From positions 1 to 64,000 of the forward strand of contig NZ_SLVF01000019.1 of the NCBI RefSeq assembly GCF_004345365.1: 64,000 nucleotides of DNA, written 5' to 3'. Source of the DNA: Kribbella sp. VKM Ac-2568. Its GTDB lineage: Bacteria > Actinomycetota > Actinomycetes > Propionibacteriales > Kribbellaceae. Below are positions 1-64,000 of this stretch, piece by piece; positions within the stretch are counted from its first letter, which is position 1, and every line of letters starts with the position of its first letter. The position numbers were made by a program, and so were the translations under genes. The notes under the pieces were generated by a model, which was not told the origin of the DNA, ran no database searches, and was given only the letters and a program-made list of their open reading frames with translations.

Positions 1-835
1 ACCCCGAACCGCAGCCAGGGGTGCGCCGGGGCCGGGTCCCGGGCCGTCGGCGTCGGCCGGTCGGGGTCGAGGACTCCCGCGCGGTCCAGGTCGCCCGGGC
101 CGCGCTGGTCAAGGCCGAACAACGCCATGCCGAGCGAGACGCCAGGCTCCGCGAACAGGAACGGGCCGCCGCGAAGAAACCGTCCAAAGGACAGCCACGC
201 CGCAACGTCACCGACCCCGACTCGCGGATCATGCCCACCCGCAAGGGCTGGATCCAGGGCTACAACGCCCAACTCGCCGTCACCGACGACCACCTCATCC
301 TGGCCGCCACCCTCACCCAAGACACCACCGACACCGACCAAGCCATCCCGATGATGACCGCCGCGACCAACGCCGCCGCGATCCTGCAGGCCCACCGCCC
401 ACCCACCTGCCACACCGAACCAGCACCCCAAGCAGGCCAGGAAACCCACAGCCATCACGGCATCAACCTGATCCTGTTCGACGCCGGCTACCTATCCGAG
501 AACAACCTCACCGCCGAAGGCCCCGACCGGCTCATCGCGCTGGGCAAACACCGCGACCAGACCCGGGCCGCGACCACCAACCCCACCAGCGGACCACCAC
601 CGGCCAACACCACCGCGACCGCACAAATGCGACACCGGCTCCAAACCCCCAAGCACACCAAGCCTACAAACGCCGCGGCGCCACCGTCGAAACCGTCATC
701 GGCCACCTCAAAGACCTCATCGGACTCCGCACCTTCAGCCGCCGCGGCCTCCAAGCCGCCACCAGCGAACTCCACCTCGCAGCCGCCGCCACCAACATCC
801 TCAAACTCCACCGCACCACCACCTGCACCACCTAA
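1..835 (+). pseudogene. Decayed DDE transposase (IS1182/IS5-like), 5' partial and frameshifted
   Basis: The frame is open from the window edge, so the gene start lies upstream. The readable part holds a transposase middle section (RKGWIQGYNAQLAV, then FDAGYLSEN) as in DDE transposases that excise and insert an IS element. Near 645-658 the reading frame is lost. The expected C-terminal part continues in another frame from 659 (AYKRRGATVETVIGHLKDL, then a LxLAAAATNILKLHR tail) and stops at 835. A one-base deletion around 650-658 explains this simply. The product would be non-functional. I could not define terminal inverted repeats because the left end is outside the window. Confidence 0.75.
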
Positions 836-1089
836 CAGCCCCCCGGGCAACCGCCCACGGGCCCGACACCCACCGACCACCCAGCCCTGCCCTCCGCCAA
901 CCAACACCATTCCTCAACAGGCTCTATAAGGCGCCAGCGGCCGAAGAGCCCGTCATCGGGCGGCCGGGTCGTGGGCCGGAGCCGACTCCCAAGCAGGCCC
1001 TGCGGCCCAGTTGGCAGGGGCCGAACCAGGTACAACCTTCGCCGCTTCAGCCTGACGTGTTACCAGCATCCTGGCTGAGGAACTGTGTT

Positions 1090-1872
1090 CTAGGCGGCTG
1101 GTAGGAGGTGGAAGCCGACGCCTCGGACTGCGTGGATGGTTACGGAGGCGCCTAGTTCGGCGAGCTTCTGGCGGAGGCGTTTGACGACTGAGTGGATGTG
1201 GGAGCCGTGGCCCAGGTGTTCGTTGCCCCAGACGGCGTGGTGGAGGCGCTGGTAGGTCCAGACCTGGCCCGGTTCTTTCACCAGGCAGTGCAGGAAGTCG
1301 TGTTCCAGGCGGGTCAGCGGGATCTCGCGGTCCTTCCAGCGCGCCACCCGACGGTCCTCGTCGAGACGTAGCGCCTCGTCAGAGGCCGGTACTGCGGCCA
1401 CCGCCGCGGGCGGACCGGCCACCGCCCCGGGCGGACCCGCCACCGCCCCGGGCGGGCCCGCCACCGCCGCGGGCGGTCCCACCAACACGGCGGGTGGTCC
1501 CGCAACCGCTGCGGGAGCCACGACGCCGGGGTGGGTGGGTGCCGCAACGCCGGGGTGGGTGGGTGCCGCGACCGCTGCGGGTGGGGCCGCCACTACCGCT
1601 GGCCGGGAGTCCGGGTGGCGACCAGATGTGGGCAGGGGTGACTCGATCTGGGCAGTGACCGCTCCCCTGGATGCCGTGGGCAACACTGTGGGAGTCAGTA
1701 CTACGGGGGTCGACTCGCACGCGGTCGTGAGGTCCAGGAAGGCGCGGGCCTGTTCTGCACTGGAGACGAGCAGCAGCGCGTCGGCACCACCCAGCAACCG
1801 GGCGAGTTGCACCCGCTCGGCGGTGGACGTGGCCACCCCGATGATCAATGACGAGTCCGGCGGCCTCTCCAT
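1090..1872 (-). CDS. Winged-helix (OmpR/PhoB-type) transcriptional regulator with Pro/Ala/Gly repeat linker
   Basis: This is a 260-aa protein. The C-terminal ~90 residues form an OmpR-type winged helix (REIPLTRLEHDFLHCLV, then SHIHSVVKRLRQKLAELG and a VRGVGFHL wing). The N-terminal ~60 residues (LIIGVATSTAERVQLARLL...) look like a degenerate receiver-like domain, but I see no acidic phospho-acceptor triad, so it is probably not a normal response regulator. Between them is a low-complexity linker with VAGPPxA heptad repeats. The start was chosen at 1872 because GGAGGGG lies just upstream; an in-frame start at 1998 would add an unlikely leader. No kinase gene is adjacent. It may be an orphan regulator; targets are unknown. 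Confidence 0.7.
   Translation of the reverse strand: MERPPDSSLIIGVATSTAERVQLARLLGGADALLLVSSAEQARAFLDLTTACESTPVVLTPTVLPTASRGAVTAQIESPLPTSGRHPDSRPAVVAAPPAAVAAPTHPGVAAPTHPGVVAPAAVAGPPAVLVGPPAAVAGPPGAVAGPPGAVAGPPAAVAAVPASDEALRLDEDRRVARWKDREIPLTRLEHDFLHCLVKEPGQVWTYQRLHHAVWGNEHLGHGSHIHSVVKRLRQKLAELGASVTIHAVRGVGFHLLPAA
1378..1525 (-). repeat. Degenerate 21-bp tandem repeats encoding VAGPPGA heptads
   Basis: Within the regulator gene, at least five GC-rich near-copies of a 21-bp unit (read on the minus strand as V-A-G-P-P-G-A) lie in tandem, followed upstream by two copies of a VAAPTHPG-like unit. The period is a multiple of three, so copy-number change would keep the frame. Confidence 0.8.
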
Positions 1873-2129
1873 GGAGCCCCTCCGTTCACCGCATGCCGGG
1901 GTCAGTCGCAGGATAAGTACGGCCAACCGCGAAGGTTTAGTCAAGGGATTACCTGCAGGCACCGCTGGCACAAATGCGCCCTGGCCTAAGCCGGACACTC
2001 TTGGACAGGGGTTCTCTACGGAGCGCCACGGAATGGGCCTTCCACGGTCGCGCTGAGTCGCGGCGTACCACCAGGCAGCCGAACGGGCTCGCAGCGGCGT
2101 CGGAGACCGCCGGCCGCACTATCGGGTTC

Positions 2130-2613
2130 CGATCCCGATCGGGCGGCGGATGATCAGTGCGCTGACCGTCGCGCTCGCCGCTCTGCTGCTCTTCCCGCTC
2201 TTCTTCGCTGCCGGTGGTCGCCGGATTGTTGCTGTTGGCAACTCAACCTGATCAGTACCGGTCCGGTCGCCAACTACGAGGTGTTCGTGCTCAGCCGGAT
2301 CGAGGTACAGCACAACGAAGGCGCCACCCTGACCGGCTCGGTCACCACGGGGTTGGCCCGCAGCGGGCGGATCGTGTCGATGGCGGCGGTGATCCTGTCG
2401 GTCAGCTTCTTCGCCTTCGGGACCAGCTCGGTCAGCTTCATCCAGTTGTTCGGCATCGGCAGCGGCCTGGCCGTCCTGATCGACGCCACGCTGATCCGGG
2501 GCATTCTCGTGCCCGCCGCCTTCCGTCTGATGGGTCGCTGGGCCTGGTGGTCCCCCGCTCCCCTGCGCACTTTCCACACCCGCATCGGCCTGACCGAGTC
2601 CACCCCGGGCTGA
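2130..2613 (+). pseudogene. Remnant of an MMPL/RND-type transporter C-terminus
   Basis: From 2281 the frame reads NYEVFVLSRIEVQH, GSVTTGLARSGRIVSMAAVI and FGIGSGLAVLIDATLIRGIL, which is the last transmembrane block of MMPL-family (RND) exporters, ending at 2613. The piece before it (2150 onward, LTVALAALLLFPLFF) is hydrophobic but in a different frame, and most of the ~700-aa family length is absent. I read this as a decayed gene end. It lies directly upstream of the OmpA-domain operon, in the same direction. Confidence 0.65.
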
Positions 2614-2712
2614 TCCCCACGGGCACGTTCGCGGGTTGGCGTGCGCAGTGGCCGCCTGACGGAGTAATGTCCTCGCGCACGGTCACTTTTGACCGCATCC
2701 GACGGAGGAACA

Positions 2713-3885
2713 GTGCCCGGATCCCCGGACGAATCCCGGTCCGACAACACTCCGGCCGCCACGACGAGTACCGGACTCGGCCGGCGGCGGCCCGCACTTG
2801 TCTGGGTGCTGGCTGCCCTGATCGTTCCGGTCCTGCTCACGGCTGTGCTGATCGCGGTGCGCACCGGCCCGACCGAGGACGACCTCCGCGACCGTTCGCT
2901 GGCAGCACTCGACGCCCGCGGCATCACCGGAGTACAGGTCGATTTCTCCGGGCGGGACGCGACGGTCGTCGTACCGGCCGGGGGTGACGCGACCGAGGCC
3001 AGAGCTGTGGTGGCCGCGGTGGACGGGGTTCGGACCGCGAGCACCAGGGGCGGCAGCAATGTCGCCCAGTCGGAGGTCACGGCCGATCCGACCGCGACAC
3101 CCACCGAGACGCCGACGACCACCGAGGAAGAGGTGGCGATCGCGCCCTTCGCGGTGACGAGGACGGAAGACTCGCTCACCGTCCAGGCGGTCGTGCGGGA
3201 CCAGGCCACCAAGGACTCCGTGGCCAAGGAGATCGACGGTCTGCTCACCGAGGGCATGAAGTTCGACAACCAGCTCAGCGTCGACCCGGCCGCGGGCCTG
3301 CCGAACCCGGCAGCTCTGACCGCATTGCTGCAGGCGCTCTCGAGCGCGGCCGGCGAGGCCTCGGTGAAGTACGACGGCGCCACGGTCACTCTCAGCGGCA
3401 AGGTCGCGGACCAGGCCAGCAAGGCGACCGCGGCCCGCGCCGCGGCCACCGCCGTACCGGGTGCGGTGATCGCCAACCAGCTGCAGGTGCCGACCGCCGA
3501 CAAGCCGAAGGTCAGCGAGGCGTGCCAGACCTTCGAGGCTCGGCTTGCCCGGCTGATGACGCAGAACAAGATCGTCTTCCTGTCCGGGACCGCCATCGTG
3601 AACGAGGCCTCCCGGCCCTCGGTGGTGCGCGCGGCCTCGCTGCTGAAGAGCTGCGACTCAGTCGAAGTCGAGGTCGGCGGCCACACCGACAACCTCGGCA
3701 GCCCAGCGACCAGCCTGCCGCTGTCACAGCAGCGTGCCGACGCCGTCAAGGCGACGCTGGTCCGGCTCGGCGTACCCGCCGAGCGCATCACCAGCCGCGG
3801 TTACGGGGAGACCCGTCCGGTGGCGCCCAACACCACCTCCGCCGGCCGGATAGCGAACCGCCGGGTCGAGATCCGAGTTCCATAG
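2713..3885 (+). CDS. arfA: OmpA-family envelope protein (ArfA/OmpATb-like)
   Basis: 390-aa membrane-anchored protein. A hydrophobic segment near residues 30-50 (LVWVLAALIVPVLLTAVLI) anchors it, a BON-like region with a TPTETPTTTEEE acidic linker follows, and the C-terminal ~100 residues are an OmpA peptidoglycan-binding domain (GGHTDNLGS, LSQQRADAVKATL, SRGYGETRPV, NRRVEI). GTG at 2713 was chosen because GGAGGA precedes it; TTG at 2689 is less likely. In mycobacteria OmpATb (ArfA) needs two small partners, ArfB and ArfC; here a 38-aa membrane peptide and a sunset-domain protein follow immediately. The family assignment by synteny is good; pore activity is inference. Confidence 0.75.
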   Translation: MPGSPDESRSDNTPAATTSTGLGRRRPALVWVLAALIVPVLLTAVLIAVRTGPTEDDLRDRSLAALDARGITGVQVDFSGRDATVVVPAGGDATEARAVVAAVDGVRTASTRGGSNVAQSEVTADPTATPTETPTTTEEEVAIAPFAVTRTEDSLTVQAVVRDQATKDSVAKEIDGLLTEGMKFDNQLSVDPAAGLPNPAALTALLQALSSAAGEASVKYDGATVTLSGKVADQASKATAARAAATAVPGAVIANQLQVPTADKPKVSEACQTFEARLARLMTQNKIVFLSGTAIVNEASRPSVVRAASLLKSCDSVEVEVGGHTDNLGSPATSLPLSQQRADAVKATLVRLGVPAERITSRGYGETRPVAPNTTSAGRIANRRVEIRVP

Positions 3886-3904
3886 AGTTCCTTAGGGGAA
3901 TTTG

Positions 3905-4021
3905 ATGAGTTGGCTGATCGCGCAGGTCTGGATCCTGCTGCTGGCCGCGTTCGTGGTCGGCAGCGCCGCCGCCTGGCTGCTGCACCGTGCCCTGCCCGCG
4001 CGTTCGAAGGGCGTGCGCTGA
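3905..4021 (+). CDS. arfB: 38-aa single-pass membrane peptide, ArfB-like
   Basis: Tiny gene preceded by AGGGGA. It encodes 38 residues that are almost entirely one transmembrane helix (WILLLAAFVVGSAAAWLL) with a short basic tail (RALPARSKGVR). Its stop overlaps the next start (ATGA at 4021), so the two are translationally coupled. Position between an OmpA-domain gene and a sunset-domain gene matches ArfB of the mycobacterial ompATb operon. There is too little sequence for homology alone to prove this; the call rests on synteny, size and topology. Confidence 0.7.
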   Translation: MSWLIAQVWILLLAAFVVGSAAAWLLHRALPARSKGVR

Positions 4022-4797
4022 TGGGGTGGCTGGTACGGCACAACTGGCTGTGGACGTTGCTCGCGTTCGTGCTCGGCGCGGCGATCACCTGGTTCCTGCT
4101 GGCACGCCGGGAGCAGTCGCAGGCGAAGGTGGCCGCCAGGGAGCAGACCCGCGAGGCGGCCGAGGAATCCGAGGAGATGAGTGAGGTTCTCGTCGGGGCC
4201 GGCGTAGCAGCAGCCGGTACTGCGGCCGCCGCGCCGCCCCGCCGCTTCGAGGAACCAGCCGAGCGCCTCCCTGAGGAACCGGTCGAGGCCTTCGACCAGA
4301 CCCAGCACGAGGATTCCCAGGCAGCCATCCCGGAACCACTCCCCGATCGCGAGGAAACTCGCGTCGCCGATCCGGAGCCACTCCCCGAACCGGAACCCGT
4401 CAAGCCTGAGGAGCAGGCCGAGCCCGCGCCCGTAGTACAGGCGAAGGCGGTGGCTGCTCCTGCGTTCTCGCGGCGGATGGATGTCGAGAACGGGCACGCG
4501 GAGCCGACTCTGTTCGACGACCCCAAGCCCGCGGCACACGAGGTACAGGCTGAAACTGATGCAATTCCGCCGGGGCGGTACGGCGAGGGCTCGGCCGAGG
4601 CGGTGCCGCATCAGGGGCCGCCGGACGGGTTCACGATCAAGGGCAACGTGCAGTCGATGCTGTTCCACACGCCCGACTCGCCGTACTACGGCCGGACCAA
4701 ACCCGAGGTCTGGTTCCGCGCCGAGACCGACGCCGAACGCGCCGGCTTCACCAAGTACGCCCGCAAGCCCCGCAAGTCCGCGAGCCCCGGAAAATAA
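4021..4797 (+). CDS. arfC: Membrane-anchored sunset-domain protein, ArfC-like
   Basis: 258 aa. An N-terminal transmembrane helix (WTLLAFVLGAAITWFLL) is followed by a long Glu/Pro/Ala-rich disordered stretch (residues ~40-190) and a C-terminal sunset domain: GNVQSMLFHTPDSPYYGRT, then EVWFRAETDAERAGF. Proteins of this layout are annotated as the sunset-domain variant of channel accessory protein ArfC. The start overlaps the stop of the 38-aa gene, completing a three-gene operon. The acidic linker probably spans the cell wall. Biochemical role in actinomycetes outside Mycobacterium is not established. Confidence 0.75.
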   Translation: MGWLVRHNWLWTLLAFVLGAAITWFLLARREQSQAKVAAREQTREAAEESEEMSEVLVGAGVAAAGTAAAAPPRRFEEPAERLPEEPVEAFDQTQHEDSQAAIPEPLPDREETRVADPEPLPEPEPVKPEEQAEPAPVVQAKAVAAPAFSRRMDVENGHAEPTLFDDPKPAAHEVQAETDAIPPGRYGEGSAEAVPHQGPPDGFTIKGNVQSMLFHTPDSPYYGRTKPEVWFRAETDAERAGFTKYARKPRKSASPGK

Positions 4798-5137
4798 CGA
4801 CCCGCGGTCCGTAAAGCAACGCAGTCCGGGTCACGAATCGGACCGCGAATAGGGCGATCGAGCCCCATTTGCTTGTACTGGCAAACGCCCGTCACACTGA
4901 GCAGAACGCCGTCCGGGCCCGCCTATCCCGCAGCGTTTATTCAGTGCTCGGACTCACCTTCAGCCGTGCCTTCTGCAGGACTGTGCCGATCGGGGTTCCC
5001 TTTTGGGACCGCGCCGATCGGGTATGGGAGAACAGAGAATTCCCGTGCTGGGGCAGGAGTCCACCCGCGCGTCGCCGGATCGACCCGGTGGCGGCAGCCC
5101 GCAGTACCGCTAGGTTTGGACCGAGGGGATACACCCG
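4798..5137. other. Intergenic region between arfC-like gene and treS
   Basis: About 340 bp with no convincing gene. A 9-bp perfect inverted repeat (CGCGGTCCG at 4803-4811, CGGACCGCG at 4839-4847) with a 27-nt spacer directly follows arfC and may act in termination. The rest presumably holds the treS promoter, but I see no strong consensus boxes. Confidence 0.5.
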
Positions 5138-6858
<1,721 letters not shown>

Positions 6859-6862
<4 letters not shown>

Positions 6863-8274
6863 CTTCCCATCTGGACCAGGTCCAGTCCTTCTGCGCCAAC
6901 CAGCGGTGGTTCGGCGAGAAGGGACATGACGTCCACGTCGACGCGATGGCTACCTCGGCGTGGCTGTCGGACGAGGGCGCCTGGCCCGCGGTCCGGATCG
7001 GGTTCGTCTACTGCGCCGGCCCGCCCGGCGCGGAAAACGCAATCCGGGTCTACCAGTTGCCGCTCAGCTACCACACCGCCCCGGTCGACAACCACAGCCA
7101 CGCGTTCGTGGGCGAGTGGGACGAACCGGACCTGGGCGACACCCGGGTCTGGGTGTACGACGCGCTGCACGACAAGGAAGCGACGCCGTACTGGCTGGAC
7201 GCGCTGACGCACGGGCGCCGGCTGGACGGACTCGAGTTCCATCCGGTCCACGCGCCCGAGCGCAGCCTCGTGGTACCGGACGACGCACAGTCGCTGGTGC
7301 TCACGGTCGAGCAGAGCAACACGTCGCTGGTCTTCGGCGACACCGCGCTGCTGAAGGTGTTCCGCCGGCTCGAGCCCGGGAGCAATCCCGGCGTCGAGAT
7401 CGAGTCGGCGCTCACCGAGGCCGGCTCGGACCTGGTCCCGGAGGTGCTCGGGTCGGCGCGGGGCTCCTGGCCGCGCGCCGGCGGCGGGACCGACTCCGGC
7501 GACCTGGCGATGATGACGGCGTTCGAGAAGAACTCCACCGACGGCTGGTCGTATGCGACCACCTCGGTGCGTGACCTGTACGCCGAGGCGGACCTGCACG
7601 CCGAGGAGGTCGGCGGCGACTTCGCGGGAGAGTCGCACCGGCTCGGCGCGGCGACTGCCGAGGTACACGCCGAGCTGGCGAAGGCGCTGGGCACGGACGT
7701 CTGGGAGCCGTCGCAGATGGTCGAGCACTCGGCCGCGATGAAGCGCCGCCTGGACAAGGCGGTCGCGGCGATCCCCGAGCTCGGCCAGTACGCCGAGGGC
7801 CTGGGCCGTGCGTTCGACGCCCTCGCGGCGTACGACGTACCGGTCACGGTGCAGCGGATCCACGGTGATTTCCACCTGGGTCAGGTACTGCGGACCATCG
7901 AGGGCTGGAAGCTGATCGACTTCGAGGGCGAGCCGGCCAAGTCGCTGATCGAGCGGCGCGCGCTGGACACCCCGGTCAAGGACATCGCGGGCATGCTGCG
8001 CTCCTTCGACTACGCGGCCCGCTCCTTGCTCGCGGACCACCAAGGCGATCAGCAGATCGCCTACCGGGCCGCCGAATGGGCCAACCGGAACCGCCGCGCC
8101 TTCTGCGACGGATACGCCGAGGTGGCCGGCTCGGATCCCCGCGACGAGAGCGTCCTGCTGAGCGCGTTCCTCGCCGACAAGGTCATCTACGAGACCCTCT
8201 ACGAGGCCCGCAACCGCCCCACCTGGCTCCCCATCCCCCTAGCCGCCGCAGCCCAACTCAGCACCACGGAGTAG
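6859..8274 (+). CDS. mak: Maltokinase
   Basis: 471 aa, starting with GTG inside the treS stop codon (GTGA overlap). It phosphorylates maltose with ATP to maltose-1-phosphate, the GlgE substrate. The sequence begins with a cap domain (FCANQRWFGEKG) and carries the APH-type catalytic loop VQRIHGDFHLGQVL followed by LIDFEGEPAKSL, which bind metal and phosphate, then the family-typical PVKDIAGMLRSFDYA. Many genomes fuse it to treS; here it is separate but tightly coupled. Cytoplasmic. Confidence 0.93.
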
Positions 8275-8290
8275 GTGCCGCCGGCGCAAG

Positions 8291-8625
8291 TCAGGGCACC
8301 AGTTCGAAGGCGTCGACGTGTAGTGGACGAACGACGCTGAAGTGACGGCGGTCGAGGGTCGCCACCTGGGCGATGCCGAGACGTTCGGCCGCGGCCACCA
8401 CTGACGCGTCCGCCGTACCAAGGGGCAGGTCGCGATAGACCGCCGCCAGCTCGGCGATCCGCAGCCAGTCCCGCGGCACTACGGGCTCGGCGACCAGGTT
8501 GCCTTCGGCCAGATCGCCAAGGAACCGTACTTCGGCGGTCGTCCCGATCCGGCTTGCCAGCAAGTAGGTGACCTCGGTGATCACGAGGGTCGGAACCAGC
8601 AGGGGACCCCGTCCGTCCCGGGAGC
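8291..8625 (-). pseudogene. 5'-truncated PIN-domain (VapC-like) gene
   Basis: From about 8625 the minus strand reads GPLLVPTLVITEVTYLLASR, then LPLGTADASVVAAAERLG and ATLDRRHFSVVRP, the middle and end of a PIN ribonuclease with conserved E, D and D residues. The N-terminal strand with the first catalytic Asp (the usual xDTGxLxAL) is missing; sequence upstream is non-homologous and runs into the glgB leader. An open frame to 8758 exists but is not credible. No antitoxin gene is present. I read it as a relic, perhaps cut when glgB acquired its present upstream region. Confidence 0.65.
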
Positions 8626-8692
8626 TGTGTAGGTCTTGGTTCGGCGGGTACGGGGTGCACTGGAAATGGCTTCGATCGGGCAGGATGGGCGT

Positions 8693-11236
8693 ATGGATTC
8701 GAGCGAGCGCGACCAGGCGGGACAGCCGGCCTCCGAGGCGACGGGCGAAGAACGTCATCAGGCCATCGAGATGCCGGCCGGTCCCACCTCAGAGCCGGCT
8801 CCCGAAACCGCACCGACTACCGCTGAGCCCACGCCCACCGAGCCGTTGGGGCAGAGTCAGCAGCCCGCGTCGGCTGAACCGACGCCGACTGAACCGCTTG
8901 GGCAGCCGCTAGCTGGCGGGTCCTCCGCGTTTACCGAGTCGAGCGGGCCGGAGGCGTTTGAGGGGCCGCAGGTTCAGGCGTTTGAGCCTGCGCAGGCGTC
9001 GGCTTATGAGGCTGCGCATGTCGAGCCGATCGGGAAGTCCTCGGGGAGCAAGGCGGTCACGGTCGATCGTGGGGTGCTGGAGAGGCTGGTTGGCGGGACG
9101 TATCACGATCCGCACCAGGTGCTCGGGCCGCATCTCGGCGACGGAGTGGTGACGCTGCGGGTGCTGCGGCCGTTCGCGAGCACTGTGACGGCGGTGTACG
9201 ACGACCAGCGGATCGAGCTGGAGCACGAGTTCGAGGGTGTCTGGGTCGGCGTGCTCGACGTCGACAAGGTGCCGGACTACCGGCTCGAGGTCACCTACAC
9301 CGACGGACCGGCGCTCGAGGTCGACGACCCGTACCGGTACCTCCCGTCGCTCGGCGAGATGGACCTGCACCTGATCGGCGAAGGCCGGCACGAGCAGTTG
9401 TGGACCGTGCTCGGCGCACACGTCCGCCGGTACGACGGCCCGACCGGCACCGTCACCGGTACTTCGTTCGCCGTCTGGGCGCCCAACGCGCAGGGCATCC
9501 GGCTGACCGCCGACTTCAACTTCTGGGACGGCCGCGCGCACCCGATGCGCACGATGGGCTCGTCCGGCGTCTGGGAACTGTTCGTGCCGGGCGTCGGCCC
9601 GGGCACGCGGTACAAGTTCGACATCTGCGGGCGGGACGGCGTCTGGCGGCAGAAGGCCGACCCGATGGCGAACCTGGCCGAGACTCCCCCCGCGAACGCC
9701 TCGGTGGTGCACGACTCGTCCTACGAGTGGAAGGACGCGGCCTGGATCGACCACCGAGCCTCCTCGCAGGCCTTTGCCGAGCCGATGAGCGTCTACGAGG
9801 TGCACCTCGGCTCGTGGCGCAAGGGCAAGTCGTACCGCGAGCTCGCCGACGAACTCGTTGCCTACGTCACCGAGATGGGCTTCACCCACGTCGAGCTGAT
9901 GCCGGTGATGGAGCACCCGTTCGGCGGTTCCTGGGGTTACCAGGTCACCTCGTACTTCGCGCCGACGTCGCGCTTCGGCGACCCGGACGACTTCCGCCTC
10001 CTGGTCGATTCGTTGCACCAGGCAAACATCGGCGTGATCGTCGACTGGGTGCCGGCGCACTTCCCGAAGGACGCCTGGGCGCTGGCGCGCTTCGACGGGA
10101 CGCCGCTGTACGAGCACCCGGACCCGCGCCGCGGTGAGCAGCCCGACTGGGGCACGCTGGTGTTCGACTTCGGCCGTCCGCAGGTGCGCAACTTCCTGGT
10201 CGCGAACGCTGTCTACTGGGCCGAGGAGTTCCACATCGACGGGCTGCGCGTCGACGCCGTCGCCTCGATGCTCTACCTGGACTACTCCCGCGACGAGGGC
10301 CAGTGGGTGCCGAACCAGTACGGCGGCCGCGAGAACCTCGAGGCGGTGTCGTTCCTGCAGGAGATGAACGCGACCCTCTACAAGCGGGTGCCGGGCGTCA
10401 TCACCGTGGCCGAGGAGTCGACCTCCTGGCCGGGCGTCACCCGGGCGACGCATCTGGGCGGACTCGGCTTCGGCTTCAAGTGGAACATGGGCTGGATGAA
10501 CGACTCTCTCCGCTACCTGGAGCACGAGCCGGTCCACCGGCAGTACCACCACCACGAGATGACGTTCTCGATGATGTACGCGTACTCCGAGAACTTCGTG
10601 CTGCCGCTGTCCCACGACGAGGTCGTGCACGGCAAGGGCTCGCTGCTGCGCAAGATGCCGGGTGACCGCTGGCAGCAACTCGCGAACCTGCGCGCGTACC
10701 TGGCGATGATGTGGGCCCATCCGGGCAAGCAACTGCTCTTCATGGGCTGCGAGTTCGGCCAGGAGTCCGAGTGGTCCGAGAAGGGCGAGCTGGACTGGTG
10801 GCTGCTGGACCACAGCGACCACCGGGGCCTGCAGCAACTGGTCAAGGACCTGAACGGCAGCTACAAGGACACCAAGGCGCTCTGGGGCGCCGACCACTCC
10901 CCCGAGAAGTTCTCCTGGATCGACGCGAACGACGCCGGCAACAACGTCTTCTCGTTCGTCCGGTACGGCGAGCCGGGTGAGCCGACGCTGGCCTGCGTGG
11001 CCAACTTCTCCGCGATCCCGCACCACGGGTACCGGATCGGGCTGCCGTTCACCGGGCACTGGCACGAGCTCGTCAACTCCGACGCCGAGGTGTACGGCGG
11101 ATCAGGGGTCGGCAACTTCGGCGGTTTCGAGGCGAACGGCCCGGGCTGGCACGGGATGGCGAGCAGCGCCGAGATCTCCGTACCGCCGCTCGGCACGGTG
11201 TGGTTCCGCTACGAGCCGGAGTCGACCGAGGGCTGA
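8693..11236 (+). CDS. glgB: 1,4-alpha-glucan branching enzyme, GH13
   Basis: 847 aa from ATG 8693 (AGGA upstream; in-frame starts at 8636 and 8666 are possible). It makes alpha-1,6 branches in glycogen. The first ~110 residues are a disordered Pro/Glu/Thr extension with a repeated TPTEPLGQ motif. Two N-terminal beta-sandwich modules follow ([27 protein letters not shown]) and the GH13 barrel: [31 protein letters not shown] (nucleophile Asp), [12 protein letters not shown] (acid/base Glu), [14 protein letters not shown]. The long two-module form is typical of actinobacteria. It stands downstream of treS and mak in the same direction. Confidence 0.95.
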
Positions 11237-11266
11237 CAGCGCGAGGAACCGGGCCTCGACAGCAGG

Positions 11267-11312
11267 CCGGCGTGTGAGGCTACATCCGTCCCCGATGGAG
11301 CCCACACGCCGG
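11267..11312. terminator. Strong hairpin after glgB
   Basis: CCGGCGTGTG at 11267-11276 pairs with CACACGCCGG at 11303-11312; inside, GGCT/AGCC and CATC/GATG extend the stem after a one-base bulge. There is no U-tract, as is common for GC-rich terminators. Confidence 0.7.
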
Positions 11313-11377
11313 TACGGACTGTGATGCCCGAAGTCCGCGGAAAGTTGTTCCTGGCCCGATCGGGTAGCGTTCGCGGG

Positions 11378-12430
11378 GTGACCGCCGTGCCTCCTCAACC
11401 GACCTTGACCGATGGTGAGCTGACACTGCGTCCCTGGCGCGACGAGGACATCGACCTCGCCTATGGCCTGGCCGACGACGAGATGGCCCGCTGGTTCGAC
11501 TTCCCCGGTACTCCGACCCGCGCGAACCTGGCCGAGGGGGTCGAGCGCTGGCGCGCGCTGTACGCCGATGACCGGGCGGTGGTGAACTTCGTCATCGAGC
11601 TCCCCGGGCAGCCCGGACCGGTCGGCAACGTCGAGGTCCGCCGCATCTCCCCCGGCGTCGGCTCGGTCTCCTGGACGACGTACAAGCCGTACCGCGGACA
11701 GCGGGTGGCGCGCCGCGCGGTACGGCTGCTGGTGGTCTACGCCTTCGGCGAGCTCGGCCTGGAACGGCTGCAAGCGGAGGTGGATCCCGAGAACCGCTCG
11801 TCCGCGCGAGTCGCGATCCGCTCGGGCTTCCGGCGCGAGGGGTTGTTGCGCGGTGGTGCCGTGCTGCAAGGTGAGCGCCGCGATGTCGTGGTGTACGGCC
11901 TTCGCCGCGAGGATCCAGCGGTCGACACCTTGTCCGGGTGGACCGCGCTGATGGACTCGGTGCTGCCGAAGAAGCGGGTGATCGCGCACGTGGTGATCCG
12001 CGACACCGCCAACCGCGTGCTGCTGTGCAAGGTCAGCTACAAGAAGGACCTCGAACTTCCCGGCGGCGTGGTCGAGCCGGACGAGGATCCCGCGTCGGGC
12101 GCGCTGCGCGAGATGCAGGAGGAACTCGGTACGACGTTGCCGCTCGCGGGCGTGCTCGCGATCGACTGGTTACCGCGTTGGGAGGGCTGGGGCGACGCCA
12201 TCGAGATCCTGTACGACGGCGGCCAGTACGACGCGTCTTTCATCGAGTCGCTGAATCCGGACGGCTTCGAGATCCTCAACGTGGCCTGGTACTCCGTGGA
12301 GGAACTGCAAGGTCTGGTGTCGCCGCTCAACGCACGGCGGCTGCCGCTGCTCCTCGCCGAACCAGGTGTGCTGCACAACCTCAGCGACGGCAGTCCGATC
12401 AAACAGCGTCCCGGAGATCTGCCCGGTTGA
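11378..12430 (+). CDS. GNAT acetyltransferase-Nudix hydrolase fusion
   Basis: 350 aa from GTG 11378; earlier in-frame ATG at 11321 is possible. Residues ~5-175 are a RimJ/RimL-type GNAT domain (LTLRPWRDEDIDLAYG, YKPYRGQRVARRAVRLL, RSSARVAIRSGFRREG). Residues ~195-330 are a Nudix hydrolase with a perfect Nudix box (GGVVEPDEDPASGALREMQE then ELG). The first domain should N-acetylate an amine or protein N-terminus, the second hydrolyse a nucleoside-diphosphate-linked substrate; the linkage suggests a shared substrate or pathway, which is inference. It converges on and overlaps the APH-like gene by 32 bp. Confidence 0.85.
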   Translation: MTAVPPQPTLTDGELTLRPWRDEDIDLAYGLADDEMARWFDFPGTPTRANLAEGVERWRALYADDRAVVNFVIELPGQPGPVGNVEVRRISPGVGSVSWTTYKPYRGQRVARRAVRLLVVYAFGELGLERLQAEVDPENRSSARVAIRSGFRREGLLRGGAVLQGERRDVVVYGLRREDPAVDTLSGWTALMDSVLPKKRVIAHVVIRDTANRVLLCKVSYKKDLELPGGVVEPDEDPASGALREMQEELGTTLPLAGVLAIDWLPRWEGWGDAIEILYDGGQYDASFIESLNPDGFEILNVAWYSVEELQGLVSPLNARRLPLLLAEPGVLHNLSDGSPIKQRPGDLPG

Positions 12431-13301
12431 GGTTGTCCACGCACCACAGGTAGTGGCCATCGCTCGCGTCCGCGCTGTAGATCGTGGCCGTGGTGATCGA
12501 GTAGGCGGCGCGGTAGAGGTACATGCGCTCCCGCGAGTGGCCGGCGGCCTCGAAGCGGTCGAGCAGCAGATCGTCGATCAGGCGGGCGTCGGGTCCGTAC
12601 ATGTCGAAGAAGCCGGCCGCGGTCGAAGCGTCGAAGGTGTTGTCGCCGGCCGATGTGAGGAATCCCCAGTCGAGCAGCGCTGTTCGCCCGTCCTCGTCGA
12701 CGAGCAGATTCGGCGGGCAGATGTCGCCGTGAAGTATCTGCAGACCGTTCGGGTCGATCGCCTTCAGCTTGGCCTGGACACTCTCGAGCAACTGGTCGAA
12801 CCCGTCGACGTCCTTCTCCAGGTGCCGGCGTGACGCTGCTGCCCGTCGGTCGACGACTCCGGCCAGCGTCTCTCCCCAGCTTCCGCGCCACGAGGCGGTT
12901 GTCTCGCCGATCAGTGGCAGCGCCTTGCTCGCCGAACCCGCTGTGGTCTTGCCGAGCGCCTCGACCACCTCCGCGAACAGGTCCAAGCCTTGGTGCCGGG
13001 TGATCGCGCCGGCGGCGAGGGATTCGCTCAGCGGAGTACCGCGGAGCTTGGCCTCGATGCTCACCGCGCGGCCGTCGACGGCGTCGACGCGGGAGATGTC
13101 CGGAGTACGGAACGGCAGGTCTTGGTGGTTGAGCTCGCTGAGGAAGGCCTGGAGTGGCAGAACGTCAGCCGGTTCGCGGTCGAACCAGACCTTGCCGACC
13201 TGGTCGTCGCCGAGGTCGTAGACGGCGCCTTCCATCCCCTGGCCGATCAGCTGGACCGGGCCGCCGGCGTACTGCTCGAAGTACTCGATCGCTGCGTCCA
13301 C
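12399..13301 (-). CDS. APH-family phosphotransferase
   Basis: 300 aa with the aminoglycoside-phosphotransferase/choline-kinase fold. A P-loop-like GQGMEGAVYDLGDDQVGKVW near the N-terminus (Lys for ATP), then LQILHGDICPPNLLVDEDGR (catalytic Asp in HGDxxxxN) and ALLDWGFLTSAGD (metal-binding Asp). The small-molecule substrate cannot be read from sequence; an antibiotic-resistance role should not be assumed. The start is the first ATG, just upstream of the ECF sigma gene end (13314). Its 3' end overlaps the GNAT-Nudix gene on the opposite strand. Confidence 0.85.
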   Translation of the reverse strand: MDAAIEYFEQYAGGPVQLIGQGMEGAVYDLGDDQVGKVWFDREPADVLPLQAFLSELNHQDLPFRTPDISRVDAVDGRAVSIEAKLRGTPLSESLAAGAITRHQGLDLFAEVVEALGKTTAGSASKALPLIGETTASWRGSWGETLAGVVDRRAAASRRHLEKDVDGFDQLLESVQAKLKAIDPNGLQILHGDICPPNLLVDEDGRTALLDWGFLTSAGDNTFDASTAAGFFDMYGPDARLIDDLLLDRFEAAGHSRERMYLYRAAYSITTATIYSADASDGHYLWCVDNLNRADLRDAV

Positions 13302-13313
13302 AGCTCCAGTCTT

Positions 13314-14549
13314 TCAGAGCAAGGCGGCGCGGCGGCGTTGGAGGAAGCGGTTCTCGGCTTCGTTGATGGTGAGGGCAATGGCCTCATCGTAGGCCTTGAC
13401 GGCTTCGGCGGGGCGGTTGAGCCGGGCCAGTACGTCGGCGCGGGCGGCGGGCAGGTAGGAGTACGACTTGAGTGCGGGCTCGTTGCCTAGGGCATCCAGC
13501 TCGGCGAGTACCGCGTCCAGGTCGGCGCCGGGGACGAGGCTGTGGGCGGCGGCGCGGTTCAGGGCGACGATCGGAGAAGGCCAGCTGAGCAGCATCGCGT
13601 CGTACATGCGGACCACCTGGTGCCAGTCCGTCGTCTCCCAGGACGGGGCGGTCACGTGCAGGCCGGCGACCGCGGCTTGGAGGGCGAAGCGACCGCGGCC
13701 CTGCTGCAACGCGGCCGTCGCGCGGGAGACGCCTTCCGCCAGGAGGCGGGCGTCCCAGCGGGAACGGTCCTGGTCTGCGAGGAGCACCAGTTCACCGTCT
13801 TGGCTGACTCGGGCGTCGCCTCGGGCCTGCGTCATCAAGAGCAGGCCGAGCAGGGCCTGCGGTTCGGGCTCGGTCGGCATCAGCCGCACAAGGAGCCGGG
13901 CGAGCTCCAGAGCACGTCCGGTGAGGTCGGCTCGCGTCAGTTCAGGGCCCGCCGCGACGTGGCCGGCGGTGTAGACGAGCTGCACCACCGTCAGTACTGC
14001 GTCCAGGCGGTCGGCGAGCTCGTCGTCCGCGGGGATCCGGTACGGGATGTGCGCGGCGACGATCTTCTTCTTCGCCCGGGTGATTCGCGCTGCTGCGGTG
14101 GTCTCGCTGATGAGCAGGCCGGCGGCGACCTCGCGGGTGGTGAGGCCGCAGATCAGGCGGAGTGTCAGCGCGACCTGGGAGTCGCGAGCGAGCGCGGGGT
14201 GGCAGCAGGTGAACACGAGCCGGAGCGGATCGGTCGGCCGCTCGTCGTCGCCCGGTGCGGCAGGATCCTCGATCAGCAGCGGCAACTTCCGGCGCAGCGT
14301 CGTCTCCCGCCGGAGCCGATCCAGTGCGAGCCGCCGGGCGACCGTGGTGAGCCAGCCGGCGCGGTTCGTTGGAACCCCGTCGGGCCAGGTCCTCAACGCC
14401 TGTACGAAGGCATCCTGGGTGCAGTCCTCCGCAAGGTCGATGTCCCGCGTCAACCGCACCGTCGAGGCGAGCACCGTGGACCAGAACTCCCGGTGCGCCT
14501 CATCCACCAGCTGCACAACTTCCCGAGCCCCCACGCCGCCCCCACTCAC
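13314..14549 (-). CDS. ECF RNA polymerase sigma factor, ECF42-like
   Basis: About 411 aa. Sigma region 2 (RLTRDIDLAEDCTQDAFVQALR), then region 4 helix-turn-helix (LRLICGLTTREVAAGLLISE), then a ~200-aa C-terminal extension ending in TPR-like repeats (RPAEAVKAYDEAIALTINEAE), the layout of the ECF42 group. These sigma factors are not tied to a classic anti-sigma factor but to a neighbouring DGPF protein, present here directly upstream. GTG 14549 was chosen because GGAGGAGG lies ~8 nt upstream; the open frame extends to 14615. Likely stress or small-molecule response; the signal is unknown. Confidence 0.88.
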   Translation of the reverse strand: MSGGGVGAREVVQLVDEAHREFWSTVLASTVRLTRDIDLAEDCTQDAFVQALRTWPDGVPTNRAGWLTTVARRLALDRLRRETTLRRKLPLLIEDPAAPGDDERPTDPLRLVFTCCHPALARDSQVALTLRLICGLTTREVAAGLLISETTAAARITRAKKKIVAAHIPYRIPADDELADRLDAVLTVVQLVYTAGHVAAGPELTRADLTGRALELARLLVRLMPTEPEPQALLGLLLMTQARGDARVSQDGELVLLADQDRSRWDARLLAEGVSRATAALQQGRGRFALQAAVAGLHVTAPSWETTDWHQVVRMYDAMLLSWPSPIVALNRAAAHSLVPGADLDAVLAELDALGNEPALKSYSYLPAARADVLARLNRPAEAVKAYDEAIALTINEAENRFLQRRRAALL

Positions 14550-14752
14550 CCGATCCACCTCCTCCCCCGCTTCTCCCAACACACCCACCACACAACATCC
14601 CATCGCTGCCACCACTCACCAGCTGACCCGCGCCCCTCACCCCAGCCGGCCCGCGCCGCAAGCTCCCCAGGCCCTCACGCGAGCCGACCGTCCTCACCCC
14701 ACCTGCCCCCGCTGGGCACGCGAGCGAGCTCGCAGCAGTTGTTGACGTAGGC

Positions 14753-14785
14753 GGCCGGCTGCCACTCGTGGTGAGGCAGCCGGCC
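14753..14785. terminator. Hairpin between DGPF gene and ECF sigma gene
   Basis: Perfect 11-bp inverted repeat, GGCCGGCTGCC at 14753-14763 and GGCAGCCGGCC at 14775-14785, 11-nt loop, 13 bp downstream of the DGPF stop on the minus strand. It could attenuate transcription into the sigma gene. Confidence 0.65.
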
Positions 14786-14797
14786 TGCCGCGGGTAT

Positions 14798-15166
14798 TCA
14801 GGCTGGGGGTGTGGCGCCGGACCTGGTGTCCATGACGGGGCGGACCTCGATGTTGCCTGAGGGGCAGAGCTTGGCCAGGGCCAGGGCCTGATCGAGGTCC
14901 TTGCACTCGATCACGTAGAAGCCGCCTAGGGCTTCCTTGGTCTCGATGAACGGGCCGTCGGTGACAAGCGGCTGCCCGTTGTTCTGCTTGACCGTGCTCG
15001 CCGTGGAGGACCGCTCGAGCGCCTCACCACCGAGAATGCCGGCGCCGGCCGCCTCCACCGCTTCCGCGAACGCGGTGTGCAACTTCATCTGGGACTGGAA
15101 CTCCTCCGCCGTCACCCGGTCGTACCAGTCCTCGCTGTCGAACAACAGGAACATGTACTGCGCCAT
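14798..15166 (-). CDS. DGPF (YCII-related) domain protein, partner of ECF42-like sigma
   Basis: 122 aa, one dimeric alpha-beta barrel domain of the YCII family, beginning MAQYMFLLFDSEDWY and carrying the signature VTDGPFIETKEALGGFYVIE. ATG 15166 is preceded by GAGGGAG. DGPF genes are the conserved neighbours of ECF42 sigma genes, and their promoters are often sigma targets; the function of the protein is not settled. Same strand and order as usual: DGPF first, sigma second. Confidence 0.85.
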   Translation of the reverse strand: MAQYMFLLFDSEDWYDRVTAEEFQSQMKLHTAFAEAVEAAGAGILGGEALERSSTASTVKQNNGQPLVTDGPFIETKEALGGFYVIECKDLDQALALAKLCPSGNIEVRPVMDTRSGATPPA

Positions 15167-15298
15167 CACTGGCTCCCTCGTCTCGGAGTATCTACTGACA
15201 TCTTGCTGACGAACGAGCCGTGACGGAATCGACAAACACCCCGGGCAGGTTTTCGCCTACTGTTGACCAGGTACTCAACAGACCGAGCGGAGGAACGC

Positions 15299-16756
15299 GT
15301 GGAGCATGTGGACGTGCTGGTCGTCGGAGCGGGGCTCTCCGGGATCGGGGCTGCCTACCGGCTGCAGACCCAGAGCCCGCAGCACTCGTACGCCGTGCTC
15401 GAGGCGCGGGAGGACCTGGGCGGCACCTGGGACCTGTTCCGGTACCCCGGAGTGCGCTCGGACTCCGACATGTTCACGCTCGGGTTCCCGTTCCACCCGT
15501 GGACGGCGGCCAAGGCGATCGCGGACGGCCCGTCGATCCTGGAGTACTTGCACGAGACTGCGACGACGTACGGCATCGACAAGCACATCCGCTTCGGGCG
15601 CCGCGTGGTACGGGCTTCCTGGTCGTCCAGCGAAGCTCTGTGGACAGTGGAGACGAGCCAGGAGACGTACACCTGCTCGTTCCTCTACGTCTGCAGCGGC
15701 TACTACAACTACGACTCCGGGTACGTCGTGGACTTCCCCGGGCTCGCCGAGTTCCAGGGCCGGGTGGTGCATCCGCAGCAGTGGCCGGAGGACCTCGACT
15801 ACAGCGGCCAGCGGGTCGTGGTGATCGGCAGCGGGGCGACAGCGGTGACGCTGGTACCGGCTATGGCTCCGCAAGCGGCGCACGTGACGATGCTGCAGCG
15901 GACGCCGAGTTACGTGGCGTCGCGGCCGGCGAAGGACGCATTCTCAGACCGGCTGCGGGCGATGCTGCCGGAGAACCTCGCGCACCGGCTGATCCGCGGG
16001 AAGAACGTGGCCTTCAGTTCCGCGGTGTACAGCGCGTTCCGGCGCTGGCCCACCCACGCCGCCTGGCTGCTGAACAGCACAGTCGCCAAGCAACTGCCCG
16101 ACTCGATCCCAGCGGATCCGCACTTCACGCCGCGCTACAAGCCGTGGGACCAGCGGTTGTGCCTGGTACCGGACGCCGACCTGTTCGAGTCGCTCCGGGA
16201 CGGCTCGGCCTCCGTGGTGACGGACGAGATCGAGACGTTCACTCCCACTGGCATCAAGCTGCGTTCCGGCGAGCACCTCCCGGCCGATCTGGTGGTGACC
16301 GCGACCGGCCTGCAGATGGTTGCCCTCGGCAAGATCGAGCTGACGGTCGACGGCGAGCGAGTCGACCCGCACGACACGTTCGTCTACAAGGGCATGATGC
16401 TCAGCGGAGTACCGAACCTCGCCTGGTGCATCGGCTACACCAACAACTCCTGGACCCTGCGCTCCGACCTGACCTCGCAGTACGTCTGCCGCCTGCTCAA
16501 CCACCTGGACCGCACCGGCACCCGGATCTGCGTCCCGGAGATCGACCCCGCGGAGTACGACGCGCCGCCGCGGCCGGTGGTCGACCTCTCCTCCGGCTAC
16601 ATCCGGCGCGCCGCGTCCATCCTGCCCCGCCAGGGTTCGTACGGCCCCTGGCGGCTGCGCCAGAACTACCCCCGCGACCTGGTCACCTTGCGCTACGGCT
16701 CCCTCGACGACGGCACCATGCACTTCAGATCCGCCGCCCCACAGCCAGTCGGCTGA
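15299..16756 (+). CDS. Flavin-containing monooxygenase (FAD/NAD(P)H)
   Basis: 485 aa. FAD-binding motif VLVVGAGLSGIGAAYRL at the N-terminus, a second Rossmann motif VVVIGSGATAVTLVP near residue 180 for NADPH, and GGTWDLFRYPGVRSDSDM typical of class B monooxygenases related to Baeyer-Villiger enzymes and the EthA group. It should use NADPH and O2 to oxygenate a ketone, sulfide or amine; substrate unknown. GTG 15299 has GGAGGAACGC directly upstream, so the earlier in-frame ATG at 15263 was rejected. Convergent with the citrate synthase gene. Confidence 0.88.
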   Translation: MEHVDVLVVGAGLSGIGAAYRLQTQSPQHSYAVLEAREDLGGTWDLFRYPGVRSDSDMFTLGFPFHPWTAAKAIADGPSILEYLHETATTYGIDKHIRFGRRVVRASWSSSEALWTVETSQETYTCSFLYVCSGYYNYDSGYVVDFPGLAEFQGRVVHPQQWPEDLDYSGQRVVVIGSGATAVTLVPAMAPQAAHVTMLQRTPSYVASRPAKDAFSDRLRAMLPENLAHRLIRGKNVAFSSAVYSAFRRWPTHAAWLLNSTVAKQLPDSIPADPHFTPRYKPWDQRLCLVPDADLFESLRDGSASVVTDEIETFTPTGIKLRSGEHLPADLVVTATGLQMVALGKIELTVDGERVDPHDTFVYKGMMLSGVPNLAWCIGYTNNSWTLRSDLTSQYVCRLLNHLDRTGTRICVPEIDPAEYDAPPRPVVDLSSGYIRRAASILPRQGSYGPWRLRQNYPRDLVTLRYGSLDDGTMHFRSAAPQPVG

Positions 16757-16779
16757 CTCAGCCAGCCGGGGTTCACGAT

Positions 16780-17934
16780 TCAGCTGGGCACGGGCACCGG
16801 CGGGACCGGGCCGACGTAGCGGGCGGCCGGGCGGATGATCTTGGGATCCTCGGACTGCTCGAGAATGTTGGCGGTCCAGCCGATCACCCGGCTGACCGCG
16901 AAGGTCGGGGTGAACATTGCCCGCGGCAACCCGCACAGCGACATCACCACGCCGGCGTAGAACTCGACGTTGGCGTACAGGTTGCGGCCGGGCTTAAGTT
17001 CGGCGAGCACCTCCACGATCCGCCGTTCCACCGTTGTGGCGAAATCGACCAGGTCGCCGCCCAGCTCGACGGCGATGTCCCGCAGCATGATCGATCGCGG
17101 GTCCTCGGTCCGGTAGACGGCGTGCCCGAAGCCCATGATGCGATCCCCCGCGGACACCTTCGCGCGGACCCACCCGTCGATCCGGTCCGGCGTACCGATC
17201 TCGTCCAGGCTGGCGAGCGCGCGGTCCGGCGCGCCGCCGTGCAGCGGTCCGGAGAACGCCCCGATCGCCCCGGCGACGGCCGACACCACGTCGGCGCCGG
17301 TCGACGCGATCACCCGGGCGGTGAAGGTCGACGCGTTGAAGCCGTGGTCGATCGTCGAGATCAGGTAGTGCTCGATCGCCCGCGCCTGCTCGGCTTCCGG
17401 CTCACGGCCCGTCACCAGATACAGCCAGTTCGCCGCCGCAGTGAGATCTGCCCGCGGCTCGAGCGGCTCCAGCCCTTCGCGCAGCCGGTACAACGCGGCC
17501 AGGATCGTCGGCGTCACCGCGCACACGAGCATGGCGTCGGCCCTGCGCCGCGCGCGATCCGCATCCCACAACGGCGGCAGCTGACGAGCGGCGGCCAGTA
17601 CGGACAAGGCGGATCGCAACCCGGCCAGCGGGTTGAAGACCGGGCCCGCCGAAGCGATGGCCGGCAACACCGCCTGTACTTCGGCCGGCAGCACGCGTAG
17701 CGGAGCCAGCTCGGCGAGGAAATCGTCCCGCTCCGAGGCGGTCGGGAGCCGTCCCTCGAACAGCAGGAACCACACGTCCTCGACCGTCTTCGAGCGAGCC
17801 AGGTCGATCGCGGAGTACTGCCGGTAGTGATAGAAACCTTCGCCTCCCCGGACGTCACCGAGCTCGGTTTCCGTCACGATGACGTTGCGCAGCCCCGGGG
17901 GTACATCGATCGGACCATCCACTGTGATTGTCAT
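16780..17934 (-). CDS. Citrate synthase-like protein (citrate synthase 2 type)
   Basis: 384 aa, all-helical citrate synthase fold. It would condense acetyl-CoA (or propionyl-CoA) with oxaloacetate. Active-site histidines are in FSGPLHGGAPD and MGFGHAVYRTEDPR. The segment that usually reads NVDF/Y with the catalytic Asp reads YANVEFYAG here, so Glu replaces Asp; such Glu variants may occur in this subgroup but I cannot check. The gene is divergent from an HTH-citrate synthase with 74 bp between start codons. No clear ribosome binding site precedes ATG 17934, so it may be leaderless. Confidence 0.85.
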   Translation of the reverse strand: MTITVDGPIDVPPGLRNVIVTETELGDVRGGEGFYHYRQYSAIDLARSKTVEDVWFLLFEGRLPTASERDDFLAELAPLRVLPAEVQAVLPAIASAGPVFNPLAGLRSALSVLAAARQLPPLWDADRARRRADAMLVCAVTPTILAALYRLREGLEPLEPRADLTAAANWLYLVTGREPEAEQARAIEHYLISTIDHGFNASTFTARVIASTGADVVSAVAGAIGAFSGPLHGGAPDRALASLDEIGTPDRIDGWVRAKVSAGDRIMGFGHAVYRTEDPRSIMLRDIAVELGGDLVDFATTVERRIVEVLAELKPGRNLYANVEFYAGVVMSLCGLPRAMFTPTFAVSRVIGWTANILEQSEDPKIIRPAARYVGPVPPVPVPS

Positions 17935-17961
17935 AAGCTCAGCGTTGAATCGCGATCAAGT

Positions 17962-17990
17962 ATTGTCAATGTTGATCCAGTCAACATAAG
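17962..17990 (+). promoter_or_regulatory. Palindromic operator inside a putative promoter of the HTH-citrate synthase gene
   Basis: ATGTTGA (17969-17975) and TCAACAT (17981-17987) form a perfect 7-bp inverted repeat with 5-bp spacer. It sits between a possible -35 TTGTCA (17963-17968) and -10 CATAAG (17985-17990), 16 bp apart, upstream of GGAGGA and ATG 18009. A related TTGA-n7-TCAA pair lies at 17944-17958, nearer the divergent gene. The arrangement suits repression of both genes by one regulator, possibly the HTH-bearing product itself. Confidence 0.5.
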
Positions 17991-18008
17991 CGCTCGGAGG
18001 AGCGGCGG

Positions 18009-19166
18009 ATGGTGCAGCAGAGTGACGAGAATTACCTGACGACGGCCGAGGTGGCCCGTCGGCTGAAGGTGAAGCCGGAGACGATCTACGCCTATGTGAG
18101 CCGCGGTCAGCTCACCAGCGTTCGGGCACGCGGTCGTCGCGGCAGCCTGTTCGCGGCGGCCGACGTCGAACGGCTGGCGAGCCGGACCGTCGATCACCCC
18201 GGCGTGGTGGAGCGGATCGAGTCGGAGCTGTCCCTGCTGGCAGACGACGAGTTGTACTACCGAGGTCACTCGGTCCGCGATCTGGCGACCACGCAGTCGG
18301 TGGAGTCCGTGGCACAGCTCCTGTGGACCGGCCTGCTTGATGAGAGCGAGCCCTTCCCAGCGCCGCCCGACGTGGTCGCCCTGGCCCGCACCGCGATGGA
18401 CGTCGCGCCTCCGGGTGCGCGCATGACGGATCAGCTGCGCATCGCCGTCGCAGTACTGGGTGCCGGTGATCCGATGCGGTTCGACCTCGCGCCGGAGTCC
18501 GTGGTGCTCGCCGCGCGCCGTCTGCTCGGAGTACTGATCGAGGCGCTGCCTGGCGAGGCCGGCGAGGGCACCTTCGGAGGGCGGTTGTGGCCCAAACTGT
18601 CGACGCGATCGCCCGAGCCACGTGTGCTCGAGGCCGCGGCGATCCTGCTCGCCGATCATGGGCTGGCCGTCTCCACCGTCGCCGCGCGCGTCGCCGCCAG
18701 CGCCAGAGCCAACCTGTACTCCGTGGTATCGGCCGGACTCGGCGCACTCGACGGGCATTACCACGGCGCCGCGACCACCTTGGCGTACCGGTTCCTGGAC
18801 CGAGCTCTCAGGGATCCCGTCGAGGTGTTGTCGGACCAGCTGCGCTCGGGCGAGCCGGTGCCGGGCTTCGGGCATCGGATCTACCAGCAGCGCGATCCAC
18901 GAGCAGAGGCGCTCTTCGAGCTGGTCGCCGGCGAGCCGGTGATGGAGACGGTCCGGGTGATCACCGGGCAGCTCGCGGGCTTCCCGAACAGCGATCTGGC
19001 CGTCGCCGCGATGATGCACGCGTACGGATTCCGGCCGGATGCGGGCGAGGCCTTGTTCGCCCTCGCCCGCATCATCGGCTGGACCGCTCACGCGCTGGAG
19101 GAGTACGCCGAGCCGGGGCTCCGCTTCCGGGCCCTCGGCGTCTACACCGGCCCGGCGGTCACCTGA
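18009..19166 (+). CDS. Citrate synthase-fold protein with N-terminal DNA-binding HTH
   Basis: 385 aa. Residues ~8-58 are a MerR/excisionase-type helix-turn-helix (LTTAEVARRLKVKPETIYAY, VRARGRRGSLFAAADVERL). Residues ~65-385 are a citrate synthase domain with DGHYHGAATTL, PGFGHRIYQQRDPR and FPNSDLAVAAMM, so His, His and Asp positions are kept. Start ATG 18009 follows GGAGGAGCGGCGG. Such fusions exist in actinobacteria and are usually annotated just as citrate synthase; a DNA-binding, metabolite-sensing role is inference from domain order and from the palindrome in the shared upstream region. Confidence 0.85.
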   Translation: MVQQSDENYLTTAEVARRLKVKPETIYAYVSRGQLTSVRARGRRGSLFAAADVERLASRTVDHPGVVERIESELSLLADDELYYRGHSVRDLATTQSVESVAQLLWTGLLDESEPFPAPPDVVALARTAMDVAPPGARMTDQLRIAVAVLGAGDPMRFDLAPESVVLAARRLLGVLIEALPGEAGEGTFGGRLWPKLSTRSPEPRVLEAAAILLADHGLAVSTVAARVAASARANLYSVVSAGLGALDGHYHGAATTLAYRFLDRALRDPVEVLSDQLRSGEPVPGFGHRIYQQRDPRAEALFELVAGEPVMETVRVITGQLAGFPNSDLAVAAMMHAYGFRPDAGEALFALARIIGWTAHALEEYAEPGLRFRALGVYTGPAVT

Positions 19167-19179
19167 CCTGGAGCCGGCG

Positions 19180-20589
19180 TTACTTCACCTTGAGCCGGAG
19201 CAGGGTTGCAGCGCCGGGTGCGAGGTTCACCGGTACGGCGCTGCCGCGCTGCGCGCCGAACTGCTTCGAGATCGCCTGGAACACCTCGACCCCGTAGACC
19301 TTGGCCGGGTCGACCGTCACCGTCGCGCGGGTGCTGGCGCTGTGGGACCGGTTCGCCACCAGCAGCCAGCGATCCTTGACCGCGGTGTCGCGGCTGCGGA
19401 AGGTGCCCACGACAACTGGTTGCTCGGAGATCCCGGTGACCAGCTCGGTCGGGGTGAAGCCGACGGCCCCGTTCGGCAACGGCGTCTCGTTGGCGTGCAC
19501 GACCGACTCGGACACCAACGGCTTGAGCTCGCGCCCGACCTGGTGGAGCCAGGTGGTGTTGATCTTCTTGGCCGCGGCGTACCGGCTGGTGCGCTGGCCG
19601 TCCACGGTGATCAGCGCGGGCCCGAACCCCTCGCCGCGCGCCGCCTCAGGGGTCCAGTAGGTGAAGTACTGGATGCCCTTGGCGCCGTAGGCGAGGCTGA
19701 CGTTGACCTGCCAGAGCAGCTCGGCCGCGGTCGGCTCCCGATGCCCGTTGTAGGCCAGAGTCTGGATGAACACCCACGCCGGTACGTCGCCTCGCAGCGC
19801 GGCGTCTCGCACGATCGCCCAGTTGTGGAAGTAGTTCGCGTCCTCGCGGCCCTCGGAGAGCAGCGGATAGCGGTCGAACGAGACGAGCGACGGCTTCACC
19901 ACGTCGACGAAGTCCCGGTAGTAGTTCGGATCGTCCGACGGGAACAGGTTGATGTAGGGCAGCAACTGCGGCGCGAGCTCCCGCGAGACGGCCAGCGTCT
20001 TGGCGAGCGTGCCGAACCAGCCCGGCCCGGGTTCGTCGTAGAAGTTGAAGCCGGCGAGCGACGAGAACGGGCCGTAGGCATCCCTGGCCCGGGTGTAGAA
20101 CTCGCGCGCCTCGGCCGGTGTGATGGTGAGGAAGTCGGCCGGGTTGTCGGAGATGGCGAACCAGCGGGACATGTTGCGGATCTGGATGTCGTCCGAGATC
20201 AGCATCTGCAACCCGGCGTCACGGGCCAGACCGAGCTGGTACTGGAAGATGTTGCCGTCACCCGCGTAGTTGCCCGAGATGACGAAGTCGAACCCGGCCT
20301 CGGCGATCTCGGTGAAGCGCTCCGGCGTACTGGCGTAGGGATGCGGCGGCCAGAACAACCCGACCGGGAACTCCGCGCCGCCGGTCAGCGGCAGGGTGTC
20401 GGGCGACGGGATCGCCGCAGCGTCGATTGCAGCATTGGTGCCTGCAGCAACGTTTGCGACTGAGGTGCCGGTTGAGGCCGCTGCGGTGCCAGCGGTGGCA
20501 CCGGCTGCTGCTAGCGAGGCAGCGGTTGCGCCGGCGCCGAGTAGCAGGGTGCGGCGGCTGGGGCCGAGGATCCGGTGGGGGCTTTGCAT
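19180..20589 (-). CDS. Tat-exported glycosidase-like (TIM-barrel) protein
   Basis: 469 aa. Twin-arginine signal peptide (PSRRTLLLGAGATAASLAAA) followed by an Ala/Thr-rich linker. The mature part resembles glycoside hydrolase TIM barrels: GLFWPPHPY, AEAGFDFVISGNYAGDG, FNFYDEPGPGWF (candidate acid/base Glu), VSFDRYPLL, GAKGIQYFTYWTP, then a small beta-rich C-terminal domain. Exact GH family and substrate cannot be named. GGAGGAGAACC precedes ATG 20589. It follows an RpiR-type regulator by 93 bp in the same direction, so the pair may be a sugar-responsive unit. Confidence 0.75.
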   Translation of the reverse strand: MQSPHRILGPSRRTLLLGAGATAASLAAAGATAGTAAASTGTSVANVAAGTNAAIDAAAIPSPDTLPLTGGAEFPVGLFWPPHPYASTPERFTEIAEAGFDFVISGNYAGDGNIFQYQLGLARDAGLQMLISDDIQIRNMSRWFAISDNPADFLTITPAEAREFYTRARDAYGPFSSLAGFNFYDEPGPGWFGTLAKTLAVSRELAPQLLPYINLFPSDDPNYYRDFVDVVKPSLVSFDRYPLLSEGREDANYFHNWAIVRDAALRGDVPAWVFIQTLAYNGHREPTAAELLWQVNVSLAYGAKGIQYFTYWTPEAARGEGFGPALITVDGQRTSRYAAAKKINTTWLHQVGRELKPLVSESVVHANETPLPNGAVGFTPTELVTGISEQPVVVGTFRSRDTAVKDRWLLVANRSHSASTRATVTVDPAKVYGVEVFQAISKQFGAQRGSAVPVNLAPGAATLLRLKVK

Positions 20590-20634
20590 GGTTCTCCTCC
20601 AAGGGCGGTCGAGGGAGTTCTGCTGAGGTGTTGC

Positions 20635-20682
20635 TCTGGCTCTGGCTCTGGCTCTGACTCTGGCTATGGCAATGGCATTGGC
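20635..20682. repeat. Hexanucleotide tandem repeat between RpiR and glycosidase genes
   Basis: Eight consecutive 6-bp units on the plus strand: TCTGGC three times, TCTGAC, TCTGGC, then TATGGC, AATGGC, ATTGGC. The array ends exactly at the RpiR stop codon (20683-20685). Coding potential read through on the minus strand would be an Ala-x dipeptide repeat. Confidence 0.9.
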
Positions 20683-21570
20683 TCAGTTGGCGCGCCTGGT
20701 GCGGTGGGTGGCGACGGCGTCGGCGGTGACGTCGAAGGCCTGTTCGGCCAGCGGGTAGTCCCGTTGCGCGACCCCGATGTAGATCGCGTCGAGCACGATC
20801 ATCTGGGCGTGCCGCCCGGCCATCCCGCCGGTCCGGAAGGTGACATCCCGGGCAGCCGTGACCAGCACGATGTCCGCGGCCCGCGCCAACGGCGACCGCG
20901 GATAGTTGGTGATGGCAACGGTCCGGGCTCCTTGCCGCCCGGCCCGCTGCAGCGGTTCCAGTACTTCGATCGTCTCGCCGCTGTGCGAGATGCCGACGGC
21001 GACATCGCCCGCACCGAGCAACGCGGCACTCGTGAGCGCGTTGTGGACATCGCTCCAGCAGTTCGCGCCACGCCCGATCCGGTGCAACCGCAGCCGCAGG
21101 TCCTCCGCGACGCAGGCGGATCCGGCCACGGAGTACAGGTCGATCCGGCGGGCGTCGGAGATCGCCCGGACCGCTTCGCCGAGAGCGTCGAGATCGAGTG
21201 CCGCGACGGTGTCCTCGAGCGCCCGGGTGTCGGCCCGCAGCAAGGTGCGAACCACCTCACCGAGGCTGTCGTCCGGCCCGACCTCGGACCCGGTCCCCCG
21301 CTCCCAGCTCGTACTGCTCCGGCCGCTCTCGGCAGCCAACGTCAGCCGCAGCTCGGCGTACCCACTGAGCCCGAGAGCAAGGCAGAACCGGGTCACGCTC
21401 GGCAAGGAGATGCCGCACCGAGCGGCGAGCTCGCCGATCGTCGACGACGCCACCGCACCCGGATCACGCAGTACCTCGTTCGCGACGCGAACCTGCGCCG
21501 GGCTCAACGCCGGCAACAACCCATGGATGCGCGCCTCGAGACTCGGCGGCGGCGACTCCACAACACTCAC
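20683..21570 (-). CDS. MurR/RpiR family transcriptional regulator
   Basis: 295 aa: an N-terminal HTH_6 domain (AQVRVANEVLRDPGAVASST, GISLPSVTRFCLALGLSGYA) and a C-terminal SIS sugar-phosphate-binding domain (RIDLYSVAGSACVAEDLRLR, GDVAVGISHSGETIEVLEPL, ILVTAARDV-like region). These regulators respond to phosphosugars such as MurNAc-6-P or GlcN-6-P. A 25-bp near-perfect palindrome abuts its start codon, fitting autoregulation. The downstream gene on the same strand encodes an exported glycosidase-like protein, the likely target. Confidence 0.9.
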   Translation of the reverse strand: MSVVESPPPSLEARIHGLLPALSPAQVRVANEVLRDPGAVASSTIGELAARCGISLPSVTRFCLALGLSGYAELRLTLAAESGRSSTSWERGTGSEVGPDDSLGEVVRTLLRADTRALEDTVAALDLDALGEAVRAISDARRIDLYSVAGSACVAEDLRLRLHRIGRGANCWSDVHNALTSAALLGAGDVAVGISHSGETIEVLEPLQRAGRQGARTVAITNYPRSPLARAADIVLVTAARDVTFRTGGMAGRHAQMIVLDAIYIGVAQRDYPLAEQAFDVTADAVATHRTRRAN

Positions 21571-21595
21571 GTGAATGATTCTCAGAATCTTTCAC
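21571..21595 (-). promoter_or_regulatory. 25-bp palindrome, probable RpiR operator
   Basis: GTGAATGATTCT (21571-21582), one central C, AGAATCTTTCAC (21584-21595): 11 of 12 positions pair. It begins at the base next to the RpiR start codon, so a bound dimer would block translation initiation or transcription. RpiR-family operators are commonly AT-rich inverted repeats with GAA/TTC arms. Confidence 0.65.
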
Positions 21596-21632
21596 CACAA
21601 CTGTCAATAGTTCACAGCAACCGGATCCCGAT

Positions 21633-21687
21633 CGGGCCTCATTCGGGCCTCCACCGGGCCTCCACCGGGCCTTCACCGGGCCTTCAT
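21633..21687. repeat. Five 11-bp direct repeats (CGGGCCTYCAY)
   Basis: Copies begin at 21633, 21644, 21655, 21666 and 21677: CGGGCCTCATT, CGGGCCTCCAC twice, CGGGCCTTCAC, CGGGCCTTCAT, then a partial CGGACCC. The 11-bp period places every copy on nearly the same DNA face. It lies between the RpiR promoter and the DUF222/HNH gene. Confidence 0.9.
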
Positions 21688-21873
21688 CGGACCCGATTCC
21701 ACCGAGCCAGGCTCGACACCACCCACACGCGCGCGACCAGTGGCTGCCCCGGCTTGTGGACAACTTGGCCGGATCCGTAGCCTCCGTTCAGTTCCGGTCA
21801 ATCTTCGGAATCCCTTGTAAATAAGGGCCTTCCGGACCGGAAACTGTCGGAGGCGGCATCTAGGGTCTGGGGT

Positions 21874-23715
21874 ATGGAGATCTTGGGCGAGCGGCCGGTG
21901 TGGTCGATGAGCGACAGCGAGCAGCTGTCGGCTCTCGACGCGGTCCACGCCGAGATCTCCCGGCTGCAGACCTACCGTCTGCAGGTCCTGGCCGCCTACG
22001 ACGCGACCGGCCACGCCGCCACCCTCGGCGCGGGTGACACCGCGAGGCTGCTCGCGTTCCGGCACCGCCTGGACCCGGGCGTGATCAAGCGTGACCTGGC
22101 CTTGGCCAAGGCGCTGCGCAAATACCCCGCCGTCACCAACGCCCTGCCAGCCACCGGCGTCGGGGATCCGGCAGACGCCAATCCGGACCAGCCGGACAGC
22201 GAGCCGGACAGCGAGCCGGACAGCGAGCCGGGCGGGGAGCCGGGTGGTGAGCCGGGCGTGGAGGCCGAAGCCGATGCAGTGGTGTTGTCTCCGGCGCAGG
22301 CCGCGGCGATCGTGGCCGAACTGGAGAACGTGCCCAAGACCGTCGCGGTCGAGGACCTGGCCGTGGCCGAACAACAACTCGTCGCCCTAGGCCGCCACTT
22401 CAACCCGTCGGAACTGCGCAAGGCCGCCCGCCGGGTCCGCGACCTGCTGGACGCCGACGGCCCCGCACCGGAAGAGGACAAGGCCTATGCCCGGGAAGAG
22501 TTGCGGGTGAGGCCGGCGGACCGGGGTGTCAAGTTCAGCGGCTACCTGGCCAACGAGAACGCCGAACTGTTCCAGTCCCTCATCCTCGATGGTTCGAAGC
22601 CGCGCAAGACCGTCACCGGTGAACTGGACCCGCGCTCACCGGACAAGCGCCGCGCCGACGCCCTCACCGACATCCTCAACGTCGCCTCCAACGCCATCAC
22701 CACCGCCACCGCGGCTGACACCGCCGGAGCATCCGACCCGGGCAGCGCGCCCGGGACCGCCGAGCTCTCCACCAGTCCCGACGAGGCTCCTGCCGCCGGG
22801 CGCGCCGCCGAGACCGGTACCGCCGGCCGAGGCACCGCCGGCCGTGGCGCCGCCACGAGTGGTGCTGCCACGAGTGGTGCTGCGGCGGAGGCCGGGCACG
22901 GCCCGAAGGCACACATCACGATCACCATCGACCTCAAAGACCTGACCGACGCCGGAGCCCACGCGGTCGGCACCCTGGTGCACGGCGAAGGACTGTCCGC
23001 GGGCGCGATCCGCCGGCTGGCGTGCGAGGCGCAGATCATCCCGATCGTGCTCGGCGCCAACTCCGAACCCCTCGACGTCGCCATGGCCCAACGCTTCGTC
23101 AACCGCGCCATCCGCCGCGCCCTGAACGCCCGCGACAAAGGCTGCGTCGTGTGCAAGGCCCCGCCGATCTTCTGCGACGCCCACCACCTGATCTCCTGGA
23201 TCGACAACGGCCCCACCGCCCTGACCAACCTGGTCCTGCTCTGCCGCCGCCACCACATCGACACCCACCACGGCCACTGGACCATCACCCTCCACCACGG
23301 CACCGTCACCGTCGCCAGACCCACCTGGGCCGAACCCAGCCCCACCACCACCAGAACCCGCTACCGCAGACCCATCCACAGTCTTGCCAGCAGCACACCC
23401 GCCAGCAGCAGCTACGGCGGCCGCGGGCTGCTGCCCAGCCATGCCCGAAACAGCGCCCACCAGCCACCACGCACCACCGCCGCGACTGGCGCAGTCGCAC
23501 AGTTCGACCCCTGGTGTGACACCGACCCGCCCGAACCACGCTCCGGCAAACAGACCCGTCCACCCGACGACCCGACCCCAGGTCAGCGGGCCCTGCACCA
23601 CGCCGACAACCCGCCACCGGCCACCGCCACCGATGACCGGGATTGGGACTGGCGCCCTTCCGTCACGGGGTTCACGGAGCCCAGGCCAGGACCGCCGTGC
23701 GCCCGACCGGGCTGA
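21874..23715 (+). CDS. DUF222/HNH endonuclease family protein (13E12-like)
   Basis: 613 aa. N-terminal DUF222 domain, split by an acidic SEPDSEPDSEPGGEPGGEPG repeat near residue 110 and an Ala/Gly/Thr-rich stretch near residues 280-345. HNH motif at residues ~424-468: CVVC, then CDAHHLISWIDNGPTALTNL and LCRRHHIDTHHGHW, with the Cys pairs and His/Asn needed for a Zn-stabilised nuclease. A ~130-residue Pro/Thr/Arg-rich tail follows. These multi-copy genes are common in actinobacteria, including the 13E12 family of mycobacteria, and are suspected mobile elements; function unproven. Start chosen at ATG 21874, matching the conserved N-terminus. Confidence 0.9.
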   Translation: MEILGERPVWSMSDSEQLSALDAVHAEISRLQTYRLQVLAAYDATGHAATLGAGDTARLLAFRHRLDPGVIKRDLALAKALRKYPAVTNALPATGVGDPADANPDQPDSEPDSEPDSEPGGEPGGEPGVEAEADAVVLSPAQAAAIVAELENVPKTVAVEDLAVAEQQLVALGRHFNPSELRKAARRVRDLLDADGPAPEEDKAYAREELRVRPADRGVKFSGYLANENAELFQSLILDGSKPRKTVTGELDPRSPDKRRADALTDILNVASNAITTATAADTAGASDPGSAPGTAELSTSPDEAPAAGRAAETGTAGRGTAGRGAATSGAATSGAAAEAGHGPKAHITITIDLKDLTDAGAHAVGTLVHGEGLSAGAIRRLACEAQIIPIVLGANSEPLDVAMAQRFVNRAIRRALNARDKGCVVCKAPPIFCDAHHLISWIDNGPTALTNLVLLCRRHHIDTHHGHWTITLHHGTVTVARPTWAEPSPTTTRTRYRRPIHSLASSTPASSSYGGRGLLPSHARNSAHQPPRTTAATGAVAQFDPWCDTDPPEPRSGKQTRPPDDPTPGQRALHHADNPPPATATDDRDWDWRPSVTGFTEPRPGPPCARPG

Positions 23716-24230
23716 CGGTCCCACGACGCAGCGCACCTCGTGCGGACAGGGCAACCGAAGATCACGCCACGCCGGGCGAGGCTGTCGTACGCCCGCCCGC
23801 CCCCGACAGCCAGCATCGCGGATCTACCTACCTGACTGGCCCGCACCACGAACCCACCCACCCGACCGACCCGCACCACGGACCCACCCCGCCGGACCGA
23901 CCCGCACCATGGACCCGCCCACCCCGACCGACCGACCGCACCCGCTCGCCTGTCTGACTCGCATCAAGGATCCGGCCGTTTGACTGATCTGCCTGCGCGG
24001 CGGCCGGCGGCCGCACATGCGCGGCTGGGCGTCCTCACAGACGGCTTCCTGATCGCGCTGCACGGCTGGTGGGACACCTGCTCGCAGACAAAGCGAGCGG
24101 GTGGTGTCGAGGCGGTGGAACTCGCCTCGACACCACCCGTGCATGGTGGACCGGCGCGAAGACGGCGTCGTTGTGTCCGGCTACGCGGCGTCTAGGGAGC
24201 CACGCAGTACGGCTACTCGCTGTGGGAGTT
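23716..24230. other. Intergenic region with CCCGCACCAC repeats and two hairpins
   Basis: No credible gene in 515 bp. From ~23838 to ~23935 a degenerate ~27-bp unit containing GACCCGCACCA-GGACCC recurs three to four times. Further on are two adjacent hairpins (24080-24138, listed separately). The area separates convergent genes and may be the decayed remainder of the Pro/Thr-rich coding tail of an HNH gene. Confidence 0.6.
24080..24138. terminator. Tandem hairpins between convergent genes
   Basis: First hairpin: GCTCGC/GCGAGC with a 7-nt loop (24080-24098). Second: a perfect 16-bp stem, GGGTGGTGTCGAGGCG at 24099-24114 and its complement at 24123-24138, 8-nt loop. They lie between the HNH gene (plus) and the thioredoxin-like gene (minus), so could terminate both. 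Confidence 0.65.
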
Positions 24231-25208
24231 CTAGAACAGCGCGGCCATCAGTTTGCGGCGTGCCTTGACTACGCGGTCGTCGTCGGCGCCGACCACCTCG
24301 AACAGCTCGAGCAGGTGGAGCCGGACGGTGTCCCGCTCGTCGCCCGCGGTCAGCTGGATCGTCTTGATCAGCCGGTTGAACGCGTCTTCGACGTGACCGC
24401 CCATCAGGTCCACGTCGGCGACGAGTTGCTGCGCCTCGAGGTCGGTCGGGTTCTCCGCCGCGCGGGTGCGCACCTCGGCCGGGACGTCCCGGGTCCGCTT
24501 CACCAGCTGGACGCGGGCCAGCCCGGCCTTCGCCTCGGCGTCGGTCGGCGTCTCCTTGAGCAACGCCTCGTACGCCGCGATCGCGCCGTCCAGGTCACCC
24601 GCGCCGACGGCGTTCTCGGCCGCCTCATACCGCGGGTCCGGCTCGGGCTCGGCCTCCTCGGCGGGGCCCGCCGGGCCGACCGGGTCAGTCCGGCCGGTGA
24701 TGCCGTTGGCGACAGCGACGGTCAGCAACTGGTCGACGTACTGGCGGGCCTCGGCCTCGGCGACGGCTCCCTGGAAGAGCGGGACCACCTGACCGCGCAG
24801 TACGGCGATCACCAGCGGCACCGTCTGGACGCCGACCGCCTGGGCCAGCTGGGGGTTCGTGTCGATGTCGATCCGGGCCAGCAGGAACTTGCCGCCGTAC
24901 TCGGTGGAGAGTCTGACCAGCACCGGGCTGAGCGCGAGCGACGCCTCCGAGCGCGGCGACCAGAACTCGACGATCACCGGGACCTGGATCGAGCGCTCGA
25001 TCACGTCCGCCTGGAAGGTCGGCTCGGTCACGTTCAGCACGTACGGTCCGCCGGCGGCGGGAGCACCGCCCGGCGGGACTCCGGGAGCGCCCGGCGCGCC
25101 AGGGCCACCGGGACCGCTCGGTCCACCAGGCCGCGGCGGCGCGGGTGGTGGGTTGCGCAGGGACGACAGGTCGATCGCCCCAGGACGGGAGAAGTTTGAC
25201 TGGCTCAC
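24231..25208 (-). CDS. CXXC-less thioredoxin-fold/TPR co-chaperone (YbbN/CnoX-like)
   Basis: 325 aa. A Pro/Gly-rich N-terminal segment (residues ~20-52) precedes a thioredoxin domain (VTEPTFQADVIERS, PVIVEFWSPRSEASLALSP, VGVQTVPLVIAVLRGQ) and C-terminal tetratricopeptide-like repeats (YEAAENAVGAGDLDGAIAAY). The redox CXXC is replaced by SPRS, so no disulfide exchange is expected; YbbN/CnoX-type proteins act as chaperone holdases. Start at ATG 25208. Downstream of, and same strand as, the RCK channel-like gene. Confidence 0.85.
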   Translation of the reverse strand: MSQSNFSRPGAIDLSSLRNPPPAPPRPGGPSGPGGPGAPGAPGVPPGGAPAAGGPYVLNVTEPTFQADVIERSIQVPVIVEFWSPRSEASLALSPVLVRLSTEYGGKFLLARIDIDTNPQLAQAVGVQTVPLVIAVLRGQVVPLFQGAVAEAEARQYVDQLLTVAVANGITGRTDPVGPAGPAEEAEPEPDPRYEAAENAVGAGDLDGAIAAYEALLKETPTDAEAKAGLARVQLVKRTRDVPAEVRTRAAENPTDLEAQQLVADVDLMGGHVEDAFNRLIKTIQLTAGDERDTVRLHLLELFEVVGADDDRVVKARRKLMAALF

Positions 25209-25242
25209 CGCTGTCCTCGCATTCCGAGCTCACTACGAACGT

Positions 25243-27075
25243 TCATGGGTCCATCCTCTCCGACGACTCCGAACGGTGCGGAGCGCGGGTCGCCAGCAGC
25301 AGCCTCGCCAGCCCGCTCCGGGTGCCGGCGACGGCGATCCGGGTGCCCGGCCGGAGCGTCTTGTCGAACGCCGGGGACCAGTCCCACTCGCTGCTCTCCT
25401 GCCGGGCGAGCACCCGCAGACCGCCGGTCTCGTCCAGCTCGCCAAGGCGCTTGCCGACCGCGACGGAGTTCTGCTCGACCGAGACCTCGGTGAGCAGCAG
25501 CACTCGCCGACCGGCCGGGACAGTCGTCTGACTGCGCCGGTTCGCTACCGCGGCGGCGATCGCCGGCGCCACCAGCATCGACACGGACCGGCTGTGCCCG
25601 AGACCCAGCTGCCGCTCGACCCGCTGGGCCAGGTCGTGGTCGAACATCCGCATCGTGATCCGGGCGTCCGGGTTCAGCTCCCGGACCACCATCGCGGACT
25701 CGAGATTGGTGATGTCGCCGTTCGTGATCGCCAGCACCGACTGGCAGCGCTGCACACCGGCCGACCGCAGCGTCTCCTCGTTCGCGCTGTCCCCGATGAT
25801 CACCGGGATCCGCAACCGATGAGCCGTCTGTACTCCGGGGGCGTCGTCGTCCTGCTCGACGCCGATCACGGCGACACCGCGCTCGGCCAGGATCTCCAGC
25901 ACCCGGGCGCCGACCGTACCGAGTCCGCAGACGACCACGTGGTTCCTCGGCCGGCCGCGGACCCCGCCGATCACCCGGGACAGCCGGGCGCCGATCAGCG
26001 AGTCGACGATCACCGCGGTCAGCAACGCCATCAGCACGATCCCGGTCAGCTGGACCACGACGCCGGCCACCTTCGCCCACGGCTCGGCCTCGGAGAACTT
26101 GTCGTCCTCGATCCCGGCCGAGGTGACCGCGCCGGCGGCCAGGTAGAGCGCCCGGAGCCAGTCGATGTTCGCGATCCAGTGGGTCAGCCCGGTGCCGATC
26201 GCCACCAGTCCGGCCATCACCGCCACGATGATGCGGACCCGCCGGTCGAACACGTCGCGGGTCGCCATCAGCCAGCCGGCCCGGCGGACGTCCCTGGTGC
26301 GCCAGACGCTGCGAATACCGGTACCGAGGACGATGTCGCCGGCCGGGTCCGAGCTGTCGATGGGCAGCAGGTCGGGTGTCGCCGACGAGGTGGTGTCGGC
26401 GAGCACGGTCAGGTGCGGATCGCGGATCAGATCGGCCGGGCCCGCCACCATCCGGCGGCCGCCCAGCTCGACCCAGGTCAGCTCGTCGTCCTCCAGCGCG
26501 TCGGCGACGAAGGCCGGCGCCGCGAGCGACGGGCCCGAGATCACCACGCAGTCGCCCAGCAGGCTGTGCAACTGACCACCGAGGCGCGGGTTGACCATCT
26601 GCACGACGATCCGCAGGTTCGGGTCCATGTCGCGAGCGGTCAGCGCGGTGTGCACGTTGCGGACGTCGTCGGCGTCCAGCAGGACCAGCGCCCGGGCGCT
26701 CGACGCTTCGTCGCTCTCGGCATCGATTCCAGCCCGGCGCAAGATCGCCTCGCTGACCACCCGGACGCCCATCACGTGCGCGCCGAGCTCACCGATCCGC
26801 TCGAAGTGCCGCGAGGCCGGGTTGACGATCGCCGTGACGTGCTCGCCGGAAGTGACCAGCTCGGTGACGACCCGGAGCATAGTGCGGTCGGACCCGCAGA
26901 CCACCACGCCTCGGCCGTCCGGCGGCTGGGTCCCGCGCTGCGGCTGCCGGCCGCGGCGCCTCCCCGGTGGTGGTGGGGAGGCCTCCGCCTCGTCCTCAGA
27001 AGCGGGCGGGCTCTCGGTACTCGCCCCACTCGTCCCGAAGAACGTGACAGATTTCCCCCATCGTGGCCTCCGCAC
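25243..27075 (-). CDS. RCK-TM-RCK ion channel-like protein (CASTOR/DMI1-related)
   Basis: 610 aa. First NAD-binding TrkA-N/RCK domain at residues ~56-200 (GVVVCGSDRTMLRVV), two membrane helices at ~280-300 and ~335-362 flanking a pore-loop-like segment, and a second RCK domain from ~378 (VVVCGLGTVGARVLEIL, IPVIIGDSANEETL). The pore segment reads YLAAGAVTSAGIED where K+ channels have TVGYGD. The order recalls CASTOR/DMI1-type channels. The N-terminal ~50 residues are charged and proline-rich and overlap the end of the mutase gene by 80 bp, so the true start may be downstream. Membrane protein; ion specificity unknown. Confidence 0.75.
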   Translation of the reverse strand: MRRPRWGKSVTFFGTSGASTESPPASEDEAEASPPPPGRRRGRQPQRGTQPPDGRGVVVCGSDRTMLRVVTELVTSGEHVTAIVNPASRHFERIGELGAHVMGVRVVSEAILRRAGIDAESDEASSARALVLLDADDVRNVHTALTARDMDPNLRIVVQMVNPRLGGQLHSLLGDCVVISGPSLAAPAFVADALEDDELTWVELGGRRMVAGPADLIRDPHLTVLADTTSSATPDLLPIDSSDPAGDIVLGTGIRSVWRTRDVRRAGWLMATRDVFDRRVRIIVAVMAGLVAIGTGLTHWIANIDWLRALYLAAGAVTSAGIEDDKFSEAEPWAKVAGVVVQLTGIVLMALLTAVIVDSLIGARLSRVIGGVRGRPRNHVVVCGLGTVGARVLEILAERGVAVIGVEQDDDAPGVQTAHRLRIPVIIGDSANEETLRSAGVQRCQSVLAITNGDITNLESAMVVRELNPDARITMRMFDHDLAQRVERQLGLGHSRSVSMLVAPAIAAAVANRRSQTTVPAGRRVLLLTEVSVEQNSVAVGKRLGELDETGGLRVLARQESSEWDWSPAFDKTLRPGTRIAVAGTRSGLARLLLATRAPHRSESSERMDP

Positions 27076-28669
27076 GCGCCGCCTCCAGCATGGGTTCGAT
27101 CAGGCTGCCGGTCCCTCTGGATGCCTCGACCAGCGCGGTCAGCCTACGACGCACCTGGTCCTCGTCGCGCTGAACCTTGCGCGCCGCCAGTACCCGGCAC
27201 TGCTCGATCTCCACCTCGTGGCTGACCCGGAGGATCTCCAGCTCGCCGGCGACGGTGTCGGTCTGGGTGTTCACCCCGACGATCTTCTTCTCACCCTTCT
27301 CCAGTTTCTGCTGGTACTCGAAGGCGGCGTCGGCGATCTCGGCCATGAACCAGCCGTCCTCGATGCCGCGCAGGATGCCACCGGTCATCGTGCCGTCCGG
27401 GCTCATCTCCTTGATCCGGGCAAAGATCTCCTCGGCCTCGGCCTCGATCTTGTCGGTCAGCGCCTCGACGTACCAGGAACCGCCGAGCGGGTCGGCGACG
27501 TTGGTGACCCCGATCTCCTCCATCAGCACCGACTGGGTCCGCAGCGCGATCTCGGCCGACTGGTCGGTCGGCAGCGCGAGCGTCTCGTCGAGCGCGTTGG
27601 TGTGCAGCGAGTTGGTGCCGCCGAGAACCGCGGCGAGCGCCTCGACCGCGGTACGGACCACGTTGAGGGTCGGCTGCTGGGCGGTCAGCGAGACACCCGC
27701 GGTCTGGGTGTGGAAGCGCAGCCACTGCGCCTTGTCGGTCTTGGCGCCGTACACGTCACGCAGCCAGCGCGCCCAGATCCGCCGGCTGGCCCGGAACTTC
27801 GCGATCTCCTCGAAGAAGTCCAGGTGGCTGTCGAAGAAGAACGACAGCCCGGGTGCGAAGGTGTCGATGTCGAGCCCCCGGCTGAGGCCGAGTTCGACGT
27901 ACCCGAAGCCGTCCGCGAGCGTGTAGGCGAGCTCCTGCGCGGCCGTCGACCCGGCCTCGCGGATGTGGTACCCCGAGACGCTGAGCGGCTTGTACGCCGG
28001 GATGTTGGCGGCGCAGTACTCCATCAGGTCGCCGATCAGGCGCAGGTGTGGCTCCGGTGGAAACAGCCACTCCTTCTGCGCGATGTACTCCTTGAAGATG
28101 TCGGTCTGCAGGGTGCCGTTCAGCTTGGTGATGTCGGCGCCCTGGCGCTCGGCGGCGACCAGGTACATCACGAAGGCCGGCACCGCGGGCCCGGAGATCG
28201 TCATCGAGGTGGTGACGTCCTGCAGCGGGATGCCGTTGAACAGCCGGTCCATGTCGGCCGCGCTGTCGATCGCGACGCCGCAGTGGCCGACCTCGCCGAG
28301 CGACTTCGGGTCGTCGGAGTCGCGGCCCATCAACGTCGGCATGTCGAACGCGACGGACAACCCGCCACCGCCGGAGTTGAGGATCATCTTGTACCGCTCG
28401 TTGGTGTCCTCGGCGTTGCCGAAGCCCGCGAACTGGCGGATCGTCCAGGTGCGGCCGCGGTATCCGGTCGCGTAGAGCCCGCGCGTGAACGGGAACTCCC
28501 CCGGCCAGCCGATCCGGTCCATCCGGGGGTCGTCGGACCCCTCCGGTGGGCCGTAGACCGGCTCCACCTCGGTGCCGGACAACGTGGTGAAGTCCGCCTC
28601 ACGCCGCCGCGACGCGTCGTACCGCTGCTGCCACCGGCTCCGGCCGGTCGCGATCTGTTCGGCATCCAT
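26996..28669 (-). CDS. icmA: Isobutyryl-CoA mutase large subunit
   Basis: 557 aa, catalytic TIM-barrel subunit without the B12-binding domain, as in the two-subunit mutases. It would interconvert isobutyryl-CoA and n-butyryl-CoA with adenosylcobalamin supplied by a small subunit. Substrate-pocket residues decide the subtype: methylmalonyl-CoA mutase has Tyr89 and Arg207; here the positions are F80 (TIRQFAGFGNAE) and Q198 (FKEYIAQKEWLF), the IcmA fingerprint, even at IcmA numbering. The length matches IcmA (~566 aa). No icmB is adjacent; it must be elsewhere. The small hairpin-rich gap 28670-28781 precedes it. MeaB lies 5 kb away. Confidence 0.9.
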   Translation of the reverse strand: MDAEQIATGRSRWQQRYDASRRREADFTTLSGTEVEPVYGPPEGSDDPRMDRIGWPGEFPFTRGLYATGYRGRTWTIRQFAGFGNAEDTNERYKMILNSGGGGLSVAFDMPTLMGRDSDDPKSLGEVGHCGVAIDSAADMDRLFNGIPLQDVTTSMTISGPAVPAFVMYLVAAERQGADITKLNGTLQTDIFKEYIAQKEWLFPPEPHLRLIGDLMEYCAANIPAYKPLSVSGYHIREAGSTAAQELAYTLADGFGYVELGLSRGLDIDTFAPGLSFFFDSHLDFFEEIAKFRASRRIWARWLRDVYGAKTDKAQWLRFHTQTAGVSLTAQQPTLNVVRTAVEALAAVLGGTNSLHTNALDETLALPTDQSAEIALRTQSVLMEEIGVTNVADPLGGSWYVEALTDKIEAEAEEIFARIKEMSPDGTMTGGILRGIEDGWFMAEIADAAFEYQQKLEKGEKKIVGVNTQTDTVAGELEILRVSHEVEIEQCRVLAARKVQRDEDQVRRRLTALVEASRGTGSLIEPMLEAARAEATMGEICHVLRDEWGEYREPARF

Positions 28670-28781
28670 CAGTCAGACCTCCTCGGGAACTGGTCCCAAA
28701 ATACTAGGACGTCCAACTATTTCCTACCCCGGGGTGCCACCAGCTTTTTTGCGAGGGCAAAACGAGGCCCCGGCCTGAACG

Positions 28782-30164
28782 TCAGACACCCTCCCGCCGT
28801 ACTGCGTTCAGCAGCGCGAGGGTGGCGGCGTACTGGACGCCGACGAGGTGGTTGATCGGGACCCTGTGCAGCTCTGGTTCGAGGGTCAGGGCCTCGTCCT
28901 GCCACGCACGGTAGAGGGCGTGCAGTCGCTTGGCGAGCGGGTGGAGTTCCGCTGCCGCGCTCCCCCGGGCGATCTCGCCGTCGATCGCGCGCACCAGCAT
29001 CCCGCCGTACCGAAGCCGGAAGGAGCGGTGGATGTCGCGCAGGCCGAACGCCTCCGAGACCGTCGCGAGCCGGGCCGGGTCCTCCTGCTCGGCCCGGCGC
29101 CGATCCCGGTCCGGCCGCTTGCTCAGGTACGGCAGGAAGGCGGCGGTGGCACGGACGAACTGCGAGTCGTCCGACAAGTGCTCCCGGGCTGCCTCGAAGA
29201 TCTCCACCAGGGCGGTGAGGTCCTTCTCCAAGCCATCCGCGGCCTCGGTCAGGACGTCGCGATACGCCACGTCGCTCGGGTTTCGGTCGTCGGCCGCGGG
29301 ATGGGTCCAGTACGGCAGCTCCGCTACCAAGCTGACCGTCCCGTACCGCTCCGCGTACTCCGCGGACGACCCACCCGAGCTCGAGTACGGCGTCATCCCC
29401 AGGCTCTCGGAGTAGTCGTACGTCGCCTTGGCCGAGATCAGCTCGTACACGGCGGGGCCGAGCGCACGGGCGACCGGGGTCTCGGGCTCACCGAGGTCCA
29501 GCGGGAGATCGAAGGCCGCGGCGATCTCGTGCAGCTCCCCGACGAACCCGTCCAGGTCCCGGGTGACGTAGTAGTAGACACCGCCGAGCTCGGTGTTGTG
29601 CAGGGACACCGCGATCCTCGGCTTCAGCTCGTCGATCACCCGCATCAGGGCGAACGCCTCCGGCATCACGCTGTCGAAGTACGCCTGCTTGTACTGGAAC
29701 GGGAACGACCACTCGACCTGCTCGGCCGGGGCCGGGCGGTAGAAGTTGGCAAGGTAGTGCACCCGGTCCCACGGGCCGTCGAACCAGCCCTCGTTGAGGC
29801 GGGTGCCGTCGGGGTCGATGCAGCCGATGATGTTCCACCGGCAGCCGGCCCGCAGTACGGCGTCGGCGCAGAGGTCCTCGGCCAGCTGGATCGCGGTCCA
29901 GAAGCCGATCGGCTCGTTCGGGTGCACCCCGGCGTACACGAGGGCTTCGTCGGGGCCGGTGCCGATCGAGTACATGGTGATCGGTTCGCCGAGTCGCGAC
30001 GTACCGATCCTGCGTGCGGTGACCAGGTCGGGATGCCGGCCCGCGAGGTCGTCGAGGCGGGCGATGATCTCGTCGACGCCAGGAAAGTGGTCGAGGTCGG
30101 GAACGCGGCGGGCCAGCTCCAGGATCCCCTGGAGCGGACTGCAGCTCGTCGGCCGGGCTCGCAA
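28782..30164 (-). CDS. M14-family zinc carboxypeptidase-like protein
   Basis: About 460 aa. Zn ligands HPNEP (HxxE, in VYAGVHPNEPIGFW) and a later His (VSLHNTELGGVYYY), substrate-binding DPDGTRLNEGWF, and catalytic Glu in LVAELPYW are those of M14 metallocarboxypeptidases. No signal peptide, so likely cytoplasmic. A longer open frame reaches 30329 but its first ~55 residues are an Arg/Pro-rich shadow of the marR gene. TTG 30164 lies 8 nt after the MarR stop and would allow coupled translation, though the ribosome binding site is weak. Confidence 0.75.
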   Translation of the reverse strand: MRARPTSCSPLQGILELARRVPDLDHFPGVDEIIARLDDLAGRHPDLVTARRIGTSRLGEPITMYSIGTGPDEALVYAGVHPNEPIGFWTAIQLAEDLCADAVLRAGCRWNIIGCIDPDGTRLNEGWFDGPWDRVHYLANFYRPAPAEQVEWSFPFQYKQAYFDSVMPEAFALMRVIDELKPRIAVSLHNTELGGVYYYVTRDLDGFVGELHEIAAAFDLPLDLGEPETPVARALGPAVYELISAKATYDYSESLGMTPYSSSGGSSAEYAERYGTVSLVAELPYWTHPAADDRNPSDVAYRDVLTEAADGLEKDLTALVEIFEAAREHLSDDSQFVRATAAFLPYLSKRPDRDRRRAEQEDPARLATVSEAFGLRDIHRSFRLRYGGMLVRAIDGEIARGSAAAELHPLAKRLHALYRAWQDEALTLEPELHRVPINHLVGVQYAATLALLNAVRREGV

Positions 30165-30172
30165 CTGAGTCT

Positions 30173-30676
30173 CTAGCTGAAGTCGCCGGCGGTGTGGCGG
30201 AGGGGCTGGAGGACGGACCACAGCATCTTGAGCTGCTCGTCGCTGAGGCCACGGAGGGCGAAGTCGGCCTCGACGAGGTCGGCGGTGGCGCGTTCGACCA
30301 GTTCGCGGCCCTCGGTGGTGATCTCGCACAGCACCGCGCGGCCGTCATCCGGGTGCGGCGTGCGCGTCACCAGCCCGGCGGCCTCCAGCCGGCGGACGAT
30401 CGAGGTGACCGAGGTCGGGTGCACCTGCAGGCGCTCCCCCATCTTGCCCAGCGGCAGCGACCCGCGCCGAGAGAACGTGAGCAGCACCAGAGCCTCGAAC
30501 CGCGCGAACGTCAGCCCGTGTTTCTTGAGGATCTCGTCGAGCTCACCGATGACGATCTGCTGCGCCCGCATCAACGACGTGACGGCGCGCATCTGCTCGA
30601 CGGCACCCCAGCGCCGCCCCCACTGCCGCGACGCCTCGTCGATCGGATCGAACGGCAACGGTTTCTTCCTCGCCAT
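30173..30676 (-). CDS. MarR-family transcriptional regulator
   Basis: 167 aa, winged-helix dimer: GLTFARFEALVLLTFSRRGS, LPLGKMGERLQVHPTSVTSI recognition helix, VTRTPHPDDGRAVLCEITTE wing. It is upstream of, and probably co-transcribed with, the M14 peptidase gene. The ligand is unknown; autoregulation through the short gap to the divergent DUF4231 gene (30677-30740) is likely. Confidence 0.9.
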   Translation of the reverse strand: MARKKPLPFDPIDEASRQWGRRWGAVEQMRAVTSLMRAQQIVIGELDEILKKHGLTFARFEALVLLTFSRRGSLPLGKMGERLQVHPTSVTSIVRRLEAAGLVTRTPHPDDGRAVLCEITTEGRELVERATADLVEADFALRGLSDEQLKMLWSVLQPLRHTAGDFS

Positions 30677-30740
30677 GCCGGAAGGTTAGCCGCCCCTCCG
30701 GCTAATCTTCGCCAACCGGCACTTACAGAGAGGGGCGACC

Positions 30741-31184
30741 ATGGCGAGCGACGAGCAGGATTTCCCCCGCCTGGCGGGAGATTCACCCGCCGAGCAGCTG
30801 ATCAACATCCGCTTCCACTGGTACAGCTCCCAGGCCCGCAAGGCACGGCTCGCCTACTGGGGGATCGGGATCCTTCAGCTCGTCGCCGCTCTGGTGATCG
30901 CCCTGTCGGTGGCGTTCGACGCGCCTAAGTGGTTCGCGCCGGCGCTGGGCGCCCTGATCGCCCTCGCGGAAGGTGTCCGCACCTTGCTGGGACTCCAGGA
31001 CAGCTATCCGACGTACCGGCGTACGGCTGAGGAACTGCGGAACGAAGCGTGGCTCTTCGCCCAGCAGGCAGGCCGGTACGCCGGTGCCGCCGACCGCCCG
31101 CAACTCCTGGCCGAGCGGGTCGTCGCCATCAGCAGCACCGAGACGGAGCAATGGGTCGGGGCCTTCAATCAGCGCGACTCTTGA
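30741..31184 (+). CDS. DUF4231 membrane protein
   Basis: 147 aa with two adjacent transmembrane helices (YWGIGILQLVAALVIALSV and WFAPALGALIALAEGVRTLL) flanked by conserved soluble parts, INIRFHWYSSQARKARLAY before and TYRRTAEELRNEAWLF after. This is the DUF4231 pattern, related to small membrane effectors of the SLATT type found in nucleotide-signalling and stress systems. GAGAGGGG precedes ATG 30741. It is divergent from marR. Confidence 0.85.
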   Translation: MASDEQDFPRLAGDSPAEQLINIRFHWYSSQARKARLAYWGIGILQLVAALVIALSVAFDAPKWFAPALGALIALAEGVRTLLGLQDSYPTYRRTAEELRNEAWLFAQQAGRYAGAADRPQLLAERVVAISSTETEQWVGAFNQRDS

Positions 31185-31227
31185 TGGACTGGCTGAAAGT
31201 GTCGGCGGGTGGTGCCATGCTCACCGC

Positions 31228-31974
31228 ATGAGTCTGCCGCCTGAACGCGCCGCCTTCTATCTCGCCTGCCTGCAGGACGATTCCGCCCGTCTCGCCGAGG
31301 TCGGCCGGCTCGGCCTCGCCGCCGTTGTACCGAGCTGCCCCGGCTGGACCGTCGAGACCGTCGTCCGCCACATCTCGACCGTCTACCTGCACAAGGTCGA
31401 GGTCCTCAAGCTGGGCGCGCTCCCCGACCCCTGGCCGCCGAACCTCGACGACCGCGACGCCCTCGAGCTGTACGACGAGGCGCGCGCGGCGGTGGTCACC
31501 GCCCTGGAACAGGCCGGCACGGATCTCCCGACCTGGACCTTCTCCCCCGACGACAAGACCTCCGCCTTCTGGTACCGCCGGATGGCCCTGGAGACCGCCG
31601 TCCACCGAGTCGACACAGAGCTGGCCTACGACGTACTCACCCCGGTCGACCGCGAGCTCGCCCTGGACGGCATCGACGAACTCCTGGTCCTGATGCTCGG
31701 CGGCCCCTGGTGGGAGGAAGGCGACACCGAACACCCGGTGAACGCCACCGTCCGCGTCACCTCCGAAGGCCGCTCCTGGACCGCCCGCCTCAACGCCACC
31801 ACCGCCACCGTCACTCCCGACACCAAGGGTGAGGCCGACGCGGAGATCTTCGGCGAAGCCAACGACCTCTACCTCTGGCTCTGGGGCCGCCAACCTGCGG
31901 ATTCCATCCAGACCGTCGGTGACGAGGCCGCCGCAGCCGCCTTCCGCAACCGCATCGCCGAGTGCACTACCTGA
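31228..31974 (+). CDS. Maleylpyruvate isomerase family mycothiol-dependent enzyme
   Basis: 248 aa. N-terminal DinB-like four-helix domain (VPSCPGWTVETVVRHISTVY, WYRRMALETAVHRVDTELA with the metal-binding His residues) and a C-terminal MDMPI domain (WTARLNATTATVTPDTKGEADAEIFGEA). Proteins of this family use mycothiol, consistent with an actinobacterium; the reaction here is unknown. ATG 31228 fits the conserved start. Its last 106 bp overlap the convergent Nudix gene. Confidence 0.88.
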   Translation: MSLPPERAAFYLACLQDDSARLAEVGRLGLAAVVPSCPGWTVETVVRHISTVYLHKVEVLKLGALPDPWPPNLDDRDALELYDEARAAVVTALEQAGTDLPTWTFSPDDKTSAFWYRRMALETAVHRVDTELAYDVLTPVDRELALDGIDELLVLMLGGPWWEEGDTEHPVNATVRVTSEGRSWTARLNATTATVTPDTKGEADAEIFGEANDLYLWLWGRQPADSIQTVGDEAAAAAFRNRIAECTT

Positions 31975-32486
31975 GCCTGTTCCTTGGCGAGCAGCTTGGT
32001 GAGTTGAGGGACCAGGTCGGCTGGGTGGAGGCCGAGTGGTTCGAGCATGTCCGGTCCGGCCCAGAGCAGCTCGAAGCTGTTGGTCTCGCTGTGCGCTTCT
32101 GCTTCGGGCCCGGACAGGACAGGCTTTCCGACGACGTCGGTCATCAGGAAGTACTCCGCAGGCCGCCCGTTGTGCAGCCCAGTCCAGAGCAGCCGATCGA
32201 TGCGCGCCTCGAGCGTCGTTTCCTCGGCTAGCTCCCGGAGGGCAGCCTCTTCGGCGGTTTCGCCCGCCTCCACGTGCCCGCCGGGCAGCACGGCGTACTG
32301 ATGACCGCGACAGTTCAGCCCCGGCCAGCGCGCGTCGTCGCACATGACACAGAGGTCGGCACTCTCATGCCGCAGATACCGCTTGATGACCAACACTCTG
32401 CCACCAGCCACAACAACAGCAACCGCCCGAGGAATCCCCACACCCCGCACCCTGCCACCCCCCACCGACACTTTTCCGCCCAGCAT
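31869..32486 (-). CDS. Nudix hydrolase
   Basis: Up to 205 aa. Nudix box GGHVEAGETAEEAALRELAE then ETT (final Gly replaced by Thr). Core sequence spans residues ~17-165; the last ~35 residues are read through the antisense of the MDMPI gene and are probably a non-conserved tail. No clear ribosome binding site before ATG 32486; GTGs at 32450 or 32441 are alternative starts. Substrate unknown. Confidence 0.8.
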   Translation of the reverse strand: MLGGKVSVGGGRVRGVGIPRAVAVVVAGGRVLVIKRYLRHESADLCVMCDDARWPGLNCRGHQYAVLPGGHVEAGETAEEAALRELAEETTLEARIDRLLWTGLHNGRPAEYFLMTDVVGKPVLSGPEAEAHSETNSFELLWAGPDMLEPLGLHPADLVPQLTKLLAKEQAQVVHSAMRLRKAAAAASSPTVWMESAGWRPQSQR

Positions 32487-32728
32487 CCGGCCGGGTCTCG
32501 CGCCGGTGCCGATGCCAACGCCACTGCCTCAGACGGAACCCTCGCTACCTGAAGCAGACCAACTGAACTCGTCGATGGCGTGGCTCGGCCGAGCCCGGGC
32601 GGCCGACGGCGCGGACCAGCCAGCCCGGCGGTGTGTGGCCAGCTCAGCCCACCCGGTGCCGGACCAGGCGCGCCACATGCCCTTCACCGAGCCGCGACGC
32701 AGGAGACCCGAGGCGGCCGGAGTACGGC

Positions 32729-33445
32729 CTAGTCGTGGTCGGGGTCGTCGGTCCAGTTGGCTCGTTCGGAGTTGAAGATCGACTTGCTGGCGCTGCCGGT
32801 GACTCGGGTGGGGGCGTGGTGGGCGGGGGCCGTGGTGGTGGTGACCTCTTGGGCCGAGTCCATGCCGATCGGGCCGGTGCCGTCGTCGTCGGAGTCGTCG
32901 TCGTCTCCTTGGATGACGTCGACGCTGGCGGAGGCTCGCAGGCCGGTGCGCTGGATGACGCGCTGGATCGTCAGGTCACGCTCGTCGGGCCGGCCGACGT
33001 ACCTGATCTCGCGGAAGCCCTGGTCCTGCGCGGCGGACTCGAAGACGAAGTGGCCGTAACCGAGGAACCGGCCGTTGATCGGCTTCTTCAGCGTGATGTC
33101 GAGGATTCGCGCGATCGGGGTGGTCGCGACGGTCTGGGAGAAGACGCCCCGGATCCGCATCACCCGCATGTTGGTGACGACGAACCTGTCCCGGTGCTCG
33201 GTCAGGAACCGCCAGAACGCGTGCCCCAGCAGGACCAGGACGATCACCAGCAGCACGGCCGTCGCGTTCAGCGGAGTCCACAGCGTCGCTACCAGCAGCG
33301 CGGTCGCCAGCACGACCTCCAGCATCGGCATGATGAACACCACCCAGTGGTGTCGCACCTCGTCGATGACGACCTCGCCCTCGTCCGAGATCAGATGGCG
33401 CCTGACCTTCGGATCGAAGATCCTGAAGAGGCCTATCCCGGCCAT
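32729..33445 (-). CDS. Bacterial PH-domain membrane protein
   Basis: 238 aa. Two close membrane helices (HHWVVFIMPMLEVVLATALL and NATAVLLVIVLVLLGHAFW) followed by a bacterial PH_2 domain (DRFVVTNMRVMRIRGVFSQT, PIARILDITLKKPINGRFLG, GHFVFESAAQDQGFREIRYV) and an acidic disordered tail. It is like YdbT/YdbS-type proteins whose role in membranes is poorly known. Single gene on the minus strand. The 240 bp between its end and the Nudix gene holds no gene I can support. Confidence 0.85.
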   Translation of the reverse strand: MAGIGLFRIFDPKVRRHLISDEGEVVIDEVRHHWVVFIMPMLEVVLATALLVATLWTPLNATAVLLVIVLVLLGHAFWRFLTEHRDRFVVTNMRVMRIRGVFSQTVATTPIARILDITLKKPINGRFLGYGHFVFESAAQDQGFREIRYVGRPDERDLTIQRVIQRTGLRASASVDVIQGDDDDSDDDGTGPIGMDSAQEVTTTTAPAHHAPTRVTGSASKSIFNSERANWTDDPDHD

Positions 33446-33511
33446 CCACTCACTCCCCTGTCCACCACGCTGTCGGCCCCGCGGCGTTCACCACAGCCGT
33501 CACATCCATCA

Positions 33512-33556
33512 CAGTCAAGTGTCCCGCACGAAGGCTCGTCACGGGACACTTGACTG
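33512..33556. terminator. Perfect 15-bp stem hairpin
   Basis: CAGTCAAGTGTCCCG at 33512-33526 and its exact complement at 33542-33556; ACGA/TCGT inside the loop adds further pairing. It sits just past the stop of the 52-aa gene on the minus strand. No U-tract. Confidence 0.75.
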
Positions 33557-33561
33557 AAAGT

Positions 33562-33720
33562 TCAGCCGAACAGCGCGGACAGGAAGGTGATCACGCTCGA
33601 GAACGCATTGCCAACGGCCGAGAACGCACCTCCCACGGCATCCGCGGCGCCCACCGGCTGTGTGAACAGATAGAACGCCGCAAAGGCGATGACCAGCCAG
33701 ATCAGCAGCTTCTTCGCCAT
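33562..33720 (-). CDS. 52-aa conserved small membrane protein
   Basis: Short gene with good signals: GAGGAG before ATG 33720, a promoter-like pair upstream and a hairpin right after the stop. It encodes 52 residues, MAKKLLIWLVIAFAAFYLFT then QPVGAADAVGGAFSAVGNAF and SSVITFLSALFG, one N-terminal transmembrane helix and an amphipathic C-terminal helix. Peptides of this pattern recur in actinomycete genomes; function unknown. Confidence 0.8.
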   Translation of the reverse strand: MAKKLLIWLVIAFAAFYLFTQPVGAADAVGGAFSAVGNAFSSVITFLSALFG

Positions 33721-33756
33721 CACCACTCCTCGTTCGCAACCAATTCGGTCGACTGT

Positions 33757-33786
33757 GTTGTATCACGGATAGTCACCAACTGTCAC
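33757..33786 (-). promoter_or_regulatory. Putative promoter of the 52-aa gene
   Basis: On the minus strand GTGACA (33786-33781) and TACAAC (33762-33757) are separated by 18 bp, giving a start site about 30 nt before ATG 33720. The remaining stretch to 34019 shows no gene. Confidence 0.45.
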
Positions 33787-34019
33787 TGACTGAACACAGC
33801 CCACCGCACAATGCTCGCCAGCTACAAGATCCATTCTGTAACGGATCAGGGGGCATGGCATCCATCGGCGCGCCGCCGTGAGACGAATGCCGCTCGATAG
33901 GCCGGAAATCCTGTAACGCTTGCCCGTTTTCGGACTCGCCGATCCCTGCGACAGATCGACAGAGGCCGTCGCAGCGCCCGAATGCGGGCCGACCGGAATG
34001 GCGAAAAGAAGGCCCCCGG

Positions 34020-34976
34020 TTACAGAGCGGCGATCAGTTCGTCGGCCGCGGCGTACGGGTCAGTGTCACCGTCTGCGACCTTCGCGGCCAGTACGTCGAG
34101 CCGGGCGTCACCGTGCAGGTGGGCGAACCGGGCTCGCAGCGCGGTCATCGCGATCGCCTCGACCTCGTCCCGGGCCCGGCTGCGACGGCGCTCGACCAGC
34201 ACGCCGTTGCCGCGCATCCAGGTCAGCCGGTCCTCGATCGCGCCGACCACCTCGTCGATCCCTTCGTTGCGCGAGGCAACGGTTTTCAGGATCGGCGGCA
34301 CCCAGGAGTCCGGGGTCCGCTCGGCCAGCGCCAGCATGGCGCGCAGGTCGCGGGTGACGTTCTGGACGCCGTCGCGATCCGCCTTGTTCACAACGTAGAT
34401 GTCGCCGACCTCCAGGATGCCGGCCTTGGCCGCCTGGATCCCGTCGCCCATGCCGGGCGCGAGCAGGACCAGGGTCGTGTCGGCCATCCCGGCGATCTCG
34501 ACCTCGGACTGGCCGACGCCGACGGTCTCGACCAGTACGACGTCGAAACCGGCCGCGTCGAGCACTCGCAGCGCCTGCGGCGTAGTCCAGGCCAAACCGC
34601 CCAGGTGACCGCGCGATGCCATCGACCGGATGAACACCCCGGCGTCGGTCGCGTGGTCCTGCATCCGGACCCGGTCCCCCAGCAGCGCGCCGCCGGAGAA
34701 CGGCGACGACGGGTCCACAGCCAGTACTCCGACCCGCTTCCCGGTCGCCCGGTACGCCGAGACGAGCGCCGAGGTCGAGGTGGACTTCCCGACCCCGGGT
34801 GACCCGGTGATGCCGACGATGTGCGCCTGGCCCGCATGAGGCGCGAGCGCGGCCATCACCTCACGCAGCAGCGGCGACTCGTCCTCGACCAGTGAGATCA
34901 GCCGGGCAACGGACCGGGAGTCGCCGTTCCGCGCTCGCTCGACCAGCTCGGCGACCGGGGCAGTCCGTCGGGGCAT
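34020..34976 (-). CDS. meaB: Methylmalonyl-CoA mutase-associated GTPase MeaB
   Basis: 318 aa G3E-family GTPase. Walker A GITGSPGVGKSTST at residues ~56-68, VLAVDPSSPFSGGALLGDRV, FDVVLVETVGVGQSEVEIAG, and base-specificity motif VVNKAD. It loads and protects adenosylcobalamin on acyl-CoA mutases. The classic partner is methylmalonyl-CoA mutase; within this window the only mutase subunit is the isobutyryl-CoA mutase large subunit 5.3 kb downstream. Start ATG 34976. Confidence 0.93.
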   Translation of the reverse strand: MPRRTAPVAELVERARNGDSRSVARLISLVEDESPLLREVMAALAPHAGQAHIVGITGSPGVGKSTSTSALVSAYRATGKRVGVLAVDPSSPFSGGALLGDRVRMQDHATDAGVFIRSMASRGHLGGLAWTTPQALRVLDAAGFDVVLVETVGVGQSEVEIAGMADTTLVLLAPGMGDGIQAAKAGILEVGDIYVVNKADRDGVQNVTRDLRAMLALAERTPDSWVPPILKTVASRNEGIDEVVGAIEDRLTWMRGNGVLVERRRSRARDEVEAIAMTALRARFAHLHGDARLDVLAAKVADGDTDPYAAADELIAAL

Positions 34977-35094
34977 CGTCTCACTGTCAGCTCACGAGCA
35001 GCTCTTCAGCCAACTCTAGGGGTCATTCCTAGTACCCAAGCTATTGCCTCCGCCCCGCTTCCCGGCCCGGGACCTGCGGACGACACGCTCCGGG

Positions 35095-35129
35095 CGAGTC
35101 GTCCGGTCAGTTCTCTGCCGGACGACTCG
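35095..35129. terminator. Hairpin downstream of the thiolase gene
   Basis: CGAGTCGTCCGG at 35095-35106 and CCGGACGACTCG at 35118-35129, an 11-nt loop; 27 bp past the thiolase stop on the minus strand. Confidence 0.7.
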
Positions 35130-35156
35130 AACCATCTCCCCGGACGGAGGTTGGGA

Positions 35157-36374
35157 TCAGTTCTGCTGCGGGACTCGGACGATCAGGGCGTCGCCCTGGC
35201 CGCCGCCGCCGCAGAGGGCTGCGGCGCCGGTGCCGCCGCCGCGGCGCTGGAGTTCCAGGGCGAGGTGGAGAACCAGGCGGGCGCCGGACATTCCGATCGG
35301 GTGGCCGAGGGCGATGGCGCCGCCGTTGACGTTCACCTTGTCGAGGTCGACGTTCAGCTCGCGGGCGCTGGCGATGCCGACCGCGGCGAACGCCTCGTTG
35401 ATCTCGATCAGGTCCAGCGAGGCAGGGTCGATGCCTTCCTTGCCGCACGCTTTCACGATCGCGTTGGCCGGCTGGCTCTGCAGCGACGAGTCCGGTCCGG
35501 CGACCGAGCCGTGCGCACCGATCTCGGCCAGCCAGGTCAGCCCGAGCTCCTCGGCCTTCGCCTTGCTCATCACCACCACAGCGCAGCCGCCGTCGGAGAT
35601 CTGCGAGGCCGATCCGGCGGTGATGGTGCCGTCCTTGCCGAAGGCCGGTCGCAGCTTGGCGAGCACCTCGACCGAGGTGTCACCGCGAACGCCTTCGTCG
35701 GTGTCGACCACCAGCGGGTCGCCCTTGCGCTGCGGCACCTCGACCGGGATCACCTCGTCGGCGAAGACGCCGTTCTTCCAGCTCTCCGCGGCCAACTGGT
35801 GCGACCGGGCGCTGAACTGGTCCTGCTCCTGGCGGGTCAGCTTGAGCCCCGAGGTGTTCGCCTGGTCGGTGAGCGCGCCCATCGGCTGGTCCGTGAACGC
35901 GTCCCAGAGGCCGTCGTAGGCCATCGAGTCCAGCATCGTCACGTCGCCGTACTTGAAGCCCTCGCGCGACTTCGGCAGCAGGTGCGGCGCGTTCGTCATC
36001 GACTCCATCCCGCCGGCCACGACCACGTCGTACTCGCCGGCGCGGATCAGCTGGTCGGCGAGCGCGATCGCGTTCAGGCCGGACAGGCAGACCTTGTTGA
36101 TGGTGATCGCGGGCACCGACATCGGCACCCCGCCCTTGGTGGCGGCCTGGCGGGCGGTGATCTGACCGCCGCCGGCCTGCAGCACCTGGCCCATGATCAC
36201 GTACTCCACCTGGTCCGGCGTGACACCGGCCTTCTCCAGGGCGCCCTTGATCGCGAAGCCGCCGAGCTCGGCGCCGGTGAAGCCCTTGAGGCCACCCAGC
36301 AGCCGCCCGATCGGGGTCCGCGCACCGGCCACTATGACGGTCTGGTTCTGCGAGCTACGAGTGGTGTCAGACAT
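35157..36374 (-). CDS. Acetyl-CoA C-acetyltransferase (thiolase)
   Basis: 405 aa. Condenses two acetyl-CoA to acetoacetyl-CoA, or cleaves it. Catalytic residues C96 ([13 protein letters not shown]), H358 ([17 protein letters not shown]) and C388 ([10 protein letters not shown]), plus NEAFA. Condensation would be the first step of the ethylmalonyl-CoA route whose key enzyme, Ccr, is encoded 4 kb away. Single gene with its own terminator-like hairpin. Confidence 0.93.
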
Positions 36375-36416
36375 GCCGCCACGATACCTGCGACGGCACT
36401 GGTACGCGCCTGTCGA

Positions 36417-37868
36417 TCAGGTCACACGCCTGCCGGGTTTCCCCGTCGAGGTGGTCGGCAGCGACTCCACGAACGTCACCCTGCGCGGCACCTTCGCCCG
36501 CGCCAACCGCTCCCGCGCGAAGGCGATCACCTCATCGGCGGTCGCGGCAGCCCGCAGTACGACGGAAGCTTCCAGGCGGGCGCCGAACTCCTCGTCCGGT
36601 ACTCCGTCCACCCGCGCCTCCGCGACCGCCGGGTGACGCAGCAGGACGTCCTCGACCTCGGTGAGGAAGACGTTCTCGCCTCCGGTGACCACCATGTCGT
36701 CCTTACGCCCGTCGACGAAGAACCGCCCGGCCTCGTCGCGATGACCGAGATCCCCCGAGTCCGCCAGCCCACCAAGGCGCGGCCGTCGCCCACCCCCGGA
36801 GTACTGCTCGAACTCGAGCCTGCTGGAGACGCAAAGATGCCCCACCTCGTACGGCGGGAGCGACCGGCCGTCGTCGGCCAGCACGGCAACCCGTACTCCG
36901 GCCGCGGGCCGCCCGATGGTTCCGGGTGCCGCCTCGAGATCCGCCGGCCGGGCGATCGTGGACCAGCCCTCCTCGCTCGATCCGTAGAGGTTGTAGAGCA
37001 CCGGACCGTACGACGCGGTCAGCCGAGCCGCCACGGAAGGGTGCAATAGCCCAGCCCCACTCACCACGGCAGCCACTTCGGCCGCACCACCGGCTCGCTC
37101 CACCCGCGCCAGCACAGGCGGTACGCCGACGAGCACGGAGCCCGGATTCTCCTTCAAATAGGCGGCTACCCGCACGGCGTCGAACCGCCGGCCCAGCACC
37201 ACCGGCATCCCGAAGGCCAGCCCCAACGCAAAGAATCCCAGGCCGAACCCGTGCCACAGCGGCGGTGTCACCACCATCGACGTACCGGGCTTCAGCGGCA
37301 CCCATCGCACGAGTGACGCCACCGGCACCGCCTGCCCGAGCCGCACGTCGCCTCGCTCGACCTCCTTCGCCAAGCCAGTACTCCCCGAGGTCTGCAGCAC
37401 CACGCGCCCCGGGCCCTTCCGCGGCCGACTCCCCTTCAGAGCGGTGAAAGGCAGACGCCCTGGCACGGTCGGATCGAGCAGCACCACATCGGCGCGAACC
37501 CGCAAGGCAGCGCAGATCGCGATGACGAACGACCGGTGGTTGGGCTGGGCGACGGCATAGCGCGCATTCGGTGCCAGTTCGTAGGCCCGCGCGTCGGCGA
37601 GCCGGTCCAGTTCGGCATAGCTCACAGGGCCGTCGTCGTCGATCAAGGCGATTCCTGTCGGGTTCTTGACCGCGGCGATCGAGACCAGCGCGCTGACCGT
37701 CAGCCCGTCCCGCCGGATGATCCGGTATGTGCTCAACCGCCCGAGCGGGATCGCCCGGCCCAACCGCACCAGCCCGATCGTCACCTCGCCGATCACCCGA
37801 CCCGACCGCGCCGCGCGCCCGATCGCTCCCTCGGCGATCACCCGGACCCGGCCGCCTGCGGGCATCAC
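36417..37868 (-). CDS. AMP-forming acyl-CoA synthetase/ligase
   Basis: 483 aa, ANL superfamily, rather short. ATP-binding loop VVLQTSGSTGLAKEV, LYNLYGSSEEGWSTIA, hinge DSGDLGHRDEAGRFFVDGRK and DDMVVTGGENVFLTEVED, and the terminal Lys in LPTTSTGKPGRR. It would adenylate a carboxylic acid and transfer it to CoA; substrate unknown. The start overlaps the end of the upstream SDR gene by 4 bp (ATGA), so the two are coupled. Confidence 0.88.
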   Translation of the reverse strand: MMPAGGRVRVIAEGAIGRAARSGRVIGEVTIGLVRLGRAIPLGRLSTYRIIRRDGLTVSALVSIAAVKNPTGIALIDDDGPVSYAELDRLADARAYELAPNARYAVAQPNHRSFVIAICAALRVRADVVLLDPTVPGRLPFTALKGSRPRKGPGRVVLQTSGSTGLAKEVERGDVRLGQAVPVASLVRWVPLKPGTSMVVTPPLWHGFGLGFFALGLAFGMPVVLGRRFDAVRVAAYLKENPGSVLVGVPPVLARVERAGGAAEVAAVVSGAGLLHPSVAARLTASYGPVLYNLYGSSEEGWSTIARPADLEAAPGTIGRPAAGVRVAVLADDGRSLPPYEVGHLCVSSRLEFEQYSGGGRRPRLGGLADSGDLGHRDEAGRFFVDGRKDDMVVTGGENVFLTEVEDVLLRHPAVAEARVDGVPDEEFGARLEASVVLRAAATADEVIAFARERLARAKVPRRVTFVESLPTTSTGKPGRRVT

Positions 37869-38749
37869 CTGCTCCGGGCGATCCGCAGTACAGCCGCGGT
37901 GGCGGCCTCATAGGGGCCTTGGGCAACCGTTGTGACGAGCGAGGCGAACCTTGCCCACCACGGGATCAGCACTCGGGGACGCGTCACCAGAACGCGACCG
38001 ATCACCTCCGCCGCCTGAGCAGCCGTGAGACCGGGAACCCACGGACCGTACGTCGGCGCGCTCATCGGCGTGTGCACCAAGGGGAAATGGATCGAGGTGG
38101 TCGCCACGCCGTCTACCCGGATCTCGGGCGCGACGCAGCGCAACCACGCCTCGAACGCCGTCTTCGAGGCGCTGTAGCCGGCCCAGTGCGCGGCCGGCAG
38201 ATCCACGTTCAGCGTGCTCACGTTGATCACCTGGCCATCGCCCCGATCCCGCATCTGCGGCAGCAACCCGGTCAGCAGCCGGACCGGGCCGAGGTAGTTG
38301 ACCGAGTTCGTCCGGGTCACGTCGTGCCACCGGTCGGTCGTGTCCGTCAGCGACCGGCGGATCGACTTGCCCGCATTGTTCACGACCACGTCGACCCTGC
38401 CGTAGTCGACCAGCACGTCCTGCACCAGCCGGTCCACCGCGTCGAGGTCCGTCAGATCAACGGGGTACGCCGCCGCGTGGCCCCCGACCGCGGTGATCCG
38501 GTCCCTCACGAGCTTCAGGCGATCCGCCCGGCGCGCGGTGAGCAGCACGGTGGCTCCGGCCGCGCCGAGGAGCTCTGCCGTCGCCTCACCGATCCCCGAG
38601 GAGGCGCCGGTGACGAGGACGATCCGGGCGTCGGCGGCCCGCTCGAGCCGCGCGGTATCCACCCGCGACCAGGACGGTCCGAGCAGTAACCGGTAGATGT
38701 CGTGCGTCACATTCATCGGACCAACCAGTGTCGCATCGACCACAGTCAT
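37865..38749 (-). CDS. SDR-family oxidoreductase
   Basis: 294 aa classical short-chain dehydrogenase. NAD(P) motif VLVTGASSGIGEATAELLG, NNAG (VDVVVNNAGKS), catalytic serine region VINVSTLNVDL and YxxxK (GYSASKTAF). A helical C-terminal extension resembles acyl-lipid-acting SDRs of actinobacteria. It lies first in a two-gene unit with the acyl-CoA synthetase, suggesting a fatty-acid or polyketide-type substrate. Confidence 0.88.
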   Translation of the reverse strand: MTVVDATLVGPMNVTHDIYRLLLGPSWSRVDTARLERAADARIVLVTGASSGIGEATAELLGAAGATVLLTARRADRLKLVRDRITAVGGHAAAYPVDLTDLDAVDRLVQDVLVDYGRVDVVVNNAGKSIRRSLTDTTDRWHDVTRTNSVNYLGPVRLLTGLLPQMRDRGDGQVINVSTLNVDLPAAHWAGYSASKTAFEAWLRCVAPEIRVDGVATTSIHFPLVHTPMSAPTYGPWVPGLTAAQAAEVIGRVLVTRPRVLIPWWARFASLVTTVAQGPYEAATAAVLRIARSR

Positions 38750-38785
38750 TGGATTCCTTCACCAGACTGGGTCACGCTGGCGGTT

Positions 38786-39235
38786 ATGGACCACCTCACG
38801 GCCACCAAGACCCTGTTCGAGGCGATCGACCACGTGGGAATCGCCGTGGGGGACTTCGACGCGGCCGTGCGGTTCTATGCCGAGACCTTCGGCATGACGG
38901 TGGCCCACGAGGAGATCAACGAGGAGCAGGGCGTCCACGAGGCGATGCTGTCGGTCGGCGAGAGCGGCTCGTCGATCCAGTTGCTGGCCCCGCTGTCGGA
39001 CTCCTCCCCGATCGCGCGGTTCATCGAGCAGCGCGGCCCGGGCATCCAGCAGTTGGCGTATCGGGTGCGCGACATCGACGCGGTCTCCGCAGTACTGCGG
39101 GAGCGCGGCGCGGAACTCCTCTACGACGAGCCCAAGCGAGGTACGGGCGGCTCCCGGGTCAACTTCATCCACCCGAAGTCGGCCGGCGGCGTCCTGGTGG
39201 AACTGGTCGAGCCGGCCACCACCACGGCCCACTGA
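38786..39235 (+). CDS. mce: Methylmalonyl-CoA epimerase
   Basis: 149 aa, two vicinal-oxygen-chelate repeats. It interconverts (2R)- and (2S)-methylmalonyl-CoA. Metal-ligand regions: IDHVGIAVGDFDAAV (His), SSIQLLAPL (Gln), GPGIQQLAYRVRDID and VLVELVEP (Glu). The third ligand, His in P. shermanii, reads Gln here, as in other actinobacterial members I know. ATG 38786 fits the conserved start; no clear ribosome binding site, so possibly leaderless. Divergent from the SDR gene. Confidence 0.9.
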   Translation: MDHLTATKTLFEAIDHVGIAVGDFDAAVRFYAETFGMTVAHEEINEEQGVHEAMLSVGESGSSIQLLAPLSDSSPIARFIEQRGPGIQQLAYRVRDIDAVSAVLRERGAELLYDEPKRGTGGSRVNFIHPKSAGGVLVELVEPATTTAH

Positions 39236-39360
39236 TCGTCAGAACGCCGATCCATACGGGCTCGGCGACGCTGTGGGGTCGGGCGACTACGTCACGGAAC
39301 GTCGATCGATTCGAGTGTTCTCGCGACGCCGCGTGGTCGGTTCGGGATTACTCTGTTGAA

Positions 39361-40311
39361 GTGCTGATCGACAGCGCCACCCAGCCTCTGCACGGTGGTC
39401 CCGCCGGATTCCAGCACGACGCCTTCGTCTACATCGATGACGAAGAGTTCGTGCGCCAGACGGCGCCCTTCGTCCGCGACGGCCTGCGAGCCGGCGAGGT
39501 GGTTCTGGCCGCGCTCCCCCAGTCCCAGATCGAGCTGCTGCGGGACGACCTCGGCGCCGAGGCCGACGAGGTCACCTTCGTCGACATCACCACCGTCGGC
39601 CGGAACCCCGCCCGGATCATCCCGTTGTGGCGCGACCTGCTGGTGAAGCACCCCGACAGCGCGGTTCGCGGTATCGGCGAGCCGGCGTACGTCGGTCGCA
39701 ACAAAGCCGAGTTCGAGGAGGCGAAGCTGCACGAAGCGCTCCTGAACGTCGCGTTCGAGTACTCCGGTCCCTTTCGCCTCCGCTGCCCGTACGACGCCTC
39801 CGTCCTCTCCCCCGCCCTCGATCCGGCCGACAACCACCCGCTCGTGCTCGAGTCCGACGGCGAGTGCCGCCAGGACGCCACCTGGGCCGAGGTCGCCCGG
39901 AAGATCTTCCGTACGCCGCTGGCCGCCGCGCCGCCGCATGCCGAACGCAAGAAGTTCGGGCTGACGGATCTGACCGACATCCGGGCCTGGGTGAACCGGA
40001 CCGCGCAGGCGCAGGGGCTGTCGTTCGACCGGATCGACGACCTGGCGCTGGCGCTGCACGAGATCTGCACCAACAGCATCCGCTTCGGCGGCGGCCGCGG
40101 CACGCTCTCGGTGTGGATCTGCGACCGCCTGCTGATCTGCGACGTCGAGGACCACGGCCGGATCGACGACCTGCTCGTCGGCCGGGTGCTGCCCCCGCTC
40201 GACGGGGTCGGCGGACGCGGCGTCTGGCTGGCCAACCAGCTCTGCGACCTGGTCCAGATCCGCTCCGGCGGCGGCTTCACCCAGGTACGCCTGCACACCC
40301 GGCTCGATTGA
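39361..40311 (+). CDS. MEDS-domain and HATPase (anti-sigma-type) sensor protein
   Basis: 316 aa. N-terminal MEDS domain (FQHDAFVYIDDEEFVRQTAP, RCPYDASVLSPALDPADNHP), a putative sensor of C1/hydrocarbon derivatives, then a C-terminal GHKL ATPase of the RsbW/anti-sigma type (DLALALHEICTNSIRFGGGR, GVGGRGVWLANQLCDL) but no phospho-acceptor His. It may control an anti-anti-sigma factor or partner kinase. GTG 39361 chosen from domain boundary; the frame is open farther upstream. Located 160 bp before ccr, same strand. Confidence 0.8.
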   Translation: MLIDSATQPLHGGPAGFQHDAFVYIDDEEFVRQTAPFVRDGLRAGEVVLAALPQSQIELLRDDLGAEADEVTFVDITTVGRNPARIIPLWRDLLVKHPDSAVRGIGEPAYVGRNKAEFEEAKLHEALLNVAFEYSGPFRLRCPYDASVLSPALDPADNHPLVLESDGECRQDATWAEVARKIFRTPLAAAPPHAERKKFGLTDLTDIRAWVNRTAQAQGLSFDRIDDLALALHEICTNSIRFGGGRGTLSVWICDRLLICDVEDHGRIDDLLVGRVLPPLDGVGGRGVWLANQLCDLVQIRSGGGFTQVRLHTRLD

Positions 40312-40336
40312 CATCGAAAGCACTCACCGGGATAAG
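40308..40336 (+). promoter_or_regulatory. Near-consensus promoter upstream of ccr
   Basis: TTGACA (40308-40313), 17 bp, GATAAG (40331-40336). The -35 box overlaps the stop codon of the MEDS gene. Predicted start ~40343 leaves a ~130-nt 5' leader before ATG 40472. Confidence 0.6.
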
Positions 40337-40471
40337 ACCACTGACACCAGTGGACTGAGAAAGTGACAGTCGTCTCAACGGCTGCGACCTCCATCACAGA
40401 ACCCTTCAACACAGGGCATACTCGTCGGTAGATTTCGCTTTCACACGGCTCCACCCCACCGGAGGTACGAC

Positions 40472-41809
40472 GTGAAGCAGATCCTCGACGCGATCCTGGC
40501 CGGCGACACCCCCGGGGAGGAGTTCGCGCGGCTCGAAGTACCGGAGCACTATCGCGGCATCACCGTGCACGCGGACGAGACGGGGATGTTCGAGGGCCTG
40601 CCGACCAAGGAGAAGGACCCGCGCAAGAGCCTGCACCTGGACGACGTACCGACTCCCGAGCTCGGCCCGGGCGAGGCGCTGGTCGCGGTGATGGCGAGCG
40701 CGATCAACTACAACACCGTCTGGACCTCGATCTTCGAGCCGGTGTCGACCTTCAGCTTCCTCAAGCGGTACGGGAAGTTGTCCCCGCTGACCGCCCGCCA
40801 CGACCTGCCGTACCACGTGGTCGGCTCGGACCTGGCCGGCGTCGTACTGCGGACCGGGCCCGGGGTGAACGCCTGGAAGCCGGGCGACGAGGTGGTCGCG
40901 CACTGCCTGTCGGTCGAGCTGGAGTCCCCCGACGGGCACAACGACACGATGCTCGACTCGGAGCAGCGGATCTGGGGCTTCGAGACGAACTTCGGCGGAC
41001 TCGCCGAACTCGCGCTGGTGAAGTCGAACCAGCTGATGCCCAAGCCGGAGCACCTCACGTGGGAAGAGGCCGCGACCCCGGGACTGGTGAACTCCACGGC
41101 GTACCGGCAGTTGGTATCGGCCAACGGCGCTGACATGAAACAGGGCGACGTCGTCCTGATCTGGGGCGCGTCGGGCGGACTCGGCTCCTACGCGACGCAG
41201 TTCGCGCTGAACGGCGGGGCGATCCCGGTGTGCGTGGTGTCGTCGCCGGAGAAGGCGGAGATCTGCCGCGCGATGGGCGCGGAGCTGATCGTCGACCGGT
41301 CGGCCGAGGGGTACAAGTTCTGGGCGGACGAGCACACCCAGGACCAGAAGGAGTGGAAGCGGTTCGGCGCCCGGATCCGCGAACTGACCGGTGGCGACGA
41401 CCCGGACATCGTCTTCGAGCACCCGGGCCGCGAGACCTTCGGCGCCTCGGTCTACGTCGCGCGACGCGGCGGCACGATCGTCACCTGCGCGTCGACGTCG
41501 GGCTTCATGCACGAGTACGACAACCGCTACCTGTGGATGAACCTGAAGCGGATCATCGGCTCGCACTTCGCCAACTACCGCGAGGCCTGGGAGGCCAACC
41601 GGCTGATCGCGAAGGGCATGGTGCACCCGACTCTCAGCCGGGCCTACCCGCTCGAGGAGACCGCCCAGGCCGCCTACGACGTGCACCGCAACCTCCACCA
41701 GGGCAAGGTCGGCGTCCTCACCCTCGCCCCGACCGAAGGCCTGGGCGTCAAGAACACCGACCTCCGCGAGCAGCACCTCGCCGAGATCAACCGCTTCCGC
41801 GACCGCTGA
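40472..41809 (+). CDS. ccr: Crotonyl-CoA carboxylase/reductase
   Basis: 445 aa MDR-family enzyme. It reduces crotonyl-CoA with NADPH and fixes CO2 to give ethylmalonyl-CoA. The four residues that hold CO2 in the Kitasatospora setae enzyme are present at identical numbers: N81 (INYNTVW), F170 and E171 (IWGFETNFGG), H365 (IIGSHFANY). Cofactor motif IWGASGGLGSYATQ. Supplies ethylmalonyl-CoA for the assimilation pathway or for polyketide extender units. GGAGGT lies just before ATG 40472. Ends at a strong terminator. Confidence 0.97.
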   Translation: MKQILDAILAGDTPGEEFARLEVPEHYRGITVHADETGMFEGLPTKEKDPRKSLHLDDVPTPELGPGEALVAVMASAINYNTVWTSIFEPVSTFSFLKRYGKLSPLTARHDLPYHVVGSDLAGVVLRTGPGVNAWKPGDEVVAHCLSVELESPDGHNDTMLDSEQRIWGFETNFGGLAELALVKSNQLMPKPEHLTWEEAATPGLVNSTAYRQLVSANGADMKQGDVVLIWGASGGLGSYATQFALNGGAIPVCVVSSPEKAEICRAMGAELIVDRSAEGYKFWADEHTQDQKEWKRFGARIRELTGGDDPDIVFEHPGRETFGASVYVARRGGTIVTCASTSGFMHEYDNRYLWMNLKRIIGSHFANYREAWEANRLIAKGMVHPTLSRAYPLEETAQAAYDVHRNLHQGKVGVLTLAPTEGLGVKNTDLREQHLAEINRFRDR

Positions 41810-41846
41810 TCCACTGCTCGCGCGCGACCTCTGACCTCTGGCTCCC

Positions 41847-41890
41847 GACCACGGACAACCGGCAGGCGCCGGTTGTCCGTGGTCTTTGTG
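41847..41890 (+). terminator. Rho-independent terminator after ccr
   Basis: Perfect 17-bp stem (41847-41863 with 41868-41884), loop AGGC, followed by TTTGTG. Confidence 0.9.
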
Positions 41891-42024
41891 GGTAACAGTT
41901 CGGGGTTCAGTTCGCCGAGCCTCCCCCGGCCGAGCGGCGTGCACCCGGTTAGCGTGGTGTAACCGACCTCTGACAGGCTTTAGGGTGGGGGATTCATCCG
42001 CGCCGCCAGAAGGGACTCTTTGGG

Positions 42025-43788
42025 ATGGCTGACGAGTCGAGCCTGCCGTTCTTCGACCGTACGGCGACCGCTGCCGGGGGCTTCCCCGTCGGTCGGCGTG
42101 GGTACGACAAACAGGCGGTGGACGACTATGTCCGCGCGCTCGAGATGCAGCTCGCCGACGCACGTGGCCGCTTGGACGAAGCGCTGAACAACTCCGCCCC
42201 GTTGCAGCGCCAGCTGGACGAGGCGAAGCGCCAGCTCGAGGCCAGCGCCAACCCCTCGTACGCCGGACTCGGCGATCGCGCCGCGCAGATCCTGCGGCTC
42301 GCCCAGGACCAGGCGTCCGAGGCGCTCGAGGAGTCCCGCCGGGAAGCCGACGAGCTCCGCGCCACCGCGGCCAAGGAGGCCGCGTCCGCCCGGGCGACCG
42401 GTGAACGCGAGGCGCAGGACATCCGGACCGTGGCGTTGAACGAGTCCGACAGCATGCGCCGTACCGCCGAAGGCGACGCGGCCGAGATCCGCCGTACCGC
42501 GGAGACCGAGGCGGCCGAGGTCCTTGCGGCCGCTCGCCGCAAGGCCGAGACGCTGCAGCTGACCGCCGAGTCCGAGTCCAGCACCATGAAGAACGGCGCG
42601 CTGCACGAGGCGGAGAAGATCCGGACCGCGATCCAGCGCGAGTCCGCGGCGCTGCGGGCGCGACTGGCCGACGAGCGCGAGCAGCAGGCCAAGGAGCTCG
42701 CCGACAAGCACTCCAAGATCGCTGCCGACACGGACAACCTGACCAGCCAGATGCGCGAGGCCGCCGAGGCCTCGGAGCGCCGGGTCGCCGAAGCCACCGA
42801 GCAGGCCCGCAAGATCCGGCAGGAGGCGGAGGAGTCCGCCGAGCGCACCCTGGCGCGCGCCCGCCGCGAGTCCGAGCAGCTGCTCACCACCGCGCGGACC
42901 AGGTCCGAGGCCGAGCTGGCCAGCGCGGCCGACGACGCCGAGCGCTCCCGCACGATCATCGCCCGCGAGACCGAGCGGCTGGCCAAGCGCCGCGACGGAA
43001 TCCTGGCGCAGATCGCCGGGCTGAACGACATCGCCAGCAACATCGCCCGGCAGGCCGCCGAGCTCGACTCCGAGACCGGCGTCCCGTTCAGCAACCCGTT
43101 TGCCGCCGGCAACGGAGGATCGGCCAAGAGCAGCCCGTTCTCACCGCCAACCGAGACCACCTACTCCGAGAGCCCGTACTCCGCGACCCCGGCCGGGGAC
43201 AGCTCGTACAGTGCTCCGGCCCCTTCGTTCGACGCGCCGAGCACCTCGTACGAGGCTCCGGCGAGCACGTACGGCGAGACGCCGGCCACCGGGTCGTCGT
43301 ACAGCGCTGACTCGCTGAGCGGTGGTGTCGAGGCGCCCGCGGCCAAGGACGACGGCGATCTCGGACGCGGCAACCCGTTCACCGGCGACAGCCCGTTCGT
43401 CGGCAACGGCGCGGGTGAGGCCCGGGTCGACGAGACCCGGATCGACTCCAACCTGCGCGTCGACGCGTCCAGCCTCGACGACCTGCGGGCCGACGCGGCG
43501 CTCGCCGACGAGCCGCGGGACGCGACCAGGATCGACGAGTTCCGGCTCGCGGATCTGGCGGACGAGGAGACTCGGACCACGCCGGTCGAGGACAGCCCGT
43601 TCAAGGCTCCGGAGGCCCGGACCGGCGACGCTGCCGCTGCCGCCGACAAGACTGAGGCCGCTGCTGACGCCGACGACCAGGCCGACGACAAGGCCGACGA
43701 CTCTGCTGACGACGAGGCAGCGGACGTCGAGGTGGACAGCAAGAACGTGAAGACCGGCGCGGCTCGATCGCCGAAGGACCAGACGTGA
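42025..43788 (+). CDS. DivIVA/Scy-like coiled-coil cytoskeletal protein
   Basis: 587 aa. Residues ~20-45 match the DivIVA N-terminus (FPVGRRGYDKQAVDDYVRAL). Residues ~45-340 are an unbroken Ala/Glu/Arg-rich coiled coil with recurring 51-residue-like phasing as in Scy/FilP polar-growth scaffolds of Streptomyces. The rest is a disordered Ser/Pro/Tyr tail, then an Asp/Ala-rich end with repeated ADDxADD. Probably a polar organiser of cell-wall growth. Coupled to the AI-2E transporter gene, whose GTG overlaps the stop by 4 bp. Confidence 0.8.
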   Translation: MADESSLPFFDRTATAAGGFPVGRRGYDKQAVDDYVRALEMQLADARGRLDEALNNSAPLQRQLDEAKRQLEASANPSYAGLGDRAAQILRLAQDQASEALEESRREADELRATAAKEAASARATGEREAQDIRTVALNESDSMRRTAEGDAAEIRRTAETEAAEVLAAARRKAETLQLTAESESSTMKNGALHEAEKIRTAIQRESAALRARLADEREQQAKELADKHSKIAADTDNLTSQMREAAEASERRVAEATEQARKIRQEAEESAERTLARARRESEQLLTTARTRSEAELASAADDAERSRTIIARETERLAKRRDGILAQIAGLNDIASNIARQAAELDSETGVPFSNPFAAGNGGSAKSSPFSPPTETTYSESPYSATPAGDSSYSAPAPSFDAPSTSYEAPASTYGETPATGSSYSADSLSGGVEAPAAKDDGDLGRGNPFTGDSPFVGNGAGEARVDETRIDSNLRVDASSLDDLRADAALADEPRDATRIDEFRLADLADEETRTTPVEDSPFKAPEARTGDAAAAADKTEAAADADDQADDKADDSADDEAADVEVDSKNVKTGAARSPKDQT

Positions 43789-45164
43789 CGCCAGCCGGCG
43801 ACGACAACTCCACAAAGACGACTCCCGACATCCGGGAGATCGAGGAAGCCGCTCGCGACGCGAAGGCCGCCGCAGCGGAGGCAGAAGCCGCGGCGGACGA
43901 CGCCGAGGAGTCCGCTGAACACGCGGACGAGTCCGCCGAGCTTGCGGAGACCTCGGCCACCGAGGCAGGCAAGTCCGCCGAACTGGCCGACCGGTCCGCC
44001 GAGGTAGCCGACCGTTCTGCCGAGGTTGCCGAGCGGGCGGACCACGTGATGCGCCCGGATGACGGCAACCTGGTCGGCGAGATGCTGATCGACGAGCGTC
44101 ACCCGGACGTCGGCATGGGCCGGCCCGGTCCCCCGCTGCAGCGCTCGAACCCGTTCGTCTTCGGGTTCTTCGCGGCGCTCGGCGTACTGGTCGCCTGGGG
44201 GTTGTGGAACGCGCTCGGCCAGGCCAAGTCGGTGATCATCCTGCTGGTCGTGTCGATGTTCATCGCCGTCGGCCTGAACCCGCTGGTCGAGTGGTTCATG
44301 CGCCGCGGCCTGAAGCGCGGGCTCGCGGTCGCGGTGGTCTTCGTACTGATGATCCTGGCGGTGTCCGGGGTCGGCTTCGCGATCGTGCCGGTCGTCAGCG
44401 AGCAGATCAACAACCTGATCAGGAACGCTCCGGACTGGCTCGACCTGCTGACCAAGTCGAGGACGCTGGAAGAGCTGAACAACCGCTACGACTTCATCAC
44501 CAAGGCCAAGGACTACATCCAGGACCCGGCGCTGGCGCAGCGCGCGTTCGGCGGCGTCCTCGGTGTCGGCAAGGTGGTCGCGAACGCGCTGTTCTCCGCG
44601 TTCACCATCCTGATCCTGACCCTGTACTTCCTGGCCTCGCTGCCGTCGGTCAAGCGCGCGGCCTACAGCCTGGTACCGAGCAGCCGCCGCCAGCGGGTCG
44701 CCATCCTCGGCGACGAGGTGCTCGGCCGGGTCGGCGGCTACGTCAGCGGGCAGTTCCTGGTCGCGGCGTGCGCCGGCTTCTTCATGTTCGTGTTCCTGGA
44801 GATCGTCGGCCTGAACGACTACGCGCTCGCCCTCGCGATCGTGGTCATGTTCACCGCGTTCATCCCGATGGTCGGTGGCCTCATCGGCGTCGTCCTGGTC
44901 GCCGCGATCGGCTTCACCGACAGCCTGTGGACCGGCATCGCGTGCCTGGTGTACGGCGTGATCTACCAGCAGATCGAGAACTACCTGATCGCCCCCCGCA
45001 TCATGCGCCGGGCCGTCGACATCCCTGGCGCCGTCACGGTGATCGCAGCCCTCCTCGGCGGCGCCCTCCTCGGCGTAGTAGGCGCCCTGCTGGCCATCCC
45101 CACCGCCGCCGCCCTGCTCCTCATCATCCGAGAAGTCTGGATCCGCAAGGCCGACGCTTCGTAG
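43785..45164 (+). CDS. AI-2E/PerM-family membrane transporter with coiled-coil N-terminus
   Basis: 459 aa. The first ~100 residues are Ala/Glu-rich helix (DAKAAAAEAEAAADDAEESA; repeated SAEVADRSAEVAER), unusual for the family. About eight membrane helices follow, with AI-2E motifs: VIILLVVSMFIAVGLNPLVE, LIFTILILTLYFLASLPS-like region, FIPMVGGLIGVVLVAAIGF, YQQIENYLIAPRIMRRAVD. Family members export small molecules or act as Na+/H+ antiporters; substrate unknown. Translational coupling with a polar scaffold and a matching coiled coil suggest localisation to that scaffold (inference). Confidence 0.85.
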   Translation: MTPAGDDNSTKTTPDIREIEEAARDAKAAAAEAEAAADDAEESAEHADESAELAETSATEAGKSAELADRSAEVADRSAEVAERADHVMRPDDGNLVGEMLIDERHPDVGMGRPGPPLQRSNPFVFGFFAALGVLVAWGLWNALGQAKSVIILLVVSMFIAVGLNPLVEWFMRRGLKRGLAVAVVFVLMILAVSGVGFAIVPVVSEQINNLIRNAPDWLDLLTKSRTLEELNNRYDFITKAKDYIQDPALAQRAFGGVLGVGKVVANALFSAFTILILTLYFLASLPSVKRAAYSLVPSSRRQRVAILGDEVLGRVGGYVSGQFLVAACAGFFMFVFLEIVGLNDYALALAIVVMFTAFIPMVGGLIGVVLVAAIGFTDSLWTGIACLVYGVIYQQIENYLIAPRIMRRAVDIPGAVTVIAALLGGALLGVVGALLAIPTAAALLLIIREVWIRKADAS

Positions 45165-45509
45165 TACTGCGGATGCAGGAGCGGGTGTACGTCGGCCTCA
45201 CACGGCGGCTCACGCTCGCACCCCGGGAAGCTCGCCCACCCACAAGCCCGGCAAGCAGGCTCACCGAGAGTCGGGCGCCCTCTACCTCGGGGCACCGGAC
45301 TCCCAAAAACCCGGCACCTTGTGCACCACCTGAGCAGATCCCGGCGCCCCGGGCGCTCACTCGGTGCACGAAGTGGGACCTCGGACACCAACCCGGGACC
45401 TCGGACACGAAATAGCCTGTCCGCAGTCCCCGCAAGGTGTCCTAGGTCCCCGCAACGGCACCCGGCGACCGACTCATCGCGCCCCTGAAGGTGTCCCCGG
45501 TCCCCGCGA
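45165..45509. other. Non-coding stretch with 14-bp repeats
   Basis: No gene supported. Contains two direct and two inverted copies of a 14-bp GTGTCC-n2-GGTCCC motif (see repeat feature 45375-45504). Confidence 0.6.
45375..45504. repeat. Four copies of GTGTCCNNGGTCCC, two in each orientation
   Basis: Copies at 45375-45388 and 45395-45408 (reverse orientation, identical, 20-bp period), and at 45437-45450 (GTGTCCTAGGTCCC) and 45491-45504 (GTGTCCCCGGTCCC) in forward orientation. The forward copies are followed by CGCAA/CGCGAA. Confidence 0.85.
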
Positions 45510-45599
45510 AATGTCCAGCACGAGCTTGGCCAGCGTCGGGCCCGCGGTCAGGTCCACGTCGCCGATGTGACCACCGAAGGCGACGACCGACCTGTTCAT
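45510..45599 (-). pseudogene. N-terminal fragment resembling a PIG-L deacetylase
   Basis: From ATG 45599 (GGAG upstream) the minus strand reads MNRSVVAFGGHIGDVDLTAG then PTLAKLVLDISRG, like the start of PIG-L N-acetylglucosaminyl deacetylases (GAHxxDxE). It breaks off after ~33 codons at the repeat-bearing region. It directly follows the ABC permease remnant. Confidence 0.5.
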
Positions 45600-45614
45600 C
45601 AGGTAACTCCGCAG

Positions 45615-45785
45615 CTAGTTCAGGCCGCTCAGCGCGACGCCGCGGACGTAGTACCTCTGGAAGACCAGGAAGGCGACCAGCACCGGCAGGGTGCTGACCA
45701 CCAGACCGGCCATCACGATCGGCATCGTCCGGTCCGGGTCGAGGAAACTCTGCAGCAACTGGATGCCGACCGGCAGCGCACCAGC
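45615..45785 (-). pseudogene. C-terminal remnant of a carbohydrate ABC transporter permease
   Basis: The minus strand reads LPVGIQLLQSFLDPDRTMPI, then VMAGLVVSTLPVLVAFLVFQ and RYYVRGVALSGLN before TAG at 45617-45615. This is the typical end of MalG-type sugar permeases. The other ~220 residues are absent. Together with the PIG-L fragment it marks a lost sugar-import operon. Confidence 0.75.
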
Positions 45786-45828
45786 GCCTCTGAGGGGTTA
45801 ACCCCGATGCCGCCCAGGACAGAGGGGC

Positions 45829-46593
45829 TCAGGGGAGGAAGGGGGTGAGGGTGGCGAGGAAGTCGTCGAGGCGTTCGGCGTGGACCCAGTGGCCGGCTTC
45901 GGGGATGTCGGCGAACCGGACCTGGGGGAAGTAGCGCTCGATCGTGGCTCGGTGGTTGTGCTGGACGTAGTCCGACTTGCCGCCGTAGATGAAGAGCGTC
46001 GGCCCGTCGTACCGGCCGGACTCGTCCTCGGGCCAGGCGGAGATGGCCGGGAGGGCCGCCTCGATCACGGGGAGGTTCGGCCGCCAGCGAGCGCCCTGGT
46101 CGTCGAGGATCAGGTTCTGCAGCAGGAAGGCGCGGGTCCCCGGCGTGGGCACGGCGTCGACCAGTTGGGCGTCGACGTCAGCGCGGCGCTGGACCGACGA
46201 CAGGTCGGCATTGCGCATCGCCTGGGCGTACTCGACGAAGGCCGGCGGGTAGCTGACCGGCGCGGCGTCGACCACCACCAGCCGTTCCACTACCTCGGCA
46301 TGCCGGAGCGCGGTCAGCATCGCCGTCTTGCCGCCCATCGAGTGACCGACCAGCGCGACCGGCCCGACACCGAGCGAGGAGATCGTCTCGTAGACGTCCT
46401 CGGCCATCTCGGGGTAGCTCATCGTGTCGGTGTGCGGCGAGGTGCCGTGGTTGCGCAGGTCAAACGCGAAGACCCGGTGCTCGGCTGCCAGTCGTCGCGC
46501 CGCGGTCATCCAGTTCCGGCTGGAGCCGAACAACCCGTGCATCACCACGACGGGCGACCCGCTCTCGCCGTACGACGTGACCGGAAGCTTCAT
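45829..46593 (-). CDS. Alpha/beta-fold hydrolase
   Basis: 254 aa from ATG 46593. Oxyanion HGLFGSSRNW, AFDLRNHGTSPH, nucleophile elbow GHSMGGK (Ser), acid Asp near FIYGGKSDYVQ, and His in EAGHWVHAE complete the triad. It resembles YbfF/ABHD11-type esterases. The order in the protein and the conserved RNHGxSPH support a thioesterase/esterase role; natural substrate unknown. Confidence 0.88.
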   Translation of the reverse strand: MKLPVTSYGESGSPVVVMHGLFGSSRNWMTAARRLAAEHRVFAFDLRNHGTSPHTDTMSYPEMAEDVYETISSLGVGPVALVGHSMGGKTAMLTALRHAEVVERLVVVDAAPVSYPPAFVEYAQAMRNADLSSVQRRADVDAQLVDAVPTPGTRAFLLQNLILDDQGARWRPNLPVIEAALPAISAWPEDESGRYDGPTLFIYGGKSDYVQHNHRATIERYFPQVRFADIPEAGHWVHAERLDDFLATLTPFLP

Positions 46594-46678
46594 CAACACA
46601 CCCCTTGACCAGGCGACGACAGACCAGGCGACAACAGCAACATCGACGGCAACAGCAACATGGGCAGCACAGGCACGA

Positions 46679-46978
46679 TCAGCGGCGGCGCTGCCAGCAG
46701 GCAGTGTGCCAGTGCCGTCTCTCGTCCAGCGACTGACCGCCGCCGATCGCCGCGAGCAGGCTCGGATTCTCCGGCCAGACCACCACGTGCGGCGTTGCTG
46801 GCAGGATCTGCTGGTCGCAGCCCGGGCAACGGTAGGCCTTGTTGGACGCTGACCCGCTCACCCGGCGGACCATCCACTCGCCGTCCGAACGGCTCTCCCG
46901 GACCTGGTGCCCACCCATCAACGGCCGGTCACTGACCGGCCGCACGTGCTTCGAGGGCTTCTTCTTCCGGGACGCCAT
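46679..46978 (-). CDS. Small Zn-ribbon-like protein
   Basis: 99 aa. Basic N-terminus (ASRKKKPSKHVRP), then EWMVRRVSGSASNKAYRCPG with a CxxC (CPGC) and a distal HWHTACW, a likely zinc site of C2HC/HNH-like geometry (CPGCDQQI ... RRHWHTAC). Conserved actinobacterial family without known function. On the same strand as, and 80 bp upstream of, the hydrolase gene. Confidence 0.75.
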   Translation of the reverse strand: MASRKKKPSKHVRPVSDRPLMGGHQVRESRSDGEWMVRRVSGSASNKAYRCPGCDQQILPATPHVVVWPENPSLLAAIGGGQSLDERRHWHTACWQRRR

Positions 46979-47051
46979 AACGTCACCAAGGCTAGCTGCC
47001 GACCCCAGCCCAGTCCCCGCGGGGAGTCCGCCTGTGAGCTAGCTGACCAAG

Positions 47052-47083
47052 CCGGCCCGCCGCGGCTTTCCGCGGCGGGCCGG
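47052..47083. terminator. Hairpin after the M28 peptidase gene
   Basis: 14-bp perfect stem (47052-47065 with 47070-47083) and a 4-nt CTTT loop, 7 bp past the M28 stop on the minus strand. Confidence 0.8.
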
Positions 47084-47090
47084 GCCCAGG

Positions 47091-48482
47091 TCAGCGGCGA
47101 CGCGCGGCCGAATAGGCGGCGGTGCCGATCAGTTCCATCGAGACCTGGAGGCGTTCCAGGCTGACGTTCTTGGCGATGGTGTCCTCGGGCGAGTGGTACG
47201 GCGGCTCGAGCAGCGCGGGAGACGCCTCCCCCCGCCAGGAGAAGTTGGCCGCGGCGATCCCGACCTCCTGGAACGACTGGTGGTCGCTGGCGCCCCGCAA
47301 TACCGGTCCGACCAGCTGCGGCTCGTAGCCGAGGCGCTGCCCGGAAGCCCGTACTGCGTCCGTCGCCGTGTTCGCGAGTCCGTCGAACGACAGGAGCCAG
47401 TAGACGATGGCCGGATCCCAGCTCGTCGCCACCATGTCGTTCTGGAACACCGCGCGGTAGCGGTCGCGCTGGTCCTGCGCGAGCTGCGCCACGTGGTACC
47501 GGGAGCCGATCAGGCCCTGCTCCTCCGAACCCCACAGGGCGAACCGCAGAGTCGCCTCGACCGGTAGCTTGGCCATCACCCGGGCGATCTCCAGCGTCAG
47601 CACGGTGCCGGAGCCGTCGTCGTTCGCGCCGGGTGCGCCGATCACCGAGTCGTAGTGACCGCTCACCATCACGATCGGCGAGTTGCTGCCCTTGCCTTTG
47701 CGCTCACCGATCACGTTGTTCGACACGAGGCCGCGGTGCGCCGCAGTACTGATCGACAGCGGCAGCGAGGTGACGACGGCCAGCGCCTCGCGGAGCAACC
47801 GCTTCTGCACTTGGGCGACGCCGATGACCGGGATCGGGGCATCGGTCAGGCCGCTCGGCGAGAAAGCCGAAGCCCGCCGCGGGAACACCTGGTCGGCCGG
47901 AAGCAGTACGACGGCGACGGCACCGCGCGCGGCTGCTTCCGCGACGAAGGCCGGACGTGCCGCTGCTGTGTCATCCGCGAGCACCACCGAGCCGGCCACG
48001 TCCGCGGGCCAGAGCGGCGCGGTGGCAGCACCGACATCGCGGGCCGGGCCCTGCGCGGTGACGCCAAGCTTGCCGCCGGGTGCCGCACCGGCCTGCCAGC
48101 ACAGGTCGTTCGGCAACAGGTTGCGCGGGTCACCGATCTGGGCGAGGAACTTGTCCGCCACCGGGAACGGCTCCAGCCGGGTCCGGTAGCCGAACCGGTC
48201 GAGCTGGCCGGCCAGGTAGTCCGCGGCGCGCTTCTCGCTCGCGGTCCCGCCGATCCGCGGGCCGATCTCCTCGGACAGCACCTGGAGGTGCCGCAGAGCG
48301 CGTTCCGAGGAGAGCGCCGACACGATCTGCTTGTCGTACTTGTCGAGCGAGGGGCGCCGGACGGATCCCGGGCGCTGGTCGTCCGCGGCCCACGCGGGTA
48401 CGGCGGGCAATGCGGAGGCGGCAGTGACGCCGGCGACGGCTCCGAGTAGGCCGCGACGACTCAAACCGGACGTTTCGGTCAT
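47091..48482 (-). CDS. Tat-exported M28-family metallopeptidase
   Basis: 463 aa from ATG 48482 (GGGAGA upstream). Twin-arginine signal (LSRRGLLGAVAGVTAASALP, cut after AWA). A PA-domain-like insertion (residues ~130-260) precedes the M28 catalytic domain with all co-catalytic Zn ligands: SGHYDSV (His), GANDDGSGT (Asp), WGSEEQGL (Glu, catalytic and ligand), FQNDM (Asp), PPYHSPEDT (His). A secreted aminopeptidase that would feed on extracellular peptides. Confidence 0.92.
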   Translation of the reverse strand: MTETSGLSRRGLLGAVAGVTAASALPAVPAWAADDQRPGSVRRPSLDKYDKQIVSALSSERALRHLQVLSEEIGPRIGGTASEKRAADYLAGQLDRFGYRTRLEPFPVADKFLAQIGDPRNLLPNDLCWQAGAAPGGKLGVTAQGPARDVGAATAPLWPADVAGSVVLADDTAAARPAFVAEAAARGAVAVVLLPADQVFPRRASAFSPSGLTDAPIPVIGVAQVQKRLLREALAVVTSLPLSISTAAHRGLVSNNVIGERKGKGSNSPIVMVSGHYDSVIGAPGANDDGSGTVLTLEIARVMAKLPVEATLRFALWGSEEQGLIGSRYHVAQLAQDQRDRYRAVFQNDMVATSWDPAIVYWLLSFDGLANTATDAVRASGQRLGYEPQLVGPVLRGASDHQSFQEVGIAAANFSWRGEASPALLEPPYHSPEDTIAKNVSLERLQVSMELIGTAAYSAARRR

Positions 48483-48608
48483 GTAGGTCTCCCTTGTGAG
48501 GATGGCCCCGAGACGACCGACCGTAACCGATCCGCCACTGGTTCGCCGCCCCTGACGGAGTGCCGGATTCCCCTTTCCGCAAAGGAGGATCACCGTCGGC
48601 GAGAACGG

Positions 48609-49688
48609 CTAGCGCGAGTGCTGCTCCTCACGAACCTCGGCACGAGCTTCAGCGCGCAGTTCGGCGCCGACGTCGTGCATGTGACCGAGGCCCATCCGGT
48701 AGGACTCGACCACGCCGGTGTTCACGTACCGCATCCCGATCCGGTCGCAGTAGGCCTGCACCATCGGCTGGGCCAGCCGCAGGTTGGCGCGCGGCATGCT
48801 CGGGAAGAGGTGATGCTCGATTTGGTAATTCAGGCCGCCCATCATCCAGTCGACGACCAGGCCCCCGCGGACGTTGCGCGAGGTCAGCACCTGCTTCTCC
48901 AGGTGGCCCCAGTCGGTGTCACTGTCCGGCATCTCCATGCCCTTGTGGTTCGGGGCGAAAACGCTGCCGAGGTGCAGCCCGAAGAGCGCGTGGTGCAGCG
49001 CGGCGAAGGCGATCGCCTTGCCGGGCGACATGATGAGGAACAGTGCACCGAAGTACAGGACGAGGTGGGCGGCGATCAGGCCGAGTTCGACCCGCGCCTC
49101 GCGGCAGCGGCGCTTGCCGATCAGGAAGGTCACGCTGGAGACCTTGAGGTTCAGGCCTTCCAGGGTGAGCAGCGGGAAGAAGATCTTCGCCTGGTTGCGG
49201 GTGAGCCAGCCGTACAGGCCGGTGCGGCCCTCGGCCTGCTCCAACGTCCAGACCAGGATGCCCTCGCCGACGTCCGGGTCCTTGTCGGTGTGGTTCGGGT
49301 TCGCGTGGTGCCGGTTGTGCTTGTCGTTCCACCAGCCGTAGCTCATCCCGCAGAGCAGGTTGCCGTGCAGCATGCCCAGGACGTCGTGCAGCTTGCGGGA
49401 GCTGCTGATCTGCTGGTGACCGGCGTCGTGGCCGAAGAACGCGGCCCGGGTGGTGAGGATCGCCAGCGGGATCGCGAGCAGCAGTTGCAGCCACGAGTTG
49501 CCGAGCACGATGACGCCGGCCCAGGTCGCGGCGAGCAGGATCACGTTGAGGGTGATGGCGATCACGTACGACGCGGTACGCCGCTCCAGCAGCCCTGCTT
49601 CCTTGACCTCGCGCAGTAACGGGGCGAAGTCGCTGCCCTTACCGGATGGGCGTTTACGGGTAGGCGCAAGGGCAATGGGCTGTGCCAT
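48609..49688 (-). CDS. Acyl-lipid/acyl-CoA fatty acid desaturase
   Basis: 359 aa integral membrane di-iron desaturase. Three histidine boxes: FFGHDAGHQQ, NDKHNRHHANPNH, and NYQIEHHLFPSMPR, with membrane helices between. The QIEHH third box is the front-end/Delta-type pattern, though there is no cytochrome b5 domain, so an external electron donor is needed. DesA3-like function in membrane fluidity is likely; regiospecificity unknown. Divergent from the two-component system. Confidence 0.9.
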   Translation of the reverse strand: MAQPIALAPTRKRPSGKGSDFAPLLREVKEAGLLERRTASYVIAITLNVILLAATWAGVIVLGNSWLQLLLAIPLAILTTRAAFFGHDAGHQQISSSRKLHDVLGMLHGNLLCGMSYGWWNDKHNRHHANPNHTDKDPDVGEGILVWTLEQAEGRTGLYGWLTRNQAKIFFPLLTLEGLNLKVSSVTFLIGKRRCREARVELGLIAAHLVLYFGALFLIMSPGKAIAFAALHHALFGLHLGSVFAPNHKGMEMPDSDTDWGHLEKQVLTSRNVRGGLVVDWMMGGLNYQIEHHLFPSMPRANLRLAQPMVQAYCDRIGMRYVNTGVVESYRMGLGHMHDVGAELRAEARAEVREEQHSR

Positions 49689-49938
49689 CGGTTCCTCATC
49701 TCATCAGCGGTGGGGAGGCCTAGGCGTACAGCCGCGGCCACCATAGTGCATCCAGCCTCGATGCCCCAGTCGGCGAAAACATGAGTGCTACTACCCGGGT
49801 ATGCCGGGGTGCAGAGTCCCGCGGGAGGTAGGCCTAACACCACTGAGCCCGGACTGACTCTCCGTCATGATGGTGATCACCGGGCCGCAGTGGGCTCCGG
49901 TGAGCGGCTCATACTGAGCTCAGAACGGGAGAGAGAGC

Positions 49939-51237
49939 ATGACGATGGCGCAAGCGGCCCCGAGGCCGCCGATGCGGTTCCCACGGCTGGCGCAGCCTTT
50001 CATCGCGCTCGGCCTGGCGATCCTGGCCGAGCTCGGCATCGCCTTCTTCGTGCTGAACGTGGTCGCGGTACCGCTGATCGCGGTGTGGGTCGGCATCCCG
50101 ATGCTGCTGGTGTTCGTGCCCTGCACCCGCTGGTTCGCGAACTGCCACCGCACCCTGCTCGCGAGCTTCACCGGTACGCCGATCCAGCGCCCGTACAAGA
50201 AGCCGCCGATGCCGGGCGTGCTGATGTGGCTGCGGACCACGCTGAGTGACCCGGCCACCTGGCGGGACATCGCGTGGCTGCTGGTGAACGCAGTGATCGG
50301 TTTCACTCTGACCCTGCTGTCCGCGGTGCTCTTCCTGGCCTCGATCTTCTACCTGATCTACCCGTTCCTCGTCTGGGTGACGCCGGACGGTGTGTTCGAC
50401 GAGCCGTTCGGTGGGCTGTTCACGCTCAACGTCGCCACCGCGTTCCTGATGGTCCCGTTCGGATTGCTCGCCTTCCTGATCTGGACGGGTGCCGGCGAGC
50501 GGCTGCTCAAGGCGGACGCGTACCTGGCGCAGTCCCTGCTCGGCCCGACCGAGAGCGCCAAGCTGGCGATCCGGGTCCGCGAGCTGGCCGAGTCCCGGGC
50601 CGAGACCGTCGACACTCAGGCGGCCGAGCTGCGCCGGATCGAGCGCGACCTGCACGACGGTGCCCAGGCCCGGCTGGCCGCCCTGAGCATGAACCTCGGC
50701 ATGGCCGAGGAGATGGTCAACCGCGACCCCGCCCAGGCGGCCGCCCTGCTGACCGAGGCCCGCGAATCCGCCAGTACTGCGCTGTCGGAACTGCGTGATC
50801 TGGTCCGCGGGATCCACCCGCCGGTCCTGGCCGACCGTGGGCTCGAGGGTGCCGTGAAGGCGCTCGCGATGAGCCTGCCGTTCAAGGTCGACGTGACGAT
50901 CGACCTGCCTGGCCGGCCGCCCGCGCCGGTCGAGTCCGCGGCGTACTTCGCGGTGGCCGAGGCACTGGCGAACGTGCTCAAGCACGCGGCGGCGACCACC
51001 GCCTGGGTCCAGCTCAGCCATGAGAAGGAGCGGCTGCACATCCTCGTCGGCGACGACGGTGTGGGCGGCGCCACGGTGCGACCCGGCGGCGGTTTGTACG
51101 GAATCGAGCGGCGACTGGCCGCCTTCGACGGTACGTTGACGGTGGCCAGCCCGACCGGCGGGCCGACCACCGTGATCATGGAGTTGCCTTGCGAGTCGTC
51201 ATCGCTGAAGATCACGCCCTCCTCCGGGACGGCCTGA
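49939..51237 (+). CDS. Sensor histidine kinase (NarL/DesK type)
   Basis: 432 aa. Four membrane helices in a putative sensor domain (residues ~20-215; LAILAELGIAFFVLNVVAVP, IGFTLTLLSAVLFLASIFYL), HisKA_3 with phospho-His in RRIERDLHDGAQARLAAL, and an HATPase (YFAVAEALANVLKHA, HILVGDDGVGGA, GLYGIERRLAAFDG). GGGAGAGAG precedes ATG 49939. Its 3' end overlaps the response regulator by 49 bp. Next to a desaturase gene, so sensing of membrane state is conceivable, by analogy to DesK, but not shown. Confidence 0.9.
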   Translation: MTMAQAAPRPPMRFPRLAQPFIALGLAILAELGIAFFVLNVVAVPLIAVWVGIPMLLVFVPCTRWFANCHRTLLASFTGTPIQRPYKKPPMPGVLMWLRTTLSDPATWRDIAWLLVNAVIGFTLTLLSAVLFLASIFYLIYPFLVWVTPDGVFDEPFGGLFTLNVATAFLMVPFGLLAFLIWTGAGERLLKADAYLAQSLLGPTESAKLAIRVRELAESRAETVDTQAAELRRIERDLHDGAQARLAALSMNLGMAEEMVNRDPAQAAALLTEARESASTALSELRDLVRGIHPPVLADRGLEGAVKALAMSLPFKVDVTIDLPGRPPAPVESAAYFAVAEALANVLKHAAATTAWVQLSHEKERLHILVGDDGVGGATVRPGGGLYGIERRLAAFDGTLTVASPTGGPTTVIMELPCESSSLKITPSSGTA

Positions 51238-51836
51238 TCCGGCTGCTGGAAGCCCACGACTTCGAAGTCGTCGAAGCCGTCGACAACGGCCCCCGGCTGG
51301 TCCCGGCGCTCGTCGAGCACCGGCCGGACGTGGCCGTCGTCGACGTCCGGCTCCCCCCGACCTTCACCGACGAGGGCCTGAAGGCGGCCATCGAGGCCCG
51401 CCGCCAGGTCCCCGGCCTGCCGATCCTCGTGCTGTCGCAGTACGTCGAACAGCTCTATGCCCGGGAGCTCCTGACCGGAGGCGGCGGCGCGGTCGGGTAC
51501 CTGCTCAAGGACCGGGTGTCCAACGTCGCCGAGTTCCTGGACTCGGTCCGCCGGGTGGCAGCCGGCGGCACCGCGATGGACCCGGACGTGATCGGCCAGC
51601 TCCTCGCCCGCAACACCCGCGACGAGCCGATCGGCCGGCTGACCCCGCGCGAGTCCGAAGTACTGGGCCTGATGGCCGAGGGCCGCTCGAACGCCGCGAT
51701 CGCCGGCGCCCTCTTCGTCACCGAGAAAGCAGTCAGCAAACACACCAACAACATCTTCGCCAAACTCGACCTACCCCCCTCAGAGGACGACAACCGCCGC
51801 GTAATGGCGGTGCTCACATATTTGTCTTCCCGGTGA
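51189..51836 (+). CDS. LuxR/NarL-family response regulator
   Basis: 215 aa, starting with TTG inside the kinase gene. Receiver domain with phospho-Asp in DVAVVDVRLPPTF and Lys in GYLLKDRV; C-terminal LuxR HTH (LTPRESEVLGLMAEGRSNAA, VTEKAVSKHTNNIFAKL). Cognate partner of the preceding kinase. Confidence 0.92.
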   Translation: MRVVIAEDHALLRDGLIRLLEAHDFEVVEAVDNGPRLVPALVEHRPDVAVVDVRLPPTFTDEGLKAAIEARRQVPGLPILVLSQYVEQLYARELLTGGGGAVGYLLKDRVSNVAEFLDSVRRVAAGGTAMDPDVIGQLLARNTRDEPIGRLTPRESEVLGLMAEGRSNAAIAGALFVTEKAVSKHTNNIFAKLDLPPSEDDNRRVMAVLTYLSSR

Positions 51837-51913
51837 TGTAGAGAACGTGGCGCGGGCTTCGTCCCCCGGGTGAGAGCTCGCCGGTTGGCGGGCAGGATTG
51901 ATTGGAGTCAGAG

Positions 51914-52330
51914 ATGACCAAGTTCTTGCTGATCGTGGACTACAACCCTGGGGCGATCGACACGCCGATGACTGAGTGGGCGCCGGAGGAGATCAAGGCG
52001 CACATGGACTACTACGGTGCGTTGAATGACGAGTTGCGGGCCAGCGGTGAGCTGGTGGATCTGCAGGCGCTGACCGGGCCGGAGCTGGCCAAGGTGGTGA
52101 CGTCGAACGGGGTGAACGCGCCCGTGGTGACGGACGGGCCGTTCGTGGAGTTCAAGGAGATGCTCGCGGGGTTCCAGGTGGTGGACGTCGAGTCCGAGGA
52201 GCGGGCGATCGAGATCGCGGCCAGGGTCTCGCAGGTCCCCGGCCCGGGCGGCGTACCACTGGAGCAGCCGATCACCGTACGCCGGGTGATGGGCGAGGCC
52301 GACTTCGAGGAACTCAACCCCCTGGGCTGA
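51914..52330 (+). CDS. YCII/DGPF-domain protein
   Basis: 138 aa, second DGPF protein of the window. MTKFLLIVDYNPGAIDTPMT at the start and VTDGPFVEFKEMLAGFQVVD. Unlike the copy at 14.8 kb no sigma gene lies next to it. TTG 51902 is an alternative start. Confidence 0.85.
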   Translation: MTKFLLIVDYNPGAIDTPMTEWAPEEIKAHMDYYGALNDELRASGELVDLQALTGPELAKVVTSNGVNAPVVTDGPFVEFKEMLAGFQVVDVESEERAIEIAARVSQVPGPGGVPLEQPITVRRVMGEADFEELNPLG

Positions 52331-52374
52331 ACGCCGTACCGAACGGGCTCCTGCTGCACCGGCCGACCCGCTTC

Positions 52375-52509
52375 ATGCTGGCGATAGTCCGGCACGAAGC
52401 GGGTAGTTCGGAGCCGTTCACCGAGCTCGTCAGGGACGTCCCGGCCGAGGAGATCAGCGCCCGGGTGATCGAGCACCTCGCGTCCTTCCAGAGCACTCCC
52501 CCGGCCTGA
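52375..52509 (+). CDS. Possible 44-aa protein, unidentified
   Basis: The frame after the DGPF gene stays open for ~60 codons without an obvious start; ATG 52375 gives 44 residues (MLAIVRHEAGSSEPFTELVR then DVPAEEISARVIEHLASFQS). Composition looks coding (ordered amphipathic helix, strong third-position GC), but there is no ribosome binding site. It may be a fragment of a larger lost gene, perhaps the C-terminus of a regulator. Confidence 0.3.
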   Translation: MLAIVRHEAGSSEPFTELVRDVPAEEISARVIEHLASFQSTPPA

Positions 52510-52511
52510 GG

Positions 52512-53381
52512 TCAGCGACGCCTGTACTCCGTGGGGCTCAGCCCTGTATGGCGGCGGAACCGCGTGGAGAAGTACAGGGGATTCGTGAAGCCGGTCTCGG
52601 CGGCGACCGAGGCGACGGGACGGGTGGTCAGTTCGAGCAGGCGGCAGGCGGCGTCGAGTCGGCGGCGTTCGACGAACTGCTGCGGGGTGACGCCGAGTTG
52701 GGTGCGGAACAGGTGGGCGAAGCGGGAGACGGACAGGTTGCTGGCGCGGGCCAGGGCCGCGATGGTCAGGTCATTGCGCAGGTTGCGGTCGACGAACTCG
52801 ATGGCACGGAGCAGCCGGTCGTCGAGCCGGGCTGCCTTGGGGTTCTGAGTGTCGCACCAGAGGAGGGCTGCTTCGAGGGCGTTGAAGGCGAGCGGTTCGC
52901 CCTGCGGGAGGACGCTGTCCTGATGCCGGACCGCATCGGACAGGGCGTAGGCGATCCGGTCCGCCACGGTCGGACTGGGGAACAGCCGAAGGATGCCGGG
53001 GGCAACCGGCGGCCAGTCGAGCAGCGGCAACCAGTCGGGCCTGGGGTGGAAATGCGCGAACAGGAAGTGCCAGCGCCCGGCCTGCTGGCCGGTGTCGCGC
53101 GAGTCATGTCCCGCTGAGGCTGTGCCGTAGTCCTGCAGGGTGCCGGGCTGGATCAGGATCGTGGTGCCTGGTCGGGCGATCACGTCTTCACCCGGCGCTC
53201 CGATACGACCCTCGCCGTCGACGGTGTGGAACAGGAGCCAGTCGGTGGTCCCGCGGCGCCGGTAGGTCGCGTACCCCGGGCCCTCGTCGAACTCGCCGGC
53301 CAGCAACCGGCGCACGGTCGGGGTGAAGGAGTCCGGGGTAGCAGGATCTCGAAGGTTCACAGCTCGATAGACTATCCACAC
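52512..53381 (-). CDS. AraC-family transcriptional regulator
   Basis: 289 aa. N-terminal cupin-like sensor (DWLLFHTVDGEGRIGAPGED, RPGTTILIQPGTLQDYG) and a C-terminal AraC double HTH (LTIAALARASNLSVSRFAHL, PQQFVERRRLDAACRLLE, GFTNPLYFSTRFRRHTGLSP). Such regulators usually bind sugars and activate catabolic genes. The divergent neighbour is a PhyH-family dioxygenase, 29 bp away, which is the likely target. Confidence 0.9.
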   Translation of the reverse strand: MWIVYRAVNLRDPATPDSFTPTVRRLLAGEFDEGPGYATYRRRGTTDWLLFHTVDGEGRIGAPGEDVIARPGTTILIQPGTLQDYGTASAGHDSRDTGQQAGRWHFLFAHFHPRPDWLPLLDWPPVAPGILRLFPSPTVADRIAYALSDAVRHQDSVLPQGEPLAFNALEAALLWCDTQNPKAARLDDRLLRAIEFVDRNLRNDLTIAALARASNLSVSRFAHLFRTQLGVTPQQFVERRRLDAACRLLELTTRPVASVAAETGFTNPLYFSTRFRRHTGLSPTEYRRR

Positions 53382-53410
53382 GCCCGCGGGCTTGGCGGAT
53401 GCTTTCAGGT

Positions 53411-54199
53411 ATGACGAGCACTGTTGCAGAGGTGTACGAGCGGGACGGGATCGTGCAGGTCCCCGGCTTGCTCAGCCAGACCGAGGTCGAGCAGATCAAG
53501 TCCGCCTACATGACACAGGTCGCCGTGGACCACTCGCTGGCGATCGACGACGGGGTGCCGGCCGAGGACCCGCTCGCGCAGTACCCGCGCTTCGTCCACC
53601 CGCACCGCAGGACCGACGTGGAGGCTGGTCGGCTGGCGCTGGAGTTGATGCTCGACAACCGGATCCTCGATGTGGTGACCACCTTGATCGGCCCTGCCCT
53701 GGGTGCCCAGTCGATGTTCTACTTCAAGCCACCGGGCGCTCGTGGTCAGGCGATGCACCAGGACAACACCTTCCTCCGCGCCCACCCCGAGACCTGCCTG
53801 GCCGCCTGGATCGCGATCGACGACGTGGACGCGGAGAACGGCGGCCTGGCCGTCGTCCCCGGCTCCCACCAGGTCGAACTCGTCTGCCCGGAGCCGGCCG
53901 ACCTGACCGAATCCTTCACCGACGTGGAGGTACCGATCCCCGACGGCATGCAGAAGGTGCAGACCCGGATGCGCGCAGGCGACGTCCTCTTCTTCCACGG
54001 CAGCGTGGTCCACGGCTCCCGCCCGAACTCGAGCCCCGACCGCTTCCGCCGCTCGCTGATCTTCCACTACATCCCCGAGGAGAGCGTGGAGATCGCGGCC
54101 TTCTACAACCCCTTGGTCCGCCCGGACCGGCGTACCGTCTCCATCCCGGCCGCCATCGGAGGCGGTCCTTGCGGCGACTACGCCGAAACCGAGCCGTGA
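53411..54199 (+). CDS. Phytanoyl-CoA dioxygenase (PhyH) family protein
   Basis: 262 aa Fe(II)/2-oxoglutarate dioxygenase. Metal triad in GQAMHQDNTFL (HxD) and VVHGSRPNSS (His), with Arg in RFRRSL for 2-oxoglutarate. It starts with YERDGIVQVPGLLS, typical of PhyH. Hydroxylates an unknown small substrate. The last 22 bp overlap the convergent APH-like gene. Confidence 0.88.
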   Translation: MTSTVAEVYERDGIVQVPGLLSQTEVEQIKSAYMTQVAVDHSLAIDDGVPAEDPLAQYPRFVHPHRRTDVEAGRLALELMLDNRILDVVTTLIGPALGAQSMFYFKPPGARGQAMHQDNTFLRAHPETCLAAWIAIDDVDAENGGLAVVPGSHQVELVCPEPADLTESFTDVEVPIPDGMQKVQTRMRAGDVLFFHGSVVHGSRPNSSPDRFRRSLIFHYIPEESVEIAAFYNPLVRPDRRTVSIPAAIGGGPCGDYAETEP

Positions 54200-55263
54200 G
54201 CAGCGAAGAGGCGGATCACCTCGTCCAGCCAGTACCGGGGTGACTCGGCCCAGGCCGCCGCTTCGAGTTCGTCGGCATGCACCAGCAGCCGGTGCCACGA
54301 CACCATTCGATGCACCGCGTGCAACGGACCAGCGACCGCCAGCTCCGTTCGCAGGACGTCGAGCGGTGCCAGGTCCGACCACTCCCCCAGGTAGGCGTCG
54401 GTGAGTTGGTCCAACCTCGGGTCGTCCTCCGGCCAGGTGTCGCTGTCGTCGGGGTCGGCCAGTGCGGCTCGGACAGATGCCACCGTCGCGAAGGGGTGAC
54501 CCCAGACCGCGTCGGCGAAATCGAAGAACCGGAACGGCGCCGTGGGATGCGCGCTGAAGACGTTGTGGACGTGCAGGTCGTTCTGGTCCAGCGCCATCGG
54601 GACCGCGCCGGTCAGCCTCGCACCCCATCCGGCGAGGGTGTCACCAGCCTGCCGTACGCCGCCCATCGTGGCCCGGTCCAGTCGCAGCGGGTGATCGTTG
54701 CCGAGCGCATCGAACCAGTCGGCCACGCCATGCACCGCATCGGCCAGCCGCGACGGTGCCAGCGACGTCAACCCGCTGGCGAGCAACCGTTCCTCGACCC
54801 CGATCGTGGCGCGCTGCAGCCCGGCGTATTCGGTGACGAGCCGGCGCCACAGCGGCAGCCGGTCCGCGTCCGGCACCTGGTCGTCGAGTGTCGGACCCTG
54901 GTCCGCTGTCAGCATCCAGCCGTACCCCGGCTCGATCGCGAGTGGCGCGACCACGTGCTGCGGAAGAGCCTGGGCCATCGCTGCCACCAGTGCGGCCTCG
55001 AACGACTGCCCCGGGTTGTTCTCCTTGAACCAGAACAGGCCGTGGTCGGTCGAGTAACACCAAACCGCCGCCCAGAAGCGGATCTTGTACGGCACCGGAA
55101 CACCGGTCACGACGATCCCCGCGTCCGTCAGCCGCCCCCGCACCCAGGCATCCGCTGCCGCGAACCAGTCGTCGCCGGTCCAGCGCCGGACCCACTGTCC
55201 ACCGGCGTCGTCCTTCAGCGACTGCGGTTGCGGCGGACTCCGACGCTCTGCTCGCAACTCCAC
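54178..55263 (-). CDS. APH-family phosphotransferase
   Basis: 361 aa. Kinase-like fold with LFWFKENNPGQSFEAALVAA (ATP-site Lys and Glu), MALDQNDLHVHNVFSA (catalytic loop, with Gln-Asn rather than His-Gly before Asp) and FRFFDFADAVWGHPFATV (DFxD-type metal Asp). Substrate unknown; the altered catalytic loop differs from the first APH-like gene at 12.4 kb. Confidence 0.8.
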   Translation of the reverse strand: MELRAERRSPPQPQSLKDDAGGQWVRRWTGDDWFAAADAWVRGRLTDAGIVVTGVPVPYKIRFWAAVWCYSTDHGLFWFKENNPGQSFEAALVAAMAQALPQHVVAPLAIEPGYGWMLTADQGPTLDDQVPDADRLPLWRRLVTEYAGLQRATIGVEERLLASGLTSLAPSRLADAVHGVADWFDALGNDHPLRLDRATMGGVRQAGDTLAGWGARLTGAVPMALDQNDLHVHNVFSAHPTAPFRFFDFADAVWGHPFATVASVRAALADPDDSDTWPEDDPRLDQLTDAYLGEWSDLAPLDVLRTELAVAGPLHAVHRMVSWHRLLVHADELEAAAWAESPRYWLDEVIRLFAAHGSVSA

Positions 55264-55379
55264 CCGTCGAGCCTACTGGCATGTCGGCGAGCCGGCCTGC
55301 CGGCTTCGGGGATCAGCCTTGTCACAACCGCGGGAGAACCGGTGTCTTAAAGACTGCACCTTGGAACGAAGGAGTTCCC

Positions 55380-55805
55380 ATGACCGAGAACACCGATGTC
55401 ATCGTGGTCGGCGGCGGATACGCCGGCGTGATGGCGGCCAACCGCCTGACGCGGCGCGGCGGCGTGAAAGTGACCCTGATCAACCCTCGTCCTGCCTTTG
55501 TCGAACGGATCCGCCTGCACCAGCTCGTCACCGGGTCGGACGACGCGCTGGTGGACTACCAGAAGGTTCTGGCCGGCGGCGTCGGGCTGGTGGTCGACAC
55601 CGTGACCCGGATCGACGCGGCCGGGCGTCGCGTGACCTTGGCGAGCGGCGGCAGTCTCGACTACGACTACCTGATCTACGCCGTCGGCAGCGGCAGCGCC
55701 GTCCCCACTGTGCCCGGCGCGGCGGAGCACGCGTACCTGATCGCCACCCTGGAAGAAGCACAGCGGCTGCAGCCGGTCCTCGACGGCGTGGCGGGCTCGA
55801 ACTGA
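55380..55805 (+). pseudogene. N-terminal half of an FAD-dependent oxidoreductase (NDH-2-like)
   Basis: Starts with GAAGGAG and ATG 55380. The product would be 141 aa (MTENTDVIVVGGGYAGVMAA, then the second FAD contact LDYDYLIYAVGSG) against ~400 aa for the family. The NAD-binding half is missing. The frame runs out at 55805 just where sigma-factor sequence begins, so a deletion fused the two. Confidence 0.8.
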
Positions 55806-56062
55806 GCGCGCTGCAGCCGATCGTCGGTGTGGAGAAGGTGATCCGCATGTTCGTCGGAAGCACGCAGAAGATCGGCGGCACGCTCACCACCAAACCGACC
55901 GTGATCAACGGAAGCCCGGCACTGCTGTTCAGCTTCGACGGAGAGCTCGACGGCGTTGTCGCGCTGCGGATCGAGAACAACCGCGTCACCGGCATCTACT
56001 ACGTCCGTAACCCGGAGAAGCTGTCCCGCCTCGAGTGCGAAACCCCGCTCACCCTGCACTGA
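55796..56062 (+). pseudogene. C-terminal (SnoaL-like) domain of an ECF41-type sigma factor
   Basis: In a different frame from the oxidoreductase the sequence reads ALQPIVGVEKVIRMFVGSTQ, TVINGSPALLFSFDGELDGV and VTGIYYVRNPEKLSRL, the end of SigJ/ECF41 sigma factors. Sigma regions 2 and 4 are gone. ECF41 sigma genes normally neighbour oxidoreductases of the COE group, so this relic keeps that context. Confidence 0.8.
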
Positions 56063-56116
56063 GCTGAGCACCAGGGCCCGCGCGCCGTCGGCAGGCTGGA
56101 CGGCGCGGGCCCGCCC

Positions 56117-57895
56117 TCAGCTGGTGTAGTCGCGGAAGCCGCGGGAGGTCTTGCGGCCGAGGTAGCCGGCAGTGACCAGGTGCTCCAGGAGCGGGGCGGG
56201 GGCGAACCCGGGCTCGCGGAATTCCAGGTAGAGGGTCCGCTGGATCGCGAGCGACACGTCCAGGCCGACGACGTCGAGGAGCTCGAACGGGCCCATCGGG
56301 AGGCGGCAACCGAGCTTCATCGCTGCGTCGATGTCGTCTACGCCGGCGTAGTGCGCCTCAAGCATCCGGACCGCGTCGTTCAGGTACGGGAAGAGCAGCG
56401 CGTTGACGATGAAGCCGGCCCGGTCGCCGCAGCGGACCGGGTGCTTGCCTGCGGCAACTGCCAGCGCGGCCACGCTGTCGGCGACCTCCGGCGAAGTGCT
56501 GACGGTGCTGACCACCTCGACGAGCTTCATCACCGGCGCGGGGTTGAAGAAGTGCAGACCGACCACGTCGGCCGGCCGCTTGGTCGCCATCGCCAGGTCG
56601 ATCACCGGCAGGCTCGACGTGGTGGTCGCCAGGATCGCGCCCGGCTTGCAGATCTCGTCGAACGTCTCGAACAGCGCCTGCTTGACGCTGAGCTCCTCGA
56701 CCACGGCCTCGATCACCAGATCGGCCGACGCGAGGTCGTCGAGCCGGGCGGTCCCGGTGATCCTGGTCAGCGCCGAGTCGCGCTCCTCCGAGGAGAGCTT
56801 GCCGCGCTGGACACCCTTCTCCAGCGAGCGTTCGAGCCCGGCCCGGACCCGGTCGACCTTCTCGGTCCCCCGGGCCACGTACAGCACGTCGTACCCGGCC
56901 TTGGCGCAGACCTCGATGATGCCGACGGCCATCGTCCCCGAGCCGACCACGCCCACCTGACGGATCGGCCGGATCGGCGTATCGCCGGCATCGGTGCGCG
57001 GGGTCAGGTCGTCGTCGACGACAACCGGCGAGTCAGGCGCCTCGTAGGTGTAGAAGCCGCGCCCGGCCTTCCGGCCGAGTAGCCCGGCGGTGACCATCTG
57101 CTTGAGGATCGGGGAGGGGGCGTGCAGCCGGTTCCGCCCCTGCTTGTACATCGTGTCGAGGATCTCGTACGCCGTGTCGAGGCCGATCAGGTCCAGCAGC
57201 GCCAGCGGGCCCATCGGGTAACCGCAGCCCAGCCGCATCGCCGCGTCCACGTCCTCCCGGGTGGCGTAGTGCGACTCGACCATCGAGACGGCGTGGTTCA
57301 GGTAGCCGAAGAGCAGGGCGTTCGCGATGAAGCCGGCCCGGTCGGCCGCGACCACGGGCACCTTGTCCAGGCGGCGGGCCAGCGCGAGCACGTCCTCGAC
57401 CACGTCCGGCTCGGTGACGACGGTCTTGATCACCTCGACGAACTCCTGCACCGGCGCCGGGTTGAAGAAGTGCATGCCGACCACGCGGCGCGGGCGCTGG
57501 GTGGCCACGGAGATCTCGGTGACCGACAGCGAGGAGGTGTTGGTGGCCAGGATCGCGTCGTCGCGGACCACCTTGTCCAGCGCCGAGAAGATCTCCCGCT
57601 TCAGCTCGAGCCGCTCGATCACGGCCTCGATCACCAGGTCGCAGTCGGCCAGCGCCTCGATCTCGGTGGCGAAGGTGACCCGGTCGAACAGCGCCTGCTG
57701 GTCCTCGACCGACAGCTTGCCGCGCTTCACCGCCCGGTCGGTCGAGTGCTGGATGTGCCCGCGGCCGCGTTCGACCGCCTCCTCGTCACGCTCCACGCCG
57801 ACGACGCTCAACCCGTGCCGGGCGAACACCTCCGCGATACCGGCACCCATCGTGCCGAGACCGACAACTCCCACCGTCTTCAGATCGCGCGCCAT
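56117..57895 (-). CDS. 3-hydroxyacyl-CoA dehydrogenase, tandem-duplicated
   Basis: 592 aa from ATG 57895. Two complete copies of the HAD module in series, each with a Rossmann motif (GVVGLGTMGAGIAEVF; GVVGSGTMAVGIIEVC), ATNTSSLSVTEI/ATTTSSLPVIDL, VGMHFFNPAPVQEFVE/VGLHFFNPAPVMKLVE, and a C-terminal GYPMGPLALLDLIGLD/CRLPMGPFELLDVVGLD. It oxidises 3-hydroxyacyl-CoA with NAD, e.g. in beta-oxidation, phenylacetate or butyrate metabolism (PaaC/Hbd-like). The catalytic His (HFFNP) is in both halves. In reverse it could feed acetoacetyl-CoA toward crotonyl-CoA for Ccr. Confidence 0.92.
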   Translation of the reverse strand: MARDLKTVGVVGLGTMGAGIAEVFARHGLSVVGVERDEEAVERGRGHIQHSTDRAVKRGKLSVEDQQALFDRVTFATEIEALADCDLVIEAVIERLELKREIFSALDKVVRDDAILATNTSSLSVTEISVATQRPRRVVGMHFFNPAPVQEFVEVIKTVVTEPDVVEDVLALARRLDKVPVVAADRAGFIANALLFGYLNHAVSMVESHYATREDVDAAMRLGCGYPMGPLALLDLIGLDTAYEILDTMYKQGRNRLHAPSPILKQMVTAGLLGRKAGRGFYTYEAPDSPVVVDDDLTPRTDAGDTPIRPIRQVGVVGSGTMAVGIIEVCAKAGYDVLYVARGTEKVDRVRAGLERSLEKGVQRGKLSSEERDSALTRITGTARLDDLASADLVIEAVVEELSVKQALFETFDEICKPGAILATTTSSLPVIDLAMATKRPADVVGLHFFNPAPVMKLVEVVSTVSTSPEVADSVAALAVAAGKHPVRCGDRAGFIVNALLFPYLNDAVRMLEAHYAGVDDIDAAMKLGCRLPMGPFELLDVVGLDVSLAIQRTLYLEFREPGFAPAPLLEHLVTAGYLGRKTSRGFRDYTS

Positions 57896-57959
57896 GGCTC
57901 GAAGTGTGCCAGTCGCCACAGTGGTCTGGACATGAGGTGTGTCACCAGCGAGGGCAACC

Positions 57960-58412
57960 TCACACCTCTTCGAAGGCCGCCGGAGTCTTCTCCCAGGCGT
58001 CCAGGAGCCGCTCCAGGTCCGGTGCCGTCTCCAGCGCGGCCGCGATCAGCCTCGGTCGCACGTCCTGTACTGCGAGCTGCCGCGGCTCGATCCACACGGC
58101 CCGGTAGCTCCCGCTCTCCGACTCGGCCGGGCTCGACATCTCCTCCCCTGTGCCGGAACCGAAGTCACCGCTGAGGATCTCGGCCCGGTAATACAGCTGC
58201 GTGCTGAGCCCGAAGTGCACCACTGCGACGAGCCCTCGGATCTTCACGATCATCCCGAGCTCCTCGTAGGCCTCCCGGGCGGCGGCCTCCACCGGATTCT
58301 CGTCCTCCTCGACCTGCCCGCCCGGTAGTACGTAGTACGTCCTCCCCTCCCGGACGCGCTCGATCGCCGCGACGCCCAGCTCGGTGCACAGCACGATCCC
58401 CGCCCGGATCAC
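57960..58412 (-). CDS. Nudix hydrolase
   Basis: 150 aa. Perfect Nudix box GGQVEEDENPVEAAAREAYE then ELG. The GTG start at 58412 overlaps the stop of the methyltransferase gene (GTGA), so translation is coupled; open frame farther upstream is a shadow. Third gene of a coupled operon. Substrate unknown; the pairing with a methyltransferase hints at removal of a modified nucleotide or metabolite. Confidence 0.88.
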   Translation of the reverse strand: MIRAGIVLCTELGVAAIERVREGRTYYVLPGGQVEEDENPVEAAAREAYEELGMIVKIRGLVAVVHFGLSTQLYYRAEILSGDFGSGTGEEMSSPAESESGSYRAVWIEPRQLAVQDVRPRLIAAALETAPDLERLLDAWEKTPAAFEEV

Positions 58413-59305
58413 GCGGTCGCCAGGACGTAGAACCAGCCGCCGACCCGCGATTGATGGCGCTCCAGGTGCAGCACGGTCCAGCCGGTGTCGGTGAGCAGCT
58501 GCCGCAACGGTTCCTCCTGCCACATGGTGAAGTGCCGTGGGAGATCGAGATACCGGTTCGACCACTCGTCGCCGTCACCCTCGCGCGTGGTGAAGGCGAG
58601 CAGCCCCGCCGCCTCCCGCGCCTTCCGCAGTACGACGGCCAGCTGGTCGGGGTCGAAGTGCAGGAACACGGCATCGGCGAAGACCACGTCATAAGGCCCG
58701 CCGAAGTCGTCCACCAACGCGTTCAGCTGGTCCGCCTCAAACCCGTCCGCCCGCATCATCTCGACGAACGACCAGGCCGCGTCGGTACGCCGTACGCGAT
58801 AGCCGCGCTCCTCCAGCTCCACGGCATCCCGCCCGGTCCCGCTTCCCAGCTCCAGGACGGTCGCGCCCGGGCGGAGCCGGTCACCGGCCAGGTCGAGCAG
58901 CTCCAGCAGCGGGCCGTTCGGATCGCGCGGGATCGACTCCCGGAACCGGTCCGCCGCCTGCTCGTAGGCGGCCAGGGTGACCTCGTTGGCGCTCGGCAGG
59001 ATCGACCACCCGTCGCCGTCGTGCTCGATCACCACCCGGCCCGCCGGCAGCGCGATCGGCAGGTCCAGGGTCGGCGCGATCACCGCGACCGTCTCGCCGC
59101 GATGCTGGTCCGCGATCTCCCTGAGCACCTCGTCGCCCGGCCCGGACGGCAGCCCCACCAGCTGGACGCCCAGGTTCTCGGCCAGCAGCCCGGCCGGCTC
59201 TTCGGCACCCGGACCCGCATAGACCCGGGCGATCCGCTCGCCTGTCAGGCTGCCTCGGTACGCGGGCGGCAGGACGATGAGCCGCGCCGGGCACATCAGG
59301 TTCAT
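58409..59305 (-). CDS. Degenerate phosphatase-like domain fused to SAM methyltransferase
   Basis: 298 aa. Residues ~1-105 look like a histidine phosphatase (phosphoglycerate-mutase-like) domain: [56 protein letters not shown]; but the catalytic RHG triad is replaced (PAYRG), so it is likely binding-only. Residues ~145-298 are a class I methyltransferase ([43 protein letters not shown]). Start overlaps the upstream TfoX-like gene by ATGA and the end overlaps the Nudix gene by GTGA. Confidence 0.75.
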
Positions 59306-59625
59306 CCGCGGACGAACTCCAGGGCCTGCTCCGCGAACTTGGGCCAGCTCGCCGAGTGCTGGAGCGGAACGACCACCCATTCCTTCATCGGCCGGCCCAT
59401 GCCGGGGTCGAAGTGCTCGGCGCCGGCCAGCGCGAGCGCCACCTCGCGCGGTTCGGGCGGCAGCTTGAACGTCATCGCGTCGCCGTACAGCCCGGCGAGC
59501 ATCTTCTTCTCGATCTTCAGGCACGGCATCCCGAACATGCTGCCCTGCACCACCCCGGCGGGCTCCAGCCCCACCGCGACCGCCTCGTACTCCGTTCTGG
59601 CCTGCAGGCTGATCTTCGGCTTCAT
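59302..59625 (-). CDS. TfoX/Sxy N-terminal domain protein
   Basis: 107 aa, single TfoX N-terminal domain ([40 protein letters not shown]). Such small proteins occur widely and are not competence regulators in actinobacteria; function unknown. First gene of the coupled TfoX-methyltransferase-Nudix unit. Divergent from nucS, 72 bp apart. Confidence 0.85.
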
Positions 59626-59697
59626 ACCGGCAGCTTCTCAGCAACACACCCCACGCGCCATCAACCCCGCCCGCCGAGTGCACTACCGTGCTTCTTC

Positions 59698-60357
59698 GTG
59701 CGCCTGGTGATTGCTCGTTGCTCAGTGGACTACTCCGGCCGGTTGACCGCCCATCTGCCGATGGCGCCGCGGCTGTTGATGGTGAAGGCGGACGGGTCCG
59801 TGCTGATCCACGCCGACGGCGGGTCGTACAAGCCGCTGAACTGGATGTCTCCCCCGTGCAAGCTGACGGAGGAGGAAGGTGTCTGGAGCGTTACCAACAA
59901 GGCCGGCGAGGAACTGCGGATCATCTTCGAGGAGGTGCTCAGCGATTCGTCGTACGAGCTCGGGCTCGACCCCGGGCTGATCAAGGACGGCGTCGAGGCG
60001 CACCTGCAGGAACTGCTGGCCGAGCACGTGCACACGTTCGGCCAGGGGTTCACCCTGGTCCGGCGCGAGTACCCGACCGCGATCGGCCCGGTCGACCTGC
60101 TCTGCCGTGACGCGGACGGCAAGCACGTCGCCGTCGAGATCAAGCGCCGCGGCGAGATCGACGGCGTGGAACAACTCACCCGGTACGTCGAACTGCTGAA
60201 CCGCGACCCGCTGCTCGCCCCGGTCCGCGGCATCTTCGCCGCCCAGCTGATCAAGCCCCAGGCCCAGTTCCTCGCCACCGATCGCGGGCTGGAATGCGTC
60301 ACCGTCGACTACGACGCCCTGCGCGGGATGGAATCCGACGTACTGCGCCTGTTCTGA
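59698..60357 (+). CDS. nucS: Mismatch-specific endonuclease NucS (EndoMS)
   Basis: 219 aa from GTG 59698, the family length. N-terminal DNA-binding domain ([32 protein letters not shown]) and C-terminal RecB-like nuclease: [20 protein letters not shown] with D and E-x-K, then [13 protein letters not shown] and [10 protein letters not shown]. Provides non-canonical mismatch repair in Actinobacteria and Archaea lacking MutS/MutL. Single gene ending at a bidirectional hairpin. Confidence 0.96.
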
Positions 60358-60430
60358 CCCGCCCGACCCCGTTGACAGCTGATGTCGGCAGGGAACGGTT
60401 CAGCGTCGGTGACCGGTGGCTGCACAGGTT

Positions 60431-60464
60431 CCGGTGAGGACGGCGGGTCGGCCGTCCTCACCGG
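60431..60464. terminator. Bidirectional hairpin between nucS and the M4 protease gene
   Basis: CCGGTGAGGACGGC at 60431-60444 pairs with 60451-60464 (14 bp), 6-nt loop GGGTCG. The two flanking genes converge on it. Confidence 0.8.
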
Positions 60465-60480
60465 ACCTGACGAAAGGTGC

Positions 60481-62355
60481 TCAGCAGGCGACCACCGCGT
60501 CCACGGTGAAGCCTTGGGCCACCACGGATCCGTCGGTCACGAGGCGGACCGAGCCGGTCGGGGTGGTGATGCACGGTGAGGTCGCACCGTTGCGATCCTG
60601 GCCTGTGTAGCGGGCCAGTTCGTTACCGGCGCCGTCGGACACGATGACGAAGTCGAAGTCCTTCTCCGTGTCGAGCAGGCTGAAGTGGAACGCGAACCCG
60701 CCGGTGCCGTGGTCATAGGTCCAGGTGCAGTCCGCGTTGTTGCCGTACGGGTGCGGCGACCCGAACGGGATGGTGGCATCTGGGTCGCTGAGGCAGGGCG
60801 GGGGCGGCGGAGTGGCAGGCGTGCAACCGGAGTGGACGCCGACTGCTGCCCAGGCGGCGCTGACCGCGGCCTGGCTCGTTCCCGCTACCGCGACGGTGGA
60901 GTTGCGGGCGTCGCAGAAGTTCGCGAACTCCGGCAGGCTGGTGAAGCCGTCGTAGAAGACCTGCGCCGCACGGGCCAGGCCGAGCGCCGGCACCGTGACG
61001 TCGCAGTCCGCCGTGTGCGTGTGACCGCTCAGGCTCCCGCCACAGCCGGCGTTCTTGCCGCCGTTGACGGCCAGGTAGTAGGCGTGGTTCGGGATACCGC
61101 TGTTGGAGTGCACGCCACCGTTGTCCGCGGTCGTCACGATGAACTCGCTGAAGTGGTCCGGATCGGCGTCCTCCTGCGGATCGCCCATGTTCCGGAAGCC
61201 CAGTGCGATGTCCGGTGCTTTGATGACGTCCTCGCCGATCAGCCAATCCGGCGTCCCGGCCGGGTCCCGGCGGTTCTGGGCCGCGTAGAACTCGATCGTG
61301 TTGCCCATCATGTCGCTGAAGGACTCGTTCAGCGCCCCGGACTGGTTCTCGTAGATGAGGTTCGAGGTGAACTCGGTGACGCCGTGGGTGAGCTCGTGCC
61401 CGACCACGTCGAGGCCGCCGGACAGCGGCAGGCAGCTCGTGCCGTCGCCGTCGCCGTACGTCATCTGCTCGCCGTTCCAGAACGCGTTGCAGTAGCGGTT
61501 CGCGAAGTGCACGGTCGAGATCAGCGGCATGCCCTGGTCGTCGAGGCTGTTCCGGTCGAAGACGTCGGCGTAGAAGTCGTCGACGACGGCCGAGTAGTAG
61601 TGCGCGTCCACACCCGGCGCCTGGCTGGGTGACAGGAACTTCGGCTTGTTGAAGGTCCAGTGGTCATCGCTGTCGGTCATGATCGTGCCGGGCTGCACCT
61701 GCTTGTTCCCGGCGTCGTACGTCTCCTGGCGGCCGTCGGCCGAGCGCAGGAAGAAGGTGCTGCCGATCCGGATGGTGGAGAACGTCTTGGGGTCGCCCTT
61801 CACTCCGGTCCCGTCGCCGTGCGCGACCGCGTCGTACTGCTTCTTGACCGCGCCGGAGGTGGCGTCGACCCACTGCACCCAGCGCTGATCCGCGCGCTGG
61901 CTCACGACCTGGTGGAAGAGTCGCCCGTCCTTGGGATCGATCCGTAGCGCGGACGACCACTTGCCGGCCGCTCCGACCCGCTTCGCCGCGATACCGCGGG
62001 CGCCCGCGGCCGACACCGAGGCGCTGTTCTTGGCTTTCAGGCCCGGGAAGTACGCGCCGACCACGGCGGTGGTCCGGCCCGACTTGTCGGCCAGCACGGT
62101 CAGCTGGCCGCCGAGGACCCGGGCGGCGCCGACCATCTGCTGGTAGCGGGTCTGGGTACCGCCACCGGCCCGGTCGGCGGTCCAGAGTTTCACCATCCCC
62201 GGCGGTACGGCGAAGGTACGGGCATCAGCTCCGGACAGGGCTATCGACCCGCCTGGGAGTGGAGTGGTGGCCGCCTGCCCGGCGGTAGCGGTAGTGCCGC
62301 CGGCAGTGACCAATGCGAGGGCCGCGATCGCGACCACGACGGTTGATCGGTGCAT
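60481..62355 (-). CDS. Secreted M4-family (thermolysin-like) metallopeptidase with CUB-like C-terminus
   Basis: 624 aa from ATG 62355 (GGGAAGG upstream). Sec signal peptide (MHRSTVVVAIAALALVTAGG), FTP/PepSY-type propeptide (residues ~35-200), catalytic domain with HELTH (VVGHELTHGVTEF), the third ligand Glu in ALNESFSDMMG, and substrate residue region NGGVHSNSGIPNHAYYL. The C-terminal ~110 residues (CLSDPDATIPFGSPHPYGNN, FHFSLLDTEKDFDFVIVSDG) resemble a CUB domain with Cys pairs, for protein or polymer binding. Exoprotease; the single strong terminator and its own leader suggest a monocistronic gene. Confidence 0.94.
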   Translation of the reverse strand: MHRSTVVVAIAALALVTAGGTTATAGQAATTPLPGGSIALSGADARTFAVPPGMVKLWTADRAGGGTQTRYQQMVGAARVLGGQLTVLADKSGRTTAVVGAYFPGLKAKNSASVSAAGARGIAAKRVGAAGKWSSALRIDPKDGRLFHQVVSQRADQRWVQWVDATSGAVKKQYDAVAHGDGTGVKGDPKTFSTIRIGSTFFLRSADGRQETYDAGNKQVQPGTIMTDSDDHWTFNKPKFLSPSQAPGVDAHYYSAVVDDFYADVFDRNSLDDQGMPLISTVHFANRYCNAFWNGEQMTYGDGDGTSCLPLSGGLDVVGHELTHGVTEFTSNLIYENQSGALNESFSDMMGNTIEFYAAQNRRDPAGTPDWLIGEDVIKAPDIALGFRNMGDPQEDADPDHFSEFIVTTADNGGVHSNSGIPNHAYYLAVNGGKNAGCGGSLSGHTHTADCDVTVPALGLARAAQVFYDGFTSLPEFANFCDARNSTVAVAGTSQAAVSAAWAAVGVHSGCTPATPPPPPCLSDPDATIPFGSPHPYGNNADCTWTYDHGTGGFAFHFSLLDTEKDFDFVIVSDGAGNELARYTGQDRNGATSPCITTPTGSVRLVTDGSVVAQGFTVDAVVAC

Positions 62356-62612
62356 GACAAGGCCTTCCCGGTCGAAGGGACGTCGACGGGTCGGCCGAAC
62401 TCCAGCCCCGAGAAGTCGCCCGTACAAGGCCAGTCGTACGCCTGGCTCCGGATACCGGCAAGACCGGGGTGCGTCGATTTCACTCGGGCCGGGTGACAGG
62501 AGTAGCGTTCACGCCCGGTACCGGTCTGGTCATCTGCTGTCAGAACAGCGAAATTTGCCCGATTTCGGGCAAGACCTTGGCGTTGGACCCTGAGACACTG
62601 CACAGTTGACGG

Positions 62613-62894
62613 GTGATCAGTGAGGCAACGGCAGGTCCGGTAGACGAACTCGCCGAACAGATCAGCCGGACGACCGGACTTCCGCCGGACGACGCGCGGC
62701 GGGTGGTCGCCGACGTGCTGGCCTACTTCACCGAGACCACCGAAGAGTACGTCCGGCGCCGGCACCGCGAACTGCAGACCTACGGTGCCCGCAACGACGA
62801 GATCTTCGCCCGGCTCGGCACCGAACTGCGGCACTGGCCGGTGCGCTCTCCCGAACTCTCCACCCGGCAGCTACGACGGATCGTCTACGGCTGA
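62613..62894 (+). CDS. 93-aa conserved hypothetical protein upstream of glmS
   Basis: GTG 62613 gives 93 residues, wholly helical and charged: VDELAEQISRTTGLPPDDAR, RVVADVLAYFTETTEEYVRR, then LSTRQLRRIVYG. No known domain recognised. Followed by a hairpin with a T-stretch, so transcribed apart from glmS. Confidence 0.65.
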   Translation: MISEATAGPVDELAEQISRTTGLPPDDARRVVADVLAYFTETTEEYVRRRHRELQTYGARNDEIFARLGTELRHWPVRSPELSTRQLRRIVYG

Positions 62895-62914
62895 CGGCGA
62901 CAACACCCCCGTGA

Positions 62915-62938
62915 GCCCGCCGGCACGGCGGGCCTTTC
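62915..62938 (+). terminator. Small terminator before glmS
   Basis: GCCCGCC (62915-62921) and GGCGGGC (62927-62933), 5-nt loop, followed by CTTTCC. Confidence 0.75.
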
Positions 62939-62967
62939 CACGACAAACCTCCGAAAGGCATGAACAC

Positions 62968-64000
62968 ATGTGCGGAATCGTCGGGTACGTCGGCACCAAG
63001 CCGGCCGCGCCCATCCTGGTGGACGGACTGGCGCGACTGGAGTACCGCGGCTACGACTCGGCGGGTGTCGCCGTACTCGGGTCCAGCGAGCTGAAGGTGC
63101 ACAAGGACGCCGGCCGGGTTCGTGAGCTGGAGGCCTCGCTGCCGAAGCGGTTCGGCGGCAAGCTCGGCATCGGCCACACCCGGTGGGCGACCCACGGCGG
63201 CCCGAGCAAGGACAACGCGCACCCCCACGCCAGCGGCAACGAGCGGATCGCCGTCGTGCACAACGGCATCTTCGACAACGCCGGCGCGCTGCGCGCCCAG
63301 CTGGAGGAGGCCGGCGTCAAGCTGCGCTCGGAGACCGACACCGAGGTCCTCGCGCACCTGATCGAGCAGTCCGAGGGCGCCACCCTCGAGGAGAAGGTGA
63401 TGGCCGCCCTGCGCCGGATCGAGGGCACCTACGGCATCGCCGTGATCGACCTGGACTTCCCCGACCGGATCGTGGTCGCCCGCAACGGCAGCCCGCTGAT
63501 CCTCGGCATCGGCGACGGCGAGATGCACGTCGCCTCCGACGCGGCCGCCCTGATCCGCTACACCCGTCAGGTCGTCTACCTGGACGACGGCGAGCTGGCC
63601 ACGGTCCGCGCCGACGGCTACCGCACCTTCACCCAGGACGCCCGGGCCACCACCAAGACCGCCAAGACGGTTGAGTGGACCGCCGACGAGTACGAGCGCG
63701 GCCTGCACGAGCACTTCATGATGAAGGAGATCCACGAGCAGCCGGACGCGGTCGGCCGGGCCATCCGCGGCCGTCTGGACGAGCGCTTCCACACCGTCCA
63801 CCTGGGCGGCCTGAACATGGACGCCCGCGAGGCCCGTGAGATCAAGCGGGTCAAGATCCTCGGCTGCGGTTCGGCGTACTACGCCGGCCAGATGGGCGCG
63901 CAGTTCATCGAGGAGGTCGCCCGGATCCCCGCCGACGCCGAGCCTGCCTCGGAGTTCCGCTACCGCAACCCGGTGGTCGAGCGCGACACCCTGTACGTCG
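62968..64000 (+). CDS. glmS: Glutamine-fructose-6-phosphate aminotransferase (isomerizing), 3' partial
   Basis: 344 codons visible, cut by the window end (full length ~600-620 aa). Makes glucosamine-6-phosphate for cell-wall precursors. MCGIVGYVG with the N-terminal nucleophile Cys, GLARLEYRGYDSAGVAVL, GIGHTRWATHGGPS, VVHNGIFDN, and the beginning of the first SIS domain (ILGCGSAYYAGQMGAQ). AAAGG precedes ATG 62968. No ribozyme-type leader is visible, as expected outside Firmicutes. Confidence 0.97.
   Translation, partial: MCGIVGYVGTKPAAPILVDGLARLEYRGYDSAGVAVLGSSELKVHKDAGRVRELEASLPKRFGGKLGIGHTRWATHGGPSKDNAHPHASGNERIAVVHNGIFDNAGALRAQLEEAGVKLRSETDTEVLAHLIEQSEGATLEEKVMAALRRIEGTYGIAVIDLDFPDRIVVARNGSPLILGIGDGEMHVASDAAALIRYTRQVVYLDDGELATVRADGYRTFTQDARATTKTAKTVEWTADEYERGLHEHFMMKEIHEQPDAVGRAIRGRLDERFHTVHLGGLNMDAREAREIKRVKILGCGSAYYAGQMGAQFIEEVARIPADAEPASEFRYRNPVVERDTLYV

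Follow-up and report, generated by a model that had tools for sequence, protein, structure and literature searches.

Gene arrangement and domain architecture

In the window (the whole stretch of 64,000 nucleotides of Kribbella sp. VKM Ac-2568 analysed here) a gene for a citrate synthase (CS) fused to a helix-turn-helix (HTH) domain lies opposite to a gene for a plain CS (Table 1). In agreement with the divergent pair described in the initial annotation, both open reading frames, their strands and the gap of 74 bp between them (17935-18008) were confirmed. The plain CS matches the Pfam family PF00285 at full length (1-357/357, E 9.8e-110). Residues 70-367 of the fusion match the same family (E 1.3e-51), and residues 9-57 form an HTH_17 domain, which scores 35.6 bits with Pfam PF12728 (cut-off 27) and 30.2 bits with NCBIfam TIGR01764 (cut-off 28.8). 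The AlphaFold model of the fusion has a mean pLDDT of 90.1. Citrate and methylcitrate synthases can be superposed on its residues 59-385, with 1a59 as the best match (Z 36.6, 3.0 Å, 324 residues). Pfam recognises this architecture, and automatic annotation has probably recorded it already; the functional case is the new part.

Table 1. Location of the gene pair, its domains and the putative regulatory elements in the window.
Feature	Position	Strand	Basis or remark
Plain CS, 384 aa, proposed target	16780..17934	−	Glu324 where the catalytic Asp is expected
AACGCT, −10-like hexamer of the putative CS promoter, 17-bp spacing	17941..17946	−	xANNNT pattern
TTGACA (TGTCAA on the plus strand), −35-like element of the putative CS promoter, overlapping the conserved block	17964..17969	−	TTGAC in 126/134, TTGACA in 88/134 regions
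Perfect 7-5-7 palindrome ATGTTGA-TCCAG-TCAACAT, proposed operator	17969..17987		Sequence and conservation
GGAGGA, likely ribosome-binding site of the fusion gene	17996..18001	+	Sequence
HTH–CS fusion, 385 aa, proposed regulator	18009..19166	+	ORF, Pfam and AlphaFold model
HTH_17 (excisionase/MerR/BldC-like) DNA-binding domain, residues 9-57 of the fusion	18033..18179	+	PF12728, TIGR01764
CS domain of the fusion, residues 70-367	18216..19109	+	PF00285; H217, H252, H289, R298, D329 and R354 kept; R374 just past the domain

Conservation of the intergenic palindrome

The perfect 7-5-7 palindrome that had been noticed between the two genes was found again at the same place. Using the same 74 bp, a perfect inverted repeat of 7 bp with a loop of up to 12 occurs in 3.2% of mononucleotide shuffles and in 4.1% of first-order Markov sequences. 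In one sequence the palindrome is thus only moderately unusual, so that the case for an operator rests on conservation and comparison. The further TTGA/TCAA half-sites mentioned in the initial annotation are real, too. TGTCAA, the −35-like element in Table 1, overlaps a conserved TCAAYRTTGA block, and the pair TTGA 17945/TCAA 17956 is, judged by eye, only partly conserved inside the genus.

Conservation of the palindrome in orthologous intergenic regions had been set beforehand as a check, and it held. We scored the 16 positions of the consensus TCAAYRTTGA-N5-8-TCAAYR in 142 distinct divergent regions, leaving out loci without a CS match above 150 bits, genes more than 1200 bp apart and identical regions. 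The consensus is matched exactly in 119 of the 142 regions and within two mismatches in 134, of which 98 are from other genera. All but one of the 36 regions of the own genus are exact, and the remaining one has one mismatch. The 106 regions of other genera comprise 84 exact ones, seven with one, seven with two, four with three, three with four and one with six mismatches. The score exceeded that of all 100 shuffles in 135/142 regions.

Among the regions with at most two mismatches a spacer of 5 bp between the arms prevails (36/36 in the genus, 84/98 in the others). Spacers of 6, 7 and 8 bp are present in some lineages, and this variability (5 to 8 bp) counts against the operator model. The same applies to the loss of the left TCAA in genus g65, where all seven loci have three or four mismatches: TCAA is replaced by GATA, with the inner palindrome retained. 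The locus with six mismatches, L077, was dismissed as an operator-less case. Its CS gene is broken and the boundaries were wrong; read directly, the site is exact.

Actinoplanes-type loci carry a different, diverged CS (34-39% identity) in the same place, and the operator is exact in 13 of 13. When only 300 bp before the fusion match were considered, it seemed to be missing from four of these 13 loci; a wider region revealed exact sites in all of them. Ten phylum-level loci from outside the class were read over longer stretches. A divergent CS adjoins the fusion in eight of the ten, and the spacer is 8 bp in five and 5 bp in one, the others being weaker.

The own genome of 8.9 Mb contains one site with at most one mismatch, and a large regulon is therefore unsupported there. 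Exact matches to TCAAYRTTGATNNNNTCAAY in 296 genomes are located at fusion/CS genes in 21 of 24 cases among the matches listed (positions compared by eye). Matches with one mismatch in other genomes lie mostly away from fusion and CS genes, many of them in small genomes, which counts against the operator model. In one genome (G304) a site with one mismatch lies 16 bp ahead of the point where the fusion match begins; no CS was detected there at E ≤ 1e-60, and the open reading frame on the other side is MDMPI_N-like.

Association of site, fusion and CS gene

The site follows the CS gene when the pair is rearranged. In family f4, in which the genes are convergent, it lies upstream of CS in 8/8 genomes; in none of the eight did a search of the 300 bp preceding the fusion, where another gene is the neighbour, reveal a site (up to two mismatches in 13 positions, spacing 5; spacings 5-7 for two loci). 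In another genome (G122) a site with two mismatches precedes a CS located 2.8 kb away. Five genomes whose fusion lacked an adjacent CS in the locus first examined have no site beside the fusion; in two of them a CS turned up in the vicinity, and there the site lies at the CS.

The fusion is present in 36/38 genomes of the genus, and the two members without it have no close CS either. It was detected in 50/196 genomes sampled from the order, in 53/296 class genomes (CS subfamily in 47) and, by alignment with a stricter cut, in 29/296 phylum genomes, the thresholds differing between these samples. Genera represented among the 80 named loci retained include Kribbella, Amycolatopsis, Rhodococcus, Gordonia, Williamsia, Nocardia, Streptomyces, Actinoplanes and Micromonospora. 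The selections A1 and A2 comprised 30 and 24 sequences, respectively. A search of plasmids gave only two large-replicon matches, with no listed genes.

In the class sample of 296 genomes, 45 have both genes, 2 only the CS, 8 only the fusion and 241 neither (Fisher p ~2e-42, kinship ignored). Of the two genomes with CS only, G426 has a fragment of the fusion at a contig end, and G210 is 78% complete, with its CS cut by a contig edge. The eight fusion-only genomes, in which no close CS passed the threshold, count against a strict association.

A conserved operator at the promoter of the predicted target, tracking the regulator, is one trait expected of a dedicated local transcription factor, and this trait was found by comparison. 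The suggestion of the initial annotation that the HTH–CS protein would control its own paralogue is strongly supported by this comparative evidence, i.e. by the conserved palindrome, its staying with CS after rearrangement and the fusion–CS co-occurrence.

A second site before a CoA-transferase gene

In genus g47, taken as Streptomyces from the likeness of its loci to named Streptomyces loci, the motif also occurs before an unlinked gene of CoA-transferase family III (PF02515). The first genomes in which this site attracted attention were G435 and two without a close CS that have kept the fusion, G213 and G301. We searched 27 genomes, six of which have no CoA-transferase gene at the threshold. 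The site is present in 6/11 fusion-bearing genomes at up to one mismatch in 14 positions and in 8/11 at up to three, and in 0/10 genomes without fusion (Fisher p 0.012 and 0.001, respectively, kinship ignored). Leaving out the three discovery genomes, the values are 3/8 and 5/8 (p 0.069 and 0.007, kinship again ignored). The CoA-transferase site may be regarded as further, in part independent evidence linking the motif to the fusion, although kinship may inflate it. As it lies near the start codon, repression would fit better at this gene, which counts against reading the fusion as an activator.

Putative CS promoter and sign of regulation

The palindrome overlaps the −35-like element of the putative CS promoter by one base. 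At 17 or 18 bp from this element a −10-like xANNNT hexamer is present in 131/134 regions (36/36 in the genus and 95/98 in the others), compared to a mean of 17.7 and a maximum of 28 in shuffles. The pattern xANNNT was picked on inspection of 48 loci, in all of which (48/48) it occurs at 17 or 18 bp, often as GACAGT and in the window as AACGCT, and it was run unchanged on the 134 regions; since many of those 48 loci recur in the larger set, the latter is only partly fresh. The 48 loci were picked by hand, about one per genus plus several from Kribbella and Streptomyces, and all come from inside the class and from genera other than g65. A canonical TANNNT at 16-19 bp was tried, too, and discarded, since it occurs in 0/48 loci (mean of shuffles 2.35). 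The post-hoc choice of the −10-like pattern and the missing canonical hexamer count against the promoter model.

In the window, the ATG of the CS gene follows 6 nt after the −10-like hexamer, and the CS mRNA may thus be leaderless. From the overlap of the conserved block with the −35-like element and the spacing of the −10-like hexamer, the palindrome would be centred near −45. Activators touching the −35 region bind at about this position. Such an activator-like place makes activation the better guess, and we lean, if only slightly, towards a fusion that activates CS rather than represses it.

Active-site residues and candidate ligand

From 115 fusions and 109 CS found, 81 and 77 sequences, respectively, were kept for residue counts, after identical sequences had been collapsed and 10 fusion and 5 CS sequences that were cut off or short had been dropped. 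H217, H252, R298, D329 and R354 are conserved in 81/81 fusion orthologues, R374 in 80/81 and H289 in 79/81. We take these residues, in the numbering used here, to be those of the His-His-Asp catalysis and the His and Arg residues binding oxaloacetate. Two further positions, four after the second catalytic His and seven before the catalytic acid, presumably correspond to the CoA-phosphate contacts R324 and K368 of pig CS. Both carry K or R in the five solved enzymes compared (read by eye). Both are basic in 75/77 partner CS, but only in 1/81 fusions.

With the oxaloacetate/citrate pocket kept and the CoA contacts lost, oxaloacetate or citrate would be the likelier ligand. Acetyl-CoA, which had been considered as first choice, is set back by the loss of the basic CoA-contact positions and appears the least likely of the three predicted ligands. 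In the simplest reading, the pocket of the fusion would still close on oxaloacetate or citrate and no longer handle CoA. The conserved catalytic triad of the fusion leaves residual catalysis possible, which counts against a loss of catalysis.

Both proteins remain below the enzyme cut-off of TIGR01800 (421.3 bits), the fusion with 129 bits and the plain CS with 331.3 bits. The plain CS narrowly misses the cut-off of PRK12350.1 (NF009005), too (322.8 versus 332 bits). All of its orthologues (77/77) have Glu at the position of the catalytic Asp (Glu324 in the window). The same Glu is found in the solved structure 2c6x (presumably B. subtilis CitA), which is the best match of the plain CS (E 9.5e-76); a further CS encoded in the own genome and in several relatives (L004 and others) has it, too. 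Since 2c6x shares this residue, Glu324 is no proof of an inactive CS, and its occurrence in other actinobacterial CS, too, speaks against a peculiarity owed to the regulator.

Gene pairs described in Streptomyces

The genes SCO5831 and SCO5832 (citA3/citA4) of S. coelicolor are described as putative citrate synthases. According to the accessible part of the report, MtrA binds between them, and in the mtrA mutant both show higher expression at a late stage of growth (PMC12323332). In S. albus, slnwt_1427 and slnwt_1428 run in opposite directions over 194 bp and are bound and activated by RspA1; the sections available call slnwt_1428 distinctive from traditional citrate synthases (PMC7411085). 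Both pairs are neighbours sharing an intergenic region, as in the window, and from arrangement, names and genus we infer that they are orthologues of the window pair. The action of MtrA and RspA1 on the same intergenic region, as given in these excerpts, counts against the fusion as the regulator of CS. An HTH or a regulatory role is not mentioned for the Streptomyces pairs in those parts of the literature. The abundance of SCO5831 is phosphate-dependent according to the accessible parts of two further reports (PMC9739823, PMC8981147). In the open-licence literature, we found neither a regulator with a citrate-synthase fold nor a description of the fusion as a regulator.

Proposed model and alternative explanations

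Judging from the comparisons of sequences described above, we consider it probable that the fusion is a transcription factor with a CS-fold sensor, which controls the plain CS through the palindrome, likely as an activator governed by oxaloacetate or citrate. As a CS-like dimer, it would bind to AYRTTGA-N5-TCAAYRT upstream of and touching the −35 of the CS gene, whose transcription it would most likely activate. The plain CS gene would be its main target; in divergent pairs the fusion might act on its own promoter as well. Its domain movement would probably depend on oxaloacetate or citrate occupying the retained pocket and not on acetyl-CoA, the phosphate contacts being lost. Whether this extends to a phylum-wide family using the CS fold as a catalysis-poor sensor of oxaloacetate or citrate, and driving a dedicated alternative CS as well as a CoA-transferase III gene in some genomes of the Streptomyces type, appears to us evenly balanced. 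If true, a TCA intermediate would be linked directly to how an alternative enzyme at the entrance of the TCA cycle is expressed, in bacteria known for antibiotics, and a protein counted as citrate synthase in published Streptomyces work would be recast as a regulator. The proposed operator, the putative promoter and the specific hypothesis on the ligand make the model open to direct tests.

The palindrome might instead be the site of another actinobacterial regulator (MtrA, GlnR, RspA1, DasR or similar) acting over both genes, with the fusion as an accessory enzyme or acting elsewhere. The binding of MtrA and RspA1 cited above would fit, and GlnR controls citrate synthase genes in Saccharopolyspora according to the available part of a review (primary work Liao 2014, through citations). 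However, the MtrA consensus printed in the accessible part of PMC12323332, GTAACC-N5-GTAACC, is unlike TCAAYRTTGA-N5-TCAAYR. Furthermore, the near confinement of exact sites to the fusion/CS locus (21/24 among the matches listed) is unlike a global regulator, and the unlinked second site occurs only where the fusion gene is present (0/10 genomes without it), so that we regard a foreign regulator as quite improbable.

The genes stay neighbours even when convergent, both proteins have kept the CS fold and fusion and CS closely co-occur, which would also be expected if the fusion were a regulatory subunit in a hetero-oligomer with the plain CS; the HTH would then only tune expression, and co-inheritance would reflect a protein complex. 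Such a complex offers no explanation for the conserved operator at the CS promoter or its copy at the CoA-transferase gene, and the exact operator beside the different CS of the Actinoplanes-type loci (13/13) argues against it, too. As a substitute for the regulator model it is unlikely, but the two models are compatible with each other. Alternatively it might be that the fusion is a trigger enzyme, i.e. a still-active (methyl)citrate synthase bound to DNA when its substrate is scarce. Its catalytic His-His-Asp residues are kept (81, 79 and 81 of 81), among them the Asp which the partner replaces by Glu, but the two presumed CoA-phosphate contact positions are both basic in only one of the 81 fusions and the score with TIGR01800 lies far below the enzyme cut-off. 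We think a trigger enzyme rather improbable and favour a sensor that has presumably lost catalysis.

Relation to known regulators and enzymes

Enzyme-fold transcription factors are already known. MocR/GabR proteins (e.g. PMC6917764, PMC5320631) combine a wHTH with an aminotransferase fold, and GabR is said to activate transcription. They resemble the fusion in that the DNA-binding domain is N-terminal and is followed by a complete metabolic-enzyme fold serving, in the fusion putatively, as sensor. The fusion differs from them in having HTH_17 instead of GntR, a CS fold and presumably a di- or tricarboxylate as ligand. Neither a GntR wHTH nor an aminotransferase fold is among its four Pfam matches at E 0.001, so that it does not belong to MocR/GabR.

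By sequence, the nearest solved HTH domains are 6ama and 6amk (E 5e-4 and 6e-4), which we take to be BldC entries. The fusion reaches only 21.8 bits with the BldC family NF033787 (cut-off 77). Unlike the fusion, BldC is not known to carry an enzyme domain, and its binding sites are direct repeats. By analogy, the fusion may act like the MocR/GabR-type enzyme-fold regulators, being a member neither of MocR/GabR nor, by the cut-off, of BldC. The fold of its CS part is the same as that of type II citrate synthases, e.g. CitA of M. tuberculosis (8gm9), from which the fusion differs by the added HTH and the lost basic CoA-contact positions.

Insertions in the citrate synthase gene

The plain citrate synthase gene of the pair is split at the YRQ/Y codons in two Streptomyces-type genomes, G388 and G291 (Table). 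The 5' junction of the insert is identical in both, and in G291 an ORF of the phage-integrase family (PF00589, E 7.7e-14) adjoins the 3' junction. The insert resembles an integrative element whose attachment site is the citrate synthase gene. The G388 insert itself carries a full-length citrate synthase gene (L250), with a copy of the proposed palindrome-containing operator, showing one mismatch, about 77 bp upstream of the match, as if to make up for the gene that the insert disrupts.

Neighbouring genes

Sigma-factor-like and YCII-domain proteins, encoded side by side in the window, are a frequent actinobacterial pairing. The 469-aa protein encoded beyond the HTH-citrate synthase fusion gene gave no match in a Pfam search at E 0.001; inspection by eye points to a possible twin-arginine signal.

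In the convergent pairs of family f4 (L043-L045, L047, L048, L050-L052) the start of the fusion gene lies near that of a divergently oriented gene. By eye, the first part of this neighbour reads like a class II fumarate hydratase, which is, like citrate synthase, an enzyme of the TCA cycle. In Smaragdicoccus niigatensis (L171) the fusion gene has no adjoining citrate synthase gene; an opposite-strand ORF upstream looks, by eye, like an FAD-dependent oxidoreductase. In the window, too, the citrate synthase gene has an FMO-like gene beside it (Table).

Table. Neighbours of the pair and interrupted citrate synthase loci
Feature	Location	Strand	Remarks
Sigma-factor-like protein	window 13314-14615	−	Sigma70 regions 2 and 4, DUF6596
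YCII-domain protein	window 14798-15235	−	beside sigma-factor-like gene
FMO-like gene	window 15263-16756		adjoins citrate synthase gene; Pfam
469-aa protein	window 19180-20589	−	immediately 3' of fusion gene, other strand
Interrupted citrate synthase, L249/L251	G388:C53, about 654.7-769.8 kb		insert ~115 kb
Full-length citrate synthase, L250	G388:C53:673670-674797		inside insert
Interrupted citrate synthase, L252/L253	G291:C7, about 86.7-249.4 kb		insert ~163 kb
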